Shown in pieces: positions 1-64,000 of a stretch of DNA of 64,000 nt; position 1 is the stretch's first letter, and each line of letters opens with the position of its first letter. The notes under the pieces are model-generated. The model was not told the origin of the DNA, did no database searches, and saw only the letters and a list, made by a program, of their open reading frames with translations. This DNA is from Photobacterium atrarenae (GTDB taxonomy: Bacteria > Pseudomonadota > Gammaproteobacteria > Enterobacterales > Vibrionaceae). Position numbers and translations under genes: made by a program. The stretch lies in the NCBI RefSeq assembly GCF_024380015.1, contig NZ_CP101509.1:248001-312000 (forward strand). The letters run 5' to 3'.

Positions 1-11
1 GGCCCGACGAC

Positions 12-776
12 ATGGCACTAGCCCCGACACAACAAGGTTCCACAGCCGAAACGGCGGCCACCGAATCCAAATTGGCCCAGTTCCGACAAGGCGCGCTGGC
101 CGTCACACCACTGTGTATTGCCGTGATCCCCTGGGGGCTTCTGGCCGGCTCATTCGCAATCGATATTGGACTGGATCCCTTTCAGAGCCAGGCTTTATCA
201 GCCATTGTCTTTGCCGGTTCTGCCCAGTTGGTTGCCACCGGCCTGTTGAAAGTCGGGGCCGGGCTGGCAACCTTGCTGCTGACAACGCTAATCATTACCT
301 CCCGTCATTTGCTCTACAGTATCAGTATGCGCGATAAAGTCAGCCCGCTACCGCTCAAGTGGCGTCTGGGGCTTGGGTTCTTGCTGACTGATGAGCTGTT
401 TGCTTTGTGTGGCCATCAATCCCCCAAGCAATTTAACCGCTGGTACGCGCTCGGGGCAGGCCTGTGGTTTTATCTGTGCTGGAACCTGGCTTCATTTGCC
501 GGAATCGTCGCTGGCAAGTTTATTCCCAACCTCGACAGCCTTGGCCTCGACTTTGCTATTGCCGCAACCTTCATCGCACTGGTTGTACCTGCCATTAAGA
601 ATATTTCAGTCCTGGTATCCGTGGTGGTCGCAATGATCGCTTCGGTCCTTTGCCAAGCATACCAAGTTGAAGGCGGCCTGATGCTGGCCAGCCTATCTGC
701 CATGGTCGCCGGTTACAGTTATAATAAATTCCTCGGCGGTCCGGTTTCCCAGCAACCTGAAGGAGGCAAGTCATGA
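12..776 (+). CDS. azlC: AzlC family branched-chain amino acid exporter, large subunit
   Basis: This 254-residue polytopic membrane protein matches the AzlC family. The recognisable part is the N-terminal half: GALAVTPLCIAVIPWGLLAG, then AIVFAGSAQLVATGLL and the SRHLLYS segment typical of the family. AzlC proteins pair with a small AzlD partner to export branched-chain amino acids or related compounds. The first ~22 residues are polar and Thr/Ala-rich, so the protein starts in the cytoplasm. The reading frame overlaps the following azlD by 4 bases (ATGA), which indicates translational coupling. The start lies only 11 bases into the window, so the promoter and any upstream operon partner cannot be seen. 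The substrate is not deducible from the sequence. Confidence 0.9.
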   Translation: MALAPTQQGSTAETAATESKLAQFRQGALAVTPLCIAVIPWGLLAGSFAIDIGLDPFQSQALSAIVFAGSAQLVATGLLKVGAGLATLLLTTLIITSRHLLYSISMRDKVSPLPLKWRLGLGFLLTDELFALCGHQSPKQFNRWYALGAGLWFYLCWNLASFAGIVAGKFIPNLDSLGLDFAIAATFIALVVPAIKNISVLVSVVVAMIASVLCQAYQVEGGLMLASLSAMVAGYSYNKFLGGPVSQQPEGGKS

Positions 777-1081
777 TTTGGGTTTCAATCGGGGCGATGG
801 CCCTGTTGGTCTTTGCCAGCCGTTATCTCTTTCTAGCCCCCGGATTACCGATCAAACTGAGTGCTGAAACCCAGAAGTTACTAAGCTATTCAAGTCCTGC
901 AGTATTGACAGCTATTTTGGCGCCCATCGTGTTTCTGCCGGAGGGTGAAGTCGCCCTGTCCTGGACCAACCCGTACTTAGTAGCAGCGATCACCGCTGTG
1001 CTGCTGGCCTGGAAACTCAAAAACGTCCTACTGACCACCGTACTTAGTATGGCCCTATTTTTCCTGCTATCGGCCTGGTAA
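773..1081 (+). CDS. azlD: AzlD family small subunit of branched-chain amino acid exporter
   Basis: A 102-residue, almost entirely hydrophobic protein with about four predicted membrane segments, of the usual AzlD length. It carries the family-like sequence FASRYLFLAPG near the N-terminus and a GEVALSWTNPYLVAA stretch mid-protein. It overlaps azlC by 4 bases and has a GGAGG Shine-Dalgarno inside the end of azlC. AzlC and AzlD are known to act as a two-component amino acid exporter; the pairing here supports that role, but the exact substrate is inferred from the family only. Confidence 0.9.
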   Translation: MIWVSIGAMALLVFASRYLFLAPGLPIKLSAETQKLLSYSSPAVLTAILAPIVFLPEGEVALSWTNPYLVAAITAVLLAWKLKNVLLTTVLSMALFFLLSAW

Positions 1082-1089
1082 GCAAAATG

Positions 1090-1166
1090 CCTGAGCCTCC
1101 CGCCCCAATCGGACTCGTCCCGGTGGGGCGAAAATGGGACTGGTCAGCTCAGGTTGCAGCGCTGCA
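1090..1166. other. Nested inverted repeats downstream of azlCD
   Basis: An outer stem CCTGAGC (1090-1096) with GCTCAGG (1147-1153) encloses an inner stem CGCCCC (1101-1106) with GGGGCG (1125-1130), followed by the self-complementary TGCAGCGCTGCA near 1155-1166. There is no clear U-tract on either strand, so a simple intrinsic terminator is not certain. It may help end azlCD transcription or form the 5' leader of the methyltransferase gene. Confidence 0.4.
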
Positions 1167-1281
1167 CTATACAACAATCTGATAATCAGCCGATAAATGA
1201 GCAACCACAGCACTATGGTTGCCATGCTTTCGAAATCTATCCTAGGTGTACAAAACAAAAAGCCGATATGGAGCCCAAAGC

Positions 1282-1914
1282 ATGACCAAGATTAACCATG
1301 ATGAACCACCCAAATCTCATCAACATTCTCACGCGTGTCCGGAAAGGGAGCAGGTGTTGGTTTGGGACGAAACCAAAGCTAGATCCTACGCCGAAGCGTA
1401 TGGCAACTGGCCCACCAACCGTTTGGCTGTCGCGGCGATCCCCTTTAAGGCCGATGACCGTTTGTTAGATATTGGCTGTGGCAGTGGCACCGCGCTCCGA
1501 GAGGCTTCTCGATTAATTACCTCGGGGGCACTGCTCGGCATTGACCCCAGCGCAGCAATGCTTGAGATCGCGAAGGCTCAAACCAAGACTCATCCAGCCG
1601 GGACGCGTGTTCAGTATTTGACCGGGGCTGCGGAGGCACTCCCCTTAGATGACGGCAGCATATCAGTCGCACTGGCCATCAACACATTCCATCATTGGCT
1701 GGACCCGGCGCAGGGGCTCGCTGAGGTACTACGGGTATTAGAGCCAGGTGGCTATCTTTATATCGCTGAGGACCACGAGGTGATGGCCTGGCATCAAAAC
1801 GATGCAAACCACCTTCTCAAGCAAATAGAGGACGCCGGCTTTTTTCGACTGAAACGGCAAACCCTGGCCGAGGGAGAAATTGCTTTCGAATTACTCAGAG
1901 CGCAAAAGCCTTAG
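1282..1914 (+). CDS. Class I SAM-dependent methyltransferase (UbiE/Methyltransf_11 type)
   Basis: The protein (211 residues from the chosen start) contains a SAM-binding motif I, LLDIGCGSGTALREAS, near residues 56-71, an acidic motif II region (LLGIDPSAAMLEIAK) and motif IV/V (ALAINTFHHWLDPAQGLAEVLRVLEPGGYLYIAE). This is the order of a Methyltransf_11 fold. The N-terminus is His-rich (HQHSHACPE). A GTG at 1246 is also in frame, but the ATG at 1282 has a GGAG eight bases upstream and is preferred. The FHHW motif is common in small-molecule methyltransferases; the substrate cannot be told. It appears monocistronic. Confidence 0.8.
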   Translation: MTKINHDEPPKSHQHSHACPEREQVLVWDETKARSYAEAYGNWPTNRLAVAAIPFKADDRLLDIGCGSGTALREASRLITSGALLGIDPSAAMLEIAKAQTKTHPAGTRVQYLTGAAEALPLDDGSISVALAINTFHHWLDPAQGLAEVLRVLEPGGYLYIAEDHEVMAWHQNDANHLLKQIEDAGFFRLKRQTLAEGEIAFELLRAQKP

Positions 1915-2467
1915 CCATCCATTGCATCCCCTGAATCAGGCGTGACTTGAGTGCTCTCGGTAGTCAGACAGCAATGGCTACCGGGGCTAATCTCCGCCCA
2001 CGAAGCGAACGCCCATTTCTCATCAACATCATGCCTGTTTTTCTTTTATGGGCGGATCTGTCACACAAAAATGCACCCATTTTATGCTTGTTCACAGTGG
2101 AATCATCAATGAATAAAGTATCCAGCCTTATTTTATATAGCATGAAGACAATTCTGTTCGTTTTCGTCCTGCCCTTCATGACCGGATCCTGGCTCGTGAA
2201 CTGGCTCGTCCAGGTGTTTCTTCAATAGCCTCCGCGACGTACTGTGGCCCAGGGTGGCTCAGATAGCCCCGGCTCTACCCGCATCGGTGCTGAACGGATA
2301 TAGCGAGTCCGGTTGATATTTTCCACAAAGCCTAGAGCCCCACCCCGTAAAAAAATATTCTGTTGAAAACTAAAAATGCGCTGATTTTTACACAACCAAC
2401 GCCCTGCTCCCCCTGGCTGTTGCAAGTTAAAGTATCGACCAATGATACAACGACATGAGAGAACAAC
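1915..2467. other. Intergenic region between methyltransferase and MATE genes
   Basis: This 553-base gap contains the possible small membrane ORF at 2109-2228 and otherwise no convincing gene. The segment near 1970-2060 has the character of a Vibrionaceae intergenic filler, including an open but Arg-rich frame. No clear terminator was seen. The stretch 2229-2467 should carry the MATE gene promoter, but no confident -35/-10 pair was identified. Confidence 0.4.
2109..2228 (+). CDS. Possible small membrane protein (39 residues)
   Basis: A short reading frame beginning MNKVSSLILYSM and running through a long hydrophobic stretch with a MTGSWLVNWLV motif, which would make one or two membrane segments. 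The same frame is open back to 1947, but the upstream part is Arg-rich and lacks a good ribosome site. The start at 2109 has only a weak GGA upstream. There is no recognisable family. It is listed because the hydrophobic composition is coherent, not because function can be assigned. Confidence 0.3.
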   Translation: MNKVSSLILYSMKTILFVFVLPFMTGSWLVNWLVQVFLQ

Positions 2468-3793
2468 ATGGACTTTGGGAATGATCCGATAAAACACTTA
2501 TTTTTCAAATTATATTGGCCGACATTAACCGGCATGCTGACCATGGCAGCCTACCAGGTCGCTGATGGTATTATTGTCGGTTATGGTGTCGGCACGATGG
2601 GTTTAGCGGGCATCAGCATGAGCTTTCCGGTATTAATGGTCGCCATTTCACTGGCCATGTTATTTGGCATTGGCAGCAGTATGGTTGTCGCTATCAAACT
2701 TGGAGAAAATCAACCCACTGAAGCTAACCGTGTTTTCCACTATGGTTGCAGCTTCTCTGTTTTGATATCTACTGCATTCACTGGTGTGTTGCTGATCTGG
2801 ATGGATATGTGGGTTGATCTGCTTGGTGCCAATGCTGACATCCAACCTTACCTTAGGGAGTACCTAATCTATTGGGCTATATTCTTGCCGACGCTGTTCC
2901 TACGGTTTAGCTTCAGTTTCTTTATCAATAACGACAAATCGCCTCATGTTTCACGAAATGCCAATATATTATCCAGCATTTTAAACGTCTTGCTCGATCT
3001 GCTGTTCGTACTCGTGTTTGAATGGGAATTAAAAGGAGCCGCCATCGCGACGGGCATTGCTCAAACTGTGGCCGTCATTTATATGGGATACCATTTCTAC
3101 CTGGGGAAGCAGCAGCTCTCATTCACAAGTTATAAATTTAAGGTCCGCGATCATGAGCAGAAAAGAATTTTAAAATTAGGCTTTCCTATTTTTATTGCGG
3201 AGATCTCAGGCGCCTTGGCTTTTGCCCTGCTGAACAGAGTCGCGATTTCTCAAGGCGGTAGTGAGGCGGGCGCGGCATTAGCCACGATTAGCTTTACCCT
3301 GTTTTTCGTCATGAAGTTCCTGGTTGGTGTTGCTTTCTCGGTACAACCGGTCTTTGGTTTTAATCACGGTGCTAAAAACCATCAACGCATCGAAGAGTTA
3401 CTCGGTTTTTCATTGAAGTTTGTCTTTGTCATTGGCGGTTTGGCTTACATCTTCATCTACTTGTTCGCCGGGGAAATCGTCAGTCTGTTCAATGTAGTGA
3501 ACCCAGAAGAAGTTGCACTTGCAACTCAGGCACTGGCCCTGTTCTATCCTGCGACAGCTTTTATGGGAGCGAATTTAGTCCTGGGATCCTATTTTCAGTC
3601 GGTGGAAAAAGTAAAGATTGCAACCAACTTGGCGCTGCTTCGAGGTATTGTCTTCGTCTCGCTATTTTTAATGCTGTTACCAACAGCCTTCGGTTTAACG
3701 GGCGTGTGGCTGGCGATACCACTGGCTGAGTTCGTGACCTTTGTCGTCACCCTTCCTTTCATTTCACTGAAGAAAACAGCGCAGTACGCCTAA
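2468..3793 (+). CDS. MATE family multidrug/sodium antiporter
   Basis: A 441-residue protein with about twelve hydrophobic segments in two homologous halves, the normal size of a MATE efflux pump. Family features include the N-terminal LYWPTLTGMLTMAAYQVADGI region (segment 1 followed by the Gln and Asp/Gly-rich turn), and the second-half repeat beginning LKLGFPIFIAEISGALAFAL. Such pumps exchange Na+ or H+ for organic cations or drugs. The sequence resembles the MepA/DinF-like branch, but the substrate is unknown. The ATG follows a weak GAGAG ribosome site. It is convergent with the AraC-type regulator at 3984-4808, with a repeat element between them. Confidence 0.85.
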   Translation: MDFGNDPIKHLFFKLYWPTLTGMLTMAAYQVADGIIVGYGVGTMGLAGISMSFPVLMVAISLAMLFGIGSSMVVAIKLGENQPTEANRVFHYGCSFSVLISTAFTGVLLIWMDMWVDLLGANADIQPYLREYLIYWAIFLPTLFLRFSFSFFINNDKSPHVSRNANILSSILNVLLDLLFVLVFEWELKGAAIATGIAQTVAVIYMGYHFYLGKQQLSFTSYKFKVRDHEQKRILKLGFPIFIAEISGALAFALLNRVAISQGGSEAGAALATISFTLFFVMKFLVGVAFSVQPVFGFNHGAKNHQRIEELLGFSLKFVFVIGGLAYIFIYLFAGEIVSLFNVVNPEEVALATQALALFYPATAFMGANLVLGSYFQSVEKVKIATNLALLRGIVFVSLFLMLLPTAFGLTGVWLAIPLAEFVTFVVTLPFISLKKTAQYA

Positions 3794-3823
3794 ACCACAC
3801 GATAACCCAGCGGCTTGCCAGAT

Positions 3824-3984
3824 ATACCAATCACAGCGAGTAAGTGATCAGACATAGCGTCAGAAAAATGCTGAGAACAAAGTGGGATTTTTCGAGCAGT
3901 CGTTATCCTACAATCAAAGATTGTAACGCAGTCAACGGGCATTTTAACAAGCCAGGGTGACCGCTTATTGAGGACGATTGGTAT
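3824..3984 (+). repeat. MITE-like ATACCAATC element, copy 1
   Basis: A 161-base non-coding element with terminal inverted repeats ATACCAATC (3824-3832) and GATTGGTAT (3976-3984). It aligns along its whole length with copies at 6866-7026 and, inverted, at 60121-60282. It begins 31 bases after the MATE stop codon and its last base is the final base of the AraC gene stop codon. A small reverse-strand ORF across it is an artefact of the repeat. Confidence 0.85.
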
Positions 3985-4808
3985 TAGTTGCTGGGTTTCG
4001 TTGCCTGTTTCTTGCGCCATTGAGCTGGAGTCTGCCCTGTCACCTTCTTAAATTGCCGGATAAAGTGGGTCATATCTTTCCAATCTAACTCGGCAGCCAC
4101 CTCCTGAACCGTTAGAGAGCTGTGAGATAATCGGCTCGAGGCTTTCTTGATTCTAGCCTGGCAGATCCACTCTCCAACCGTAAAACCGGTTTCCTTCTTC
4201 ACCATCGTCGCCACATGGGAAGGCACACGGTGAACGGCATCCGCAACATCTTTCAGCGAAATGGCACCATGGCAGTTTTGATGAATAAATCTCAGTGCTT
4301 CTGACGCCAGCTTGCTCACCGGGGGATGCGTGCTCTCCAATGCCATACCACGGTAAATATCGCCAAAAATGATTGACAGATAGGAGCGCAGTAAAGGGGG
4401 AGATTCAGCGCCTGATTGCTGGCTTTCATCACTCAATGCTTGCACAAGCTGGATCAACAAAGGGATCCGCGCCGGCTCAACGGGCACAGTCGGAAGAGAG
4501 CCATCGATTACCCGCTGAAAAGGCTCCATCAGCAGACTGGCTTCATCAATGCCCAAGCAGCCGGTACAAAAAGAAACCAAGTACATCTCAACATGCGTAG
4601 CACTTAAAGTTCTGTGCGGCACGCCGGGAGGGATCATGATCATAGCAGGGGCAACAATCCTGATATCTGTGCCATAAACCATCTCGATCACACCTTGGGT
4701 CAGTAAAGCCAGTCGGTGCTCCGGATGATGGGCGGTGTGGCTGTGCTCTTCAAATGACAAGTCCCTGAAGTGATCGACTTTAACGTGGTGGATTTTATCC
4801 GGCAGCAT
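3984..4808 (-). CDS. AraC family transcriptional regulator with N-terminal cupin
   Basis: A 274-residue regulator. The N-terminal part reads as a cupin-like sensor (SFEEHSHTAHHPEHRLALL, then MIMIPPGVPHRTLSA). The C-terminal ~100 residues form an AraC double helix-turn-helix domain: AISLKDVADAVHRVPSHVA followed by SLTVQEVAAELDWKDMTHFIRQFKKVTGQTPAQWRKK. It may control the neighbouring MATE pump or the GNAT enzyme transcribed divergently at 4983, but nothing in the sequence proves this. The stop codon abuts the end of a repeat element. Confidence 0.85.
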   Translation of the reverse strand: MLPDKIHHVKVDHFRDLSFEEHSHTAHHPEHRLALLTQGVIEMVYGTDIRIVAPAMIMIPPGVPHRTLSATHVEMYLVSFCTGCLGIDEASLLMEPFQRVIDGSLPTVPVEPARIPLLIQLVQALSDESQQSGAESPPLLRSYLSIIFGDIYRGMALESTHPPVSKLASEALRFIHQNCHGAISLKDVADAVHRVPSHVATMVKKETGFTVGEWICQARIKKASSRLSHSSLTVQEVAAELDWKDMTHFIRQFKKVTGQTPAQWRKKQATKPSN

Positions 4809-4982
4809 GTCTCTTAACCTAAATCTGAATATATGCCGATTTTACCTCATCCCCCACTCTATTACACCGGCATGGATAAATTAAAATATTAATATTGGCA
4901 CGTCGCCAAACAACATCACTTGTGAGAAGAACACGGATGCGGTTTTCCATAAACAAGCATCTCTGTCAAAGGAATCGTGACC

Positions 4983-5462
4983 ATGACTCAAAAATCCTGG
5001 CAAATTCGCCAAGCCTGCCAAGCAGATGCCGATCGATTAACTCAGTGTATGCACCATGCTTACCGTCAATTGAACGCGGCATATGGTGGACAAGCGCTGC
5101 CTCCGATGCAAGTCGACTACGCAGAAGAGATCCGTTTATATCCGGTATGGGTCGCTTACGCGGGTGATACTTTAGTCGGCGGACTAATTCTGATCCACGA
5201 GCAGGATTACACAACCATTGCCAATGTTGCCGTTCACCCTGATTTTCAGGGGTATGGTCTCGGCCGGGGATTGATTGAATTTGCACAGCAGCAAGCAGCG
5301 CAGCATGGCCATCAAGCGCTACGGCTGGTTACGCACCAGGCATTCACAGAAAACATCAACCTCTATACTTACCTCGGTTGGAAAGTCGACAAGCATCAAG
5401 AAAACAAGATATTTATGACCAAAACACTGCCAACAACAAACGTTGTCGGATCAACCAGTTGA
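4983..5462 (+). CDS. GNAT family N-acetyltransferase
   Basis: A 159-residue acetyltransferase. The acetyl-CoA pyrophosphate-binding motif A is visible as ANVAVHPDFQGYGLGRGLIEFAQQQA (Q-x-x-G-x-G/L type) about two thirds along, preceded by the beta strand YAGDTLVGGLILIHE. The C-terminus TENINLYTYLGWK is the usual GNAT beta-6/alpha-4 motif. An in-frame GTG six bases earlier exists, but the ATG at 4983 sits nine bases after AAAGGA and is preferred. The acetyl acceptor is unknown. It is divergent from the AraC gene and convergent with trpS. Confidence 0.85.
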   Translation: MTQKSWQIRQACQADADRLTQCMHHAYRQLNAAYGGQALPPMQVDYAEEIRLYPVWVAYAGDTLVGGLILIHEQDYTTIANVAVHPDFQGYGLGRGLIEFAQQQAAQHGHQALRLVTHQAFTENINLYTYLGWKVDKHQENKIFMTKTLPTTNVVGSTS

Positions 5463-5467
5463 GTTCA

Positions 5468-5526
5468 TGTTGCCACGGCTGTGCGGCAACAATGGTCTGC
5501 CCCGCATGAATCTTTGGATGCGGGGC
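5468..5526. terminator. Tandem stem-loops between GNAT and trpS genes
   Basis: Two perfect hairpins: TGTTGCC/GGCAACA (5468-5491) and GCCCCGCAT/ATGCGGGGC (5499-5526). They lie between two convergent genes, as expected for a bidirectional terminator, but neither strand shows a long U-tract, so assignment rests on position and stem strength. Confidence 0.5.
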
Positions 5527-5534
5527 ACGCCTAT

Positions 5535-6569
5535 TCAGAACAATTTCAGGCCAAAGGCGCGTTTGATCTCCCCGAGAACAGCATCGGCTTCTTCTTGTGC
5601 CTGCTCACTGCCCTGTTTCAGGAGTGCCACCAGCTGGGCTTTATCCGCCATGTACTCCGCCCGCCTTTCATGGATCGGCGCGACCAGCGTCTGCAGGCAA
5701 TCTGTCAGGATCTGTTTGGTGGTCCCATCCCCCAAACCACCCGCCTGATACTGCTGCTTTAATTCGCTGACATAAGCGGAATCCGGGTGAAATGCATCCA
5801 GGTAGGTGAAGACCACATTGCCCTCCACACAACCCGGATCTTCAATCCGCAGATGGTTGGGGTCGGTGTACATCGACTTCACCGCCCGCGCAATCGCCCG
5901 ATCATCCGAATCCAGGTAAATACAATTCCCCAAGGATTTTGACATCTTGCTCTTGCCGTCCGGTGCCGGTAACCGGGGCATCTCACTCAGCAAAGGGCGG
6001 CATTCAACCAGGATATCTTCCCCAACGATTTGATTGAGTTTGCGGACAATCTCGTTGGTCTGCTCCAACATCGGCAGTTGATCGTCCCCGACCGGCACCA
6101 GAGTCGCCTTAAACGCCGTGATATCGGCGGCCTGGCTTATGGGATAGGTCAGAAACCCGGCCGGTATCGACGCACCGAACCCCTTGCCCTCAATTTCATG
6201 CTTGACCGTCGGGTTACGCTGTAAACGGGCCACCGTCACCAGATTGGCATAGTACATCGTCAGCTCGGCCAGTGCCGGGATCGCCGACTGCAGGCAGATC
6301 CGGGTCTTCAGCGGATCGATCCCAACGGCCAGATAGTCCGCCACAACATTGAGAATATTGTCGGCGACTCTGCGCGGATGATGGCCGTTATCGGTCAGGC
6401 CCTGCATATCAGCCACCAGAATCGTTTGCTGATAGCGATGCTGCAACGCCACGCGCTGTTGCAGGGAGCCGATAAAATGGCCCAGATGTAACTGGCCCGT
6501 CGCCCGGTCGCCGGTCAGGATTTTCTCAGCCGTTTGAGATTTCAGGGAAGCTTGTTGCTGATGGTTCAT
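5535..6569 (-). CDS. trpS: Tryptophan--tRNA ligase (auxiliary-type TrpRS)
   Basis: A 344-residue class I aminoacyl-tRNA synthetase. The HIGH-type signature appears as TGQLHLGHFIGSL near residues 23-35 and the KMSKS loop as GKSKMSKSLG. The ATP/Trp pocket region DMQGLTD and the VGDDQLPMLEQT segment are also typical of TrpRS. The start was moved to 6569 because GGAG lies seven bases upstream; the ATG two codons earlier is only one base from it. Because it stands alone, outside a trp or dam/rpe/gph cluster, it may be a second, inducible TrpRS rather than the housekeeping one; this is inference. Upstream is a leader peptide with tandem Trp codons and alternative RNA stems, pointing to control by charged tRNA-Trp supply. 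Confidence 0.9.
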   Translation of the reverse strand: MNHQQQASLKSQTAEKILTGDRATGQLHLGHFIGSLQQRVALQHRYQQTILVADMQGLTDNGHHPRRVADNILNVVADYLAVGIDPLKTRICLQSAIPALAELTMYYANLVTVARLQRNPTVKHEIEGKGFGASIPAGFLTYPISQAADITAFKATLVPVGDDQLPMLEQTNEIVRKLNQIVGEDILVECRPLLSEMPRLPAPDGKSKMSKSLGNCIYLDSDDRAIARAVKSMYTDPNHLRIEDPGCVEGNVVFTYLDAFHPDSAYVSELKQQYQAGGLGDGTTKQILTDCLQTLVAPIHERRAEYMADKAQLVALLKQGSEQAQEEADAVLGEIKRAFGLKLF

Positions 6570-6589
6570 GATCATACTCCAGGTTAATT

Positions 6590-6682
6590 CCGCCGGAGAC
6601 ACCATCAATGAGTTGATTCAATCGCTGCCTGCCGGCGGCTATTGAATACACGTGATCCAGCGCCGCTCTATAACACAGAGCG
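6590..6682 (-). promoter_or_regulatory. Attenuator-like alternative stems in trpS leader
   Basis: On the trpS strand four segments can be seen. Segment 1 CGCTCT (6682-6677) directly follows the Trp codons. Segment 2 AGAGCGGC (6669-6662) pairs with segment 1 over six bases. Segment 3 GCCGCCGG (6639-6632) can pair with segment 2 over five GC pairs (GCGGC/GCCGC). Segment 4 CCGGCGG (6596-6590) pairs with segment 3 over seven GC-rich pairs. Pairings 1:2, 2:3 and 3:4 are mutually exclusive in the classical way. The 3:4 stem has no U-run and ends about nine bases before the trpS Shine-Dalgarno, so it may act on translation rather than termination. Confidence 0.6.
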
Positions 6683-6727
6683 CCACCAGGAATTTGCGAT
6701 GAAAAAAGCAATAGAATTCATATTCAT
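6668..6727 (-). CDS. Trp-rich leader peptide upstream of trpS
   Basis: A 19-codon ORF, MNMNSIAFFIANSWWRSVL, ending in TAG, 98 bases upstream of the trpS start on the same strand. Two adjacent TGG codons (6688-6683) lie four codons before the final Leu. The same frame is open further upstream to an ATG near 6764 that would add two more Trp codons; neither start has a strong ribosome site. Tandem Trp codons followed by alternative stems are the hallmark of ribosome-mediated attenuation, as in the trp operon leader. Confidence 0.65.
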   Translation of the reverse strand: MNMNSIAFFIANSWWRSVL

Positions 6728-6865
6728 GCCGACAAAATACCAAGGAGACCAGGAAGATGCAACCATGAATACAACAAGTTGCATTTACATTTCGTAGTCT
6801 ACAGATTCGGGCGACAAGTTACAGCAACGCACTAGCTAACACACGAATGTAGCAGATAACTTCTG

Positions 6866-7026
6866 ATACCAATCACAGTCAGTAAATGTTCAAAAATAGC
6901 GTAGAAAAATACCGAGGGCGAGGCAGAACTTTTCGAGAAGCCGTTACCCTATAATCAAAAAATCTAACGCGGTGGTTGAGTATTTCAACAAGCCAGGATG
7001 ACCCGTGATTGACGACAATGGGTGCT
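6866..7026 (+). repeat. MITE-like ATACCAATC element, copy 2
   Basis: A 161-base element collinear with copy 1 (3824-3984), starting with ATACCAATCACAG and sharing the interior blocks ATAGCGT, TTTTCGAG, CTAATCAAA-like and AACAAGCCAGG. The right terminus has decayed (ACAATGGGTGCT instead of ACGATTGGTAT). It lies between the divergent trpS and CDP-alcohol phosphatidyltransferase genes. Confidence 0.8.
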
Positions 7027-7033
7027 ACATTGG

Positions 7034-7058
7034 CAGAGCTCAAAAAGGTGGAGCTCTG
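7034..7058. other. Perfect 8-bp inverted repeat next to repeat copy 2
   Basis: CAGAGCTC (7034-7041) and GAGCTCTG (7051-7058) form an 8-bp perfect stem with a nine-base loop. It sits just downstream of repeat copy 2 and about 70 bases before the next gene. It has no U-tract, so it could be an operator or an mRNA leader stem rather than a terminator. Confidence 0.4.
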
Positions 7059-7095
7059 AAGCGAGGCTGACGCAATGAACGCAATAGGCTTACAC

Positions 7096-7120
7096 TAAAA
7101 GGAGGGTCCACCAGTCCTTA
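7096..7120 (+). promoter_or_regulatory. Distant, possibly hairpin-sequestered Shine-Dalgarno
   Basis: A strong AAGGAGG (7099-7105) lies about 21 bases before the ATG at 7127, too far for normal initiation. Its AAGGA can pair with TCCTT at 7115-7119. No alternative start codon occurs at ordinary spacing. Either the folded stem changes the effective spacing or the element restrains translation. Confidence 0.35.
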
Positions 7121-7126
7121 GCCGCC

Positions 7127-7702
7127 ATGTCGCGAAGTATTATCAAGCAAATACCGAACATGCTGACCACATTACGCATGTTTTTAGCTGTGCCCATTTA
7201 CTTCTTTATCCTGGAGCGAAACTTTACGACCGTTCTTTGGATCATCGCGATCGCCGGTTTGAGTGACGGACTGGATGGCTGGCTTGCCCGAAAATTAAAA
7301 GCGCTGAGTCACTATGGCGCAATTGTCGACCCGTTGTCCGACAAAGCCATGCTACTCTGCGCCTATATTGCGTTCGTACAAATTGAGCTATTACCGCTCT
7401 GGGTCTTCGCCATGATAGTGATTCGGGATATCATCATTCTGCTCGGTGCAGCTCTGTTCTATCTTTGCTTTGGGCCTTATCGGCTTGCGCCCAGTTTATG
7501 GGGAAAAGGCTGCACCTTGGCACTGATTGTGCTGGCCTTGCTCATCATTAGCCAACAGCTGCTGCCACAGATTCCCGAACAACTCATCTCCGTTGGGCTC
7601 ATGGCAGTCATATTCCTTATCACCATCAGCGGCACCCACTATATCTATAACTGGGCTGCAAAAGCACACATGCTATGGAAGAGCCCCCCCCCACATCGAT
7701 AG
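7127..7702 (+). CDS. CDP-alcohol phosphatidyltransferase (PgsA-like)
   Basis: A 191-residue integral membrane enzyme. The CDP-alcohol phosphotransferase signature D-G-x2-A-R-x8-G-x3-D-x3-D is complete: SDGLDGWLARKLKAL then GAIVDPLSDK, near residues 46-74. The N-terminus IPNMLTTLRMFLAVPIY is typical of phosphatidylglycerophosphate synthase-like proteins, which transfer a phosphatidyl group from CDP-diacylglycerol to an alcohol such as glycerol-3-phosphate. About five or six membrane segments are predicted. Since it stands alone, it is probably a paralogue of the housekeeping pgsA; the alcohol acceptor cannot be decided. Its ribosome site is unusually distant. Confidence 0.85.
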   Translation: MSRSIIKQIPNMLTTLRMFLAVPIYFFILERNFTTVLWIIAIAGLSDGLDGWLARKLKALSHYGAIVDPLSDKAMLLCAYIAFVQIELLPLWVFAMIVIRDIIILLGAALFYLCFGPYRLAPSLWGKGCTLALIVLALLIISQQLLPQIPEQLISVGLMAVIFLITISGTHYIYNWAAKAHMLWKSPPPHR

Positions 7703-7710
7703 TTCACACC

Positions 7711-7920
7711 TCAGTCGTGTAAATATTTTCGTTTATAATCTGACGCTTTAGCAAAGAATATCATCGGGATAATCAGCAAAATTATACCGGGCAAGAAGAT
7801 TAAGGATTCGTGTACGAGCAACTGATAGACACTGATTCCAAGAAAGGCCCCCAACAATAGCAAAATAACGCCATGCACAATAGGATGACGAAATGAGAAA
7901 ATTGCATACAAACGTACCAC
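7711..7920 (-). CDS. Small two-helix membrane protein, unknown
   Basis: A 69-residue protein with two hydrophobic stretches (GVILLLLGAFLGISVYQLL and LIFLPGIILLIIPMIFF) and a basic C-terminus (KRKYLHD). The start is GTG with GAGG seven bases upstream. It is convergent with the preceding phosphatidyltransferase gene, nine bases apart. No family is recognised. Confidence 0.55.
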   Translation of the reverse strand: MVRLYAIFSFRHPIVHGVILLLLGAFLGISVYQLLVHESLIFLPGIILLIIPMIFFAKASDYKRKYLHD

Positions 7921-8171
7921 TACGACACCTCAATCAACTTTTGATTTCTAACTAAGGCGGCAACAAACCCCGCAAATTAAATCCCCAAAAGAATGGTTCA
8001 ATTTTTATGATCACCCGCCACCAGCCGTTCCATGCATTTCACTCTTCAGTAACAATATAGTCGTTAATTGTGAGGTTAGTTCAGAAAGGTGGGTGAAGGC
8101 TTGCTTATCAAACATAATAAAATAAGGGATACAAGCTTCCGGACGTTCAGCCCGGAGCAAGTAGAGCAACT

Positions 8172-9059
8172 TCAGCGTGTTTTGGCTTTTAGCCAGGACA
8201 AAATCACTGGCCCACTGCGGTAAAACAGCAGCGCTGATAAGATCAGGCAACAGCCCAGAAATTTATGTATCGGCATGGTCTCGCCATACCAAAGGATACT
8301 CAGAACCACTGTCCATACCGGCTCTAATACCATAATAATCGCAGCATTGGCTGCCGTACTATGCTTTTGCCCGGTGGTCTGCATCACATAGCGTAAGCTG
8401 GTTGCTAACAGGACACTCATCGCAAACCAGCCCCAAGTCGATAACAAAATGGTTTCCGGCCAGGTTTCAAAACTCAGCGAAGCCACCCAACCAATCATAC
8501 CAGTGACAAAGAGCTGAATGCAGGTCAGCAGTAACGGGGGGACATGCCGGACAACGCGGCTGTTGACGTTAAAGTGCAGCGCCAGGGTCAACGCTGCGCA
8601 CAAAAACCACAACTGACTGGCGGACTGCTGCCACCCCGCCCCACCCAGTGCCAGCAACATCAGTCCCCCGACGGCAAGTGGCAACGACCACCAGAACATT
8701 CGGGGCGGACGCTGACGAAACAGGGGCCAGGCGATCAGAGGCACAAACAACATGGAGAGGCTCATAATGAACGCGCCCTCACCGAGCGTCTCACTCACCG
8801 AGATAGAAAAGATCCACAGCAGCAGTGAGCACCCGAGCAGGCACCCAACACCCATGGCCCGGATCAGCTCGCGGCGTTTCACCTGCTTGAGTGCCGAATA
8901 ACAAAACGGGAGCAAGCACAGTGAAGCCAGCACAAAACGAGCACCAATAAAGCCAAATGGCGGTAAGCCCTGGATCGCTTCTTTGGAGAAGATCCACCCG
9001 GCAGCGGCCAACATGGTTGTTGCGATTAAAATAAGATCAGCGCGGCGATCCAAAGTCAT
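8172..9059 (-). CDS. EamA/DMT family permease
   Basis: A 295-residue protein with about ten hydrophobic segments in two EamA repeats. The first repeat runs from RADLILIATTMLAAAGWIFSKEA through FIGARFVLASLCLLPF, and the second includes NAAIIMVLEPVWTVVLSILWYGE, the usual final EamA motif. Members export amino acids, metabolites or drugs; the substrate is unknown. It lies alone, facing away from the pha operon terminator at 9158-9185. A smaller ORF overlapping its 3' end is a shadow. Confidence 0.85.
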   Translation of the reverse strand: MTLDRRADLILIATTMLAAAGWIFSKEAIQGLPPFGFIGARFVLASLCLLPFCYSALKQVKRRELIRAMGVGCLLGCSLLLWIFSISVSETLGEGAFIMSLSMLFVPLIAWPLFRQRPPRMFWWSLPLAVGGLMLLALGGAGWQQSASQLWFLCAALTLALHFNVNSRVVRHVPPLLLTCIQLFVTGMIGWVASLSFETWPETILLSTWGWFAMSVLLATSLRYVMQTTGQKHSTAANAAIIMVLEPVWTVVLSILWYGETMPIHKFLGCCLILSALLFYRSGPVILSWLKAKTR

Positions 9060-9157
9060 AAATACCCACTCAAACGAGCGTCATGAAAAGTTGTAAAAAA
9101 AACATTCTATCGCCAAGAGGTATAAAAAGTAACAACCATTTTTCAATCGACACAACG

Positions 9158-9185
9158 AAAAAAGCCAGCGAAATCCGCTGGCTTT
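9158..9185 (-). terminator. Rho-independent terminator of the pha operon
   Basis: On the reverse strand AAAGCCAGCG pairs with CGCTGGCTTT (9161-9185) and runs into a U-tract (TTTTTT), 27 bases after the phaC stop codon. Confidence 0.85.
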
Positions 9186-9211
9186 GATACAGGACTATGC
9201 GTCGTTAAGTG

Positions 9212-11026
9212 TTAAGCATTGACGGATTGCTGACTCGCTTCGACGGCATTGGACACTTCAATCGGCAATGTCTGCTGCACATAACTGCCAGGCGCGGGAG
9301 CCAGAGCCGGGTAATTTTTATTGCCCAACTCACGTCCATCAACTGGCTCTGCCGAATCATACTGAGCCAACCAGGTATTCCAGTGATTCCACCAAGAGCC
9401 GTCCTGACGTTGTGCAGATGCCAGCCAAGCCTCCGGATCATCAACAACTTTATCACTGGTGTAAAAGCCGTACTTGTTCTTCGCCGGGTGGTTCACAATT
9501 CCCGCAATGTGGCCGGATTCACCCAACACAAAAGTCAGCTTGCTGCTCAGATTCTTCGCACCACGGTAAGTCCCCTGCCAGAGTGCAATATGGTCTTCCT
9601 GAGTCGAGATAAAGTAAGCCGGTACTTTGATCTTAGACAGGTCAATATTCACCCCGCCCACTTGATACCCTTTCGGGTCAACCAGCTTGTTCTCAAGGTA
9701 GAACTGACGAAGCAAGGTACTATGACATGCCACAGCAACATTCGTACTATCACCATTCCAGTACAGCAAATCGAAATCGATCGGGCTGTTCCCTTTCAGG
9801 TAATTGTTAATGTAGTAGTTCCAGTAGAGACTATTTTCACGCAAGAGGCTGAATGTGACACTCAATGAGCGCCCATCCATATACCCTTTGGCCTCATTCT
9901 GCGCTTCAATCGCGGAGATGATCGGATCATTGATATAAGCGCCGATTTCTCCCGGTTGTGAAAAGTCCAGCAGCGTCGTAAAGAAAGTGGCCGACTTTAT
10001 GCGGTTACGCATCCGCTTACCGGCATAATACGCCAACGCAACAGCTAGCAGCGTACCACCAATACAATAACCGGCAGCATGAATCTGCTTTTCACCGGTA
10101 ATGTCTTCAACCGCATCAACGGCCTTGACCACCCCATCAAGGACATAATCTTCAAAGTCGACACCGGCCATGCTGACATCCGGGTTGCGCCAGGACATCA
10201 TAAAGACCGTATGTCCTTGCTCGACCAGCCAACGCACCATGGAATTATTCTCACGAAGATCCAGAATGTAGTACTTATTGATAAACGGCGGAACAATTAA
10301 CAACGGGGTTGCATTCACCTGCTCAGTCAACGGCTTGTATTGAATTAACTCAAACAAGTCATTTTTGAAGACCACCTGACCTTCCGAGTTCGCCACGTTC
10401 ACCCCAAGCTCGAACGCACTATCGTTGGTCATGCGGATCTTCAGCACATCAGCACTGGCCTTCATGTCTTCCTGTAACAGTTCCATCCCTTTCGTCAGGT
10501 TTTCACCGTTCGTAGCCACCGTCAACTTCGCGAGTTCAGGGTTAGTCGTAATGAAATTCGTCGGGGACAAGGCATTAATCGCCTGACGGGAAAAGAAGTG
10601 CAAACGCTCTTTGGCTTTGTCATCTATGCCCTCTATCGAGTCGATTGTTTGCTTCATCGTATTGCTAAACAGCAGATAAGACTGTTTGATATAGTTATAG
10701 AACGCTTCACTTTCCCATGCCGGATCAGTAAAGCGTTTATCATCTTTTTCGGGCTTGACCAGATCGGCGTCATCACCATTTTTCAAGGTGACGTTCTGCC
10801 AGATCTTCATCTGATTTTCCCACCATTCCATTTGCGCTTGCGCTAAAACAGATGGCTGCGCTGCAGCTTTTTCGAGAAACTCGATGCTGTCTTCTAAATT
10901 AATTTCATTCAGCGCTTTATTAAGGGGAGAGTTCATGGCTGCCTTGCCAGATTCAAGTTCCTTCCACCATGCCTGGTTTATGTCTTGGAGCTTGGCAAAG
11001 TAGTCCGCAAAGAAGTTATAGTTCAT
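9212..11026 (-). CDS. phaC: Class I poly(3-hydroxyalkanoate) synthase
   Basis: A 604-residue PHA synthase that polymerises (R)-3-hydroxyacyl-CoA on the granule surface. The PhaC N-terminal domain is followed by an alpha/beta hydrolase fold. The lipase-like box GYCIGG holds the nucleophile Cys321, close to the position of Cys319 in the Cupriavidus enzyme. Other expected blocks are VPPFINKYYILDL, HTVFMMSWRNPD and GESGHIAGIVNHP with the catalytic His. The open frame extends to 11089, but the ATG at 11026 has GAGG eight bases upstream and matches the family N-terminus. It is the last gene of phaB-phaA-phasin-phaC. Confidence 0.93.
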   Translation of the reverse strand: MNYNFFADYFAKLQDINQAWWKELESGKAAMNSPLNKALNEINLEDSIEFLEKAAAQPSVLAQAQMEWWENQMKIWQNVTLKNGDDADLVKPEKDDKRFTDPAWESEAFYNYIKQSYLLFSNTMKQTIDSIEGIDDKAKERLHFFSRQAINALSPTNFITTNPELAKLTVATNGENLTKGMELLQEDMKASADVLKIRMTNDSAFELGVNVANSEGQVVFKNDLFELIQYKPLTEQVNATPLLIVPPFINKYYILDLRENNSMVRWLVEQGHTVFMMSWRNPDVSMAGVDFEDYVLDGVVKAVDAVEDITGEKQIHAAGYCIGGTLLAVALAYYAGKRMRNRIKSATFFTTLLDFSQPGEIGAYINDPIISAIEAQNEAKGYMDGRSLSVTFSLLRENSLYWNYYINNYLKGNSPIDFDLLYWNGDSTNVAVACHSTLLRQFYLENKLVDPKGYQVGGVNIDLSKIKVPAYFISTQEDHIALWQGTYRGAKNLSSKLTFVLGESGHIAGIVNHPAKNKYGFYTSDKVVDDPEAWLASAQRQDGSWWNHWNTWLAQYDSAEPVDGRELGNKNYPALAPAPGSYVQQTLPIEVSNAVEASQQSVNA

Positions 11027-11094
11027 TACAATGACCTCAGTGTTAGGACTAAAATAGCCGCCCACGGAATGGGGCGGCTGAGTGGTCATTTCAC

Positions 11095-11445
11095 TTATGC
11101 TGTTGGCGTGGCTTGCTTTACATTTTCCGCAACCAACTCTTCCACCTCAGTTTTGAAAGACTGAGCAATCGCATTGAACTTATTGCTGTCATCAATCAGC
11201 TGCTGAGACAGTTTTGTCAACGATTCCAGTTGCTGGCTGTTGTACTCAGCAAAAGACTGCAGATCTTTCACTTCGCTTACAGCTTTGAGCTGAGAAATCC
11301 CAAGGTCGCTATACGCGCGAACTGCTGCCAGTTGCAGCTCTGTCAGCTCTTCAATATTCTTGGTGAACACTTTGTTGAACTTCACGTATGGTGCCAAAGA
11401 TTTTTCAGTCTGCTCAGAGAAAGATTTAAACATTTCCGTATACAT
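11095..11445 (-). CDS. phaP: Phasin (PHA granule-associated protein)
   Basis: A 116-residue phasin_2-type protein, highly helical and rich in Glu, Lys and Gln, beginning MYTEMFKSFSEQTEKSLAPY. Phasins coat polyhydroxybutyrate granules and control their number and size. The open frame begins five codons earlier at TTG, but the ATG at 11445 is seven bases after AAGGA. Position between phaA and phaC confirms the assignment. Confidence 0.9.
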   Translation of the reverse strand: MYTEMFKSFSEQTEKSLAPYVKFNKVFTKNIEELTELQLAAVRAYSDLGISQLKAVSEVKDLQSFAEYNSQQLESLTKLSQQLIDDSNKFNAIAQSFKTEVEELVAENVKQATPTA

Positions 11446-11520
11446 AGCGGTTTCCTTCAATTAGAAAGTATCAATGGAGTACCCGATCCATCAACTGAGG
11501 CCCGGGCACAAACAAAATAT

Positions 11521-12735
11521 TTAGGATTCAACGTTCTTTAAGACAATAGCCGTGCCCATACCGCCTCCGACGCAGAGCGTCGCAAGCCCATGTTCAGTAC
11601 CTCGACGACGCATCTCATGAAGAAGACTGACGATAATTCGATTTCCTGACGCACCCAGCGGGTGACCCAGCGCAATCGCACCGCCATTCACGTTCGAACG
11701 CTCGGCTAAATCTTCGACCTGAGTATCCAGCTCATCTGCCAACTCATGCAGCACACCCAGTGCCTGGCCAGCAAACGCTTCGTTAAACTCGAACAGGCCA
11801 ATGTCACCAATAGTCAAGCCTGCTTTGTTCAAAGCTTTAGTCACAGCCGGTACAGGGCCGAGACCCATGACTTCCGGTGCGACCCCCGCTTGGGCGTAGC
11901 TTTCAATTTCAGCCAATGGTGTCAGGCCATATTTTTGCACTGCGGTCTCAGAAGCAACGATGATGGCGCTGGCGCCGTCATTGATACCTGAAGCGTTGCC
12001 CGCGGTTACACTACCGCCTTCTTTCTTAAATGCCGGGCGCAATTTCGCCAAGCCTTCAATGCTGGCATCAGGTTTAGGATATTCATCGGTATCGACCAGA
12101 TTGGTCTTGCGACGAACTGTCACTTCAACCGGCACAATTTCGTCAACAAATTTACCCTGCTCAATGGCTGCAACCGCTTTTTGCTGACTGGCCAGTGCAA
12201 AGTTATCCTGCTGTTCACGAGTCAGGCCCACTTTTTCGACCACGTTTTCCGCAGTCACACCCATGTGGTAGTTGTTGAAAACATCTGTCAAGCCATCGTT
12301 AATCAGTAGATCCGCCAGCTCCAAGCCGCCCATTTTCTGACCGTCGCGGATCGATGCCGGGACAGTGAACGGGATTTGCGACATGTTTTCAGCACCGGCC
12401 GCCACGACGAGTTCGGCATCACCGGCTTTAATATGCGCCGCAGCGTCCATCACGGTTTTCATCCCGCTCCCGCAAACCATATTCAACGTGTAAGCCGGCA
12501 CCTCCTGAGGAACACCGGCGTACAGCGCCGCCTGGCGACCCGGGCCCATGCCTTGGGCGGCACTGACCACATTACCCAGAATCACCTCATCCAGGTTCGC
12601 CGGGTCGACATTCGCCTGCTCCAACGCTGCTTTAATCGCAGTCGCAGCTAGACGGGAAGCCGACACTGCTTTCAGTGAGCCGTTAAAGCTCCCCAAAGGG
12701 GTACGCTTTGCAGCAACAATATAAACTTTAGTCAT
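11521..12735 (-). CDS. phaA: Acetyl-CoA acetyltransferase (beta-ketothiolase)
   Basis: A 404-residue thiolase that condenses two acetyl-CoA to acetoacetyl-CoA, the first step of polyhydroxybutyrate synthesis. Motifs: N-terminal [18 protein letters not shown]; acylated active-site Cys in [11 protein letters not shown] near residue 89; His in [15 protein letters not shown]; and the C-terminal Cys in [11 protein letters not shown]. The length is near the usual 392 residues. It lies 37 bases after phaB and shares its strand with the phasin and synthase genes. Confidence 0.93.
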
Positions 12736-12772
12736 TTTTGCGTCCTTTCAATTCGATCACCGAAGTCACAGA

Positions 12773-13513
12773 TTAATGCATGTACAAACCGCCATTCACA
12801 GACAGGGTCTCGCCTGTGATGTATGCTGCGGCGTCACTGGCAAGAAATGTCACGGCTGCGGCGACTTCACTCGGTTCCGCCAGACGCTTCATCGGGATTT
12901 CAGCTTTAATGGCGTCCAGCACTTCCGGCTTGATCGCTTGGACCATCGGAGTCCCGGTATAACCCGGGGCAATCGCATTGACCGTCACGCCAAAACGCGC
13001 CCCTTCAGCAGCCAGGGCTTTGGTAAAACCAATCATACCTGCTTTCGCAGCTGAATAATTTGCCTGACCAAACTGGCCTTTCAGGCCATTCACTGAAGAA
13101 ATATTAATAATGCGTGCATTACCCTTGTCGCACATGGATGCGAACAGTGGGTGTGTAACGTTATACAAACTATTGAGGTTGGTTGTAATGACCTCATGCC
13201 ATTGCTCTGCAGTCATTCGCTTGAATGTTGTGTCTCGAGTAATCCCTGCGTTATTAACAAGAACATCGACAGCACCTTCTTCTGCTAATAAGCTCGCCAA
13301 CGCTTCTTTGCAATAGGCTGTATCAGTAACATCCAGAGGAAATAACCTAACTTGGTCTTCTGAATAGTTATTTTCCTGAAACCATTGTTTCGCTTTTTCT
13401 TCCCCACTCGGGAAATACGTTGCAATCACACGATACCCAGCGTCGACTAACGCATTTGTGATTGATGATCCAATACCACCTTTCGCACCAGTTACTAATG
13501 CTGTTTTGCTCAT
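12773..13513 (-). CDS. phaB: Acetoacetyl-CoA reductase
   Basis: A 246-residue short-chain dehydrogenase that reduces acetoacetyl-CoA to (R)-3-hydroxybutyryl-CoA with NADPH. The Rossmann motif is TGAKGGIG near residue 9; NNAG follows, and the catalytic Ser, Tyr and Lys are in INISSVNGLKGQFGQ and NYSAAKAG. The open frame continues to 13579, but the ATG at 13513 follows GGAG and matches the family start. It is the first gene of the pha operon, so the promoter should be just upstream. Confidence 0.93.
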   Translation of the reverse strand: MSKTALVTGAKGGIGSSITNALVDAGYRVIATYFPSGEEKAKQWFQENNYSEDQVRLFPLDVTDTAYCKEALASLLAEEGAVDVLVNNAGITRDTTFKRMTAEQWHEVITTNLNSLYNVTHPLFASMCDKGNARIINISSVNGLKGQFGQANYSAAKAGMIGFTKALAAEGARFGVTVNAIAPGYTGTPMVQAIKPEVLDAIKAEIPMKRLAEPSEVAAAVTFLASDAAAYITGETLSVNGGLYMH

Positions 13514-14419
13514 TACAGAAGACTCCATTCCATCATTGATGATGCTATTACTGCCTTGAAAATAAAAAGCGAGTTGCATTCAGTTTCAAGGATTAACCAA
13601 CCTAATTGAACTACCTGATTATTCCTAAACTTTAATGCATCGTATCGGTCAATTAAGTCATTACCGTGACCTTCATATTGCATAAATATTATAAGAACAC
13701 ACAGGCATACCAATATCAACACACAGCATCAATGGTCGTACCAATATTCCACTACAGAATTTACACTTCAATACACAACCATTTCATTACTCAATAAATT
13801 CCTTTTTCAAAAATAACTAATGCATTAATGGTGCCAGGTTATTTAAAACATAGAATTATTCATTTATCTATGGAGATAGACAGCATCATTCATGAAACAT
13901 TCATATCTCTTGCACTTATTTAATACGCAAATGCACAATATGGGTGCCAGGTTCAACGTCAATTATTCGTCAAATTAATAAAACCAACGATACTATTTTA
14001 TAAAGCACATCATTATTCATTCAGTGGGTATCCTCGTTTTAATAAACGTTAAGTCTAAAAAAACATTTTATATATCCAGTTATTATTTAAAAAACCCAAC
14101 TATTGATAGGTGTTTTAAAAATATTTTTATCTTTTTTGTCACCTCCAACGTGGGAACAAGCGCCCAGAACCAGATGCCGATCGATCCAGGCAACCGCCAG
14201 GATAATCACCTGTTTCTTGCTGTTCAGGCTTGAAATCACCGTCAGGTAACCCTATGAACAGGCTATAATTCACAGCACAGGCTCCGTGATGAACAGATCT
14301 TGCGCTATCAAACAAAATAACCACCACCATAATGGCTGGACTGAACTATCGGCCGGTATTCTGGTCACACAATTCACCTTTTAATTGATGGCTTTATAGT
14401 TAAAGGACTCAATTCATTT
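13514..14419. other. Intergenic region between divergent pha and moxR/bat operons
   Basis: A 906-base, mostly AT-rich region with no convincing gene. It must hold the divergent promoters. GGTGCCAGGTT occurs twice as a direct repeat (13830-13840 and 13943-13953). The part 14150-14400 has higher GC, with reading frames that look random. Confidence 0.5.
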
Positions 14420-15376
14420 ATGTTAACGTCGACGTTTCAACGCCTGCAGGCCTACCTGGACAGCCAGGTAATTGGTCAACCTGATCTCATCAAGCAACTG
14501 TTGATAGCCCTCCTGGCCGATGGCCATATCCTGGTCGAGGGGCCGCCGGGTCTTGCCAAGACCCGGGCTGTGAAAGTCCTGGCCGATTGTATTGAAGGCA
14601 GCTTTCACCGGATCCAGTTCACCCCGGATTTGCTCCCTGCAGACTTAACCGGAACGGACATCTTCCGTCCGGAAACCGGCGAGTTTACCTTTCAGTCCGG
14701 ACCGATTTTTAATTCTCTGTTGCTTGCCGATGAAATCAACCGGGCGCCGGCGAAAGTTCAGGCGGCCATGTTAGAAGCAATGGCGGAGAAGCAAATCACA
14801 GCCGGGCGGGAAACATACAGCCTGCCGGCGTTATTTCTGGTCATGGCAACCCAAAACCCGATTGAACAGGAAGGCACCTACCCGCTCCCGGAAGCACAGC
14901 TTGATCGATTCCTGCTGCAATTGAATGTGGAATATCCGGATGCGACCAGTGAGCTGGAAATCCTGCGTCTGAACCGTGGTGAAGCAATGGGCGCCCGGAG
15001 TGTCGAACCTGTGCAACTCACTCAAAAAGAAATTTTCGCGGCCCGCCAGGAAGTGCTGAATATTCATATGGCTGAAGAAGTGGAGCATTACATCATCCGG
15101 CTAACCATGGCAACCCGTGAGCCGGAACGCTACAGCGATCAGCTGGCCAGCTGGCTGCAATTAGGGGTCAGTCCACGGGCAACCCTGGCGCTGGATCGCT
15201 GTGCTCGTGCCCATGCCTGGCTCAGTAATCGGGATTTCGTCACCCCGGAAGATGTACAGCAAATGACTTACCCAGTATTGCGCCATCGCCTGCTGCTTAG
15301 CTACGAAGCCCAAGCAGAGGGCATCGCCACTGACACGCTGATCAGCCAGATCATCGAACAGGTCGCGTGCGCATGA
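14420..15376 (+). CDS. MoxR family AAA+ ATPase
   Basis: A 318-residue MoxR/RavA-type ATPase. Walker A is GPPGLAKT near residues 41-48, Walker B LLADEINRAPAK near residues 102-113, and sensor 1 ATQNPIEQEGTYPLPEAQLDRF. MoxR proteins act as chaperones that insert cofactors into or activate partner complexes, usually next to VWA-domain proteins as here. It is the first gene of a six-gene operon and overlaps the following DUF58 gene by four bases. The partner substrate is unknown. Confidence 0.9.
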   Translation: MLTSTFQRLQAYLDSQVIGQPDLIKQLLIALLADGHILVEGPPGLAKTRAVKVLADCIEGSFHRIQFTPDLLPADLTGTDIFRPETGEFTFQSGPIFNSLLLADEINRAPAKVQAAMLEAMAEKQITAGRETYSLPALFLVMATQNPIEQEGTYPLPEAQLDRFLLQLNVEYPDATSELEILRLNRGEAMGARSVEPVQLTQKEIFAARQEVLNIHMAEEVEHYIIRLTMATREPERYSDQLASWLQLGVSPRATLALDRCARAHAWLSNRDFVTPEDVQQMTYPVLRHRLLLSYEAQAEGIATDTLISQIIEQVACA

Positions 15377-16311
15377 CAGAGACATCCGTGACACCGGCTC
15401 TGCCGCCCCACAGTGATGGCGTGAACTTATGTCTGGCCGAACTGCTGCAATACAAGAATCAGGCTGTTCGCTGGTTACCGCCGGCGCAAAGTATCTGGTC
15501 GCAGCTCAACGGCCAGCACTTAAGCCGAAAGAAAGGCCGTGGGATGAACTTTTCGGAAGTTCGTCCCTACCAGCCGGGTGATGATATCCGGGCCATCGAC
15601 TGGCGCGTTACCGCTCGCACCGGAAAAACACACACCAAGCTATTTACCGAAGAGCGAGAGCAACCGGTAATGCTCCTGATCGATCTGAGTCAGAACATGC
15701 ACTTCGGTTCAATGCTGCTGCTCAAGTCTGTTCAGGCTGCCCACTTCGCCAGTTTGCTCAGCTGGCTTGCCGTCAGTGAGCAGGATCGGATCGGCGCGAT
15801 CATTTATACCGGCTTTCAACTCATCGAATGTAAACCGACGGCGCGCCAGCAAGGTCCGCTGCGGGTGATCAATGCCCTGATTGAAGCGCACCGCCATCAG
15901 GAGCCGGAGCAGGTACCGGTGGATTTCGCCGCAGCCCTGAAGCACCTTCATCACCTGTGCCCGAAAGGTAGCGATATTGTAGTGATCAGTGATTTTTACT
16001 TGTTGACTGCTACAGACAAACACCGCCTGAGCCAGCTGCGCCAACACAACCGGATCCGGTTTGTTCAAGTTTCAGACCCCCTGGAACAGGGGTATACCCA
16101 TTTCAGAGGAACCGAGCATGTCAGGGATAACCATCAGGCGCTATGGGTCGATTTTTCAGCGAAAGACACCCGTCAGCAGCTTCATGACCAGTACCACCAT
16201 CACCAGCAATTTCTCCACAACCTGGCCCACAGTCTGGCGATCCCGGTCCATCACCTGTCGGCAGCACAGCCGTTAATGTCTCAATTAAATCCTTCAGGAG
16301 TCACCGCATGA
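15373..16311 (+). CDS. DUF58 domain protein of MoxR/Bat cluster
   Basis: A 312-residue protein with the DUF58 signature GRGMNFSEVRPYQPGDDIRAIDWRVTAR around residues 56-83, followed by a VWA-like fold (LLIDLSQNMHFG) in which the MIDAS serines are degenerate. The ATG at 15373 overlaps the moxR stop (ATGA), so the upstream GTG at 15367 is not needed. Proteins of this type always accompany MoxR ATPases and VWA proteins, but their molecular role is not established. Confidence 0.88.
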   Translation: MTETSVTPALPPHSDGVNLCLAELLQYKNQAVRWLPPAQSIWSQLNGQHLSRKKGRGMNFSEVRPYQPGDDIRAIDWRVTARTGKTHTKLFTEEREQPVMLLIDLSQNMHFGSMLLLKSVQAAHFASLLSWLAVSEQDRIGAIIYTGFQLIECKPTARQQGPLRVINALIEAHRHQEPEQVPVDFAAALKHLHHLCPKGSDIVVISDFYLLTATDKHRLSQLRQHNRIRFVQVSDPLEQGYTHFRGTEHVRDNHQALWVDFSAKDTRQQLHDQYHHHQQFLHNLAHSLAIPVHHLSAAQPLMSQLNPSGVTA

Positions 16312-16847
16312 CTGAGCAACCAGCGGTCAACAATATGGCTTCCACTTTGCCCCTGGCCGACATTCATCTGCCGCAAGCCCCCGGATACTGGCCTCTCGCC
16401 TGGGGATGGTGGGTGTGCGGGATCATTGCCTTGTGCCTGCTCGTCAGCGGGCTGTTTGTATTGCTTCGCACCATCCGCAACAATCGAGCCAAGCAAAGAG
16501 CACGAAGGGAAGCCCTTCGTCGACTGAAAACCTACACGGATCCCGGCACTCTCAACGCCATTAACTTATTGCTGCGACAAACCGCAATGTCCTATTACTC
16601 CCGCCAACAGGTTGCCAGCCTGACCGGTGAGCAATGGCTGATTTTTTTAGATCGCCATTTAACCGATGACCAGCAAGGGTTTTCGAAATTATCAGAGCCC
16701 TGGAGCCAGGGGCTCTTTTCCGGTCAGGCATTAGAACCTCAGGATTTCCAGCGTTGCTATCGGCAAGCCGAGCTGTGGCTAAAAAACGCCCAACTACCCT
16801 CTCCACGATTGCAGCAACCGAACGTGACAGAGGGTGCCCATGTTTGA
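16308..16847 (+). CDS. DUF4381 domain protein of Bat cluster
   Basis: A 179-residue protein with one N-terminal membrane segment (WPLAWGWWVCGIIALCLLVSGLFVLL) after a short PLADIHLPQAPGYWPL motif, typical of DUF4381. A basic linker (NNRAKQRARREALRRL) and a soluble helical region follow, including the YYSRQQVASLTGEQWLIFLD motif. It overlaps the upstream gene by four bases and the downstream one by eight. It is probably an inner-membrane component of the MoxR/VWA complex. Confidence 0.85.
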   Translation: MTEQPAVNNMASTLPLADIHLPQAPGYWPLAWGWWVCGIIALCLLVSGLFVLLRTIRNNRAKQRARREALRRLKTYTDPGTLNAINLLLRQTAMSYYSRQQVASLTGEQWLIFLDRHLTDDQQGFSKLSEPWSQGLFSGQALEPQDFQRCYRQAELWLKNAQLPSPRLQQPNVTEGAHV

Positions 16848-17797
16848 GTTTCTCTGGATTTGGGCCTGGACTTTGCTGCCCCTGCCCGTGCTGGTTTATC
16901 GCTTCACCAAACCGGTGACTCAGCCAGTGGCCATTCGCCTTCCCAAGCTTCCGGAAGGGATTGGTCAACAACAGCCAAATACCCGCTGGCGAAAGATCCT
17001 GGCCGGCATTGCCTGGTGCTTGCTGATCAGCGCACTGGCCCGCCCGGTCTGGTATGGCGATCCAATTAAAATCAATCCTGAGCACCGAGACATGATGTTG
17101 GCAGTTGATCTGTCCGGATCGATGTCGATCGAAGATATGATCACCCCGGACGGTGAAACGACGGACCGCCTGACTGCCGTCAAGCAAGTCCTCGGTGACT
17201 TCATCGAAAGACGTCAAGGTGACCGATTGGGATTGGTGCTGTTTGCCAAACATGCTTACCTGCAAACACCCCTGACTTTTGACCGGGATACCGTCAAGCA
17301 GCAACTAAGCAGGAGCGTGTTAGGTTTGATTGGCCAAAGTACCGCAATTGGTGAAGGGTTGGGGATCGCTGCCAAAACCTTTATCGACAGCCAGGCCCCG
17401 CAGCGAGTGATTATTTTACTGAGTGACGGCACCAACACTGCCGGCGTGCTCCAGCCCATTGAAGCGGCTGAGCTAGCAGCGCGGAGCGATGTCACGATTT
17501 ATACTGTCGGGATTGGTGCCGAGGCTCTTGAGCAACGGACCTTCTTTTCAACACGGACCGTGAATCCGTCGCAGGATCTGGATGAAAAGACTTTAACCGA
17601 AATCGCCAAACTCACAGGCGGACAATACTTCCGCGCCAGAAATCCTCAGGAGCTGGAACAGATTTATCAGTTAATCGATCAAATGGAACCTATCAACACC
17701 GCGCAACAAACCTGGCGTCCGCGTCAGGAGCTTTTCCGTTATCCACTCGCCATAACCCTGCTGCTCACAGTGCTGCTGGCCCTGTTAAGGAGGCGCC

Positions 17798-17805
<8 letters not shown>
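16840..17805 (+). CDS. batA: BatA-like VWA domain membrane protein
   Basis: A 321-residue protein with N-terminal and C-terminal membrane segments flanking a von Willebrand A domain. The metal-binding MIDAS motif is intact: DLSGSMS near residues 89-95, with LSDGTN later and a conserved Thr in GQSTAIGEG. In Bacteroides and Leptospira, Bat (aerotolerance) proteins are linked to envelope stress, and here the role is inferred from this resemblance. The ATG at 16840 lies inside the end of the upstream gene, with a purine-rich AGAGGG before it. Confidence 0.88.
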
Positions 17806-19696
<1,891 letters not shown>

Positions 19697-19700
19697 GAAG

Positions 19701-21395
19701 ATGATGAGAAAGATCGCCCCCAACGCACGAGCACTTCGGCATCCAAGCTGCCCCGCCAGCTTTGCCTGTTGGATTTTACTGGCGCTGATGACCGTTATCA
19801 GCCTGCCAGCTTATGCTGCACAAGCAGTGGCCACTGTGTCCAAGACCCGAGTGGCCGTCAATGAAGTATTTCAGCTGACGATTAGTATCGACGACAGCGT
19901 GAGTGCCAATGCTTTGGATTTATCAGTACTAGATAAAGATTTCCATGCTGGTTCGCCTGCAACCAGCAGCCGAACCAGCATGATCAACGGCGTCGTTACC
20001 CGGCAAACAGAATGGCGTATTGCACTGGCAACCAAGGCGGAAGGTCAGTTTACCATCCCCAGCTTTCGGATTGGCGCAACCAGCACTGACCCAATTGTCA
20101 TTACCTCGGAGCAAAGCAGTACGCAACCCCTCGTCGAGCCGGACATCACAATCAGCACTGAGATTGATAAACAACAGCTTTATCTGGGTGAAAGCATACG
20201 CTATACCGTTCGCCTGATGATTGGCGAGCAAATGAGCCAGGCGACCCTGGTGCCGCCAGCGGGTGATGGGCTAGAGGTGAAACAGATCGGTGAAGATCGC
20301 CAGGCGGAGCCGGTGCTTAATGGTCGCCGGTATCTGTCAATCACCAGGGAGTATCAGATCACGGCCCACGAACCTGGCCAGCATCAGCTCCAAGGCGCCG
20401 AGTTTCGCGGCAATGTCTTAAAACAAGGTCGCGGGTACGGCTCAACCCTGCGGGTCCCGGTTGAAAAGCAAGCAGGCGATATCACGCTGGACGTGAAGGA
20501 TATTCCACCCGGTTATACCGGACTCTGGTTACCGACAGAAGATTTACAGCTAACGCAACAGTGGCAGCCTGAAAGCGACGAGATTCGGGTCGGCGACCCC
20601 ATTACCCGGCTCATCACGCTTAAAATGAAACATACCGAGCAGAGTAAAATGCCTAATCTGTCGTTGGACTATCCCGGATCGGTCAAGGTCTACAATGAAA
20701 AGCCTGTTTACAGCACAGTCAATGGCTATACGCTCATGACGCTGAAACAGGTGATCATTCCCCGTGAACAAGGCAACCTGAACCTGCCTTCCCTGACCGT
20801 CAACTGGTGGAACACCACAACCAGCCAGCAGGAAACCAGCCAACTAAACGGCCTGACACTGTCGGTATTACCGGGTGATCCCCTGAACAACCTCGCCCTC
20901 CCCCAAGACAAATCGACACTAGGTCAACCCGCGTTTCAAGTCACCCACCCGGCACCTGAGATCATCAACGATACCGGCTGGTGGCCATGGCTGACAGCCC
21001 TGTTTGCCGCCCTGTGGCTTCTCTCAACCGGGCTGTGGCTGAACGCGCGTTTCGGCGACAAGAAAAACGCGACACCATCCGCACGCCCAGTTTCCGGCCC
21101 CACACCGCTTGAAGGCATGCGCCGGGCCGTCCAGGCCAATCACCCCATCCAGGCTCAGATGTACTACCAGCAATGGCGCCGGCACCAGGGCGAGCACCCA
21201 TTGCGAGAGCAACTGGAACAAGCCGTCAATCAAATGCTGGCAGCACACTACCAGAAGCCATCCGATGCAGGCCCCGCAGACTGGAGCAACCATACCTTGC
21301 TCAGCCTGATCGACTCGATTAACCAACAACGGCCCAAGCAAAAAACACAACCCAAGCACCATTCGGTACTGGAACCCTTAGTGCCCGAAAGATAA
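19701..21395 (+). CDS. batD: BatD family protein (oxygen-tolerance-type membrane protein)
   Basis: A 564-residue protein with an N-terminal signal peptide (FACWILLALMTVISLPAYA followed by AQAV, cleavage near residue 36) and a large periplasmic beta-rich BatD region (ATVSKTRVAVNEVFQLTISI, TSTDPIVITS, YLGESIRYTVRL). A C-terminal membrane segment (WLTALFAALWLLSTGLWL) and a cytoplasmic helical tail follow. The open frame begins at 19632 inside the upstream gene, but the ATG at 19701 gives a proper signal peptide. The ATG at 19704 is also possible. It is the last gene of the MoxR/Bat operon, followed by a terminator. Confidence 0.85.
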   Translation: MMRKIAPNARALRHPSCPASFACWILLALMTVISLPAYAAQAVATVSKTRVAVNEVFQLTISIDDSVSANALDLSVLDKDFHAGSPATSSRTSMINGVVTRQTEWRIALATKAEGQFTIPSFRIGATSTDPIVITSEQSSTQPLVEPDITISTEIDKQQLYLGESIRYTVRLMIGEQMSQATLVPPAGDGLEVKQIGEDRQAEPVLNGRRYLSITREYQITAHEPGQHQLQGAEFRGNVLKQGRGYGSTLRVPVEKQAGDITLDVKDIPPGYTGLWLPTEDLQLTQQWQPESDEIRVGDPITRLITLKMKHTEQSKMPNLSLDYPGSVKVYNEKPVYSTVNGYTLMTLKQVIIPREQGNLNLPSLTVNWWNTTTSQQETSQLNGLTLSVLPGDPLNNLALPQDKSTLGQPAFQVTHPAPEIINDTGWWPWLTALFAALWLLSTGLWLNARFGDKKNATPSARPVSGPTPLEGMRRAVQANHPIQAQMYYQQWRRHQGEHPLREQLEQAVNQMLAAHYQKPSDAGPADWSNHTLLSLIDSINQQRPKQKTQPKHHSVLEPLVPER

Positions 21396-21437
21396 CTTGA
21401 ATGATTTAATATGCAATACGGGTTATTCATTAGATGC

Positions 21438-21466
21438 AAAAAGCTCACCTTCGCGTGAGCTTTTTT
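21438..21466 (+). terminator. Rho-independent terminator of the moxR-bat operon
   Basis: AAAAAGCTCAC and GTGAGCTTTTTT form an 11-bp stem (GCTCAC/GTGAGC core, 21443-21460) followed by a run of six T, 43 bases after the batD stop codon. Confidence 0.9.
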
Positions 21467-21688
21467 AACATTCAACAGCCTTGTTTCATTAATATGTTAA
21501 CGGTTATTTTCCAAACAGGCTGATTGCATCTGAACTTACTGGTCTTAGCTCAAAAGCGTGTTAATCACTTGTAAATCGATGGTATATGAAAAGAAAGGTG
21601 GAAAATAATCGTATTTCCTGTTAAAAAACGTCTCGGAAGCGAAATTTAATCCTTCCGTAACATATTATAAAATGATGCAGGACGTAAT

Positions 21689-22930
21689 ATGAACCAATCA
21701 CAACCTTTTCTCGCCCGTGTTGCCAATGGCAGCCTGGTGATTCAAATCCTTATCGGTATTGTCGCCGGTATCGTGCTCGCTTCGGTTGCTCCGGAATCTG
21801 CTGTGAAGGCTGGCTTCCTGGGTAGTCTGTTTGTCAGCGCGCTGAAAGCTGTTGCCCCGGTACTGGTGTTTATCCTGGTTGCTTCTTCAATTGCCAACCA
21901 GAAAAAAGGCGCCCATACCAATATGAAGCCAATTATCATGCTGTACCTGTTCGGTACACTGATGGCATCACTAACCGCGGTTACCATGAGTTTCCTTTTC
22001 CCTACTCATTTGACTCTGGTAGCCAGTGCGACCGGTACCACGCCCCCGGAAGGCATTACCGAAGTTTTGAACACACTGCTGTTCAAGATTGTTGATAACC
22101 CAGTTAATGCTCTGATGACCGGTAACTTCATCGGTATTCTGGCCTGGGCAATTGCGCTGGGCTTCGCCCTGCATCAAGCCAGTGAAGCAACAAAACAGGT
22201 ATTCCACGATGTCTCCAACGGGATCACCCTGATTGTTCGTTTCGTGATCCGTCTGGCTCCAATCGGTATCTTTGGTTTAGTGGCGAACACCTTCGCTGAA
22301 ACCGGCTTTGCAGCCTTGGCCAGCTACGGTCATCTGCTGGGTGTGCTGCTGGGCTCTATGCTGATCATCGCCCTGGTCGTGAACCCGTTGATCGTTTTCT
22401 ACAAAACCAAATCCAACCCATATCCGCTGGTCCTGCGTTGTATCCGTGAAAGTGGTATCACAGCATTCTTTACCCGTAGCTCTGCGGCGAACATTCCAGT
22501 AAACATGCAACTGTGTAAGGATCTGGATCTGCACGAAGATACATATTCTGTATCCATCCCACTGGGTGCAACCATCAACATGGCCGGTGCTGCGATCACC
22601 ATTACGGTACTGACGCTGGCTGCCGTACACACCATGGGTGTAGAGGTTGATCTCGCGACAGCTGTTCTGCTGAGTGTTGTCGCCGCTGTATCTGCTTGTG
22701 GTGCATCCGGTGTTGCTGGTGGCTCACTGCTGCTGATCCCACTGGCTTGTAGCCTGTTCGGTATCCCGAACGACGTCGCGATGCAGGTTGTCGCTGTTGG
22801 CTTCATCATCGGTGTGATTCAGGATTCTGCAGAAACTGCTCTGAACAGCTCGACAGATGTTCTGTTCACAGCAGCGGCTTGTAAAGCTGAAGAAGCTAAA
22901 GTCGCCAACGCTGAAACAGCAAAGTCGTAA
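21689..22930 (+). CDS. sstT: Serine/threonine:sodium symporter SstT
   Basis: A 413-residue dicarboxylate/amino acid:cation symporter family protein that takes up serine and threonine with Na+. It shows the family re-entrant loop motifs [20 protein letters not shown] near residues 263-282 and [19 protein letters not shown] around 298-316, plus the C-terminal [20 protein letters not shown]. Length and N-terminus ([19 protein letters not shown]) match SstT. It is a single gene with AGGA six bases upstream and its own terminator. The coding bias is strong, suggesting high expression. Confidence 0.92.
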
Positions 22931-22950
22931 TTCCGACAGATACAAACTAG

Positions 22951-22976
22951 AAAAGGCAGCCGATGGGCTGCCTTTT
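22951..22976 (+). terminator. Rho-independent terminator of sstT
   Basis: AAAAGGCAGC (22951-22960) pairs with GCTGCCTTTT (22967-22976) around a short loop, 20 bases after the stop codon. It can also serve the opposite-strand gene ending at 23003. Confidence 0.9.
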
Positions 22977-23002
22977 CTATTTCTCTGGGTCGGAACTCGA
23001 TA

Positions 23003-23194
23003 TTACTGGTTCAAGTCTTCCAGTTTTTCCGTCAAACCTTCAGCCTGTGCAGAGACCTGATCTTTCGCATCTTCCAACAAATCCTGAACTTCTTCTACCG
23101 GACGAGAATCCACAAAATCTTCAATTTGGTCTTTATAAGTCACACCGATATAAACACCGATGCCAACCAGCAGTAACATTATGTATTTAATCAT
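23003..23194 (-). CDS. Small membrane-anchored protein, unknown
   Basis: A 63-residue protein with one N-terminal membrane helix (MLLLVGIGVYIGVTY) and an acidic, amphipathic C-terminal helix (EEVQDLLEDAKDQVSAQAEGLTEKLEDL split over two heptad-like runs). A GAGAA lies upstream of the ATG. Such short anchored helical proteins are common in Vibrionaceae. No family function is known. Confidence 0.65.
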   Translation of the reverse strand: MIKYIMLLLVGIGVYIGVTYKDQIEDFVDSRPVEEVQDLLEDAKDQVSAQAEGLTEKLEDLNQ

Positions 23195-23482
23195 AATTTT
23201 CTCATAATTCTATAGATAACCCGACGCAGGCACCCGCTTTTACCTCATGACAAAACCCAGGAACTCGCCGCCAGCGTCGCGCAATTATACTGACTATATC
23301 GACCAAAACAATATAAATCAGTAAGTTAGATACGAAGGCTACAGTCATCCCCTCACTCAGACGAGACGCCTACTGCAGAAGGCCGTCTTCACCTTATCAT
23401 CAGCTTTAGCCGAATCATTCTATAGCTTATTCGCATCCCTAACAATTTGAAACAATTTGTTCTAACGGCATGTAACTTTTAT

Positions 23483-23512
23483 TTGACAAGTTCGAAGCCA
23501 TTTTCATACTTA
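23483..23512 (+). promoter_or_regulatory. Putative sigma-70 promoter of acyl-CoA synthetase gene
   Basis: A perfect -35 TTGACA (23483-23488) is followed after 18 bases by TACTTA (23507-23512), a moderate -10. Transcription would start near 23519, about 85 bases before the ATG. Confidence 0.5.
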
Positions 23513-23538
23513 ATTACAGGAGTTTAATTCAAAATATG

Positions 23539-23556
23539 GACTTGACGGACCAGTGT
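23539..23556 (+). promoter_or_regulatory. Candidate FadR operator
   Basis: Read on the reverse strand the site is CACTGGTCCGTCAAGTC, which matches the FadR consensus AACTGGTCCGACCTGTT at about 12 of 17 positions, including the whole CTGGTCCG core. It lies just downstream of the putative transcription start, a place suited to repression. FadR control of acyl-CoA synthetases is well established; binding here is inferred. Confidence 0.4.
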
Positions 23557-23602
23557 GAACACCTTTACTTTAACAATAATATAACAAGACAAGGACGAAA
23601 AG

Positions 23603-25297
23603 ATGACATTACCGCTGCCCACAGAACGCTTAAGGGACACCCTCATGACACAGGCTTTACCACATGAAATGTTATTAAAATGGGCAGACGAGCGCCCGGA
23701 TGACCTCTATCTCCGCCAAATCAAGAACCGGCAATTTGTCGACTTCACCTATGCAGAAGTGCTTGACCAAGCACTCCGTCTGGTTAGTGCGTTACGGAGT
23801 ATGGGCATTCAACCGGGCGACCGGGTCGCGCTTATCTCAAAAAACTGTGCCGAGTGGTTCATCACAGATTTAGCCCTTATGCTTGGCAGTTATGTCAGCG
23901 TCCCGATCTTTCCGACCGCTGGTCCCGACACCATTGAGCACTGTATCAGTCACAGCGAATCAAAAGCTTTGCTCATCGGTAAGCTCGATGATAACAAAGC
24001 CACAGCAGCAGTCCTGGAAAATCACCCGGACATGCCAACCATCGCCTTCCCGTATCCCAACATGCTACCCTGTCAGTATCAATGGGAGACGCTGCTGGCC
24101 GAGTTTACCCCCAGCGAGGAGCGTCCGGATCACAAACCGGACGACCTGATGTCCATTGTCTACACCTCCGGTACCTCCGGCCTGCCGAAAGGGGCACTGC
24201 TGACATTCGGTGCCTTTGCCTGGACGGCACAACGCCTGATTGATCACATCGGGATGCAGGAAGATGAGCGCCTGTTCTCGTACCTGCCGCTGGCCCATAT
24301 TACAGAACGCGTCTACATTTACGGATCATCTGTGATGGCGGGCATCCAGGTGGCCTTCCCGGAATCGCTCGAGACCTTTATCGACGATGTCAAAATGCAC
24401 CGCCCCACCCTGTTTATCTCCGTGCCCCGGCTCTGGACCCTATTCCAACAGCGGATCCTTGAGAAACTGCCACAGCACAAACTCAACCTGCTGCTCAAAA
24501 TTCCGTTTATCTCCGGGGTGATCAAGCGCAAACTGGCCGATGGCCTGGGGCTGGACAAAGCTCGCGTGCTGGGTTGTGGCTCCGCGCCGGTGTCTCCGGC
24601 ACTGCTGCGCTGGTATGAAAGTATCGGGCTCAACATTACAGAGGCTTGGGGGATGACCGAGTCCTTCGCCTACAGCACCCTGAACCACCCGTTCCGTAGT
24701 GAGAAAATTGGCACCGTCGGCAATGCCGGCCCTGGAATCGAGCTCAAAATCGCCGAAGATGATGAAATCCTGGTCAGAGGCGCTGGTATGTTCTCCGGCT
24801 ACTACAAGAATGAAGAAGCCAGCAAAGCCGCCTTCAATGAAGAGGGCTGGCTCCACACGGGTGATATCGGATTCCTTGATGATGAAGGTTATCTCACCAT
24901 TCAGGGCCGCAAAAATGACACCTTCAAAACTGCCAAAGGTAAGTTTGTTGCACCCGTCCCGATTGAAAAACGCCTATTTGAGCTGAGCAACATTGAGATG
25001 ATGTGCGTGATTGGCTCCGGCCTGCCTGCGCCAATCCTGCTGGCAATCCCGCATGATTTCCCGAATTTTGATCGCGAACGCTATGAGCGCAAGGCGCACC
25101 ATGTCATTGAAACCATCAACCAAGAGCTGGAATCTCATGCGCAAATTAAAGGGGTACTGATGATTAAAGAGCCCTGGAGCATTGAAAACGGCATCCTGAC
25201 CCCAACGCTGAAAATCAAACGTCACCTGTTAGAGAAGAAATATCATGACATAGGTGCCAATTGGCCGAAGGGACAACTGGTTCAATGGGAAGAATAA
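23603..25297 (+). CDS. AMP-binding long-chain fatty acyl-CoA synthetase
   Basis: A 564-residue adenylate-forming enzyme that activates fatty acids to acyl-CoA through an acyl-AMP. The AMP-binding P-loop is YTSGTSGLPKGA near residues 188-199, followed by FSYLPLAHITERV, EAWGMTES and the TGDIGFLDDEGYLTIQGRKNDTFKTAKGKFVAP hinge. The domain layout resembles the FadD15/FAA1-like long-chain branch with a substrate-loop LAHITER motif. An internal ATG at 23645 is possible, but the first one follows AAGGAC. It is monocistronic. Confidence 0.88.
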   Translation: MTLPLPTERLRDTLMTQALPHEMLLKWADERPDDLYLRQIKNRQFVDFTYAEVLDQALRLVSALRSMGIQPGDRVALISKNCAEWFITDLALMLGSYVSVPIFPTAGPDTIEHCISHSESKALLIGKLDDNKATAAVLENHPDMPTIAFPYPNMLPCQYQWETLLAEFTPSEERPDHKPDDLMSIVYTSGTSGLPKGALLTFGAFAWTAQRLIDHIGMQEDERLFSYLPLAHITERVYIYGSSVMAGIQVAFPESLETFIDDVKMHRPTLFISVPRLWTLFQQRILEKLPQHKLNLLLKIPFISGVIKRKLADGLGLDKARVLGCGSAPVSPALLRWYESIGLNITEAWGMTESFAYSTLNHPFRSEKIGTVGNAGPGIELKIAEDDEILVRGAGMFSGYYKNEEASKAAFNEEGWLHTGDIGFLDDEGYLTIQGRKNDTFKTAKGKFVAPVPIEKRLFELSNIEMMCVIGSGLPAPILLAIPHDFPNFDRERYERKAHHVIETINQELESHAQIKGVLMIKEPWSIENGILTPTLKIKRHLLEKKYHDIGANWPKGQLVQWEE

Positions 25298-25321
25298 AGT
25301 AACTCGTTCCCCCATCACCTC

Positions 25322-25345
25322 AAAGCCGCCTGTACAGGCGGCTTT
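25322..25345 (+). terminator. Terminator after acyl-CoA synthetase gene
   Basis: AAAGCCGCCTGT and ACAGGCGGCTTT form a 12-bp perfect palindromic stem 25 bases after the stop codon. It is symmetrical and may stop transcription from both sides. Confidence 0.8.
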
Positions 25346-25389
25346 CATATTTTCCCGAATGGTCGGATACGCATCAGTGTACACCGAGG

Positions 25390-25779
25390 CTACGCTTTCT
25401 CTTCATAAGTAATGATTGACACAATCGCTCCCAGCGGATCAGCAATCGCGCACATACGGCCAACGCCGGGCACATTCATCGGCGGATAAACCGCTTTTCC
25501 GCCCTGAGCTTCAGCTTGCTCCAGGATAACATCCACATCATTGACGGTAATATATGTTCCCCAATGATTCGGAATATGCTCGTACCCTTCCGGTTTGGCC
25601 ATAATCCCCCCTACGGCTTCGCCATCGGCTTTAAGCACATGGTAAACCCCGTCGGGCATTTCCATCGCTTCCACCTCCCAGCCAATCACATCGGTGTAAA
25701 AAGCAACCGCCTTGACCGGATCATCCGTCATTAATTCTGACCAGCTAAATGCGCCGTGCTGTTTAAATGGATTGTGCAT
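25390..25779 (-). CDS. VOC family (glyoxalase-like) protein
   Basis: A 129-residue protein of the vicinal oxygen chelate superfamily with two beta-alpha-beta3 modules: FSWSELMTDDPVKAVAFYTDVIGWEVE and the second around GTYITVNDVDVILEQAEAQGGKAVYPP, ending DPLGAIVSIIT. This arrangement is typical of small VOC/CFP32-like proteins annotated as hydroxylases or glyoxalases, without known substrates. The ATG at 25779 lies seven bases after AAGGAG. The frame is open further upstream but lacks a ribosome site there. Confidence 0.8.
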   Translation of the reverse strand: MHNPFKQHGAFSWSELMTDDPVKAVAFYTDVIGWEVEAMEMPDGVYHVLKADGEAVGGIMAKPEGYEHIPNHWGTYITVNDVDVILEQAEAQGGKAVYPPMNVPGVGRMCAIADPLGAIVSIITYEEKA

Positions 25780-25943
25780 TTGCATCTCCTTCTGCTTGTT
25801 GTCAGTACATATCATTAACAGTAGACAAAATCGCCACACTGCCCAGCGCTAATTGATCCATTTCCTTCCAAGGCCCTGTTACTTGCAGCAATGCGCGAAT
25901 CCATTACCATATGTTTATCAACGGCTGTGGCAAGGAAGGCGCA

Positions 25944-26936
25944 ATGACTGCTCACAGAGCACTTCACTATCATTTACAGCAAGCATTGGATGCATATCAA
26001 AGTCCAGTGCGCACTAACTATCCGCTGCATCACCAACAGGTTTCGAACCTCGAAGCCGCCATTTATTTCCTCAACCTGGCACACCAACAGCAACCTGAAC
26101 ACTTGAGCACGCTGCTCACCCTGGCAACCCTGCATACCTTTCAAGGCGACATCGACACAGCAATCGCTCTCTTCCGCCAGTGCCTGATACGGTGCCAAAG
26201 CACGCCAGAACACCGCAGGGTACTGACTTATTTAATAGCCTGGCATCATTACCAGCATGATCATCAGTCGGTGGCAATTACTTTGGCCCGGTTACGACAA
26301 CTCAGCAGTCAATCCGCGGGGTTTCTCGACCGTGTTCTCGGCCAAATCGAGCGCATCCTGACTCAGCCCATCCAAAGTAACGCCGAGGAGCCTCTACACC
26401 CAAGAACACCAAACAGCCACGCGCTCATTACACTGGGGTATAAGCTCCAGCCGGACGGCACCCTGGCCCGCCCCTTGCGCTCCAGGCTGAATTTGACGAA
26501 AAAGCTCTCGCTGCTGTATCCCACCAGCGCGATAGTTGTGACCGGTGGCGCGCCGCAGCAAGGACACACCGAGGCGCAGCGAATGAAGCAGTGGCTAATT
26601 GAAAATGACGTTGATGGACAACGCATCATTGAAGAAGGTCTGGCAACCAGTACCATCGACAATGCCCGCTTCAGCCTGGCACTACTTCATCAGCACGGTA
26701 TTCGGCAGGCGACCGTGATCAGTCATGCCGCGCATGTACAACGATCACAACTACTATTCCAGTTGTTGCAGCTCGATTCAAACCAGCCAACCATCACCGT
26801 TGATCACTGCGCACTACCGGAGCCTCACATCAATCAACGCAGTCAAGCTAAAGCCATCAAACGGAACTGCTACATTGATGCGCTCCGGGCTATCGGACTG
26901 CCTGCCTTTGATTGCCCGCCATTTGTCAGCCTTTGA
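25944..26936 (+). CDS. YdcF/ElyC family protein (DUF218) with N-terminal helical repeats
   Basis: A 330-residue protein. The N-terminal ~130 residues look like TPR-type helices (TLATLHTFQGDIDTAIALFRQCL). The C-terminal half is a DUF218 domain: ALITLGYKLQPDG, then SAIVVTGGAPQQGHTEAQRMKQWL, EEGLATSTIDNARFSLALL and ATVISHAAHVQRSQLLF. Family members (YdcF, SanA, ElyC) relate to envelope processes or SAM binding. There is no signal peptide, which fits a cytoplasmic protein. The ATG at 25944 follows AAGGAAGG; 25911 is less likely. Confidence 0.8.
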   Translation: MTAHRALHYHLQQALDAYQSPVRTNYPLHHQQVSNLEAAIYFLNLAHQQQPEHLSTLLTLATLHTFQGDIDTAIALFRQCLIRCQSTPEHRRVLTYLIAWHHYQHDHQSVAITLARLRQLSSQSAGFLDRVLGQIERILTQPIQSNAEEPLHPRTPNSHALITLGYKLQPDGTLARPLRSRLNLTKKLSLLYPTSAIVVTGGAPQQGHTEAQRMKQWLIENDVDGQRIIEEGLATSTIDNARFSLALLHQHGIRQATVISHAAHVQRSQLLFQLLQLDSNQPTITVDHCALPEPHINQRSQAKAIKRNCYIDALRAIGLPAFDCPPFVSL

Positions 26937-26962
26937 TGGCAATTGTCAGGGATTATTCTGCA

Positions 26963-26984
26963 GCTTAATACAAAAGTATTAAGC
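26963..26984. other. Perfect 9-bp palindrome upstream of the REC-EAL gene
   Basis: GCTTAATAC (26963-26971) and GTATTAAGC (26976-26984) flank AAAA. It is followed by ACATGATT rather than T-run, so it may be an operator or a weak terminator for the upstream gene. Confidence 0.4.
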
Positions 26985-27071
26985 ACATGATTTGATAAGC
27001 ACACTGCAAAATACTAATCTTAACGCATAAGGTATATTTACTTCTATTCAACAAGTTGTGCGGGGGATATT

Positions 27072-28271
27072 TTGGCTCAGACACAGATTCGACATATCCT
27101 CATCGTGGATGACCACAAGTTTATCCGAACAACCTTGCAAATCACGATAGAGCAGCTAGGTGATTACTCCTGCTATCAAGCTAAAAGTGGTGATGACGCA
27201 ATTGCCACGCTGAATCACACGCCGCAGATACAGCTCATCTTCTGCGATCTCAATATGCCAGATGAAGACGGGATTACGTTTCTGACGCGTTTAGCTAAAT
27301 TACGCAGCGAAGTAAGAATTGTTCTCATCAGCGGAGAAGATAAAGAAGTCCTTCAGTCTGCCCAGTCTTTAGGCGGTAAATTTGGGCTAAACATCATTGG
27401 CATCGCTGAAAAGCCGGTGACATCCCAAAGGGTTCAACACTTAATTCAATTGGCGGAAACCTCTCCCTCAACCAAATCTGCAGTGCCCAGTACAGCATTC
27501 ACTGAAGCGGACTTAAAAGAGGCTTTATCAAACAAAAACGTAATTTGTTTTTTTCAACCCCAGGTCCAGTTGAGCAATCGCCGTGTGATCGGGTTTGAAG
27601 CCTTGGCGCGAATTCGCCACCCGCAGAAGGGCCTAATAACACCCAATTTATTTATTGATCTAGCAGAAGAACTTGATCTAATTGATCAAGTGACAACGCA
27701 GGTAGTTCAATACGCGCTCTCCCATTTCAACACGTGGTACACTGAACAGGATTTAACGCTGTCGCTCAACTTTTCTGCCAGCACCATGGCATCTGATAAT
27801 TTCCCGGATTGGCTATCTCGCATGGCCAAGACTTACCACATCGAGCCTGAAAGGATTATCTGTGAGCTCACAGAAACAGTGCTCTCCAATAATCCTCATG
27901 AGCTCATCCGAAACCTGCTCCGGTTGCGACTGATGAAGTTCAAGCTTTCTATCGACGATTTCGGTACCGGCTACGCTTCTTTAGAGCAACTGCATGAGAT
28001 CCCATTTAATGAAGTCAAAATTGATATGTGTTTTGTACGGGACTTCCTGAACAATACACGATCACGTACCGTCGTCACGAACTGCCTTCAATTGTGTTCA
28101 GAAATGAATATAAAAACGGTTTCTGAAGGCATAGAAGATCAAGCCACTTTCACGGCTTTGGCCAAGCAAGGGTGTGACTACGGACAAGGCTACTACATTT
28201 CCAAACCTCTGTATGCCAGTGATGTTAAGACATTTCTGAACGAATATGCTGCAACCTCTGAAATAAATTAA
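27072..28271 (+). CDS. Response regulator with EAL c-di-GMP phosphodiesterase domain
   Basis: A 399-residue protein with an N-terminal receiver domain (ILIVDDHKFIRTT; phospho-acceptor Asp59 in FCDLNMPDEDG) and a C-terminal EAL domain. The EAL motif is intact (GFEALARIRHP, Glu176), as are the ELTE, DDFGTGYAS and EGIEDQ motifs needed for metal binding and catalysis, so it should hydrolyse c-di-GMP. The start is a TTG preceded by GGGGGA. It lies 32 bases before the LOV hybrid kinase gene on the same strand, so the kinase is the likely phosphodonor. Confidence 0.88.
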   Translation: MAQTQIRHILIVDDHKFIRTTLQITIEQLGDYSCYQAKSGDDAIATLNHTPQIQLIFCDLNMPDEDGITFLTRLAKLRSEVRIVLISGEDKEVLQSAQSLGGKFGLNIIGIAEKPVTSQRVQHLIQLAETSPSTKSAVPSTAFTEADLKEALSNKNVICFFQPQVQLSNRRVIGFEALARIRHPQKGLITPNLFIDLAEELDLIDQVTTQVVQYALSHFNTWYTEQDLTLSLNFSASTMASDNFPDWLSRMAKTYHIEPERIICELTETVLSNNPHELIRNLLRLRLMKFKLSIDDFGTGYASLEQLHEIPFNEVKIDMCFVRDFLNNTRSRTVVTNCLQLCSEMNIKTVSEGIEDQATFTALAKQGCDYGQGYYISKPLYASDVKTFLNEYAATSEIN

Positions 28272-28303
28272 GACGATTGCTTCACCTGTGCAAAGGAGTG
28301 CCA

Positions 28304-31300
28304 ATGAAGCTCTATCAGAAAATCGCGTCCATTTTTATTTTTTTCGGCCTGCTGCTGATGGCACTCACCTTTGCGACATCCCACAAAAGTAAAGCCATCA
28401 TCAACGATCAGTCGTTGCTCCAGATTGAACGCGAAGCTGAGTTACTCATTGGCATGATTGAGCGCAATTTATTTGAGCGTTACCATGATTCAAGAGCCTT
28501 CACCCTCAGCCTGGGGGCACTCTCCAAACAAGGCTTCAACAGCCTCGCCCACTCAACCAGTACAATCAAGAATTTAAATACCTTCGTCGGTAATTATAAA
28601 GTGTATAAGCGAATTATTATTACTGACACCAAAGGCAACCTTATCGCCGCAAGCGACCGTAACAAAAGAGGACAACCACTCCCGGCGCTCAAGTTAAACC
28701 CTCAACAACTACAGCAAACCACTTGGTTCCAGAATGCCATTCACGGCCGATTCCTTTCTCCAGATGATGGCGAAGGAACCACAGTTGCTGGGCCAATGCG
28801 GAATATCATCCGTGCCGTTAACCCCGCACCCGACAGCTATGAAATGGTATATACCTCGCGGCTTCTGTCGACCCAGGGCGAAGTTTTGGGCCTCTGGATA
28901 AATGTGGTCGACTTCCAGGTCATTGAGAAGATTGTCGGTGAAGCCTATGAACTTTTGGCGCAAAGAGGCATGCCCAGTACAGAACTGACCATCCTGGATC
29001 GCTCCGGGAATATCATTGTTGATTACGATCCGGTCGGGCAGCTCAAAGCCGATTACACCCGGGACTTTTCTGTATTAGGCCAACTGAACCTGGCCCGGAA
29101 CGGCGTAGAAGGTGCCAGGCTCGCAGTCGCCGGGCTCTCAGGGTCCAATGTTTCGTTGCATTATCGCAAGCAAATCGAGCAGATTACAGGCTATGCCAAC
29201 AGCCACGGCGCTTATGACTACCCGGGGTTGGGTTGGTCTGCCCTCGTTCGTATCCCGGTTGATGAAGCATTCAAGGCAGCAAACGCCCTGCAACGAAATA
29301 TCCTCATCTTGTCGTTCATTGTAATCTTGATCATCTTATGTACCGGGGTATTAATGGCGTTACGGATCAGCCTACCATTGCAGAGGATCACAGCGGTTAT
29401 TCGACAATTAGCCCATGGCAATATGGCGGTTGACATTCCTCCCTATAAAAATCAAGACGAGCTCAGCGAAGTCAGTCACGCGACGCAAATCCTCAAAACA
29501 AAGCTTATCGAACGGGAAGTGCTTCAAAAGCAAACCGAAGAGCAACAACAAGAGCTGGATATCCAGCGGAGAGCTATCAATGCCACGGCGACAGGCATCG
29601 TGGTGAGTGACATGACTCAGCCCGATAGTCCACTCATTTATGTAAACCGCGCCTTTGAGCTGCTCACAGGCTATCAGTCTGACGAAGTACTTGGCCGAAA
29701 CTGTCGTTTCCTGCAAGGCGATGACCATGATCAGGAAGCGCTAACACGTCTGCGACAGGCAATCAAAGACGGACATTCCTGCTCGGTCGTCCTGCGTAAC
29801 TATAAACAAGATGGGACTTTGTTCTACAACAATCTGCGTATCGACCCGGTTTATGATGAGCATAGCACTTTAACCCATTTTATCGGGGTGCAGACAGATA
29901 TTACCGAACTGAAACATAAGCAGGAACGCGACCAATTAGAATTAGAGAATATTATCGATGAACGAACACAGGAGTTTAAGGAGTCTGAATCCAGGCTGAG
30001 GACCGTCTTCGATACGGCTATCGACGGAACCGTTGTCATCCATGATAATGGGACCATTCTCGATATCAATAAATCGATCGAGCTTATTTTTGGCCGAGGA
30101 CGAGATGAGCTCATCGGTGCTGGAATTGAGTTACTGATTCCGGTAATCGATCAAACCACCGGTTCTCTGCCATTGCCCCTCGACTCGTCCACCAACGAAA
30201 AAGATCACGCCAACGGTACCCCGACGGAAACAACCGGAAAACATAAGTCCGGCCGCGATATTCCTATCGAGCTTTCTGTTGGCCGAACCCAGTTAGGAAA
30301 CAGCACCGCTTTTGTCTGCGTGATTCGGGATATCACCGCCCAGAAAATGGTTCAGGATCGAGAGCATGCGCTCCAGCAAGAGCTTGCTAAACGTGAGGTC
30401 ATCTATCGCGCTGCGTTTAGTCAGGCAGCCATTGGTATCGCCCGGGTTTCCCTTGATGGTCAATGGCTAGAAGTGAATGACAAACTGTGTGAAATTTTAG
30501 GCTACACACAGCAAGAGCTATTAGCGACGAAGCTACATTCAGTGATTTGCCCGGACGACTTAGAAGCAGAGTTGACGCTGCTGAATCAATTAATCAATGA
30601 GAATCGCAAATCCTACAGCAACGACCGGCGTGTCCTCACCAAAGCCCAACAAGCTGTATGGGTTAAAATTTCTGCATCACTGGTGAAAGAAAGTACGCAT
30701 GAGCCTAAATATTTCATCGTCGTTATTGAAGACATCAGCGAACGAAAACAATTTGAGCATGAGCTCAATCAATCACGACATCAAAAAGAAGCACTGCTGA
30801 TGGGAAGACGCCTGGCATCAGAGGCCGGCGGTATCAGCCACTGGAGCTGGGATATTATCAACAATGAGATCCATTGGGACGAGGCCTCCTATACGCTCTA
30901 CGGCCTCACCGACAAAACAACGGCACTGGACTACGACACTTGGCGGCAATTTGTACACCCGGATGACCTCAACCATGTAGACGAGATGATTCATGACAGT
31001 TTTGAACAACGGTCTTCCTTCTCATCTGAGTTCCGCATTATCCATGGTATCACCCATGAAATACGGTGGCTGAAATCCGCAGCAGACTTTGTTATCGAGA
31101 ACGGGGAACCGATCAAATTGTATGGGATCTGCCTGGATATCACAGAAGAGAAACTCACACAAATGGAACTGGAAAAAGAATCACAATCAGCACGTCAAGC
31201 GAATGAGGCAAAATCGCGTTTCCTGGCCACCATGAGCCATGAGATCCGAACTCCGATGAACGGGGTGATCGGCATGATCGATCTGCTTCGCGAAACTCAG

Positions 31301-33220
31301 CTTAGCGACGATCAAAAGCGCATGGCAGCCACAATCAGGGACTCAGCCTTCTCGTTGTTGGATGTTATCAATGACATTTTGGACTTTTCGAAAATCGAAG
31401 CGGGTAAAATTGAGTTAGAGCTTACCCCTACTTCACTGCTCTCTGTTGTCGAAAAAACCGTCGACTCATTATGGGCTCATGCATCCAATAAAAAAGTGCG
31501 CTTATATCTCGAGCCCGATTTGAATATTCCCAACCGACTGATGCTTGACCCTGTCCGGCTCCGGCAAGTGATGCTGAACTTATTGGGTAATGCTATCAAA
31601 TTCTCACAGGGGCGCCGTCAACCTGGTATTGTCCTCATCAAGACCCATTACCTGGCTGCCCCACAACATCAAGAACAAATTACCATCGAAATTATAGATA
31701 ACGGCGTCGGCATGTCAGAAAGCCAGCAAGGCAAGTTATTCCAACCTTTCACGCAAGCCGACTCATCAACCACCCGTAAATATGGCGGGACCGGCCTGGG
31801 ACTGACCATCTCTAAATCTTTCATCGAAATCATGGGCGGTCATATTGAAGTGGAAAGTGAGCTGAACATAGGGAGTACTTTCCGAATCAAGCTGCCGGCA
31901 AACCAAGTCAATGGAGCCACTACAGAGTTTGATAATATCGATATTCATGGCCTGCACGTATTTGTGTTCATCAAAGATTTACATCTAACGCAATGTGTAA
32001 AAGCGACTTTAGGACAAACCGGCTGTGATTATCAGCTGCACGATCCTTCCGACAGCCATGAGGACATTTTGGCACAGTGGCAACAACGAAGCGTTTCCCC
32101 GGATGTGATCATTACTGACATACAAGACTTAAACCTTGCATTTCAAGCCTTGAAGCGCGATCAAAGCACTCAACCCGACCTCCGCTTTGTTATTCTGAAT
32201 GATAACCCAGCCACAAGTAAAGGGCTGGTCAGTAACAACGTTTATATCGCCGGCTCGCATCCGCTCAAACCATCCGAATTAGTGTTTGGACTTGCAGTGA
32301 TTACCGGGCGAGAAAGCCCAATCATTGACTGGACTTTTGAGGATAGCCACACAGCCGAACCGCTTCCCATTGTTCCTATCAGCAGGAGCGAAGCTGAACG
32401 TCAGGGAAGCTTAATCTTAGTCGCAGAAGATCAGCCAACAAACAGAGAAGTGATCGGCCAGCAATTGACACGCCTGGGTTATGTTTGCGATATGGCCCCC
32501 GATGGCCTGGAGGCCTTGGAAATGTGGAAATCCGGTCACTATCGCTTGTTACTGACAGATTGCCATATGCCGAATATGGACGGATTCGAACTCACCAAAG
32601 CGATTCGGGAGGAAGAATCAAAACACCCGGACCTTGAAACAACGACTATCATCGCAATCACCGCCAACGCGCTCGTTGGTGAAGGCGATCATTGTCTGGG
32701 CTCTGGAATGAATGACTACCTGACGAAGCCGGTTGAGTTAAGCAAGCTTCGCGAAACACTCTCGAGATGGATGAAGCATCATGTAGATCCCGTACACACA
32801 CCGATTGTACCGACCAAAGATAACATCGCCGACGAGCCTGATGAACCTCGTCGTCCAGAGCACTTGTCTAAACTGGATCACCCCGTTAATTTCGATCACA
32901 TCACCACCGTACTCGGAACGGACAATCCGGCCATTCATGACCAGATTCTTGCCTCCTTCTGGTGCAGCTTGCAGCAGGATGTGAGCCGGTTGCAATGCGC
33001 AGTTGAAGCGAAAGACCCCGTTGAAATCCGCAAGTTTGCCCATGCGGCGAAAGGTGCTGCGCGTTCAAGTGGCTGCATCGCTTTATCAACGCTATTTGAT
33101 GACATCGAGCAACAGGCTCCCAGCCGGAATTGGGAGAATATCCACTCACTTCAGCAGCAACTTCATTCGCAAATCGAGTCCTTGGAAAGGTTTCTGCGGG
33201 GCTCAAAAGTTATTGAATAG
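28304..33220 (+). CDS. LOV/PAS hybrid sensor histidine kinase with Cache, REC and Hpt domains
   Basis: A 1638-residue unorthodox kinase. Order: membrane segment (~7-27), periplasmic double-Cache-type domain (~30-325), second membrane segment (~331-355), HAMP (~356-408), LOV-type PAS (~420-535), three more PAS domains (~560-690, 695-815, 830-950), HisKA with His979 in [11 protein letters not shown], ATPase with [10 protein letters not shown], a degenerate receiver (~1210-1330) lacking the usual Asp, a complete receiver with Asp1419 in [10 protein letters not shown], and Hpt with His1580 in [12 protein letters not shown]. The first PAS carries GRNCRFLQG with Cys467, the flavin-adduct residue of LOV photoreceptors, and ends [10 protein letters not shown]. 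It is probably a combined ligand and blue-light sensor relaying to the upstream REC-EAL protein. The ATG follows GGAG. Confidence 0.9.
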
Positions 33221-33268
33221 TTTACAAAAAAAATGACAATCCTTAATCCACGAGGATAGGTTTGGCTT

Positions 33269-33514
33269 TCATGCCTCCCGGCAAGACACCACACACCGGC
33301 TTTGTGTCCCTGTGTGTCTCATCCGCTCCACCACACGCTCCAAGCCAGGTAAATCTGCGCCCGGACAATATGCCAATGTTGCTCCCGAAATAAACAGATA
33401 ATGAAACTTTTCGCCACAAGCCGTGCAGTTTAAGGCGGCATAATTCTGTTGGCTTACCGCTAATTTCGAGGCCACTTTCACTTGCGGTGCAAGTTTATCT
33501 ACTCGGATAGACAT
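33269..33514 (-). CDS. Small cysteine-containing protein, unknown
   Basis: An 81-residue protein with a central CTACGEKFHYLF segment (Cys-x2-Cys) and two further Cys residues toward the C-terminus, so a metal site is possible. AGGAG lies seven bases upstream of the ATG, which supports expression. No family is recognised. It is convergent with the LOV kinase gene. Confidence 0.55.
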   Translation of the reverse strand: MSIRVDKLAPQVKVASKLAVSQQNYAALNCTACGEKFHYLFISGATLAYCPGADLPGLERVVERMRHTGTQSRCVVSCREA

Positions 33515-34001
33515 AGTGATCTCCTGCTCAATAAAGCTTGATGAATACTCACAAGCCTAGCTGAATCATAAAGTAAGCAAATACGTACATTAAGTATGCA
33601 AAAAGCTAGACATTCCACCCTCAACTTAATGATGAGATTAATATCCCGACGTCATGATTCTGTAGTAACAGTAAGACCTGCTCAGCATCACACTTGCAGT
33701 ACCCTACAAAAATTGGCCACAGTCTTATAAGCAAGCCAGAATCTTCGCCCCGACTGATCCGGACTTAATCCCCCCTTGTGATGATGCGGTCTGATCGGGC
33801 TGCAGTAACCGATCAAATAACCCGTTATTGCGTGTTTTGCTTCTGCGAAGTTCTGTTAGCCAATTGTTGGTACCCAGGACGATTTAATGTAAATAGTCAA
33901 GTACTGCTTAGCCGGAATTTAGAGACGAATGGAACAGAGCAAACGATATAAGCTGCGGGCAAGCTGAGTACCCGCAGCTTGATTCTGGGGAGACGGATAC
34001 C
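33515..34001. other. Intergenic region around abgT 3' end
   Basis: This 487-base gap has no convincing gene. It contains the stem-loop AAGCTGCGGG/CCCGCAGCTT (33950-33980) shortly after the abgT stop codon. The rest shows no repeats or clear promoter, apart from the presumed upstream region of the small protein gene ending at 33269. Confidence 0.5.
33950..33980 (-). terminator. Stem-loop terminator after abgT
   Basis: AAGCTGCGGG and CCCGCAGCTT form a perfect 10-bp stem around an 11-base loop, 22 bases after the abgT stop. There is no long U-tract on the transcript strand. Confidence 0.6.
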
Positions 34002-35546
34002 TTAGTTGATGTACATGGATACACCAGGACCAACGTCTAGACCGAGACCGGTCCATAACAGCAAGAACGAAGTCCAGAACACAAGGAAGCCAATGGCGAG
34101 CGGAAGCATTGTCGCCATCAAGGTACCAATTCGGAGTTCAGGCTTATAGCTTTGCATATACACCAGTGCCACACTGAAATAAGGTGACATGGGTGAAATA
34201 ATGTTCGTCGAACTATCTCCGATTCTGAACATCGCCAGCGTGAACGCAGGTTCAATATTTAATTGCATTAGCATCGGAATAAATATCGGAGCAAATAGCG
34301 CAAATTGAGCACTGCCACTGGTCATGAAAATATTACAGATACAGGTGATCAAGATGAAACTGATGATCAAGGCATACCCATCGAAACCGACAGACTGTAA
34401 GAAGTGCGCGCCTTCAAAGGCTACCAGGTTCCCAATACCCGTCCATTTGAAATAGGCAATAAACTGGGAAATGGCTAAAAACAGAACCAGCGTTGTTGCA
34501 AGAGCCTTCACGGAGTCGGCCATTAGGTCCGGAATATCTTCTACTTTTTCAATTTTACGGACTGCCTTCCCATAAATAATGCCGATACCAAGAAAGTAAA
34601 AAAACATGAATGGCACAAGACTTTTCAGAAAAGGCGACGGAATCAAACCGCCATCCGCGTTCCTCAGCGCTGAGGATTCAGGCAGGACAAGCGCCATCAC
34701 AAAAGCAAAGTAGCCTAGCGTAAACAATGCCACCCGCTTGAGACCCGTTTTTTCCTCCGCCGTCATATTCACTTCAGCCGTTGGTCTTTCTTTGATCATT
34801 GTTGACAACGGATGTAGGTTATTCAGGCGCGGTTCGACGACTTTATCTATGATAAGCGTCCCGACGATAGCGAGAATAAATACAGAAGAGGCGACAAAGT
34901 AATAGTTATCCACCGCACTGACATACGCATCAGGGTCGATGATTCTTGCTGCGTCTGTTGCAATGCCTGCAAATAGAGCGTCCCCAACCGTAATAAACAA
35001 ACTGGCATCAAAGCCGGCTCCTGCTGCCGCATAAGCTGCTGCTGCCCCCGCTAACGGATTACGGCCTACACTATGGAATACCATGGCAACTAACGGGATT
35101 AAAATGAGATAGTTTGCGTCGGAAGCAATAGAGCCACAGATACCGGCAATAAACACGAAAAACGTCAGCAAATGACGCGGTGCTTTGGCCACTGTCTGTG
35201 TCAGTAAAGTCGAGAGTAAACCAACGCGCTCGGCTAAACCTATGCCCAGCATCACCGTGATGATTGTGCCTAGAGGTGGGAAGTTCACAAAATTTTTCAC
35301 AAAATTAGTGAACATGTACGCGATGCCGTCACCGGATAGCAAAGATTTAATTGGATAAGTTTCTGCGGTTTTGGGGTTGTACGTGTTGATATTGAAATAA
35401 TTTAAGACCGCCGAAATCACCATGACAAATATGGCTAAGTAGACAAACAATAAAAACGGATGAGGTAATTTATTCCCCGTTGTTTCAACCCACGATAAAA
35501 AACGATTATCCTTGATTGTTTCTGGCCTGTGTTGTGCGTGCTCCAC
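34002..35546 (-). CDS. abgT: AbgT family transporter
   Basis: A 514-residue polytopic carrier of the AbgT family, known for p-aminobenzoyl-glutamate uptake and for drug (sulfonamide) efflux in some members. Family blocks are the N-terminal GNKLPHPFLLFVYLAIFVM, FPPLGTIITVMLGIGLAERVGLL, GSIASDANYLILIPLVAMVF and RIGDSSTNIISPMSPYF. The start is GTG at 35546, overlapping the stop of the upstream amidohydrolase gene by one base (TAGTG), so translation is probably coupled. The pair suggests import of an acyl- or aryl-amino acid conjugate that is then hydrolysed. Confidence 0.9.
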   Translation of the reverse strand: MEHAQHRPETIKDNRFLSWVETTGNKLPHPFLLFVYLAIFVMVISAVLNYFNINTYNPKTAETYPIKSLLSGDGIAYMFTNFVKNFVNFPPLGTIITVMLGIGLAERVGLLSTLLTQTVAKAPRHLLTFFVFIAGICGSIASDANYLILIPLVAMVFHSVGRNPLAGAAAAYAAAGAGFDASLFITVGDALFAGIATDAARIIDPDAYVSAVDNYYFVASSVFILAIVGTLIIDKVVEPRLNNLHPLSTMIKERPTAEVNMTAEEKTGLKRVALFTLGYFAFVMALVLPESSALRNADGGLIPSPFLKSLVPFMFFYFLGIGIIYGKAVRKIEKVEDIPDLMADSVKALATTLVLFLAISQFIAYFKWTGIGNLVAFEGAHFLQSVGFDGYALIISFILITCICNIFMTSGSAQFALFAPIFIPMLMQLNIEPAFTLAMFRIGDSSTNIISPMSPYFSVALVYMQSYKPELRIGTLMATMLPLAIGFLVFWTSFLLLWTGLGLDVGPGVSMYIN

Positions 35547-36700
35547 TACTGATCTCTCCCTAGGTAAAATTGTGCTACACCCATATAGACTTGCCGTGCT
35601 ACAGCGATATTTTCATCATTAAAGTCATAGTGAGGATTGTGTAAATAAGCAGAATCTTCACCATTGCCGATAAAGAAGTAACAACCCGGTCTTTCTAACA
35701 AATAAAAACTGAAGTCTTCTGCCCCCATCGTTGGCATATAATCAATTTCCAACAGGTTGTTTTTATCAAAACTATACTGACATGCTTCAATCACATCTGT
35801 GGTCTCTTGGCGATGGTTGACCAAAGCCGGAATTGATAACAAGATGGTGAATTCATAAGTACAGTTGAATTGCTCACAGACACATTTGAGTGTTTTTTCA
35901 ATCTCACGAACCAGCAGCTCATCGGTTTCTTTCGTATCTGAACGTACACTCAAGCTGAGTTGCGCCTTTGATCCAATGACATTGTGGCCCTGTCCAGAAT
36001 GAAACTCTGAGACAGTCACTGCCGCGGCGTTCAGTGGCGATAGTTTTCTGGACACCACCGTTTGAACCTGCGTCACAAAACTTGCACCAGCAACGATAGG
36101 ATCATGTGTTAAATGGGGCATCGCTGCGTGCCCCCCTTTCCCCGTGATTTCAACGGAGATACTGGTATTCCCCCCCATTGCAGAGCCAGATTTCACAAAG
36201 ACAAGCCCTTGCTTAAAGCCGGGCCTGTTGTGATAACCAAATATCTTATCGACTCTCGGGTTCTCAAGGACCCCGTCATCAATCATGGCCTTCGCGCCAG
36301 CTCCACCCTCTTCTGCCGGCTGCATAATAATGACGATGTTACCGCAATACGCCTCTTTGTTAGCCACTAAGGATTCCGCAGCGCATAGCAAACTAGCGGT
36401 ATGCCCATCATGGCCGCAAGCATGCATCTTTCCGGTATTTTGAGATTTATGCTCAAATTCGTTGAGTTCCAAAATCGGAAGCGCGTCCAGATCGGCACGA
36501 AAAGCAATCGTCGGCCCTGGTCTATTGGTATAAAGAACCGCTTTGACCCCTGTTTTCCCAATACCCGTGGTGACTTCATAGCCCAAGTCAGTTAAATGTT
36601 CAGCGACTAATTTCGCCGTATCGAATTCTTCATACTTAAGCTCTGGATTACGGTGGAGTGCTTTCCTAATCTCAATGTACTTGTTGATATCTATGTCCAT
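35546..36700 (-). CDS. M20 family amidohydrolase (HipO/AbgA-like)
   Basis: A 384-residue metallopeptidase. Conserved M20D features: LHRNPELKYEEFDTA, the metal ligand motif MHACGHDGHTA, MQPAEEGGAGAKAMIDDG, and the dimerisation domain beginning SGSAMGGNTSISVEITGKGGHAAMPH. Such enzymes remove acyl or aryl groups from amino acids (hippurate, N-acyl-Glu). The GTG at 36712 is also in frame, but the ATG at 36700 is preferred. It is the first gene of an operon with the AbgT-type transporter, which suggests a common substrate, not identifiable from sequence. Confidence 0.88.
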   Translation of the reverse strand: MDIDINKYIEIRKALHRNPELKYEEFDTAKLVAEHLTDLGYEVTTGIGKTGVKAVLYTNRPGPTIAFRADLDALPILELNEFEHKSQNTGKMHACGHDGHTASLLCAAESLVANKEAYCGNIVIIMQPAEEGGAGAKAMIDDGVLENPRVDKIFGYHNRPGFKQGLVFVKSGSAMGGNTSISVEITGKGGHAAMPHLTHDPIVAGASFVTQVQTVVSRKLSPLNAAAVTVSEFHSGQGHNVIGSKAQLSLSVRSDTKETDELLVREIEKTLKCVCEQFNCTYEFTILLSIPALVNHRQETTDVIEACQYSFDKNNLLEIDYMPTMGAEDFSFYLLERPGCYFFIGNGEDSAYLHNPHYDFNDENIAVARQVYMGVAQFYLGRDQ

Positions 36701-37132
36701 GATTATATCCACGTGTTGATTCTTTTGTTGATATTAACCATATGCGCACAATAAGTCATACAAAATAAAACAACAATTACGAACACACCACAACCTGGCA
36801 ACATCTGCATTCGTGAATCTGAACCACTGCGCAGCGACTTGCGCCCGACGAAGCTTCGTTCATACCTGCCATTCTCACTTCATCCTCTATGCAGACCGAC
36901 CAAGTTATCGACAGGGAGGGTGAAACCAATTTATGTCTGGTGGCGAGTGCGCTACACTCCCTTTCAAACCAAGGGTCTCAATGGCCTGTTAATCGGTAAC
37001 CTGATGGGACTGACACTGTGTTCACGGCAAGTCTGGCTGACAAAACACCAGACACCACCCGGTCAGTGATTGTGTGCTTGCCTCATTTCGCACCCCATCA
37101 GCAACAAGCCATAAAAAAGAGTTATTTTTCAA
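36701..37132. other. Intergenic region between divergent amidohydrolase and GTPase genes
   Basis: A 432-base divergent promoter region. A 76-codon forward ORF at 36839-37069 has random-looking Arg/Pro-rich composition and is not supported. No palindromic operator was recognised. Confidence 0.5.
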
Positions 37133-38086
37133 ATGTCTAGCAATGCAATCCAGTGGTTCCCGGGCCACATGCACAAAGCCCGTAAAGAAATCGAAGAAGT
37201 CCTGCCGAAAATCGATGTCATCATCGAAGTGTTGGACGCCCGTATTCCTTTCAGTAGCGAGAACCCGCTGATCAAGAGCTTTCGTGAGAGAAACAACAAG
37301 CCTGTCGTCAAAGTTCTGAATAAGCGTGATCTGGCAGATCCGGAAATGACGCAACTGTGGATCGATCACCTCGAGCAAGAGCAGGGTGTAAAAGCACTGG
37401 CCATCACCACGGAAAATATCAGTGAAGTGAACAAAATCATGGATCTGTGCCGCAAGCTGGCACCGCACCGGGAAGAAATGGGCAAAAATATTCGCACCAT
37501 GATCATGGGGATCCCGAACGTCGGCAAATCAACCATCATCAATACCCTGGCAGGCCGCAGCGTGGCGGTCACCGGAAACCAGCCGGCAGTCACCCGTCAG
37601 CAACAGCGGATCAACCTGCAAAACGGAATTGTCTTGTCCGATACGCCGGGCATTCTGTGGCCGAAAGTTGAAAACCCACACAGCGGATTCCGTCTGGCAG
37701 CCACCGGCGCAGTCAAGGACACCGCGATGGACTACGTGGATGTAGCCTTTTTCACTATCGAATACCTGAAAGATGCCTACCCCGAGCTCATCAAGGCGCG
37801 GTATAACCTGGATGACGAACTGCCGGAAACTGAAATTGAATTGATGGAAGAAATCGGCCGCAAACGGGGCTGCCTCAAAGGCGGTGGACGGGTTGATCTG
37901 CACAAAGCATCTGAAATCCTGATCAATGAGCTACGCAACGGCACCCTGGGGAAAATTACCCTGGAGCGTCCGGAGATGATCACTCAAGAGTTGATCAACG
38001 TCGCCATTGAGGAAGAACGCAAAGCCGAAGAAAAGGCAAAGAAAAAAGAAGAACGCCGCAAGCGCTACCTGAAAAACAAGCGATAA
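37133..38086 (+). CDS. RbgA/YlqF-like ribosome biogenesis GTPase
   Basis: A 317-residue circularly permuted GTPase. The G motifs appear in the permuted order G4-G5-G1-G2-G3: NKRDLAD (G4) near residues 62-68, GIPNVGKSTIINTLAG (G1) around 125-140, and DTPGILWPK (G3) near 166-174. The N-terminal QWFPGHMHKARKEI motif is diagnostic of the YlqF/RbgA family, which acts in late 50S subunit assembly. A Lys/Arg/Glu-rich tail (KKEERRKRYLKNKR) can contact RNA. The gene is single, with its own promoter region. The frame matches neighbours in codon use. Confidence 0.9.
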   Translation: MSSNAIQWFPGHMHKARKEIEEVLPKIDVIIEVLDARIPFSSENPLIKSFRERNNKPVVKVLNKRDLADPEMTQLWIDHLEQEQGVKALAITTENISEVNKIMDLCRKLAPHREEMGKNIRTMIMGIPNVGKSTIINTLAGRSVAVTGNQPAVTRQQQRINLQNGIVLSDTPGILWPKVENPHSGFRLAATGAVKDTAMDYVDVAFFTIEYLKDAYPELIKARYNLDDELPETEIELMEEIGRKRGCLKGGGRVDLHKASEILINELRNGTLGKITLERPEMITQELINVAIEEERKAEEKAKKKEERRKRYLKNKR

Positions 38087-38153
38087 CCCCCGCACCTGGG
38101 CATATTGTGGGGTGTAATTTCGATCCTCGCATGGTCCTCAACAGACCCGCTAT

Positions 38154-38285
38154 AAAAGCAGGTGCCGTTCTCCCGCTACAGAGAGCAGCACCTGTATGCC
38201 AAATGACAAAGGATGATGTACCATAGCTACGACAGCCCTTCCCGCTGGTCATCCTCTTCAAGTCATTACCAGCCTGATACTGCCA
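38154..38285 (-). ncRNA. Candidate sigma-54-dependent small RNA
   Basis: On the reverse strand a -24/-12-like element TGGCAT-N5-TTGC (38311-38297) is followed, ~130 bases on, by a stem-loop CAGGTGC/GCACCTG (38194-38159) running into CTTTT. The predicted RNA starts near 38285 with GTGGCAGTATCAGG and is about 130 bases long. No coding frame with a ribosome site was found. Sigma-54-driven small RNAs (Qrr, GlmY) are known, but this one was not matched to a family. Confidence 0.35.
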
Positions 38286-38879
38286 CTGTGATCTAAGCAA
38301 CTGGAATGCCAGTTTTATGTCCACTCAAAATCAGCAACTTAGGCATACACCTCTTTGAGTCCCGCACCAAAATCACGAAGCGCTGCACTCTTTTCTCTCA
38401 TCCTCTCTTTCCACAGCCCGAGTACATCAGTCCAAACACACCGATCCGGGTTGCGAAACTATTCTTTACAAGCATTGACCTTTTATTGGTTATAACTCTA
38501 AAGACTCATGATTCACAACAGGCTGAATGAGCTGAAATAATCGTTTAAATCATTGTTTTTAATCAATCTGAATTTAATACTTGTCTAGAAATGGTATTTT
38601 TAAATAAGTACAACACAAAAGTTTTCATCATCAATAATATAAACTTCTCGAAACCATTAGTTTTTCTCACTTTACGAAAAAGATAATCCCCTTCATATTT
38701 CACGCCAAAAGAATCCTGCACAGACTGCGCCAGTCAGTCAGTGCCGCGCTTCACCCTGTCTATCTTATTCAAAACTTATCTCAAGGCGTCTGCTTTTCCA
38801 GCAAACGTCCTAAGCTCCGGCTTGCCAAAAACCATAAGATAGATTTATTAATCAACACCTTAATTTGGAGATGACGGTA
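38286..38879. other. Intergenic region upstream of MFS gene
   Basis: About 590 bases without a supported gene. It contains the candidate sigma-54 promoter at its left end; the middle part (38540-38700) is AT-rich. No repeat or recognisable operator was seen. Confidence 0.4.
38297..38311 (-). promoter_or_regulatory. Candidate sigma-54 promoter
   Basis: TGGCATTCCAGTTGC keeps the essential GG and GC with the required ten-base separation and matches the TGGCAC-N5-TTGC consensus at nine of ten defined positions. Confidence 0.4.
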
Positions 38880-40055
38880 GTGATCCAGAACACTACTTCC
38901 CCATCCAGCACCGGGATCTTTGTGCCTGTCGCTGGCTTAACCGTGTTTGCGATTGCAGCCGGATATTTGATGAGCTTAGTTCCGCTGTCGCTGAGCAGCT
39001 TTCGCATTGACAGCCAGTACGCCGGCTGGCTGGCCAGTTCGTATTATATTGGCTTGTTAATCGGTTCAATGATGATCGAGCCAATCATCAGTAAAATGGG
39101 CCACCGGGCTGCCTTTGTCAGTTTTTTGCTCTTACTGGCCTCAACCGTGATTGTACTGCCCCTGTTTGCCAATCGTGATGCCTGGTTACTGGCACGTCTG
39201 ATCGCAGGCATGGCCGTCGCTGGTATTTTTGTCGTGGTTGAGTCCTGGTTGCTCATCAGCGATTGTCCAAAACAGCGAGCCAAACGGCTGGGGATCTACA
39301 TGACTTCGCTCTACGGCGGCACAACCGTTGGTCAGTTAGGGGTCGGCGTGATTGGCGTTGACGGGTTCGGCCCGTTCATTGCGGTTCTGGCCCTGTTGCT
39401 GACAGCCACCCTACCGGCGATTATGCTGCGCCAGTCGCCGCCGAAACAACAGGCCCATTTAAGCCTGTCGCTCAAAGACATCGCCCGGCTGAATAAACCG
39501 GCGATCATTGGCTGCGTGGTTTCAGGTATTGTCATGGGGACGATTTACGGCCTCATGCCACTGTCATTGCGACAGAGTCAACTCGACCCCAATCAAATCA
39601 GCGTTTTGATGGCCGCAATTGTCCTGGGCGGGATGACGATTCAGCCGATCATCGGCAAGCTGTCAGTCGTGATCAGTAAAACCCTGCTGCTGGCACTGGT
39701 GTCGCTGTTGGGCGTGTTTGCGGTTGGCCTCACCTACCTCACCAACGACTTTCATGTCTTGGCTATGGCACTAGCGCTACTTGGTATGTCTGCCTTCGCT
39801 TTGTATCCGGTTGCGATCACCCTGGCATGCGAGAAGTTAGATGCTGCCTATATCGTGGCGGCAACTCAAGTCATGCTGTTCAGCTATAGCGTTGGCTCAG
39901 CACTGGGGCCGATTGGGGCGGGTTCATTTCTGGAGCAGCCGCTGGCAAATCCGTCGAATGGATTAATGGACTATTTCTTTATTGTATTGCTGGCAACCAG
40001 CATCTATATGTTGCTGGCCAGTGCGAAACGAAGTGATACTGCGCTGGCAAGTTAG
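38880..40055 (+). CDS. MFS transporter (YcaD-like)
   Basis: A 391-residue, twelve-segment major facilitator superfamily carrier. The sequence FIGSL-type N-terminal helix AGLTVFAIAAGYLMSLVPLSL, WLASSYYIGLLIGSMMIEPIISKMGHR (motif A region) and ARLIAGMAVAGIFVVVESWL resemble the YcaD/YfkF branch. The GTG at 38880 is preferred because GGAG lies nine bases upstream; the in-frame ATG at 38871 directly abuts this GGAG. The substrate is unknown. It is convergent with the CsrB-type RNA, whose terminator starts 11 bases after the stop codon. Confidence 0.85.
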   Translation: MIQNTTSPSSTGIFVPVAGLTVFAIAAGYLMSLVPLSLSSFRIDSQYAGWLASSYYIGLLIGSMMIEPIISKMGHRAAFVSFLLLLASTVIVLPLFANRDAWLLARLIAGMAVAGIFVVVESWLLISDCPKQRAKRLGIYMTSLYGGTTVGQLGVGVIGVDGFGPFIAVLALLLTATLPAIMLRQSPPKQQAHLSLSLKDIARLNKPAIIGCVVSGIVMGTIYGLMPLSLRQSQLDPNQISVLMAAIVLGGMTIQPIIGKLSVVISKTLLLALVSLLGVFAVGLTYLTNDFHVLAMALALLGMSAFALYPVAITLACEKLDAAYIVAATQVMLFSYSVGSALGPIGAGSFLEQPLANPSNGLMDYFFIVLLATSIYMLLASAKRSDTALAS

Positions 40056-40065
40056 ACTAGGCCAG

Positions 40066-40097
40066 AAAAAGAGCGGGCGCGACATCATGTCGCGCCC
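40066..40097 (-). terminator. Terminator of CsrB-type RNA
   Basis: A 10-bp perfect GC-rich stem with a three-base loop (40075-40097), then GCTC and five U. Lying just beyond the MFS stop codon, it may also end that transcript. Confidence 0.85.
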
Positions 40098-40454
40098 TTA
40101 GGTCTTACATGCAGCAATCCGGCTACGTTAGTGCTCCCTGCATCATTCCTTGATTATGCTGATTCCTTCAGCGGTTCCTTTTATCTCTATCCCAGAGATG
40201 TCCTGGCGGTCTTACCTTGACCCGTCGATACATCCTGTCTCGACTCTCTTCTCCTTCCTGGAGGTGTCCCTGACTTCATCCTGAAGTGGTCCTTTGTCGT
40301 CCTGACCGGCAAAAATCCTATTTGCCTTCTCGGCTCCATCCGAGCATCCCTTCACAGTCCCTGTCGATAAGTCATCCTGATTTACCGCCCTCTTCCTGAG
40401 GTTGCCATCATCCTTGGCATTGTTCCTGTTCCGTTCCGTCAGTTCCTTCCGACG
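40066..40454 (-). ncRNA. csrB: CsrB-family regulatory RNA
   Basis: The reverse strand of this gap contains about 27 GGA triplets in ~390 bases, many as CAGGAUG, AGGAAC or CAGGGAC in loops of small imperfect stems, the hallmark of RNAs that sequester CsrA. It ends at a strong terminator: GGGCGCGACA/TGTCGCGCCC (40097-40075) followed by GCTCTTTTT. A promoter (TTGTAT, 16 bases, TAATCT) places the 5' end near 40454. The ~389-base length fits CsrB (369 bases in E. coli). In Vibrio, CsrB-D are induced by VarS/VarA. Confidence 0.85.
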
Positions 40455-40460
40455 GCGTTA

Positions 40461-40488
40461 AGATTACGTTAATTCTCAGTAGATACAA
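40461..40488 (-). promoter_or_regulatory. Promoter of CsrB-type RNA
   Basis: On the reverse strand TTGTAT (40488-40483), a 16-base spacer and TAATCT (40466-40461) form a good sigma-70 promoter just before the GGA-rich region. Confidence 0.55.
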
Positions 40489-40622
40489 CGTACTCAGATC
40501 ACAGTTTCCCAGAAATATTTTATAAAATTGTTAGGAATCATCATAAGCAACTGAAATATAAAGACTATAATCAGTTTTTAGCGGTGATTACTTATTCTGT
40601 TATTTTGCATTTCCCACACATC

Positions 40623-40640
40623 TGTAAGAGATCTCGCACA
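40623..40640 (-). promoter_or_regulatory. Candidate VarA/GacA/UvrY box
   Basis: TGTAAG-AGATCT-CGCACA resembles the GacA-box TGTAAG-N6-CTTACA with four of six bases kept in the second half. It lies about 170-185 bases upstream of the predicted CsrB start, the usual distance for GacA/UvrY activation of csr/rsm RNAs. Confidence 0.4.
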
Positions 40641-40690
40641 AATCACCCCAACAATTGATGGCGCATCAACCCAAAGCCCCAAACAAACGG

Positions 40691-43330
40691 TTAATTCAGG
40701 GCTTTTAGTTTCTCGATAAGGACTTCTTTTCGGTATGGTTTTGCAACATAATCATCCATACCCGCGTTAAAGCACTCCTGTATATCCTCATCCAGGACGC
40801 TGGCTGTCACGGCAATAATCGGTAACTTGCGCTCCGCGCTCACTTCCTGCTCCCAACCACGGATGGCCCGGGTCGCCGCCAGGCCATCCATCACCGGCAT
40901 CATGCAATCCATCAGAACTGCCCGATACGGTTTTCCGGCTTTTACCGCTTCCACGGCCGCTTGCCCATTATCCACCAGCTCAAACTCAAAACCGGCCTTT
41001 TCAAGAAATAATGCGGCCACCCGTTGATTGACCGGGCTGTCTTCAGCAACCAGGATCAAATCATGGGTGGTCTCAACGGGTGTCTGTACAACTGACTCGG
41101 GTTCCGCAACACGTCGACCTTGGACTTGCTCGATCGCGGCAAGGACTGTCCTCACCAGCCGCTGGCCGAACAACGGCTGCACCAGCAGACCATCAATCGG
41201 CAAATCAATGTCCTGATACTGATCATCATGCTGACAACAGAGCACCAGGGCTAACTTGGGTGCTAGCCCCCTGAGCTGGGAAATGTATTGTCGTAATAAC
41301 GGTGGCGGCAATGAGAACAACACCACACACGAATAGCCAGATAAATCCGTCGAGGAAGAAAGCGCCGGTACATGCTCCGATCGCATGCCCCAACGCTGCA
41401 TTTCAACCTCCAGACGCTCAACAACAACCGGATCATCGCCCAGTAACAAGCAGGAAACCCCGCTTGCTTGAGCATCTGCCGGAACTTGCGCCGTCGCCAC
41501 ATCGACCGTCAGATGAACACTAAACCGGCTGCCAACACTTTTCTCTGACTCCACACTCATTTCGCCGCCCATTAGCGCTACCAGTTGATGGCATATCGCC
41601 AGCCCCAGACCAGTCCCGCCAAAGCGGCGGGTAATGGTGCCATCTTCCTGAATAAAGGGCGCAAAGATCTCTGTCTGCTTTTCAGGCTCAATCCCGATCC
41701 CCGTATCTTCCACCAAGAAGGTTAATTTCACTTGTCGGGCAGTGAGGGGCTCACAACGGACCTGGATCAAGACGCGGCCTTCAGCCGTAAACTTAACGGC
41801 GTTAGACATCAAATTCATCAGAATTTGCCGTAACCTATGCTCATCGACCAGTACAGAGCGCGGCAGCTCTGCATCTAATTCAACGGCCAGGCGCAGGCCG
41901 GCTTGATTCGCTTTCGGCAGAATAATACTGGCAGTGTCATATACCACTTCACTGACATCCGTCACCGACGGCACCAAGAACAGCTTACCGGATTCAATTT
42001 TAGACACATCGAGGATATCGTTAATCAAAAGCAGCAAGGTATGAGATGAAGTTGTAATCGTACTGAGATATTCTTGCTGCGCCGCGTTGAGTTGGGTCTC
42101 TTCCAACAGCTCAGATATCCCGATGATTCCGTTGAGCGGCGTGCGAATTTCATGCGACATGTTCGCCAGAAATGAGCTTTTTGCCACATTCGCCTGCTCC
42201 GCCTGCTCTTTGGCATGAAGCAGTTTATTCTGATTCACGCGCCGCTCTTCAATAAGCCCATTCAGCTGCTGAAAAAAAGCAGTAAACTCATCATTGCCAT
42301 CGATTAATACCCTGGAGTCTTGCCGGGCCAGCGGCTGATGTTCCATCTTTTTTAATGTGGCCAGAATCCGGTTGACGGCAGTGAAACACCGAGCCGCAAT
42401 ATTCCCCCCCAAATAGCACATCAAGAGAAAAGCCATCACAACCATGCTGGCAATCAGCACCATTTGCCATCGGATGTGCTGTACTAAATCCTGGATTTCA
42501 CCAACCAGTTGCTGGCGGATTTGCCCGGTCACATCCTGAACCTGCTGGAAACCGACTTCACTCTGTTCAAGCCGATTCAATAGGTCTTCATCCGATTCCG
42601 TGAATGCGCGTGGCTGTTCATACTGAACAAAGGCAGGATTGAAAAAACTGCGTTGAAGAAATTGAACCTGCGTCGGGGTAGCGTAGAGCCTTAAAAACCG
42701 TTCAATGTAAAATGCCTGCTTCTCCCTCGCCACCCAGAGTTTCTGCGCTTGTCCTTTGACCCGCTCCGGGTAAAGGGATAAAACACTGGCATACCAGTTA
42801 TCCTGCCCGGCCCAGAACTGAAACCAGATCAGCTGATACAGTGCCGCCAAATGATGCTCGACTTCCGGAATTGCGCTTTCGCTTCCTTCGCTTTCAAGAC
42901 GTTGAAACAACTGTTCCTGCAGCAACGTCATCCAGCCCACCCAACTGTTGAAGTCTTCCTCGCCGACACCGGCAAAATCGTCCAGCAAGGCTTGAGTCTC
43001 TTCCAGTATTTGCACGAATTCTTGATGTTGCTCCGCGTCAAACGCCTGGTCAAGCTGAGCCTTCAATACCTGTAAGATTGCCGCCAGTTGCTGCTGTGTG
43101 TCATCATCTGCCCGTTGATAGAGCTGGTTCAGCTTCAGCTGATGGGTCTGCGCCGCCAAACGCGATAAATCATCGGCGAATTGAACTTTCGCACTATACA
43201 TATTCAGCGACTTTTCCTTGTGATAGAGATCGGAAAGCGCGATTCCTCCCAGCCAGGAACTAAACAATAGCGGGCAGACCACCAATAGCAATAGTCTGGA
43301 TTTAATCGATAGATGATTCATCAGGTTCAT
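40691..43330 (-). CDS. Hybrid sensor histidine kinase
   Basis: An 879-residue kinase with an N-terminal membrane segment (LLLLVVCPLLFSSWLGGIAL), a helical periplasmic sensor domain to ~285, a second membrane segment (QMVLIASMVVMAFLLMCYLGG), HAMP-like linker, HisKA with His393 in [11 protein letters not shown], ATPase domain (GGTGLGLAICHQLV), a degenerate receiver with no phospho-Asp (CVVLFSLPPP) and a complete C-terminal receiver with Asp808 in MDCMMPVMDG. No Hpt is present, so an external phosphotransfer protein is needed. AAGGAG precedes the ATG. The helical sensor resembles TorS/nitrate-type four-helix domains; the ligand is unknown. It lies just upstream of the CsrB-type RNA on the same strand. 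Confidence 0.88.
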   Translation of the reverse strand: MNLMNHLSIKSRLLLLVVCPLLFSSWLGGIALSDLYHKEKSLNMYSAKVQFADDLSRLAAQTHQLKLNQLYQRADDDTQQQLAAILQVLKAQLDQAFDAEQHQEFVQILEETQALLDDFAGVGEEDFNSWVGWMTLLQEQLFQRLESEGSESAIPEVEHHLAALYQLIWFQFWAGQDNWYASVLSLYPERVKGQAQKLWVAREKQAFYIERFLRLYATPTQVQFLQRSFFNPAFVQYEQPRAFTESDEDLLNRLEQSEVGFQQVQDVTGQIRQQLVGEIQDLVQHIRWQMVLIASMVVMAFLLMCYLGGNIAARCFTAVNRILATLKKMEHQPLARQDSRVLIDGNDEFTAFFQQLNGLIEERRVNQNKLLHAKEQAEQANVAKSSFLANMSHEIRTPLNGIIGISELLEETQLNAAQQEYLSTITTSSHTLLLLINDILDVSKIESGKLFLVPSVTDVSEVVYDTASIILPKANQAGLRLAVELDAELPRSVLVDEHRLRQILMNLMSNAVKFTAEGRVLIQVRCEPLTARQVKLTFLVEDTGIGIEPEKQTEIFAPFIQEDGTITRRFGGTGLGLAICHQLVALMGGEMSVESEKSVGSRFSVHLTVDVATAQVPADAQASGVSCLLLGDDPVVVERLEVEMQRWGMRSEHVPALSSSTDLSGYSCVVLFSLPPPLLRQYISQLRGLAPKLALVLCCQHDDQYQDIDLPIDGLLVQPLFGQRLVRTVLAAIEQVQGRRVAEPESVVQTPVETTHDLILVAEDSPVNQRVAALFLEKAGFEFELVDNGQAAVEAVKAGKPYRAVLMDCMMPVMDGLAATRAIRGWEQEVSAERKLPIIAVTASVLDEDIQECFNAGMDDYVAKPYRKEVLIEKLKALN

Positions 43331-43548
43331 ATCTTCTCCTTGAAAAGAACCCTGAGCTTTTTATTCTCGCCGATGCATAAACACTTTAAGCTTAGGAGGA
43401 ATCACAAAAATGAACATGATTGGCCGCGCATTATGAGAGCGAACCGCCTGAAAAACATCAGGCTACGGCACCACAACCAATTTCGGCAAAATCAACCATA
43501 CTTAAACCGTTAGCGTGAAACCAATCTGACACAGTGGAGGGGCTTGCT

Positions 43549-43764
43549 ATGTTTTTGAAAGAGGCTCGGACTGGGGATTTAGTCGATGTCGTTGATATGG
43601 CATCCTTGATTAACCCCTTCTCGCGGCATGTGACCGTGCAGTTTCAGTCGGGGGAAGATCTTGCCGATCCTGTTACCATCGACAAACAAGAATTAGCGTT
43701 TCCTTCCGGAGAAGAACTGCCTGAATGCTGGATAAACGGCTACTACCGTGTCGGCAACAAATAA
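43549..43764 (+). CDS. Small conserved protein, unknown
   Basis: A 71-residue soluble protein starting MFLKEARTGDLVDVVDM and ending PECWINGYYRVGNK. Comparable short proteins occur widely in Vibrionaceae, sometimes labelled as acetyltransferases without support. GGAGG lies eight bases before the ATG, so the upstream ATG at 43534 is not used. The function is unknown. Confidence 0.65.
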   Translation: MFLKEARTGDLVDVVDMASLINPFSRHVTVQFQSGEDLADPVTIDKQELAFPSGEELPECWINGYYRVGNK

Positions 43765-43842
43765 CCGCATTATTTGCCAACTTTCGGTACAGCGATGTAG
43801 CCACCCTGCTGTTGGCCGCCGGCCAACCCTACCATCTTGGTG

Positions 43843-43867
43843 TAAAAGGCACATAACGTGCCTTTTA
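43843..43867. terminator. Bidirectional terminator
   Basis: TAAAAGGCAC and GTGCCTTTTA (43843-43867) form a perfect 10-bp stem with a five-base loop and A/T flanks, between the convergent small protein gene and MarR-type gene. A second dyad, GTTGGCC/GGCCAAC, lies near 43810-43826. Confidence 0.8.
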
Positions 43868-43887
43868 CATCCTGAACTAAAAAGCCG

Positions 43888-44316
43888 TTATGCTCCCTGC
43901 TGGAGATTTTTTGCCAGCTCCAGACAATGCAGGCGGAGTTCTTCAACCTTGTCCGGATCCATCTTCGACTCCTGCTCTAACTGGCGGGTCAGGTTCTTCG
44001 CTTTGTCCCGCAGCGCATAGCCGGTTTCGGTCAGATTAATCACTTTCTTGCGCTCATCGTCAGGCGAAACATTGCGGGTCAGCAAGGCTTTCCCTTCCAG
44101 GCGCTTGACAATCGGCGTCAAGGTTCCGGGATCCAGGCGGGTATCCTGCGACAACTGCGTTAAGCTGACCCCGTTGTTATACCAGAGTGACTGCATCACC
44201 AGGTATTGCGGATAAGTCAGATTAAACTCATCCAAAACCGGTCGGTAGGCTCTCACCAACGCATTGGTTGCGGTATACAGAGCGAAACAGACGTTATCTG
44301 ATAATTGTTGTGACAT
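43888..44316 (-). CDS. MarR family regulator, OhrR-like
   Basis: A 142-residue winged-helix regulator. The N-terminus NVCFALYTATNALVRAYRPVLDEFNLTYPQYLVM closely follows OhrR, with the reactive Cys (Cys10) in the position that senses organic hydroperoxides. The recognition region is VSLTQLSQDTRLDPGTLTPIVKRLEGKALLTR. The ATG at 44316 follows AAGGAG; the longer frame to 44382 has no ribosome site. It is divergent from a CurA-like reductase, with two palindromes in between, so it probably represses both genes until oxidised. Confidence 0.85.
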   Translation of the reverse strand: MSQQLSDNVCFALYTATNALVRAYRPVLDEFNLTYPQYLVMQSLWYNNGVSLTQLSQDTRLDPGTLTPIVKRLEGKALLTRNVSPDDERKKVINLTETGYALRDKAKNLTRQLEQESKMDPDKVEELRLHCLELAKNLQQGA

Positions 44317-44368
44317 GAAAACTCCTTGCGCTATCCCGCTTATGTTACGACAAAACGACGCCTGGACA

Positions 44369-44390
44369 AATATTTTGCACACAAAATATT
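44369..44390. promoter_or_regulatory. Palindromic operator 1 (MarR/OhrR type)
   Basis: AATATTTTG (44369-44377) and CAAAATATT (44382-44390) form nine-base perfect arms around CACA. It lies 53 bases upstream of the MarR-type start codon. Confidence 0.65.
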
Positions 44391-44447
44391 TTCACGCAAA
44401 GGTGTTGCCAACCAGAAGTTCACAGGTTAGTGTATTCCCACAATTAC

Positions 44448-44459
44448 TTTGCGCGCAAA
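44448..44459. promoter_or_regulatory. Palindromic operator 2 (MarR/OhrR type)
   Basis: TTTGCGCGCAAA is a perfect 12-base palindrome about 50 bases before the reductase start. It shares the TTTG...CAAA outline with operator 1. Confidence 0.6.
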
Positions 44460-44509
44460 ACTTTTGCGGAGCAATAACATCACGACACGTCACGTTAAGA
44501 AGGCGAGCT

Positions 44510-45505
44510 ATGAAATCACAAGAGATCCATTTGGCCTCCCGTCCGCAAGGCACCCCCACCGCAGACAACTTCTCCCTGATCGAGCGCGAGCTCGCGCCGC
44601 TTCAAGACGGCCAGGTGCTGATTCAAAACCTGTGGATGTCAGTTGATCCTTACATGCGGGGTCGCATGATTGACCGAGCCAGCTATGTGCCACCGTTTCA
44701 ACTTAATCACGTGTTAGAAGGTGGTGCCATCGGTGAAATCATCGAATCCAGGAATGACCAATGGCCGGTTGGGACCAAGGTCAGCCACATGCAAGGATGG
44801 CGCAGCCATGCCATTTGCGATGGCCAAGGGCTGACGGCCATTCCGGCAACCTCGCTGCCACTGCAAAGCTTCCTCGGCATTATGGGAATGCCGGGCATGA
44901 CAGCCTGGACCGGCCTGTTCCGCATTGCTGAACTGAAACCGGGAGATACAGTGTTTGTATCAGCCGCATCCGGCGCGGTCGGTAGCATAGCTTGCCAGCT
45001 TGCCAAGCTACAGGGCTGCACCGTGATCGGCTCTGTCGGCTCAGATGAAAAGGCAGAAAGCCTGAAAGCGTTGGACATCGATGCCGTAATCAACTACAAA
45101 ACGGCAGGCGATCTGACGCAAGCCCTGGCGCAAGCAGCCCCGCAAGGGGTTGATGTGTACTTTGAGAATGTTGGTGGCGAACATCTGGAAGCTGCACTCA
45201 ACAATATGAATGAATTCGGCCGGATTACGGTCTGCGGAATGATTTCACAATATAACGCCACCGAGCCACAGCCAGGCCCGAGCAACATTGGTATGCTTAT
45301 CGTTAAAAAGCTGAAGATGCAGGGCTTCATTGTCTTCGATCACTGGCAACATTATGGCGACTTTGCTGCACAGATGGGCCAATGGATCAGCGAGGGCAAG
45401 ATCAAATGGGACGAAACCATTTATGAGGGGCTGGCGCAGGCGCCGGAAGCCTTTATCGGCCTGTTCGAAGGCAAAAACAAGGGGAAAATGCTGGTCAAGC
45501 TGTAA
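44510..45505 (+). CDS. NADP-dependent oxidoreductase (CurA-like, zinc-free MDR)
   Basis: A 331-residue medium-chain reductase of the leukotriene B4 12-hydroxydehydrogenase/CurA group. Characteristic blocks: SVDPYMRGRMIDRASYVPPF, the nucleotide-binding FVSAASGAVGSIACQLAKL near residues 148-166, and VDVYFENVGGEHLEAAL. No zinc ligands are present. The enzyme reduces activated double bonds of alpha,beta-unsaturated carbonyls, products of lipid peroxidation among others, which fits control by an OhrR-like sensor. The frame is open from 44264 but the ATG at 44510 fits the family start. Confidence 0.85.
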   Translation: MKSQEIHLASRPQGTPTADNFSLIERELAPLQDGQVLIQNLWMSVDPYMRGRMIDRASYVPPFQLNHVLEGGAIGEIIESRNDQWPVGTKVSHMQGWRSHAICDGQGLTAIPATSLPLQSFLGIMGMPGMTAWTGLFRIAELKPGDTVFVSAASGAVGSIACQLAKLQGCTVIGSVGSDEKAESLKALDIDAVINYKTAGDLTQALAQAAPQGVDVYFENVGGEHLEAALNNMNEFGRITVCGMISQYNATEPQPGPSNIGMLIVKKLKMQGFIVFDHWQHYGDFAAQMGQWISEGKIKWDETIYEGLAQAPEAFIGLFEGKNKGKMLVKL

Positions 45506-45539
45506 CGCCTCGAACTGCATTCGATCTATGTTGAGTGAT

Positions 45540-45565
45540 CTGACGGGTCCCCTAAGGCCCGTCAG
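45540..45565. terminator. Bidirectional terminator between reductase and pqiC
   Basis: CTGACGGG (45540-45547) and CCCGTCAG (45558-45565) form a perfect 8-bp stem between two convergent genes, with CTTTC on one side. Confidence 0.7.
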
Positions 45566-45568
45566 CTT

Positions 45569-46165
45569 TCACTCGCGCGATGTGAGCACTAATCTCTGGG
45601 CGATATCACTGGTGAGCCGATCCACCCCAGCCGCCAGAGCATTCACTTGCGCGACATATCCATCCTGCTCAAGCGGCATCTGGTAGGAAAACGGATATCC
45701 ACCCAGCAACACGCCGTGCGCATCCAGCAACAACCACTCTCCACTGACCTGCGCCACCCCCGTGTAATGGCCGTTGAACTGATTAAACCGAACCTGAACA
45801 CGCGGCACGTCCAGGGTTGCCAGCGCCGGTGTCAACTCTGTCGGCCAGTACCTGGCTTGTTTACGACGCAGATCTGAATTGATCCGCCGGGTCAGCTGCT
45901 GCGTGATGCTCTCCGCCCAGAGGTTCTGCTGCGCCTGCACCACTTCCGTGTCACTCATCTGATAGACCAAACCATTCCCCGCCAAATGCGCCGCCATTTC
46001 AACCGGTCGAACCACCAGCAACGGTCGCCCTGCCGGCTGAAACGATACCCCGGGGGTTCCGGTCACCGGCAACAAGTAGGTGCTGCTCATGGCCACCGGT
46101 TCGCTGCTGCAGCCCGTTGCTATCAACAGGGCACACATCATGCCGCCCAAAATCCATTGTCGCAT
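45569..46165 (-). CDS. pqiC: PqiC outer-membrane lipoprotein
   Basis: A 198-residue lipoprotein of the DUF330/PqiC family. The signal peptide ends in a lipobox (LLIATGCSS, Cys19). PqiC forms an outer-membrane ring receiving the PqiB tunnel for lipid transport across the periplasm. It starts at the last base of the pqiB stop region (46165), so the two are translationally coupled, and it is the last gene of pqiABC. Confidence 0.88.
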   Translation of the reverse strand: MRQWILGGMMCALLIATGCSSEPVAMSSTYLLPVTGTPGVSFQPAGRPLLVVRPVEMAAHLAGNGLVYQMSDTEVVQAQQNLWAESITQQLTRRINSDLRRKQARYWPTELTPALATLDVPRVQVRFNQFNGHYTGVAQVSGEWLLLDAHGVLLGGYPFSYQMPLEQDGYVAQVNALAAGVDRLTSDIAQRLVLTSRE

Positions 46166-47829
46166 TATTGTTGCCCCTCAAACTGTTGCCGTCCGACAGG
46201 GATCGGATCTTTGGCCTTCTCCCCTGAGAAAATCAGTGAGTTCGGCTTTTCATTGATCTGACGAAGTACCGGCTGCAATTCCACCATCACTCGCTCAAAA
46301 CGATGAAGCGCCTGCTCCAGGCTACGATAAGGCGCGCCATCCGGTCCGAACCCATTCAGGGTATTCTGGATTTGCTGCAAGCTCTCCCGAATTTCTCCCG
46401 GGATCGCCTGGGTTTCTTTTCGGGCCAGTAATATCGCCAGTTCATTGGCCATTTTTTCCGTCGCTCGCAGCGTGCGCTGTGATGCCTGCAGGCTGTCATT
46501 CAAGGTCAGCAACGTGTCTTCAACCGGCATTTCATTCACCTTGTTCAGCATAGCGCTGATCTGTTTCTGAATTTCAGCAAAGCCCCCCGCTTTGGTCGGA
46601 AAAATATCGTATTTCCCGTACCGTCGCTCTTTGGGCATGACTTCATCAGGATGAATTTCCATATCCACCAACAATGCACCGGTCAACAAATTTCCAGTTT
46701 TCAGGGATGCCCGCAACCCGGCCTGAAACTCATTCTCGAACCTTTCCTTGATCCGGGGCAACTGCTCCACCTCCAGGTTCGGATACACCCTCCCCAGCTC
46801 AATCCGTACCAGCACCGGGATCTGTTTAGTCGCAAAACCCTCCAGCGCCTTGGGCATTTCCAGCGGTACCCGCCGGACTGTCCCGATCTGAATTCCACGA
46901 TACTCAACCGGTGCGCCCGCCGACAGCCCGCGCACCGACTCATCGAACAACATCACATATTCCAGGTACTCATCAAAAAATCGCTCCCGAGCCTCCTTCA
47001 AGTTATCGTAGAGCCGAAACCTGGACATATTGTCGGTGATCAAGCTGCCGGGATCATTCCCCCGCGGCACCCGGAAACTCACCCCGCCGGTGATCAGCGA
47101 TTCAATCGAACCGATTTTCAGGTTGAACCCTTCGGCAGACATCCGCAGCTCGACCCCGGACGTGAGCCAAAAGCGCGTCCGTTTTCGAATCAAGCTGTTA
47201 TAGGGTTCAAAAATAAACAGCTGATAATTGGCCCGTTTTCTTTTCGGGTCAAACGTGACTTTCTCCACCCGCCCTACGGTGAACCCTTCATATAATACCG
47301 GATCGCCAACCCCTAACTTTCCGGCTTCATTGTGATAGAGCACCAACCGCAATCCTTTGGCATCCGGTGGTGCAACAGGCGGTATATCCAGTACCCGGAA
47401 CGAGGTTTTCTCCTCTTTGCTGACCCCCGGCTGAAGCTGAAGGTAAGCACCGGAAAGTAATGTATCCAGCCCGGAGATCCCTTCCTTGCCAATTCGGGGC
47501 TTCACCACCCAGAACAAAGTGTCTTCTTTCAGCATCCGCTCGGCATCTTTATCCAGCTCGGCCGTCGCGATGATCGCTGAATAGTCCTGGTTAATTCGGA
47601 CATCCGTAACCACCCCGACCCGGACATTCAAAGCCCGGATCTCTGTTTTGCCGACCTCGATACCTTCCGCCGTATTCAGGATTAAGGTCACTTCCGGTCC
47701 TTTGCTCACCACATATTGCACCAACATCCAGATCCCAATGGCCAAGGCGATCACCGGGACCAGCCATATCGTCGATACCTGTTTAAGCTCATTCACTTGC
47801 GCCTGTTCCGGCTGATTTTCTTCACTCAT
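46165..47829 (-). CDS. pqiB: PqiB intermembrane lipid transport protein (MCE domains)
   Basis: A 554-residue protein with one N-terminal membrane anchor (VSTIWLVPVIALAIGIWMLV), three successive MCE/MlaD domains (first at GPEVTLILNTAEGIEVGKTEI, second at GLRLVLYHNEAGKLGVGDPVLY, third at EYVMLFDESVRGLSAGAPVEYRG), and a long C-terminal helix that forms the syringe-like needle. The size equals E. coli PqiB (546). It overlaps pqiA by eight bases. Confidence 0.9.
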   Translation of the reverse strand: MSEENQPEQAQVNELKQVSTIWLVPVIALAIGIWMLVQYVVSKGPEVTLILNTAEGIEVGKTEIRALNVRVGVVTDVRINQDYSAIIATAELDKDAERMLKEDTLFWVVKPRIGKEGISGLDTLLSGAYLQLQPGVSKEEKTSFRVLDIPPVAPPDAKGLRLVLYHNEAGKLGVGDPVLYEGFTVGRVEKVTFDPKRKRANYQLFIFEPYNSLIRKRTRFWLTSGVELRMSAEGFNLKIGSIESLITGGVSFRVPRGNDPGSLITDNMSRFRLYDNLKEARERFFDEYLEYVMLFDESVRGLSAGAPVEYRGIQIGTVRRVPLEMPKALEGFATKQIPVLVRIELGRVYPNLEVEQLPRIKERFENEFQAGLRASLKTGNLLTGALLVDMEIHPDEVMPKERRYGKYDIFPTKAGGFAEIQKQISAMLNKVNEMPVEDTLLTLNDSLQASQRTLRATEKMANELAILLARKETQAIPGEIRESLQQIQNTLNGFGPDGAPYRSLEQALHRFERVMVELQPVLRQINEKPNSLIFSGEKAKDPIPVGRQQFEGQQ

Positions 47830-49174
47830 GCAGCTTCTCTTGATGGTGGGTTAATTCCGGATGGGAACGCTCCGGCTCTGCCCCCGTCCCCTGAAACACG
47901 GGCCGGTTATCTAACCAGAACAGGCGCGGATCGAAAGTAATAGCCGACAACATGGTCAAAATCACCACACAGGCAAACGACAGCGCAGCCGGGCCTGGGA
48001 AAATCGCCATCAGGTTTTGCAGCTGTACCAGGGCAACAAGGATCGCAACCACGAAAATATCAATCATCGACCAGCGGCCAATCAGCTCCGTCATCCGGTA
48101 CAGCCGAAGTTGTAAAATGGCCTGGCGCTGACTGCCGACCCGCTGCGCATTCACATATAACCAGCCTAATGCCAGGATTTTCGCCAGCGGGATCACGATG
48201 CTAGCGAGAAAGATCACCATGGCGATCGGATAAGAGCCTAACTGCCACAGCAGCATCACCCCCCCCATGATGGTTGAGCCCTCCTCCTTACCCAAGCTCA
48301 CCGTAATCATCATCGGATAAAGGTTTGCCGGAACAAAAAAGACCACCGCCGAGATCAGCAGCGCCCAGGAACGGTGCAAACTCTGTCTGGGGTTGAACGG
48401 GTGTAAGCGACCATGACAACGCACGCAACGCGCGTGGGTCCCTGGCGCCGGCAGCGGGTTCAGCTGTGCGCAGCAATGACAGCTGACATGATTGACCGAG
48501 TGATGACTGTCACCCGGCACCACATCGGGTACGGGAACCATCGGCTCGAGCTGCAACCACAGCCAGGTTCGATCCACCATCGACACGCATTTGACCACCA
48601 GCAGGGTGTAGACACAGAACGCCCAGAATGACATCCCGAGCCCGATATCAGCCAGCGAGGCAATCTTGATCAGGCTCACCAGCACCCCAATCAGGAACAC
48701 ATCCACCATCAGCCAGGGTTCGATCACCGACATCAGCCGGCACAATCGCTTTTGAAACGCCGAGACCTGCGGTGGCTCCGTCGTCTGACAACGCCGTCCG
48801 GCCAGCCAGTACAAATACAACACGGTCGAAATATACCAGGCCGGCAAAATCACCACGGTCAACAGCAGCAACATCGCCAGCAGGCTGTTACGGAACTGGC
48901 TGAGCATTTGGGCAGCATGTAGCAGGGTGATCTCCTGACTGATCCCCTGCACACTGAACGACATAAATGGAAAACTGATGCTGAGCACCAGCATGATCAG
49001 GCAGGCGATCCCGTATGCCAGCGGGCGCTGAAGCGGCAAACTAATGTGTTTCGCCAGCAAATGGCCACAACGTGGACAAGTCGCTTTCTGCCCGCCAGCC
49101 AGCTCGGGCAGCACTGTTACCAGGCCACACTCTTCACAACCTACCAGCACATCCGGGGAGGCGTTTTCACGCAT
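47822..49174 (-). CDS. pqiA: PqiA inner-membrane protein
   Basis: A 450-residue protein with two PqiA domains, each starting with a zinc-ribbon pair: CEECGLVTVLPELAGGQKATCPRCG near residues 13-38 and CHCCAQLNPLPAPGTHARCVRCHGRLH in the middle, each followed by four membrane helices. PqiA works with PqiB and PqiC in phospholipid or lipid movement between membranes and is induced by redox-cycling agents in E. coli through SoxRS. It is the first gene of pqiABC; the upstream 295 bases hold the promoter. Confidence 0.9.
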   Translation of the reverse strand: MRENASPDVLVGCEECGLVTVLPELAGGQKATCPRCGHLLAKHISLPLQRPLAYGIACLIMLVLSISFPFMSFSVQGISQEITLLHAAQMLSQFRNSLLAMLLLLTVVILPAWYISTVLYLYWLAGRRCQTTEPPQVSAFQKRLCRLMSVIEPWLMVDVFLIGVLVSLIKIASLADIGLGMSFWAFCVYTLLVVKCVSMVDRTWLWLQLEPMVPVPDVVPGDSHHSVNHVSCHCCAQLNPLPAPGTHARCVRCHGRLHPFNPRQSLHRSWALLISAVVFFVPANLYPMMITVSLGKEEGSTIMGGVMLLWQLGSYPIAMVIFLASIVIPLAKILALGWLYVNAQRVGSQRQAILQLRLYRMTELIGRWSMIDIFVVAILVALVQLQNLMAIFPGPAALSFACVVILTMLSAITFDPRLFWLDNRPVFQGTGAEPERSHPELTHHQEKLHE

Positions 49175-49330
49175 ATTCTGCCTTCATTTAATCGCATCTC
49201 ATCCTGAGCCAAACGATCTAAGTATAGGTAAGCTCTGTAAAAAGCGAGTATTGATGCCAAGACCTTCAGCGTAGATGCGAAAGCCCGATCAGGCCGAAGG
49301 GAATAAATGGTGAACGAAAAGGCGGGCAAT

Positions 49331-49353
49331 AAAAAACCTCCCGGTGGGAGGTT
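49331..49353 (-). terminator. Rho-independent terminator of phhAB
   Basis: On the reverse strand AACCTCCC pairs with GGGAGGTT around a three-base loop and is followed by TTTTTT. It lies about 115 bases after the phhB stop codon. Confidence 0.75.
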
Positions 49354-49384
49354 AAGTCTAGCAAGATAAAGTGAACGTCTAGTT

Positions 49385-49401
49385 ATACCAATCGTCCTAA
49401 C
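49385..49401 (-). repeat. Solo terminus of the ATACCAATC element
   Basis: ATACCAATCGTCCTAAC matches the inverted right end of copy 1 (3968-3984) over 14 bases and then diverges. It is probably a remnant or chance half-element. Confidence 0.4.
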
Positions 49402-49469
49402 TCAAAGTATAGTGAATATTTTGATAGCCATACATTTAATGTGGATACCACAGCATCCATCCCTTGCCG

Positions 49470-49820
49470 TCAAGCTGTCAGCGCAGCATGTGCCCGGTCC
49501 GTTTTCGCCGCGCAGATAAAGTCATTCTTATGCAGTCCTTTAATGGAATGACTCCACCAGCAAACCGTCACTTTACCCCACTCCAGCGTAATCGTCGGGT
49601 GGTGAAACGCCGCTTCAGCCAGCTCGGCCACCTGATCGGCAAACGCCCAGGCCTGTTTGAAGTTTTTAAAGGTATACACCCGCTCGAGCTGATCGATCCC
49701 GTCACGGGAAATAATCTCCCAAGCCGGAATACTTTTGACCAGCTCACGCCGCTCATCCGCAGTCACCAACGGCGCATCAATCTGACAGGCTTCGCATTTT
49801 AATTCATGTAAATCAGACAT
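49470..49820 (-). CDS. phhB: Pterin-4-alpha-carbinolamine dehydratase
   Basis: A 116-residue PhhB/DCoH-type protein that dehydrates 4a-hydroxytetrahydropterin and so recycles the cofactor of phenylalanine hydroxylase. The family motif [41 protein letters not shown] contains the catalytic His pair. It starts inside the end of phhA (eight-base overlap, ATGTCTGA), showing translational coupling. An ATG four codons upstream is less likely. Confidence 0.92.
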
Positions 49821-50625
49821 AGTCTCCCACAACCTCCTTATCTTTCGGTGGAAACATTGGCTTATGTAAGCCTAATTCAATTGCTTGGTGAACCATACTC
49901 ATAATGTCCTGATGAGCGAGTTCATACAGTTGTTCAATCTCATCCAGGACAAAATAGATCGGTTGCATAATATCAATGCGGTACGGTGTGCGCATAATAT
50001 CCACCGGATCAAACGGCCGGTAAACCGGCTTGTCGCCAGACACGGCATATTCAGTTTCACCCGGTGACGATAAGATCCCGCCGCCGTAGATACGCAACCC
50101 GTCCGGACGCCTGAGCAACCCGAACTCCACGGTAAACCAGTACAAGCGTGCCAGATATACCCGCTCCTGTTTGGTGGCCGCATAACCCAGCCGCCCGTAA
50201 GTGTGGGTAAATTCTGCAAAAGCCGGATTGGTCAGCATGGCACAGTGACCGAAAATTTCATGGAAAAAATCCGGCTCCTGCAAATAGTCAAACTCGTCCC
50301 GGCGACGTAAAAATGTCGCAACCGGAAACTGCTTATTGGCCAGCAATTTGAAGAATCGGTCAAAATCAATCAGCGCCGGAACCCGGGCACATTCCCACCC
50401 GGTCACCTGGCGCAGAACCCGGCTGATCTCTTCCAGCTGCGGGACGCGATCCCGCGGCAGATCGAGCAACTTGAGCCCGGCGATATATTCATCGCACGCC
50501 CGGCCTTCAATACAACTCAGCTGTCGGCTGACCAGATCATGCCAGATTTGATCTTCTTCCGGACTCCAGTGAATAAAGCCGCTTTCATCAGGCTTTTTGG
50601 ATACATACTTTGTGGCAACACCCAT
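49813..50625 (-). CDS. phhA: Phenylalanine 4-monooxygenase
   Basis: A 270-residue pterin-dependent aromatic amino acid hydroxylase converting phenylalanine to tyrosine. The non-haem iron ligands lie in FFHEIFGHC (two His) and a downstream Glu in [12 protein letters not shown]. The length from the chosen ATG (50625) agrees with the ~262-residue bacterial enzymes; the frame is open to 50787 but the added sequence is not family-like. phhB follows with overlap. The gene is divergent from hmgA. Confidence 0.92.
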
Positions 50626-50983
50626 AAACGAACCTGCTTCTTGTCGTGTTATATAACCCGACATCCCTGTGGATTTATAAGAATATCTTCCGTCTGCATT
50701 AAGGTTAGGTGGTTTAGCTGCCCGAATGGAACCCAATGATAAGAATCGTAAAAACACCACGCGTAACAATATTTTTACATCAAACAAAAGTTTACCCCAC
50801 GACTCACCCCGTATGAACCCGGCGCAGAAGCGAGGCCAAGATCACCTTGAGAAAGAGCGAGTTATGTAAAAAATTCCGCACAGCGTGCTGGAGGGAAAAA
50901 TCAACAAGTAAGTTGCTTGTTCGGTTTGAGTCAGCCAGATTTAATGTACTGAGTTAACAAAACATTAACCTAAGGATGAAGCA
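50626..50983. other. Divergent promoter region between phhA and hmgA
   Basis: A 358-base region with no gene. It should contain both promoters. TyrR/PhhR-like half-sites (TTTACA near 50776, TGTAAA at 50865-50870) exist but are not arranged as a full TGTAAA-N6-TTTACA box. AAGGA precedes hmgA by seven bases. Confidence 0.5.
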
Positions 50984-52114
50984 ATGCGGCACTGGTTTCA
51001 GTTTCCAATCATTGAAGGAAAAGCCTCGCGACAGGCGCACTGTGATCTCCCGGATGGGACGTTTGAGCGAGAATGCGGCAAGGAAGGTTTTTTTGGTCCG
51101 GCCAGCCACATGTACCACGCCAACCCGCCGACCGGCTGGATCAGTTGGGACGGTCCGCTCCGCCCGCGTGCCATCGATACCAACAAACTGGAACAGCCCG
51201 GACACACCCCGTGGGATGCTTCATTGCTGCTGCACAACCAGCATGTAAAATTCCGCGTATGGACCTGCCGGAGTTCGATGGATCACCTGGTGCGCAACGG
51301 TGATGGTGACGAAGTCCTGTTTATTCACCAGGGCAGCGGCCACCTCTATTGTGACTACGGCCACCTGACGTTTCGTGACGGCGACTATATCGTCCTGCCC
51401 CGCGCCACCAGCTGGCGCATCGAGGTCGATGAGCCGGTAACAATGCTCCTAATTGAGGCGACCAACAGCGGCTATCAAATGGCCGATCGGGGGCTGGTCG
51501 GCCAGCATGCCGTTTATGATCCGGCCGTGCTCGAACACGCCCGCATTGATGACGCGTTTCTGGCGCAGCAAAGCGGCGATCAGCAATGGCAGGTGATGCT
51601 GAAAGCACGCAATCAGCTCAATACTATTACCTACCCGTTCAACCCACTCGACGCTCAGGGCTGGAAAGGCAACCTGACCGTATTCAAGCTTAACTGGCGT
51701 GACATCCGTCCGCTGATGAGCCACCGCTACCACCTGCCGCCTTCAGCGCATACCACCTTTGTTGCCGACGGCTTTGTGATCTGCACCTTTGTGCCCCGCC
51801 CGATTGAAAGCGATCCCGGCGCGCTTAAAGTGCCGTTCTACCACAACAATGATGACTACGATGAAGTGCTGTTTTATCACCGGGGCAACTTCTTCAGCCG
51901 TGACAACATAGAAGCCGGGATGATCACCCATCACCCTTGCGGCTTTTCCCACGGCCCGCACCCGAAAGCATTAGCAGCCAGTATGGAAAGTCCGAAGCAG
52001 GAAACCGACGAGGTTGCCGTGATGATCGATACTCGCCATCCGCTGGATCTCGCGGAATTACCTGAAGGTGTTGAAAATAAAGACTACGTTTATTCATGGC
52101 TGAACAAGAAATAG
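50984..52114 (+). CDS. hmgA: Homogentisate 1,2-dioxygenase
   Basis: A 376-residue cupin-fold dioxygenase opening the ring of homogentisate to maleylacetoacetate. Expected iron-site elements: PFYHNNDDYDEVLFYHRGNFF (His and Glu) and CGFSHGPHPKA (His). Upstream SMDHLVRNGDGDEVLFIHQGSGHLYCDYGHL is the N-terminal cupin. The protein is shorter than the ~430-residue Pseudomonas/human type but matches the shorter form known in Vibrio. It is the first gene of a catabolic operon. Confidence 0.9.
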   Translation: MRHWFQFPIIEGKASRQAHCDLPDGTFERECGKEGFFGPASHMYHANPPTGWISWDGPLRPRAIDTNKLEQPGHTPWDASLLLHNQHVKFRVWTCRSSMDHLVRNGDGDEVLFIHQGSGHLYCDYGHLTFRDGDYIVLPRATSWRIEVDEPVTMLLIEATNSGYQMADRGLVGQHAVYDPAVLEHARIDDAFLAQQSGDQQWQVMLKARNQLNTITYPFNPLDAQGWKGNLTVFKLNWRDIRPLMSHRYHLPPSAHTTFVADGFVICTFVPRPIESDPGALKVPFYHNNDDYDEVLFYHRGNFFSRDNIEAGMITHHPCGFSHGPHPKALAASMESPKQETDEVAVMIDTRHPLDLAELPEGVENKDYVYSWLNKK

Positions 52115-52172
52115 TTTGCGCTTCGGCGCCTCAGCAATACGGATATTTACCACTGCAATAAAGGAGTTGCGT

Positions 52173-53195
52173 GTGAAACTAGCTTCCCTGAACCATGGCC
52201 GGGACGGACAACTGATTGTTGTTTCCCGTGATTTAACCCAGGCCGTCCATGCCCATGATATCGCCCCGACTTTACAGTTTGCGCTCGATAACTGGGATCA
52301 AGTTGAAAACGATCTGCAGCACCTCTACCGCAATCTCAATGACGGCGTGGCGCAGGATGTCTTCCCGTTTAATCCGGCCCTGTGCGCCTCTCCCCTGCCC
52401 CGCGCCTACCAATGGGCGGACGGCAGCGCCTATGTCAATCATGTCGAACTGGTGCGAAAAGCGCGTGGCGCTGAAATGCCGGAAAGTTTCTGGACCGATC
52501 CGCTGATGTACCAAGGCATGTCCGACGGCTTCCTGGCACCGACCCAGGATATCGAGATGGCGGATGAAAACTGGGGCATCGACTTTGAAGGCGAGATCGC
52601 AATCATCACCGACGATATCGATATGGGCACCCGCACCGAGGAAGTGCACGGCCATATCAAGCTGCTGATGCTGGTCAATGATGTCTCGCTACGCAATTTG
52701 ATCCCGGCGGAGCTGGGCAAAGGCTTCGGTTTCTTCCAGTCCAAACCGGCTTCGGCTTTCTCGCCCGTCGCCGTCACCCCGGATGAGCTGGGCGACAGCT
52801 GGCACGATTACAAGGTCCATCACCGTTTGACCGTCCACTACAACAACGAGCTGTTTGGTCAGCCCCATGCCGGGACCGATATGACCTTTAACTTTGCCGA
52901 ATTAGTCCAGCACGTCGCCAAAAGCCGGCATATCTGCGCCGGAACCATTATCGGCTCGGGGACGGTATCGAACAAAGACCGGAGCAGCGGCTCATGCTGC
53001 CTGGCTGAACGCCGAATGCTGGAAGTGATCGAGAACGGCTCGGCGAGCACCCCGTTCATGCGCTTTGGCGATACCATCAAAATCGAAATGTTCGATGATG
53101 CCGGTCAGTCTATCTTCGGGGCGATTGAGCAGAAAGTCGTGCGCTATGATCATCGCTACCACGACGAAGATCTCAACCACCACAAACCGGTGTAA
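52173..53195 (+). CDS. Fumarylacetoacetate hydrolase family protein
   Basis: A 340-residue FAH-family enzyme expected to split fumarylacetoacetate to fumarate and acetoacetate. Metal and substrate motifs: DFEGEIAIITDDIDMG (metal-binding Glu/Asp), NDVSLRNLIPAELGKGFGFFQSKPASAF and IIGSGTVSNKD. The start is GTG at 52173, preceded by AAGGAG; the frame opens earlier at 52116 without a ribosome site. It lies between hmgA and maiA, which fixes the pathway role. Confidence 0.9.
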   Translation: MKLASLNHGRDGQLIVVSRDLTQAVHAHDIAPTLQFALDNWDQVENDLQHLYRNLNDGVAQDVFPFNPALCASPLPRAYQWADGSAYVNHVELVRKARGAEMPESFWTDPLMYQGMSDGFLAPTQDIEMADENWGIDFEGEIAIITDDIDMGTRTEEVHGHIKLLMLVNDVSLRNLIPAELGKGFGFFQSKPASAFSPVAVTPDELGDSWHDYKVHHRLTVHYNNELFGQPHAGTDMTFNFAELVQHVAKSRHICAGTIIGSGTVSNKDRSSGSCCLAERRMLEVIENGSASTPFMRFGDTIKIEMFDDAGQSIFGAIEQKVVRYDHRYHDEDLNHHKPV

Positions 53196-53206
53196 GCGGA
53201 GGCGCA

Positions 53207-53842
53207 ATGGAGCTATTTGATTATTTCCGCTCATCGGCCTCGTACCGGGTACGCATTGCGCTCAACCTCAAAGGGCTGGACTACACACTGAGTCCGGTCT
53301 CTTTGCTGGCTAACGAGCAGACTGACGCAAGCTATACCGCGATCAACCCCAGCGCCCTGGTGCCGGGGTTGCGCACCGAACAGGGCATGCTCGGCCAGTC
53401 CGTCGCGATTCTGGAATACCTCGAAGAGCGCTATCCGGAACCCCCCATTCTGCCCCGGGGAACTTGGGAGAAAGCCAAATGCCGCGAGCTCGCCCTAACC
53501 GTCGCCTGTGATATCCATCCTCTCAATAACCTGCGGGTACTCAATTATCTCAGCCGTCAGCTCGGCGTGGAGCAAGCGGAGAAAACCGTGTGGTATCACC
53601 ATTGGTTGAAACTGGGATTTCAGACTTTGGAATCCCTGCTCGCGTCGCAGGAACAGCCGTTTTGTTGTGGCAATCAACCGACCATGGCCGACATTTGCCT
53701 GATCCCGCAGCTCTACAATGCGCGCCGGTTTGAGCTTGATCTGGCGCCCTACCCGACGCTGATCAAGATTGAGCAGCAGTGTCAGCAACTTGAAGCATTC
53801 CGCCGTGCCCATCCAGATGCGCAATCATCCTCGCACCTGTGA
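53207..53842 (+). CDS. maiA: Maleylacetoacetate isomerase (zeta-class glutathione S-transferase)
   Basis: A 211-residue GST-fold enzyme isomerising maleylacetoacetate to fumarylacetoacetate with glutathione. The zeta-class active site motif SSASYRVRIALNLKG is at residues 9-23 and the QSVAILEYLEERYPEPP glutathione site follows. It begins 11 bases after the fah stop codon, with GGAGG immediately upstream. Confidence 0.92.
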   Translation: MELFDYFRSSASYRVRIALNLKGLDYTLSPVSLLANEQTDASYTAINPSALVPGLRTEQGMLGQSVAILEYLEERYPEPPILPRGTWEKAKCRELALTVACDIHPLNNLRVLNYLSRQLGVEQAEKTVWYHHWLKLGFQTLESLLASQEQPFCCGNQPTMADICLIPQLYNARRFELDLAPYPTLIKIEQQCQQLEAFRRAHPDAQSSSHL

Positions 53843-53898
53843 ATTAAGCTTCAACAAAGGTTTTCAATTGCAGAATTCTAGAACACAAGGAGCGTGTG

Positions 53899-55974
<2,076 letters not shown>

Positions 55975-56012
55975 TCACCGCCAAGGCACTTTTTCGACGC
56001 CAAAGGAGTGAT

Positions 56013-56057
56013 ATGATGGTCGGATCATGCGAAATAGAGAAGCAGAGCCCGAGATGA
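56013..56057 (+). CDS. Upstream mini-ORF overlapping the CobW-family start
   Basis: A 14-codon ORF (MMVGSCEIEKQSPR) starts four bases after AAGGAG and ends in TGA that overlaps the ATG of the GTPase gene (ATGA). It contains no obvious regulatory codons, but the only strong ribosome site in this leader serves it, so the GTPase may be translated by coupling. Confidence 0.45.
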   Translation: MMVGSCEIEKQSPR

Positions 56058-57037
56058 AGCGTATTCCGACCAACATTATCACCGGTTTTTTAGGGGCCGG
56101 AAAAACCACAGCCATTCTTTCCCTGCTGGCCCGTAAACCTGAAGGGGAAAAGTGGGCCATTCTGATCAACGAATTCGGCAATGTTGGGGTCGATGGCGCC
56201 ATCCTGGATCAACAAGGCGCCATCGTCAAAGAAGTCCCGGGCGGCTGTATGTGTTGTGTCGCCGGGCTGCCGATGTCTGTCGGCATTAACGCCCTGCTGG
56301 CACAAAAGCCGGACCGCCTGCTGCTCGAACCCACCGGGCTTGGCCACCCGAAAGAAGTAATCGCCAAACTGACATCTGAGAGTTATCGTGATTATATCGA
56401 TCTCAAAGCAACCATTACCCTGGTCGACCCACGCCACTTCGGGGATCCGCAATATACCCAAAACCAGAACTTTCAGGATCAGCTGGCCCTGGCCGATGTC
56501 GTCGTCGCGAACAAAATTGATGCCTGCAACGAGGCCGATCTGGCCGCTTTCGAAGCTTTCGTTGCCGATTGTGAACCAACCAAAGCCGCAACGGAGAAAG
56601 TCGAACAGGGTGCACTGGACGTCCGCTGGCTCGATACCGAGCGAACCGAACGCCATGCTACCCACAGCCATCACCATCATGGTAGCGACACTGCCGAGCC
56701 GCTGCCGGGACTGGAGCTGACGCCGGGGCAAGCCTTCATTCGCCGGGAAAACAACGGCCAGGGTTACCGCAGCTGCGGCTGGTGCTTTGCTGCCGATCAG
56801 GTGTTCGATTTTGCCCAGCTGTTCAGCCTGTTCTCGAATCTCAATGCCCAGCGGGTGAAAGCCGTGGTCAACACCGAGCGCGGCTGTTTTGCCTTCAACG
56901 TGGTTAATCAGGTAGTCTCCGTTAATGAACTGACCCTGAGCGGCTTCGAGTCACGTATTGAGGTCATCGACAAGGAGCTGCTGCCGTGGGATGAACTGGA
57001 GCAGATCCTGTGCTCGATGATTAGCGCACAACCCTGA
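56054..57037 (+). CDS. CobW/COG0523 family GTPase (metal chaperone)
   Basis: A 327-residue G3E GTPase. Walker A GFLGAGKTTAI near residues 11-21, the metal-binding CxCC motif as GGCMCCVAG, NKID (G4) and a His-rich segment (HATHSHHHHGS) before the C-terminal CobW_C domain. Family members insert or deliver Zn, Co or other metals. Proximity to TldD/TldE (zinc proteases) and to iron/metal enzymes of the tyrosine pathway suggests a metal-supply role, but the metal is unknown. The ATG at 56027 also exists without a good ribosome site. Confidence 0.85.
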   Translation: MKRIPTNIITGFLGAGKTTAILSLLARKPEGEKWAILINEFGNVGVDGAILDQQGAIVKEVPGGCMCCVAGLPMSVGINALLAQKPDRLLLEPTGLGHPKEVIAKLTSESYRDYIDLKATITLVDPRHFGDPQYTQNQNFQDQLALADVVVANKIDACNEADLAAFEAFVADCEPTKAATEKVEQGALDVRWLDTERTERHATHSHHHHGSDTAEPLPGLELTPGQAFIRRENNGQGYRSCGWCFAADQVFDFAQLFSLFSNLNAQRVKAVVNTERGCFAFNVVNQVVSVNELTLSGFESRIEVIDKELLPWDELEQILCSMISAQP

Positions 57038-57175
57038 CCCTTGACGGCTCATTCTTCTCTGTTTCATGCTAATAATGAGTATTGAATAAAAGAAAATTCC
57101 AAAACCATTGCAACGAAATCGCAAATTTGTCCGGGACTGTCCATCCCCGGACGTCATCACAAGCAAGGAGCAAGT

Positions 57176-58561
57176 ATGCTAAACCCTGCTACTGCGAAAG
57201 CAGTCATTGACCATGCGCTATTTCTCGGAGCTGACTTTGCCGAACTCTTTGTCGAGCATCATCAGTCCAGCTCAGTCGAGTTGATCTCCGGCGATATCGA
57301 CAAGGTCAACTCCGGGATCGACTTCGGGATCGGTGTCCGCCTGTTCTTCGGCCACAAGGTACTGTACGGCTATACCAACAGTACCGACGAAGAAGAGCTG
57401 AAACGCGTGACCAGCCTGTTGGCCGCCAAAGATAAACGCGACCAAATCGCCCAGGCCGGTACACTGAATCTCAGCCGTTACACCGATCGCCACCAGTGTC
57501 AGCTACCGCTCTCGCAGGGTGCCAGCCTCGACGCCAAAATTGCGTTCCTGCGCGACACCGATCAGGCGGCTCGCAGCGAAGATGAGAAAATCTCGCAGTT
57601 TATCGGCCGCATTCTGCAGCGGGAGCAGCAAGTCGAGATCTTCAACTCAACCGGGCTGCATATCGGCGATACCCGCCACTATACCCGTGTTGCCGCCACC
57701 GCCATTGCCCAGGACGGCAATGAGCAGTCGACTGGTTTTGAAGCGCCGGGCGCCCTGACCGGCTGGGAATTCAACACCCGCCTCAATGCCCGCGAGCTGG
57801 GTCATCAGGTCGCCAGGCAAGCCATGGTAAAACTGACCGCCGAGCACTGCCCGTCCGGTGAAATGCCGGTGATTATCGGTAACGGTTTCGGCGGCGTGAT
57901 CTTCCACGAAGCCTGCGGCCACTTGCTGGAAACCACCTCAGTCGCGAAAAAAGCTTCCGTGTTCCACGACAAGATGGGCGAGATGATTGCCAACCCGGTG
58001 GTCAGCGCTGTCGATGACGGCACCATGAGCCACGAGTGGGGCTCGATCAACATCGACGATGAAGGGATGGAAACCCAACGCACGCAACTGATCAAAGACG
58101 GTAAGCTGACCAGCTTTATGGTCGATCAGATGGGCGGACTGAAAACCGGCTACGCGCCAACCGGCTCGGGTCGTCGTGAGTCCTACAAATATGCGCCGAC
58201 CTCACGAATGCGGAATACCTTTATCGAACCAGGCGACAGCTCCCTCGACGCCATGATTGGCAGTGTCGAGCGCGGCATCTATGCCAAGAAAATGGGCGGC
58301 GGCTCGGTCCAGCCCGGCACCGGCGAGTTCAACTTTGCCGTGCAGGAAGCTTACCTGGTTGAAAACGGCAAGATCACCAAGCCCCTGAAATCAGCCACCC
58401 TGATCAGCACCGGTCCGAAAGTGCTGAAAGAGATCAGCATGGTCGGTCAGGATTTTGCGCTGGCAGCCGGGATGTGTGGCTCCGTCAGCGGCTCGGTACC
58501 GACCACCGTCGGCCAGCCTGCCCTGAAAGTCGATAACATTCTTGTTGGTGGAGGTAACTAA
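57176..58561 (+). CDS. tldD: TldD-like metalloprotease subunit
   Basis: A 461-residue TldD/PmbA family protein. The zinc site is the HExxxH motif HEACGH at residues 244-249, with the C-terminal ligand Cys434 in AGMCGSVSGSVPTTVGQP. TldD forms a heterodimer with TldE; in E. coli it processes microcin B17 and the CcdA antitoxin, and in other cases modified peptides. The protein is slightly shorter than E. coli TldD (481). It ends TAATG, overlapping the next start by one base. An SD AGGAGC precedes the ATG. Confidence 0.88.
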   Translation: MLNPATAKAVIDHALFLGADFAELFVEHHQSSSVELISGDIDKVNSGIDFGIGVRLFFGHKVLYGYTNSTDEEELKRVTSLLAAKDKRDQIAQAGTLNLSRYTDRHQCQLPLSQGASLDAKIAFLRDTDQAARSEDEKISQFIGRILQREQQVEIFNSTGLHIGDTRHYTRVAATAIAQDGNEQSTGFEAPGALTGWEFNTRLNARELGHQVARQAMVKLTAEHCPSGEMPVIIGNGFGGVIFHEACGHLLETTSVAKKASVFHDKMGEMIANPVVSAVDDGTMSHEWGSINIDDEGMETQRTQLIKDGKLTSFMVDQMGGLKTGYAPTGSGRRESYKYAPTSRMRNTFIEPGDSSLDAMIGSVERGIYAKKMGGGSVQPGTGEFNFAVQEAYLVENGKITKPLKSATLISTGPKVLKEISMVGQDFALAAGMCGSVSGSVPTTVGQPALKVDNILVGGGN

Positions 58562-59904
58562 TGGCAGATCAACAGACGCTTCAACACGCAATTGATCAGG
58601 TTCTGGATCGCGTCGCCGCTGCCGGTGCCGATGCCGACGTGATTGCCAGCAGCAGCAATAACTTTTCCCTCAAGGCCAACGCCGGTGAGCTGGATGAGTA
58701 CAAAGTCACGTCCGGCCAGGTGATTGGGGTACGAGTGGTCAAAGATCAGCGCATCGCCACCAGCTATTCGGAATCCCTCGAGCCCGCCAGCCTGGATATG
58801 ATGGTCGAGCAGGCGCTGCAAAATGCCCGCTTTACCAAACCGGATGAGCACCAGGCGATCCGCTGCCATGACAGCAAGCTGACCACAACCGCAGCCGAAA
58901 TCTACCAGCAGGACACCGCCAGCGTCGATGACAAAATCGCCTTGGCCCTGTCGCTGGAAAGCGGTGTCGTGGCCAAACCGAATGCTTCGTCGGCACCATA
59001 TAACGGCTTTGGCGAGTCCGACAGCCGAATCATTCTGGCGAACACTCAGGGCACGCTGTGTCAGCATCAGGAGCGTTCGACTTACTGTTACGCCTATACC
59101 CTGTACGAGCAGGACGGCAAGCAGTCGATGCACGGCGGCATGTCCTCCGGCCGACGCTTTGACGAGCTGGATCCAGCCTACTGTATCAACCATGGCTACG
59201 AGACTGCCAAAGCCCTGCTGGACGGTGCACCGGTGGCAACCGGCAACTATCCGGTGATCTTTGATCTCAGCTGCCTGAGCAGCCTGTTCGGTGCATTCGG
59301 CATGTGCCTCTCCGGCCACTCGGCGATGAAAGGGATCAACCCGTGGCGGGAAGCCCTGCAAACCCAGGTTGCCAGCCCGCTGCTGACAATCTCAGATATT
59401 GCCTACATTGAGGGCGGCTCAGCGATTAAAGCGTTCGACAGTGAAGGGTATGCGACCACAGATACGATCCTGATCGGTGAAGGCCAGCTGCAAAGCCTGC
59501 TGCACAACAGCCATACTGCCAGCTTCTTCGGCATTGACAACACCGCCAATGCATCGCGCTCGGCTAAGGGCGGTTTGGGGGTTTCCTCACGACATACCGT
59601 CGTTGCGACCGGTACCAGCTCTGAGGCAGAAATCACTTCAGGCGAGTATCTCGAACTGGTGGAGTTGCAAGGCGTGCATTCCGGCGCGGATGCGGTCAGC
59701 GGCGACTTCTCCTTCGGCGCCAGCGGCTTCCTGTGCCGCGATGGCCAGCGCGTTCAGCCGGTGCGCGGGATCACGGTTGCCGGTAATTTTTACCAGATGC
59801 TGAAAGCCATTGATGCCGTCGGCGACACACTGCAAAATGATTACGAGCGCGACTTCTTTGCGCCGAAAATCCGTTTCGCCAAGCTGAGTATTGCCGGGAA
59901 ATAA
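58561..59904 (+). CDS. TldE/PmbA-like protease subunit
   Basis: A 447-residue TldD/PmbA family protein without the HExxxH motif, as expected for TldE (PmbA), which helps bind peptide substrate next to the TldD zinc site. Conserved sections include VIASSSNNFSLKANAGELDEYKV, LSSLFGAFGMCLSGHSAMKG and SGDFSFGASGFLCRDGQRVQPVRGITVAGNFYQML. It is coupled to tldD by a one-base overlap, which implies a stoichiometric complex. No precursor peptide or modification enzyme was seen nearby. Confidence 0.85.
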   Translation: MADQQTLQHAIDQVLDRVAAAGADADVIASSSNNFSLKANAGELDEYKVTSGQVIGVRVVKDQRIATSYSESLEPASLDMMVEQALQNARFTKPDEHQAIRCHDSKLTTTAAEIYQQDTASVDDKIALALSLESGVVAKPNASSAPYNGFGESDSRIILANTQGTLCQHQERSTYCYAYTLYEQDGKQSMHGGMSSGRRFDELDPAYCINHGYETAKALLDGAPVATGNYPVIFDLSCLSSLFGAFGMCLSGHSAMKGINPWREALQTQVASPLLTISDIAYIEGGSAIKAFDSEGYATTDTILIGEGQLQSLLHNSHTASFFGIDNTANASRSAKGGLGVSSRHTVVATGTSSEAEITSGEYLELVELQGVHSGADAVSGDFSFGASGFLCRDGQRVQPVRGITVAGNFYQMLKAIDAVGDTLQNDYERDFFAPKIRFAKLSIAGK

Positions 59905-59941
59905 CCGCTGCTCACGCGCATCATTATTGATGTTAAAACAC

Positions 59942-59972
59942 AAAACGGCGAGCGCAATGCTCGCCGTTTTTT
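59942..59972 (+). terminator. Rho-independent terminator of tldDE operon
   Basis: AAAACGGCGAGC and GCTCGCCGTTTTTTT form a strong stem (59942-59969) with T-run, 37 bases after the stop codon. Confidence 0.9.
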
Positions 59973-60120
59973 TGGTCATGAATGAACCCATCACGGAATA
60001 GCAACCGCTCTGCGCCCATCGCACCGATTTCAATCGGTGAGCAGAAATCAATCATATGTGTGGCTCCGCATCCGAGCAGCCGGAGCACAACAGAAAAAGG
60101 GCTATTTTCGTAGCCCTTTT
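59973..60120. other. Stem-loop-rich stretch after tldDE
   Basis: Two further dyads occur: CACCGATT/AATCGGTG (60022-60039) and AAAAGGGCTA/TAGCCCTTTT (60095-60120). The second, symmetrical and with A/T ends, may be a bidirectional terminator for the operon and the lipoprotein gene on the other strand. Repeat copy 3 abuts it. Confidence 0.55.
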
Positions 60121-60282
60121 ATACCAATCGCAGTAAATAAGGGGTCATCCTAGCTTGTTACAATGCTCGATAACTGCGTTAGAGTTTTTGATTGTAGAAT
60201 AACTACTTATCAAAAAATTCTGTCTTGTTCTCAAACATTTTTCCTGCGCTATTTCCGATCACTTACTCACTTTGATTGGTAT
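60121..60282 (-). repeat. MITE-like ATACCAATC element, copy 3 (inverted)
   Basis: A 162-base element whose reverse complement aligns with copies 1 and 2. It has perfect terminal inverted repeats ATACCAATC (60121-60129) and GATTGGTAT (60274-60282). It starts directly after a stem-loop and ends 31 bases before the lipoprotein stop codon. Confidence 0.85.
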
Positions 60283-60313
60283 TAGTCGTTATCGTTGACT
60301 CGCCGTATCGTGA

Positions 60314-63300
60314 TTACTGCGCAGGTGTTGGATCCACAGGGACCTCTGGGTTTTCTTCAACCGGTGGCTTGCGCATTTGCAATAACCAGTACTTGGCATC
60401 CGTGTTCCCTTCCTGGCTGAGCACCAAGGTGTCCCCCAGATTGTACAGCTTCCACTGCGTATCAATCTTAACCGGCAATTGGTACATATACTTATCGCTT
60501 GACCACTGACCGTCCTTATCACGAACCGCCACACCATGGTTCAGCACAGCAAAGACTTCATTCGGCACGTCAGCATTGTTGACCACAAATTGCGTACCGT
60601 CATGCAGGCGGGTCTTCGCACTATACTGCCCTTTCAGATCTTCGCCTTGCTTAGCAAAACGTTGATGATGAACGCGCTCTTCAATGATGCCATCAATTTC
60701 AACATCGACAATTTCAGCAACTTCATGAACGGCATTTCCCTCACCATCTTTTATACGTCCGGCACTGAATAGGACATGGCCGTCCAGCTTACGAGCTGCG
60801 GTGGCAAATGTGTCATCCGTCGACTGAACTTTACCATCGGTAAACAGGTGCAGTTTCGGCAACTCAGCAATTGAGTCCCAAATCCAGTAACCAATACCAT
60901 CCCAGCTGCCTTTCTGCGACACCATACAGCCGGCACCAGAATCCTGCAGGGCATCTTCAACCGCAAGGCTTAAGGTTTCAACGCTGCGACAGAAATGCTC
61001 AGCATCCCCCGGTACGACAAATTCCTGAGTGGTGATTTGCTGGGTTTCCAAATCAAAGATGCTTAAGACTGGCGCGCTGAAAGAGCCAGAGTTATTCATG
61101 TTTTGAGTATCCAGAACAGCAATCTGCGTGTTGTTGGCCGGTGTTTGGACCCGAACACCCGGGATTGACGCTTTTTGCTCCCAAGTCCCCGTTTCAAAAT
61201 GATACAGATGAAGTGTCACGGCCTCATCGCTGTGGCTGACCACCAGATCGCCTGTCGGCGTAAAGGCGAAGCTGTCATAGGTTACGTTAAACTTACCATT
61301 CGGGAAGTCAGTCAGTACCACTTCAGTCGTGCTGCCATCACTGAGCTGATAACGATGTACGATTTGCTGATCGCTGGCCGCTCCGTTGCCACTGTCGGTC
61401 AGCAGCAAGACGTAACCATTGCTGGCATGAATGATTTCGTTACTAACGAACTTATGCGCAATGTTATGCTCATCCTGCGTTGCTGCCAGCACTAGCACTG
61501 GCTCTGTCTCACCCGCTGTTGTTAACTGGGTCAGGTAAATGCCATCTTGTTCAGCACCTTTTACCTCCCAGAAGCGATATAGGGTATTATCACTTTGGAT
61601 AGCCTGAATCAGGGTGGATGTGCCCTCTGCCGGAGCATTCCCAGTGAAAGCATTCCATTGATAGACATTCGCATTATCCACCACATTGACCGGCAGCGTC
61701 ACCTTAGTCGGATAATCGTAAACATCTGTGCTCGAGATCGCACCAATCTCAGCGAAAATCTGCTGCAACTCAACCGGCACATTGTCGATGCTCAGCTTCG
61801 TTTCACCGGCGCGCACTGCTCGAATGCGCTCGCCGTCTTTATCAACTTCGGCAACCTTAATGCCCGATGCATCAACTTCAGCCCTAAACCCATAGGATTC
61901 AAAATCTAAACCATTGTCAACGGCGGTAAATACATGCTCGACACCGTTCGAACGGCTGAACTTGAATCCGTATTCAAAGATATCCCCTTCGTTCATGGTC
62001 AGGACCCCATCAACAAAACCTGGTGTTGATGCGATAATCTTCGGTTGGATCACAGTCACGGTTTCTTCAAGGGTGTTCCCCTGATACGTCGCCGTCACAA
62101 CGGAAGTCCCTTCAATAATCCCCGTTGCAACGCCATTTTCATCAATGGTCAGCACATCAGGATTGCTGCTGGTCCAAATGATGCCGTCGGTGATCACACT
62201 GACGCTGCCGTCGTTGAATTCCCCATTCAGGGACATTTGCAGGGTTTCAGCACGAGAAATGCTGTTGTTTGGCAGATTGAGACTGAAGCGAATCAGTTTT
62301 GCAACAACATCAAATTCCTGTGTGGCTGTGAGATCGCCCAGGGTCGCTGTCACGGTTGCCATACCGGTCCCTTTGGCCAGGAAGCGGCCGTTACCGAGTG
62401 ATTCCAGCAATTCTGGATGGCTCGATACCCATGTGGCTTCATTGCTGAAGTCGACCAGATAGTCGTTCTGATGGACACCATATGCAGTCACCTGGAACTC
62501 ATCTGACAGATACTGCTGGCGATTATCAAAATCTAAGCGAAGTGATGCCAGGACGGCTTGGTCAGCATTGAACTGAACTGTTGCAGTTGCGCCCTGGTAT
62601 TCAGCAGTCAGCGTGATATTACCGGGCTTCACGACTTGCAACTGTCCATTGTTCACAACCACAGCCTTCTTCGGCGTGGCGGTAAATGTCGCAAGGGAGG
62701 TCACTTCTGTAGAAGTGTCATCAGACCACAGCGCGGACACCAGAGGTTGTAGCTTGTCGCCGACAGTTACCTGTTGGTGAATGCCCGTCAGCACAATATT
62801 ATCCAGTGCGGTTTCCGCCACTTCTGCAACCATCTGGATTTCAGCGGAAGCACCTTGATAGTTGGCCTGGAGGACAATAGGTCCCGCCATTTTCACTTCG
62901 AGAGAATCGCCATTAACGACCAAAGCACCCTCTGGGTGAACAACGAACTGAACAAGATTAGAAACATCGGTTGAAGTCACATCTGACCACAACGCGAAAA
63001 CAGCCGGGCTCAACTTGTCACCAATACTGACTTTCTGCGGAATACCCCCCAGAATAATATTTTCGATGACAGCGTCCGTCGGCTCTGTAGTGACGATCGT
63101 ATCGTATTTTTCATCCCATTGAGAGATATCAACAAAGCGGTCACCTTCCTGTTCCAGGAACCACTCATCATTAAATAATGCCGTCCAGGCATCTTGGTAA
63201 GAAATCGTATTGAGTCGGTACCATTCTTCCCATGCCGAATCAGAGAGCAATGCACGTAGCCAAACCGTACTATTTTCAAAACCAGCCAACGTTGCCGAGT

Positions 63301-63823
63301 AATCGATAATCGCTTTTAAGCCAACACCGTAACGAATAACATTTTGCTCAATAACGTTGCGATCACGTTTCTGGTAAGCATCCCACTCTGTGCTGCTGAC
63401 AAAGTTGTTCTTATCGACATCAGCAAGTACATATTCAACCGTTGAAAAGTTGGTGATCAACGCATGATTTTCATTATTTTTAAGCGCCTCCGCCAAGCTC
63501 GCGCCACCATATTGATAGAGAACAATGTCATCACGCTGAGCTCGGTAAGTAATGGGTTGTTTCTCAATTTTCCCATACTGATCAACAGGGATCAGCGCCT
63601 CAACGGCATACTTACCGTGCGTATCTGTTTTTCCGGTCGCTAACAGTGTTTTACCTGCATAAATGGAAACACTGGTGTCCGCCATAGGGCCGTCGTATAC
63701 CATCCCGCTGAACGTGATTTTTTTCTGTTCGATTGTTTTTGTCGTGGGGCTATCAGAATCAGAATCACCACAAGCTGTCAGCAAAGTAATGAGCGGTATA
63801 CTCATTAAAATTGGCCTATACAT
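60314..63823 (-). CDS. Large surface lipoprotein with Big_2 Ig-like domains
   Basis: A 1169-residue protein with a lipoprotein signal (LITLLTACGD; lipidated Cys18). Residues ~35-240 are a carboxypeptidase-like beta domain followed by an unassigned region. Four BIG2-like Ig modules follow (~250-330, 340-415, 420-505, 510-590); the first two share VSIGDKL/VTVGDKL and ALWSD motifs and look like recent duplicates. The C-terminal half (~600-1150) is rich in aromatic and beta-strand sequence compatible with a propeller but not recognised. AAGGAG is seven bases before the ATG. Such proteins are exported and may bind surfaces or carbohydrates; this is inference. Confidence 0.8.
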   Translation of the reverse strand: MYRPILMSIPLITLLTACGDSDSDSPTTKTIEQKKITFSGMVYDGPMADTSVSIYAGKTLLATGKTDTHGKYAVEALIPVDQYGKIEKQPITYRAQRDDIVLYQYGGASLAEALKNNENHALITNFSTVEYVLADVDKNNFVSSTEWDAYQKRDRNVIEQNVIRYGVGLKAIIDYSATLAGFENSTVWLRALLSDSAWEEWYRLNTISYQDAWTALFNDEWFLEQEGDRFVDISQWDEKYDTIVTTEPTDAVIENIILGGIPQKVSIGDKLSPAVFALWSDVTSTDVSNLVQFVVHPEGALVVNGDSLEVKMAGPIVLQANYQGASAEIQMVAEVAETALDNIVLTGIHQQVTVGDKLQPLVSALWSDDTSTEVTSLATFTATPKKAVVVNNGQLQVVKPGNITLTAEYQGATATVQFNADQAVLASLRLDFDNRQQYLSDEFQVTAYGVHQNDYLVDFSNEATWVSSHPELLESLGNGRFLAKGTGMATVTATLGDLTATQEFDVVAKLIRFSLNLPNNSISRAETLQMSLNGEFNDGSVSVITDGIIWTSSNPDVLTIDENGVATGIIEGTSVVTATYQGNTLEETVTVIQPKIIASTPGFVDGVLTMNEGDIFEYGFKFSRSNGVEHVFTAVDNGLDFESYGFRAEVDASGIKVAEVDKDGERIRAVRAGETKLSIDNVPVELQQIFAEIGAISSTDVYDYPTKVTLPVNVVDNANVYQWNAFTGNAPAEGTSTLIQAIQSDNTLYRFWEVKGAEQDGIYLTQLTTAGETEPVLVLAATQDEHNIAHKFVSNEIIHASNGYVLLLTDSGNGAASDQQIVHRYQLSDGSTTEVVLTDFPNGKFNVTYDSFAFTPTGDLVVSHSDEAVTLHLYHFETGTWEQKASIPGVRVQTPANNTQIAVLDTQNMNNSGSFSAPVLSIFDLETQQITTQEFVVPGDAEHFCRSVETLSLAVEDALQDSGAGCMVSQKGSWDGIGYWIWDSIAELPKLHLFTDGKVQSTDDTFATAARKLDGHVLFSAGRIKDGEGNAVHEVAEIVDVEIDGIIEERVHHQRFAKQGEDLKGQYSAKTRLHDGTQFVVNNADVPNEVFAVLNHGVAVRDKDGQWSSDKYMYQLPVKIDTQWKLYNLGDTLVLSQEGNTDAKYWLLQMRKPPVEENPEVPVDPTPAQ

Positions 63824-64000
63824 TTGTTCTCCTTAAAATCAACAACTTTTTCGCTTTGAAATACATTACGGCGGAAATATCCTCAACGATATGAATGATA
63901 AATACCGTAAATTCAGGCAATAAGAATAAATCAGCTGCTATTTAAAATAACAACCAACGTTCAGGTAACGTCGAAATTTCCGAGGAGAAATCTAAAGATT
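63824..64000. other. Upstream region of the lipoprotein gene
   Basis: An AT-rich 177-base segment to the window end. It should carry the lipoprotein promoter (reverse strand). No operator or gene start was identified. Confidence 0.4.

Follow-up and report, generated by a model that had tools for sequence, protein, structure and literature searches.

On the minus strand of the window, the whole 64,000-nt stretch of Photobacterium atrarenae DNA analysed here, lies trpS2, a gene for an auxiliary tryptophanyl-tRNA synthetase (TrpRS) that starts with an ATG at 6569. It is preceded by a short open reading frame (ORF) with two adjacent Trp codons (TGGTGG, 6688-6683), by a predicted promoter, and by a series of RNA segments with alternative pairing partners (Table 1). 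An earlier note on this DNA had pointed to a 19-codon ORF before trpS that contains a pair of Trp codons and to three complements that follow, and all of these are present: CGCTCT (6682-6677) with AGAGCG (6669-6664) as 1:2, GCGGC (6666-6662) with GCCGC (6639-6635) as 2:3, and CCGCCGG (6638-6632) with CCGGCGG (6596-6590), which the note called 3:4. The first two pairings are conserved among relatives.

Table 1. Features of trpS2 and its leader region, in order of transcription (window positions; SD, Shine-Dalgarno sequence; percentages are paired cells in alignment A1).
Feature	Position	Strand	Basis
Predicted -35 element, TTGCAT, 17 nt from the -10 element	6757..6762	-	aligns with a TTG that relatives conserve at -35 to -33 relative to the leader ATG
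Predicted extended -10 element, TGGTATTTT, with 6 nt between its end and the leader ATG	6734..6742	-	position of the TGNTANNNT motif in relatives
Leader ORF, MNMNSIAFFIANSWWRSVL then stop, 19 codons, predicted leaderless	6668..6727	-	ORF reading and comparison with relatives
Segment 1, TGGTGGCGCTCT, Trp-Trp codons and 5' arm of 1:2	6677..6688	-	1:2 swap test; no variation of TGGTGG among the 46 rows of alignment A1, which were selected by TGGTGG itself
Segment 2, AGAGCGGCGCTGGA	6656..6669	-	can pair with 1 (1:2, 96.7% of cells) or 3 (2:3, 99.6%)
Segment 3, ...AGCCGCC	6634..6651	-	can pair with 2, 4 or T
Segment 4 and loop, GGCA + GGCAGCGATTG	6619..6633	-	inner stem of 3:4 paired in 86.5% of cells; pairing with 5 (4:5) makes up the top of hairpin B
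Segment 5, TGGTGTCTCC, anti-SD	6595..6604	-	can pair with 4 or, as 5:6, with the SD (swap test; 88.2% of cells)
Segment T, GGCGG, 3' arm of hairpin B	6590..6594	-	hairpin B 91.3% paired; RNAalifold
Segment 6, CTGGAGTATGAT, including the trpS2 SD GGAG at 6580-6577	6571..6582	-	5:6 swap test
trpS2, auxiliary tryptophanyl-tRNA synthetase, 344 aa	5535..6569	-	PF00579; TIGR00233 above cut-off

The auxiliary nature of the enzyme, which the same note had proposed, is borne out by its kinship with TrpRS II and by the presence of a second copy in the genome: trpS2 in the window is accompanied by a main TrpRS gene (L003) on the larger replicon, and two other PF00579 matches in the genome are presumably TyrRS. 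In the PDB, the trpS2 product comes closest to 1yi8 and to 2a4m, an entry named tryptophanyl-tRNA synthetase II; both are from Deinococcus radiodurans. In all 142 TrpRS II loci that could be read by pattern, a redundant set, Gln replaces an active-site His that the main TrpS keeps within an HAIT motif. We take this site to be the equivalent of His43 and to be relevant to indolmycin, to which the H43N change reportedly confers resistance. A literature search found no paper on H43N as indolmycin resistance, and the accessible parts of PMC6804068 and PMC12135181 were indecisive on the matter.

The TrpRS II gene of Pseudoalteromonas luteoviolacea HI1 (L084) directly follows an aminotransferase-like ORF and has glyoxalase-like and methyltransferase-like ORFs nearby (functions assigned by eye). 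These neighbors match the indolmycin cluster as presented in the available excerpts of PMC5069768, which discuss a tryptophan-tRNA ligase of that cluster, unk1, as a resistance gene. No Trp-Trp leader was found in the region upstream of this TrpRS II, the control of which is presumably that of the indolmycin-like cluster. Given the Gln at the His site and a relative in an apparent indolmycin cluster, kinship makes it likely, if unproven, that the trpS2 product tolerates indolmycin.

The leader ORF accompanies the gene in most relatives. Among trpS2 loci fetched from 120 relatives by protein similarity, 80 were kept, and a Trp-Trp leader precedes 74 of them (63 with WWRS, 7 with WWCS, 3 with WWHS and 1 with WWRA); a genus search found such a leader in 30 of 30 loci, one being the window itself and several repeating named species. 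The residues before Trp-Trp vary among leaders, and WWR gives way to WWC, WWH, WWQ or WWL in other rows. Within the same 80 loci, L016 has a leader with Trp-Arg, not Trp-Trp, and no Trp-Trp leader was found in L039, L054 (examined over 225 nt upstream), L081, L082 or L084. The Psychromonas sp. CD1 locus (L039) retains an anti-SD/T-like stretch with no Trp-Trp ORF found, and its leader seems to have decayed. The Celerinatantimonas trpS2 (L082) has a single-Trp leader, GWRAYFKRR, together with GCCGCC...GGCGGTTTTG and a T4-tailed hairpin, possibly a purely transcriptional form. A longer, Trp-rich start for the window's ORF, MVASSWSPWYFVG..., from an in-frame upstream ATG at 6766, was considered and set aside: the closest relative (L086), with a TrpRS 86% identical to that of the window, has no ATG in the 48 nt before its leader ATG. 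One further locus (L085) is a duplicate of the window.

The promoter predicted in the window, with the layout TTGCAT-17-TATTTT-6-ATG, occupies a similar position in relatives. In 70 of 88 sequences, 6 or 7 nt separate the end of the TGNTANNNT motif from the leader ATG; each of the remaining distances between 0 and 134 nt is represented by two of the 88 at most. SD-like words before the leader ATG are rare: GGAG, GAGG or AGGA was found between -20 and -4 in 4 of 88 sequences, and one of five 4-mers in 11 of 89. As the -35/extended -10 promoter ends 6-7 nt before its AUG, the leader ORF is probably leaderless, and from the usual spacing between a -10 element and +1 we infer that transcription starts at or beside that AUG. 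In the diverged set described below, TANNNT ends 4-8 nt before the ATG in 12 of 18 ATG leaders, a count without a background control for this set, which comprises 13 diverged loci and 5 from plasmids, including three near-identical plasmid ones. Leaderless transcripts have been reported in the genus: nearly 8% of 5' ends in P. profundum were called leaderless in the portions available of PMC3505737, where trpS is not named.

The RNA was compared through 102 rows, which reduced to 86 distinct sequences used for folding and for counts of T runs, and 46 of these 86 form alignment A1. Sliding the pairing partners by 1-3 columns lowers the fractions of paired cells in Table 1 to at most 55.5% for the set of 1:2, 3:4 and 5:6 and for hairpin B, the long hairpin formed between the 3-4 and 5-T strands, and to at most 79.6% (the maximum at +3) for 2:3. 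In duplex energy, own partners beat swapped partners for 1:2, 2:3, B and 5:6 (0 of 2000 permutations in each case), a test that was run on 89 sequences and on 24 representatives below 80% identity, so that relatedness is only partly removed; the 89 include L016, L108 and L109, which have leaders, failed the SD pattern and were added back. Covariation in hairpin B was 0.378 in the 46-row alignment, versus 0.233 when shuffled, and RNAalifold run without a supplied structure finds 1:2 and B, not 5:6. Individual sequences show matched changes. Seven WWC rows (of 86) have U-A in place of C-G in 1:2, and in L108 and L109 the SD GAGGTAAG is matched by the anti-SD CTTGCCTC. Runs of 5:6 reach 10 pairs in L052 and 9 in L106, and in none of the 89 sequences is the 5:6 duplex weaker than -5.8 kcal/mol (-10.2 in the window). 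On the TrpRS tree, independent covariation events were few: each of the four pairs read gave 1-2 contrasts on starred branches, none significant and most of them in the direction of pairing. Folded as a single sequence, the window's copy of the element is only modestly better than shuffled versions (z -1.97; 6 of 200 reached as low a value).

The alignment of trpS relatives that the earlier note had suggested as a check thus came out in its favor, with conserved WW codons and compensatory changes in the stems (the swap tests and the WWC rows). The 1:2 and 2:3 complementarities are mutually exclusive and stem 1 lies over or beside the control codons, the arrangement of an attenuator; a conserved helix is able to mask the SD of trpS2, as in a translational attenuator of the erm/cat type, with 5:6 a minor component of the window's own fold. 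The four-segment scheme originally proposed holds for its conserved 1:2 and 2:3 pairings and had to be extended at the other end. What was labelled 3:4, and read as the sole OFF hairpin, is part of the longer hairpin B; it shares bases with the anti-SD:SD helix and competes both with that helix and with a local 3:4, so six segments are needed rather than four.

Attenuation itself is well supported by this comparison of sequences, and the leader is quite probably a ribosome-mediated attenuator through which trpS2 is expressed when charged tRNA-Trp runs short; the direction and level of control are what we infer beyond that. In the mechanism that we propose, transcription would start at or next to the leader AUG, and ribosomes would load on the leaderless 19-codon ORF. 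With ample Trp-tRNA, they would proceed to the stop codon and, since the stop codon overlaps segment 2, would cover that segment; segment 3 would then fold with segment 4, and the free segment 5 would pair with the trpS2 SD. The OFF state would therefore consist of 1:2, or a ribosome on segment 2, followed by 3:4 and 5:6. If the main TrpRS were inhibited or Trp were short, ribosomes would stall at Trp-Trp and cover segment 1, allowing 2:3 to form, upon which the freed segment 4 would capture segment 5 and the SD would be exposed, giving an ON state of 2:3 and 4:5 with segment 6 free. Such two-chain logic would turn the gene on under Trp-tRNA shortage, as expected of an auxiliary synthetase.

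Equilibrium folding of the 86 sequences, the window included, does not reproduce a strong switch, and for this reason the idea that 4:5 frees the SD is put forward only as a proposal. Mean SD openness was 0.17 with the ribosome stalled at Trp versus 0.12 with the ribosome at the stop codon, and the corresponding values for the window, 0.08 and 0.16, run opposite to the proposed direction. When segment 1 was masked, the mean probability of 2:3 was 0.15-0.37 (0.00 in the window). With 2:3 forced, opening of the SD was about 1 kcal/mol easier on average than with segment 2 blocked, and this direction was seen in 58 of 86 sequences. In the folding models hairpin B is dominant before the SD has been transcribed, if segment 2 is blocked, so the order of synthesis may decide which fold is adopted.

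These calculations bear on whether the switch could work with the opposite sign, such that plentiful Trp-tRNA lets hairpin B expose the SD and stalling closes it. Hairpin B, which uses bases of the anti-SD:SD helix, is the stronger duplex (means of -18.5 for B versus -12.3 kcal/mol for 5:6), and in the window with the ribosome at the stop codon (segment 2 masked) it is favored, with 5:6 minor (0.05-0.08) and the SD paired elsewhere; it would then expose the SD in the non-stalled state, contrary to our proposal. We nevertheless regard a reversed sign as improbable, given that 3:4 together with 5:6 beats B on average over the 86 full-length sequences in all three states, and that an auxiliary synthetase kept off during a charging failure would make little physiological sense. 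Still less room is left for an active leader peptide, be it a sensor of free Trp in the nascent chain, as TnaC is, or a peptide acting in trans in the manner of peTrpL. The recurrence of WWRS in 63 of 74 leaders would suit such a role, and a trans-acting Trp leader peptide has been reported in S. meliloti in the accessible part of PMC7298713. However, the variable residues before Trp-Trp, the replacement of WWR by WWC, WWH, WWQ or WWL and, in the case of WWC, a matching change in segment 2 make it look as though the nucleotides of the leader are selected, and a peptide-based mechanism is accordingly very hard to credit. As for an ORF and stems arising by chance, the z of only -1.97 in single-sequence folding is what one would cite in favor, but conservation across classes, seen in the leader, the helices, the swap test and the shuffles, refutes this reading so that its probability is practically nil.

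A weightier question is whether control falls on transcription or translation. The earlier note had remarked that the last stem lacks a U-tract and lies about 9 bases before the SD, and had guessed at translational control. Both observations are confirmed in the window: no U-tract follows the last stem (AATTAACCT), and the GGAG of the SD starts 9 nt past the CCGGCGG stem, the spacing from hairpin B to GGAG being 9 and 11 nt in the window and L086, respectively. T runs longer than 2 are absent after 3:4 and after B in both of these sequences, as opposed to what a trp-type terminator would have. With the U-tract absent, control in the window is more likely translational, in support of the guess. 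The missing U-tract does not extend to all relatives, part of which have U runs after one or other hairpin: in 30 of 86 sequences a T run of at least 4 lies no more than 15 nt past 3:4, and in 47 of 86 one lies no more than 15 nt past B. On account of these runs a termination tier is possible in the relatives, where it would probably be added to the translational one; in the window it appears to be absent. Attenuation could even be mainly transcriptional in the style of the trp operon, with 3:4 or B terminating, 2:3 preventing termination and the SD helix serving only as a damper. The T runs in relatives speak for this, as do the sequences GCCGCC...GGCGGTTTTG in L082 and GGCCGCC...GGCGGCCTTTTT in L172 and the slight effect of ribosome position on SD openness. 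Yet neither the window nor L086 has a T run above 2 at either hairpin, and the SD helix is maintained through compensating changes, such that we judge a mainly transcriptional mechanism unlikely overall, albeit the most serious of the competitors to the translational attenuator that we favor.

The element, a gammaproteobacterial version of which the earlier note had regarded as novel, is not special to one gammaproteobacterium: Trp-Trp leaders occur in alpha-, beta- and gammaproteobacteria and in Desulfoluna. Within the genus, trpS2 is present in 40 of 52 genomes, and R1, a covariance model of the RNA built from 46 rows, some from this genus, matches all 40 genomes with trpS2 and none of the 12 without it (some of the matched sequences being inside the model). 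R1 also matches 130 of 296 sampled genomes of the family Vibrionaceae; two family genomes (G143 and G222) carry two copies of the element each. All 30 R1 loci fetched, from 132 matches, run into trpS2, two of them by shorter matches. Over 369 genomes of the class, R1 returned only the genome of the window and one false positive, and it therefore misses diverged forms; the rejected match (G438, E 0.0027) lies not before trpS but inside genes that, from their translations, we take to be phnG/phnH/phnI-like. Protein searches provided further TrpRS II loci, 3 from the 369 class genomes and 24 from 398 phylum genomes. A Trp-Trp leader precedes 18 of the 27, versus 0.1 expected from dinucleotide shuffles. 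After removal of four same-family loci and L159 (Vibrio-like forms), 13 of 22 keep it.

Ahead of diverged trpS2 genes, Trp-Trp leaders are found in alpha- and betaproteobacteria and in other gammaproteobacteria, also on plasmids, and the element is present in three loci of Desulfoluna, which belongs to another phylum. TrpRS II relatives are encoded on 89 plasmid records, including 23 from Staphylococcus and 21 from Klebsiella. Six plasmid loci were fetched, picked among 40 listed of the 89 records, and five have a Trp-Trp leader (Salinivibrio, Variovorax, Methylocystis, Roseibium and Escherichia coli); the Rhizobium leguminosarum plasmid copy does not. In the TrpRS tree, rows from Desulfogranum, Marinomonas, Colwellia and Photobacterium are interleaved, which, together with the Desulfoluna element, fits a joint transfer of gene and leader. 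Tentatively, all of this can be combined into a single scheme: a chained six-segment switch (1:2, 3:4 and 5:6 versus 2:3 and 4:5), in which a leaderless Trp ORF would gate the SD of a mobile, antibiotic-tolerant TrpRS, RNA and gene would form one cassette spread across classes and phyla, and different lineages would have retained transcriptional control, translational control or the two together. Taken as a whole, this scheme is less likely than not. If attenuation itself is borne out, an RNA sensing that the main enzyme has failed would silence, in normal times, an auxiliary, probably inhibitor-tolerant synthetase of marine and other proteobacteria and of plasmids, and the relatives would offer a natural series for how attenuators shift between transcriptional and translational control.

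Parts of the trpS2 leader recall well-studied systems. Attenuators of the E. coli trp operon type likewise have adjacent Trp codons in a leader ORF and the logic of 1:2 versus 2:3. The genome's own trp operon leader (L151), MVQQFHHQLCAFFSWWWHCRSRVV, is a classic attenuator of this kind and distinct from the trpS2 leader: it has a run of three Trp codons, AGGA upstream, a palindrome resembling a TrpR operator, and a T6-tailed hairpin. Unlike L151, the window's trpS2 leader was not seen to have the AGGA, a TrpR-operator-like sequence (judged by eye) or a T6-tailed hairpin. A DAHP synthase-like gene (by eye) lies between the attenuator of L151, with its WWW leader, and trpE. In E. coli, pheST is a case of a synthetase gene under codon-specific attenuation, as is proposed for trpS2, with other codons and fewer segments. 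In the erm and cat translational attenuators, drug-dependent stalling frees a sequestered SD; in the trpS2 proposal, stalling would likewise free a sequestered SD, and the difference is that erm stalling depends on a drug and involves fewer segments.

The nearest counterparts precede auxiliary TrpRS genes in Streptomyces, where Vecchione and Sello reportedly described, in 2010, the attenuator of S. coelicolor trpRS1 and its induction. An attenuator before S. avermitilis trpS2 was predicted according to the available excerpts of PMC1262725. As in Streptomyces, a Trp leader peptide and alternative stems precede a second trpS; unlike that actinobacterial system, the leader described here is proteobacterial and apparently leaderless, has an SD-sequestering helix and, in the window, lacks a terminator tail. 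The accessible part of PMC7298713 describes S. meliloti trpL, which is similar in being a leaderless Trp leader ORF. It differs in preceding trpE, in having a transcription terminator and in being alphaproteobacterial.

We conclude that the trpS2 leader is probably a new proteobacterial variant of ribosome-mediated attenuation, apparently leaderless and SD-sequestering, widely shared and mobile, of which an earlier mention may exist in Vitreschak 2004, an older survey of proteobacterial attenuation. In the open-access literature, among the matches listed, we recognized no paper on attenuation before trpS in this group, and the word trpS does not occur in the portions available of PMC4833913 and PMC2965389. 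The window's copy of the element matches no family in the Rfam release searched: at the gathering threshold there was no match in the element region, T-box and Trp leader included, and up to E 10 there were three unrelated weak matches. The only Rfam match at gathering in the window is a CsrB/RsmB sRNA (RF00018, 120 bits) at 40063-40421 on the minus strand.
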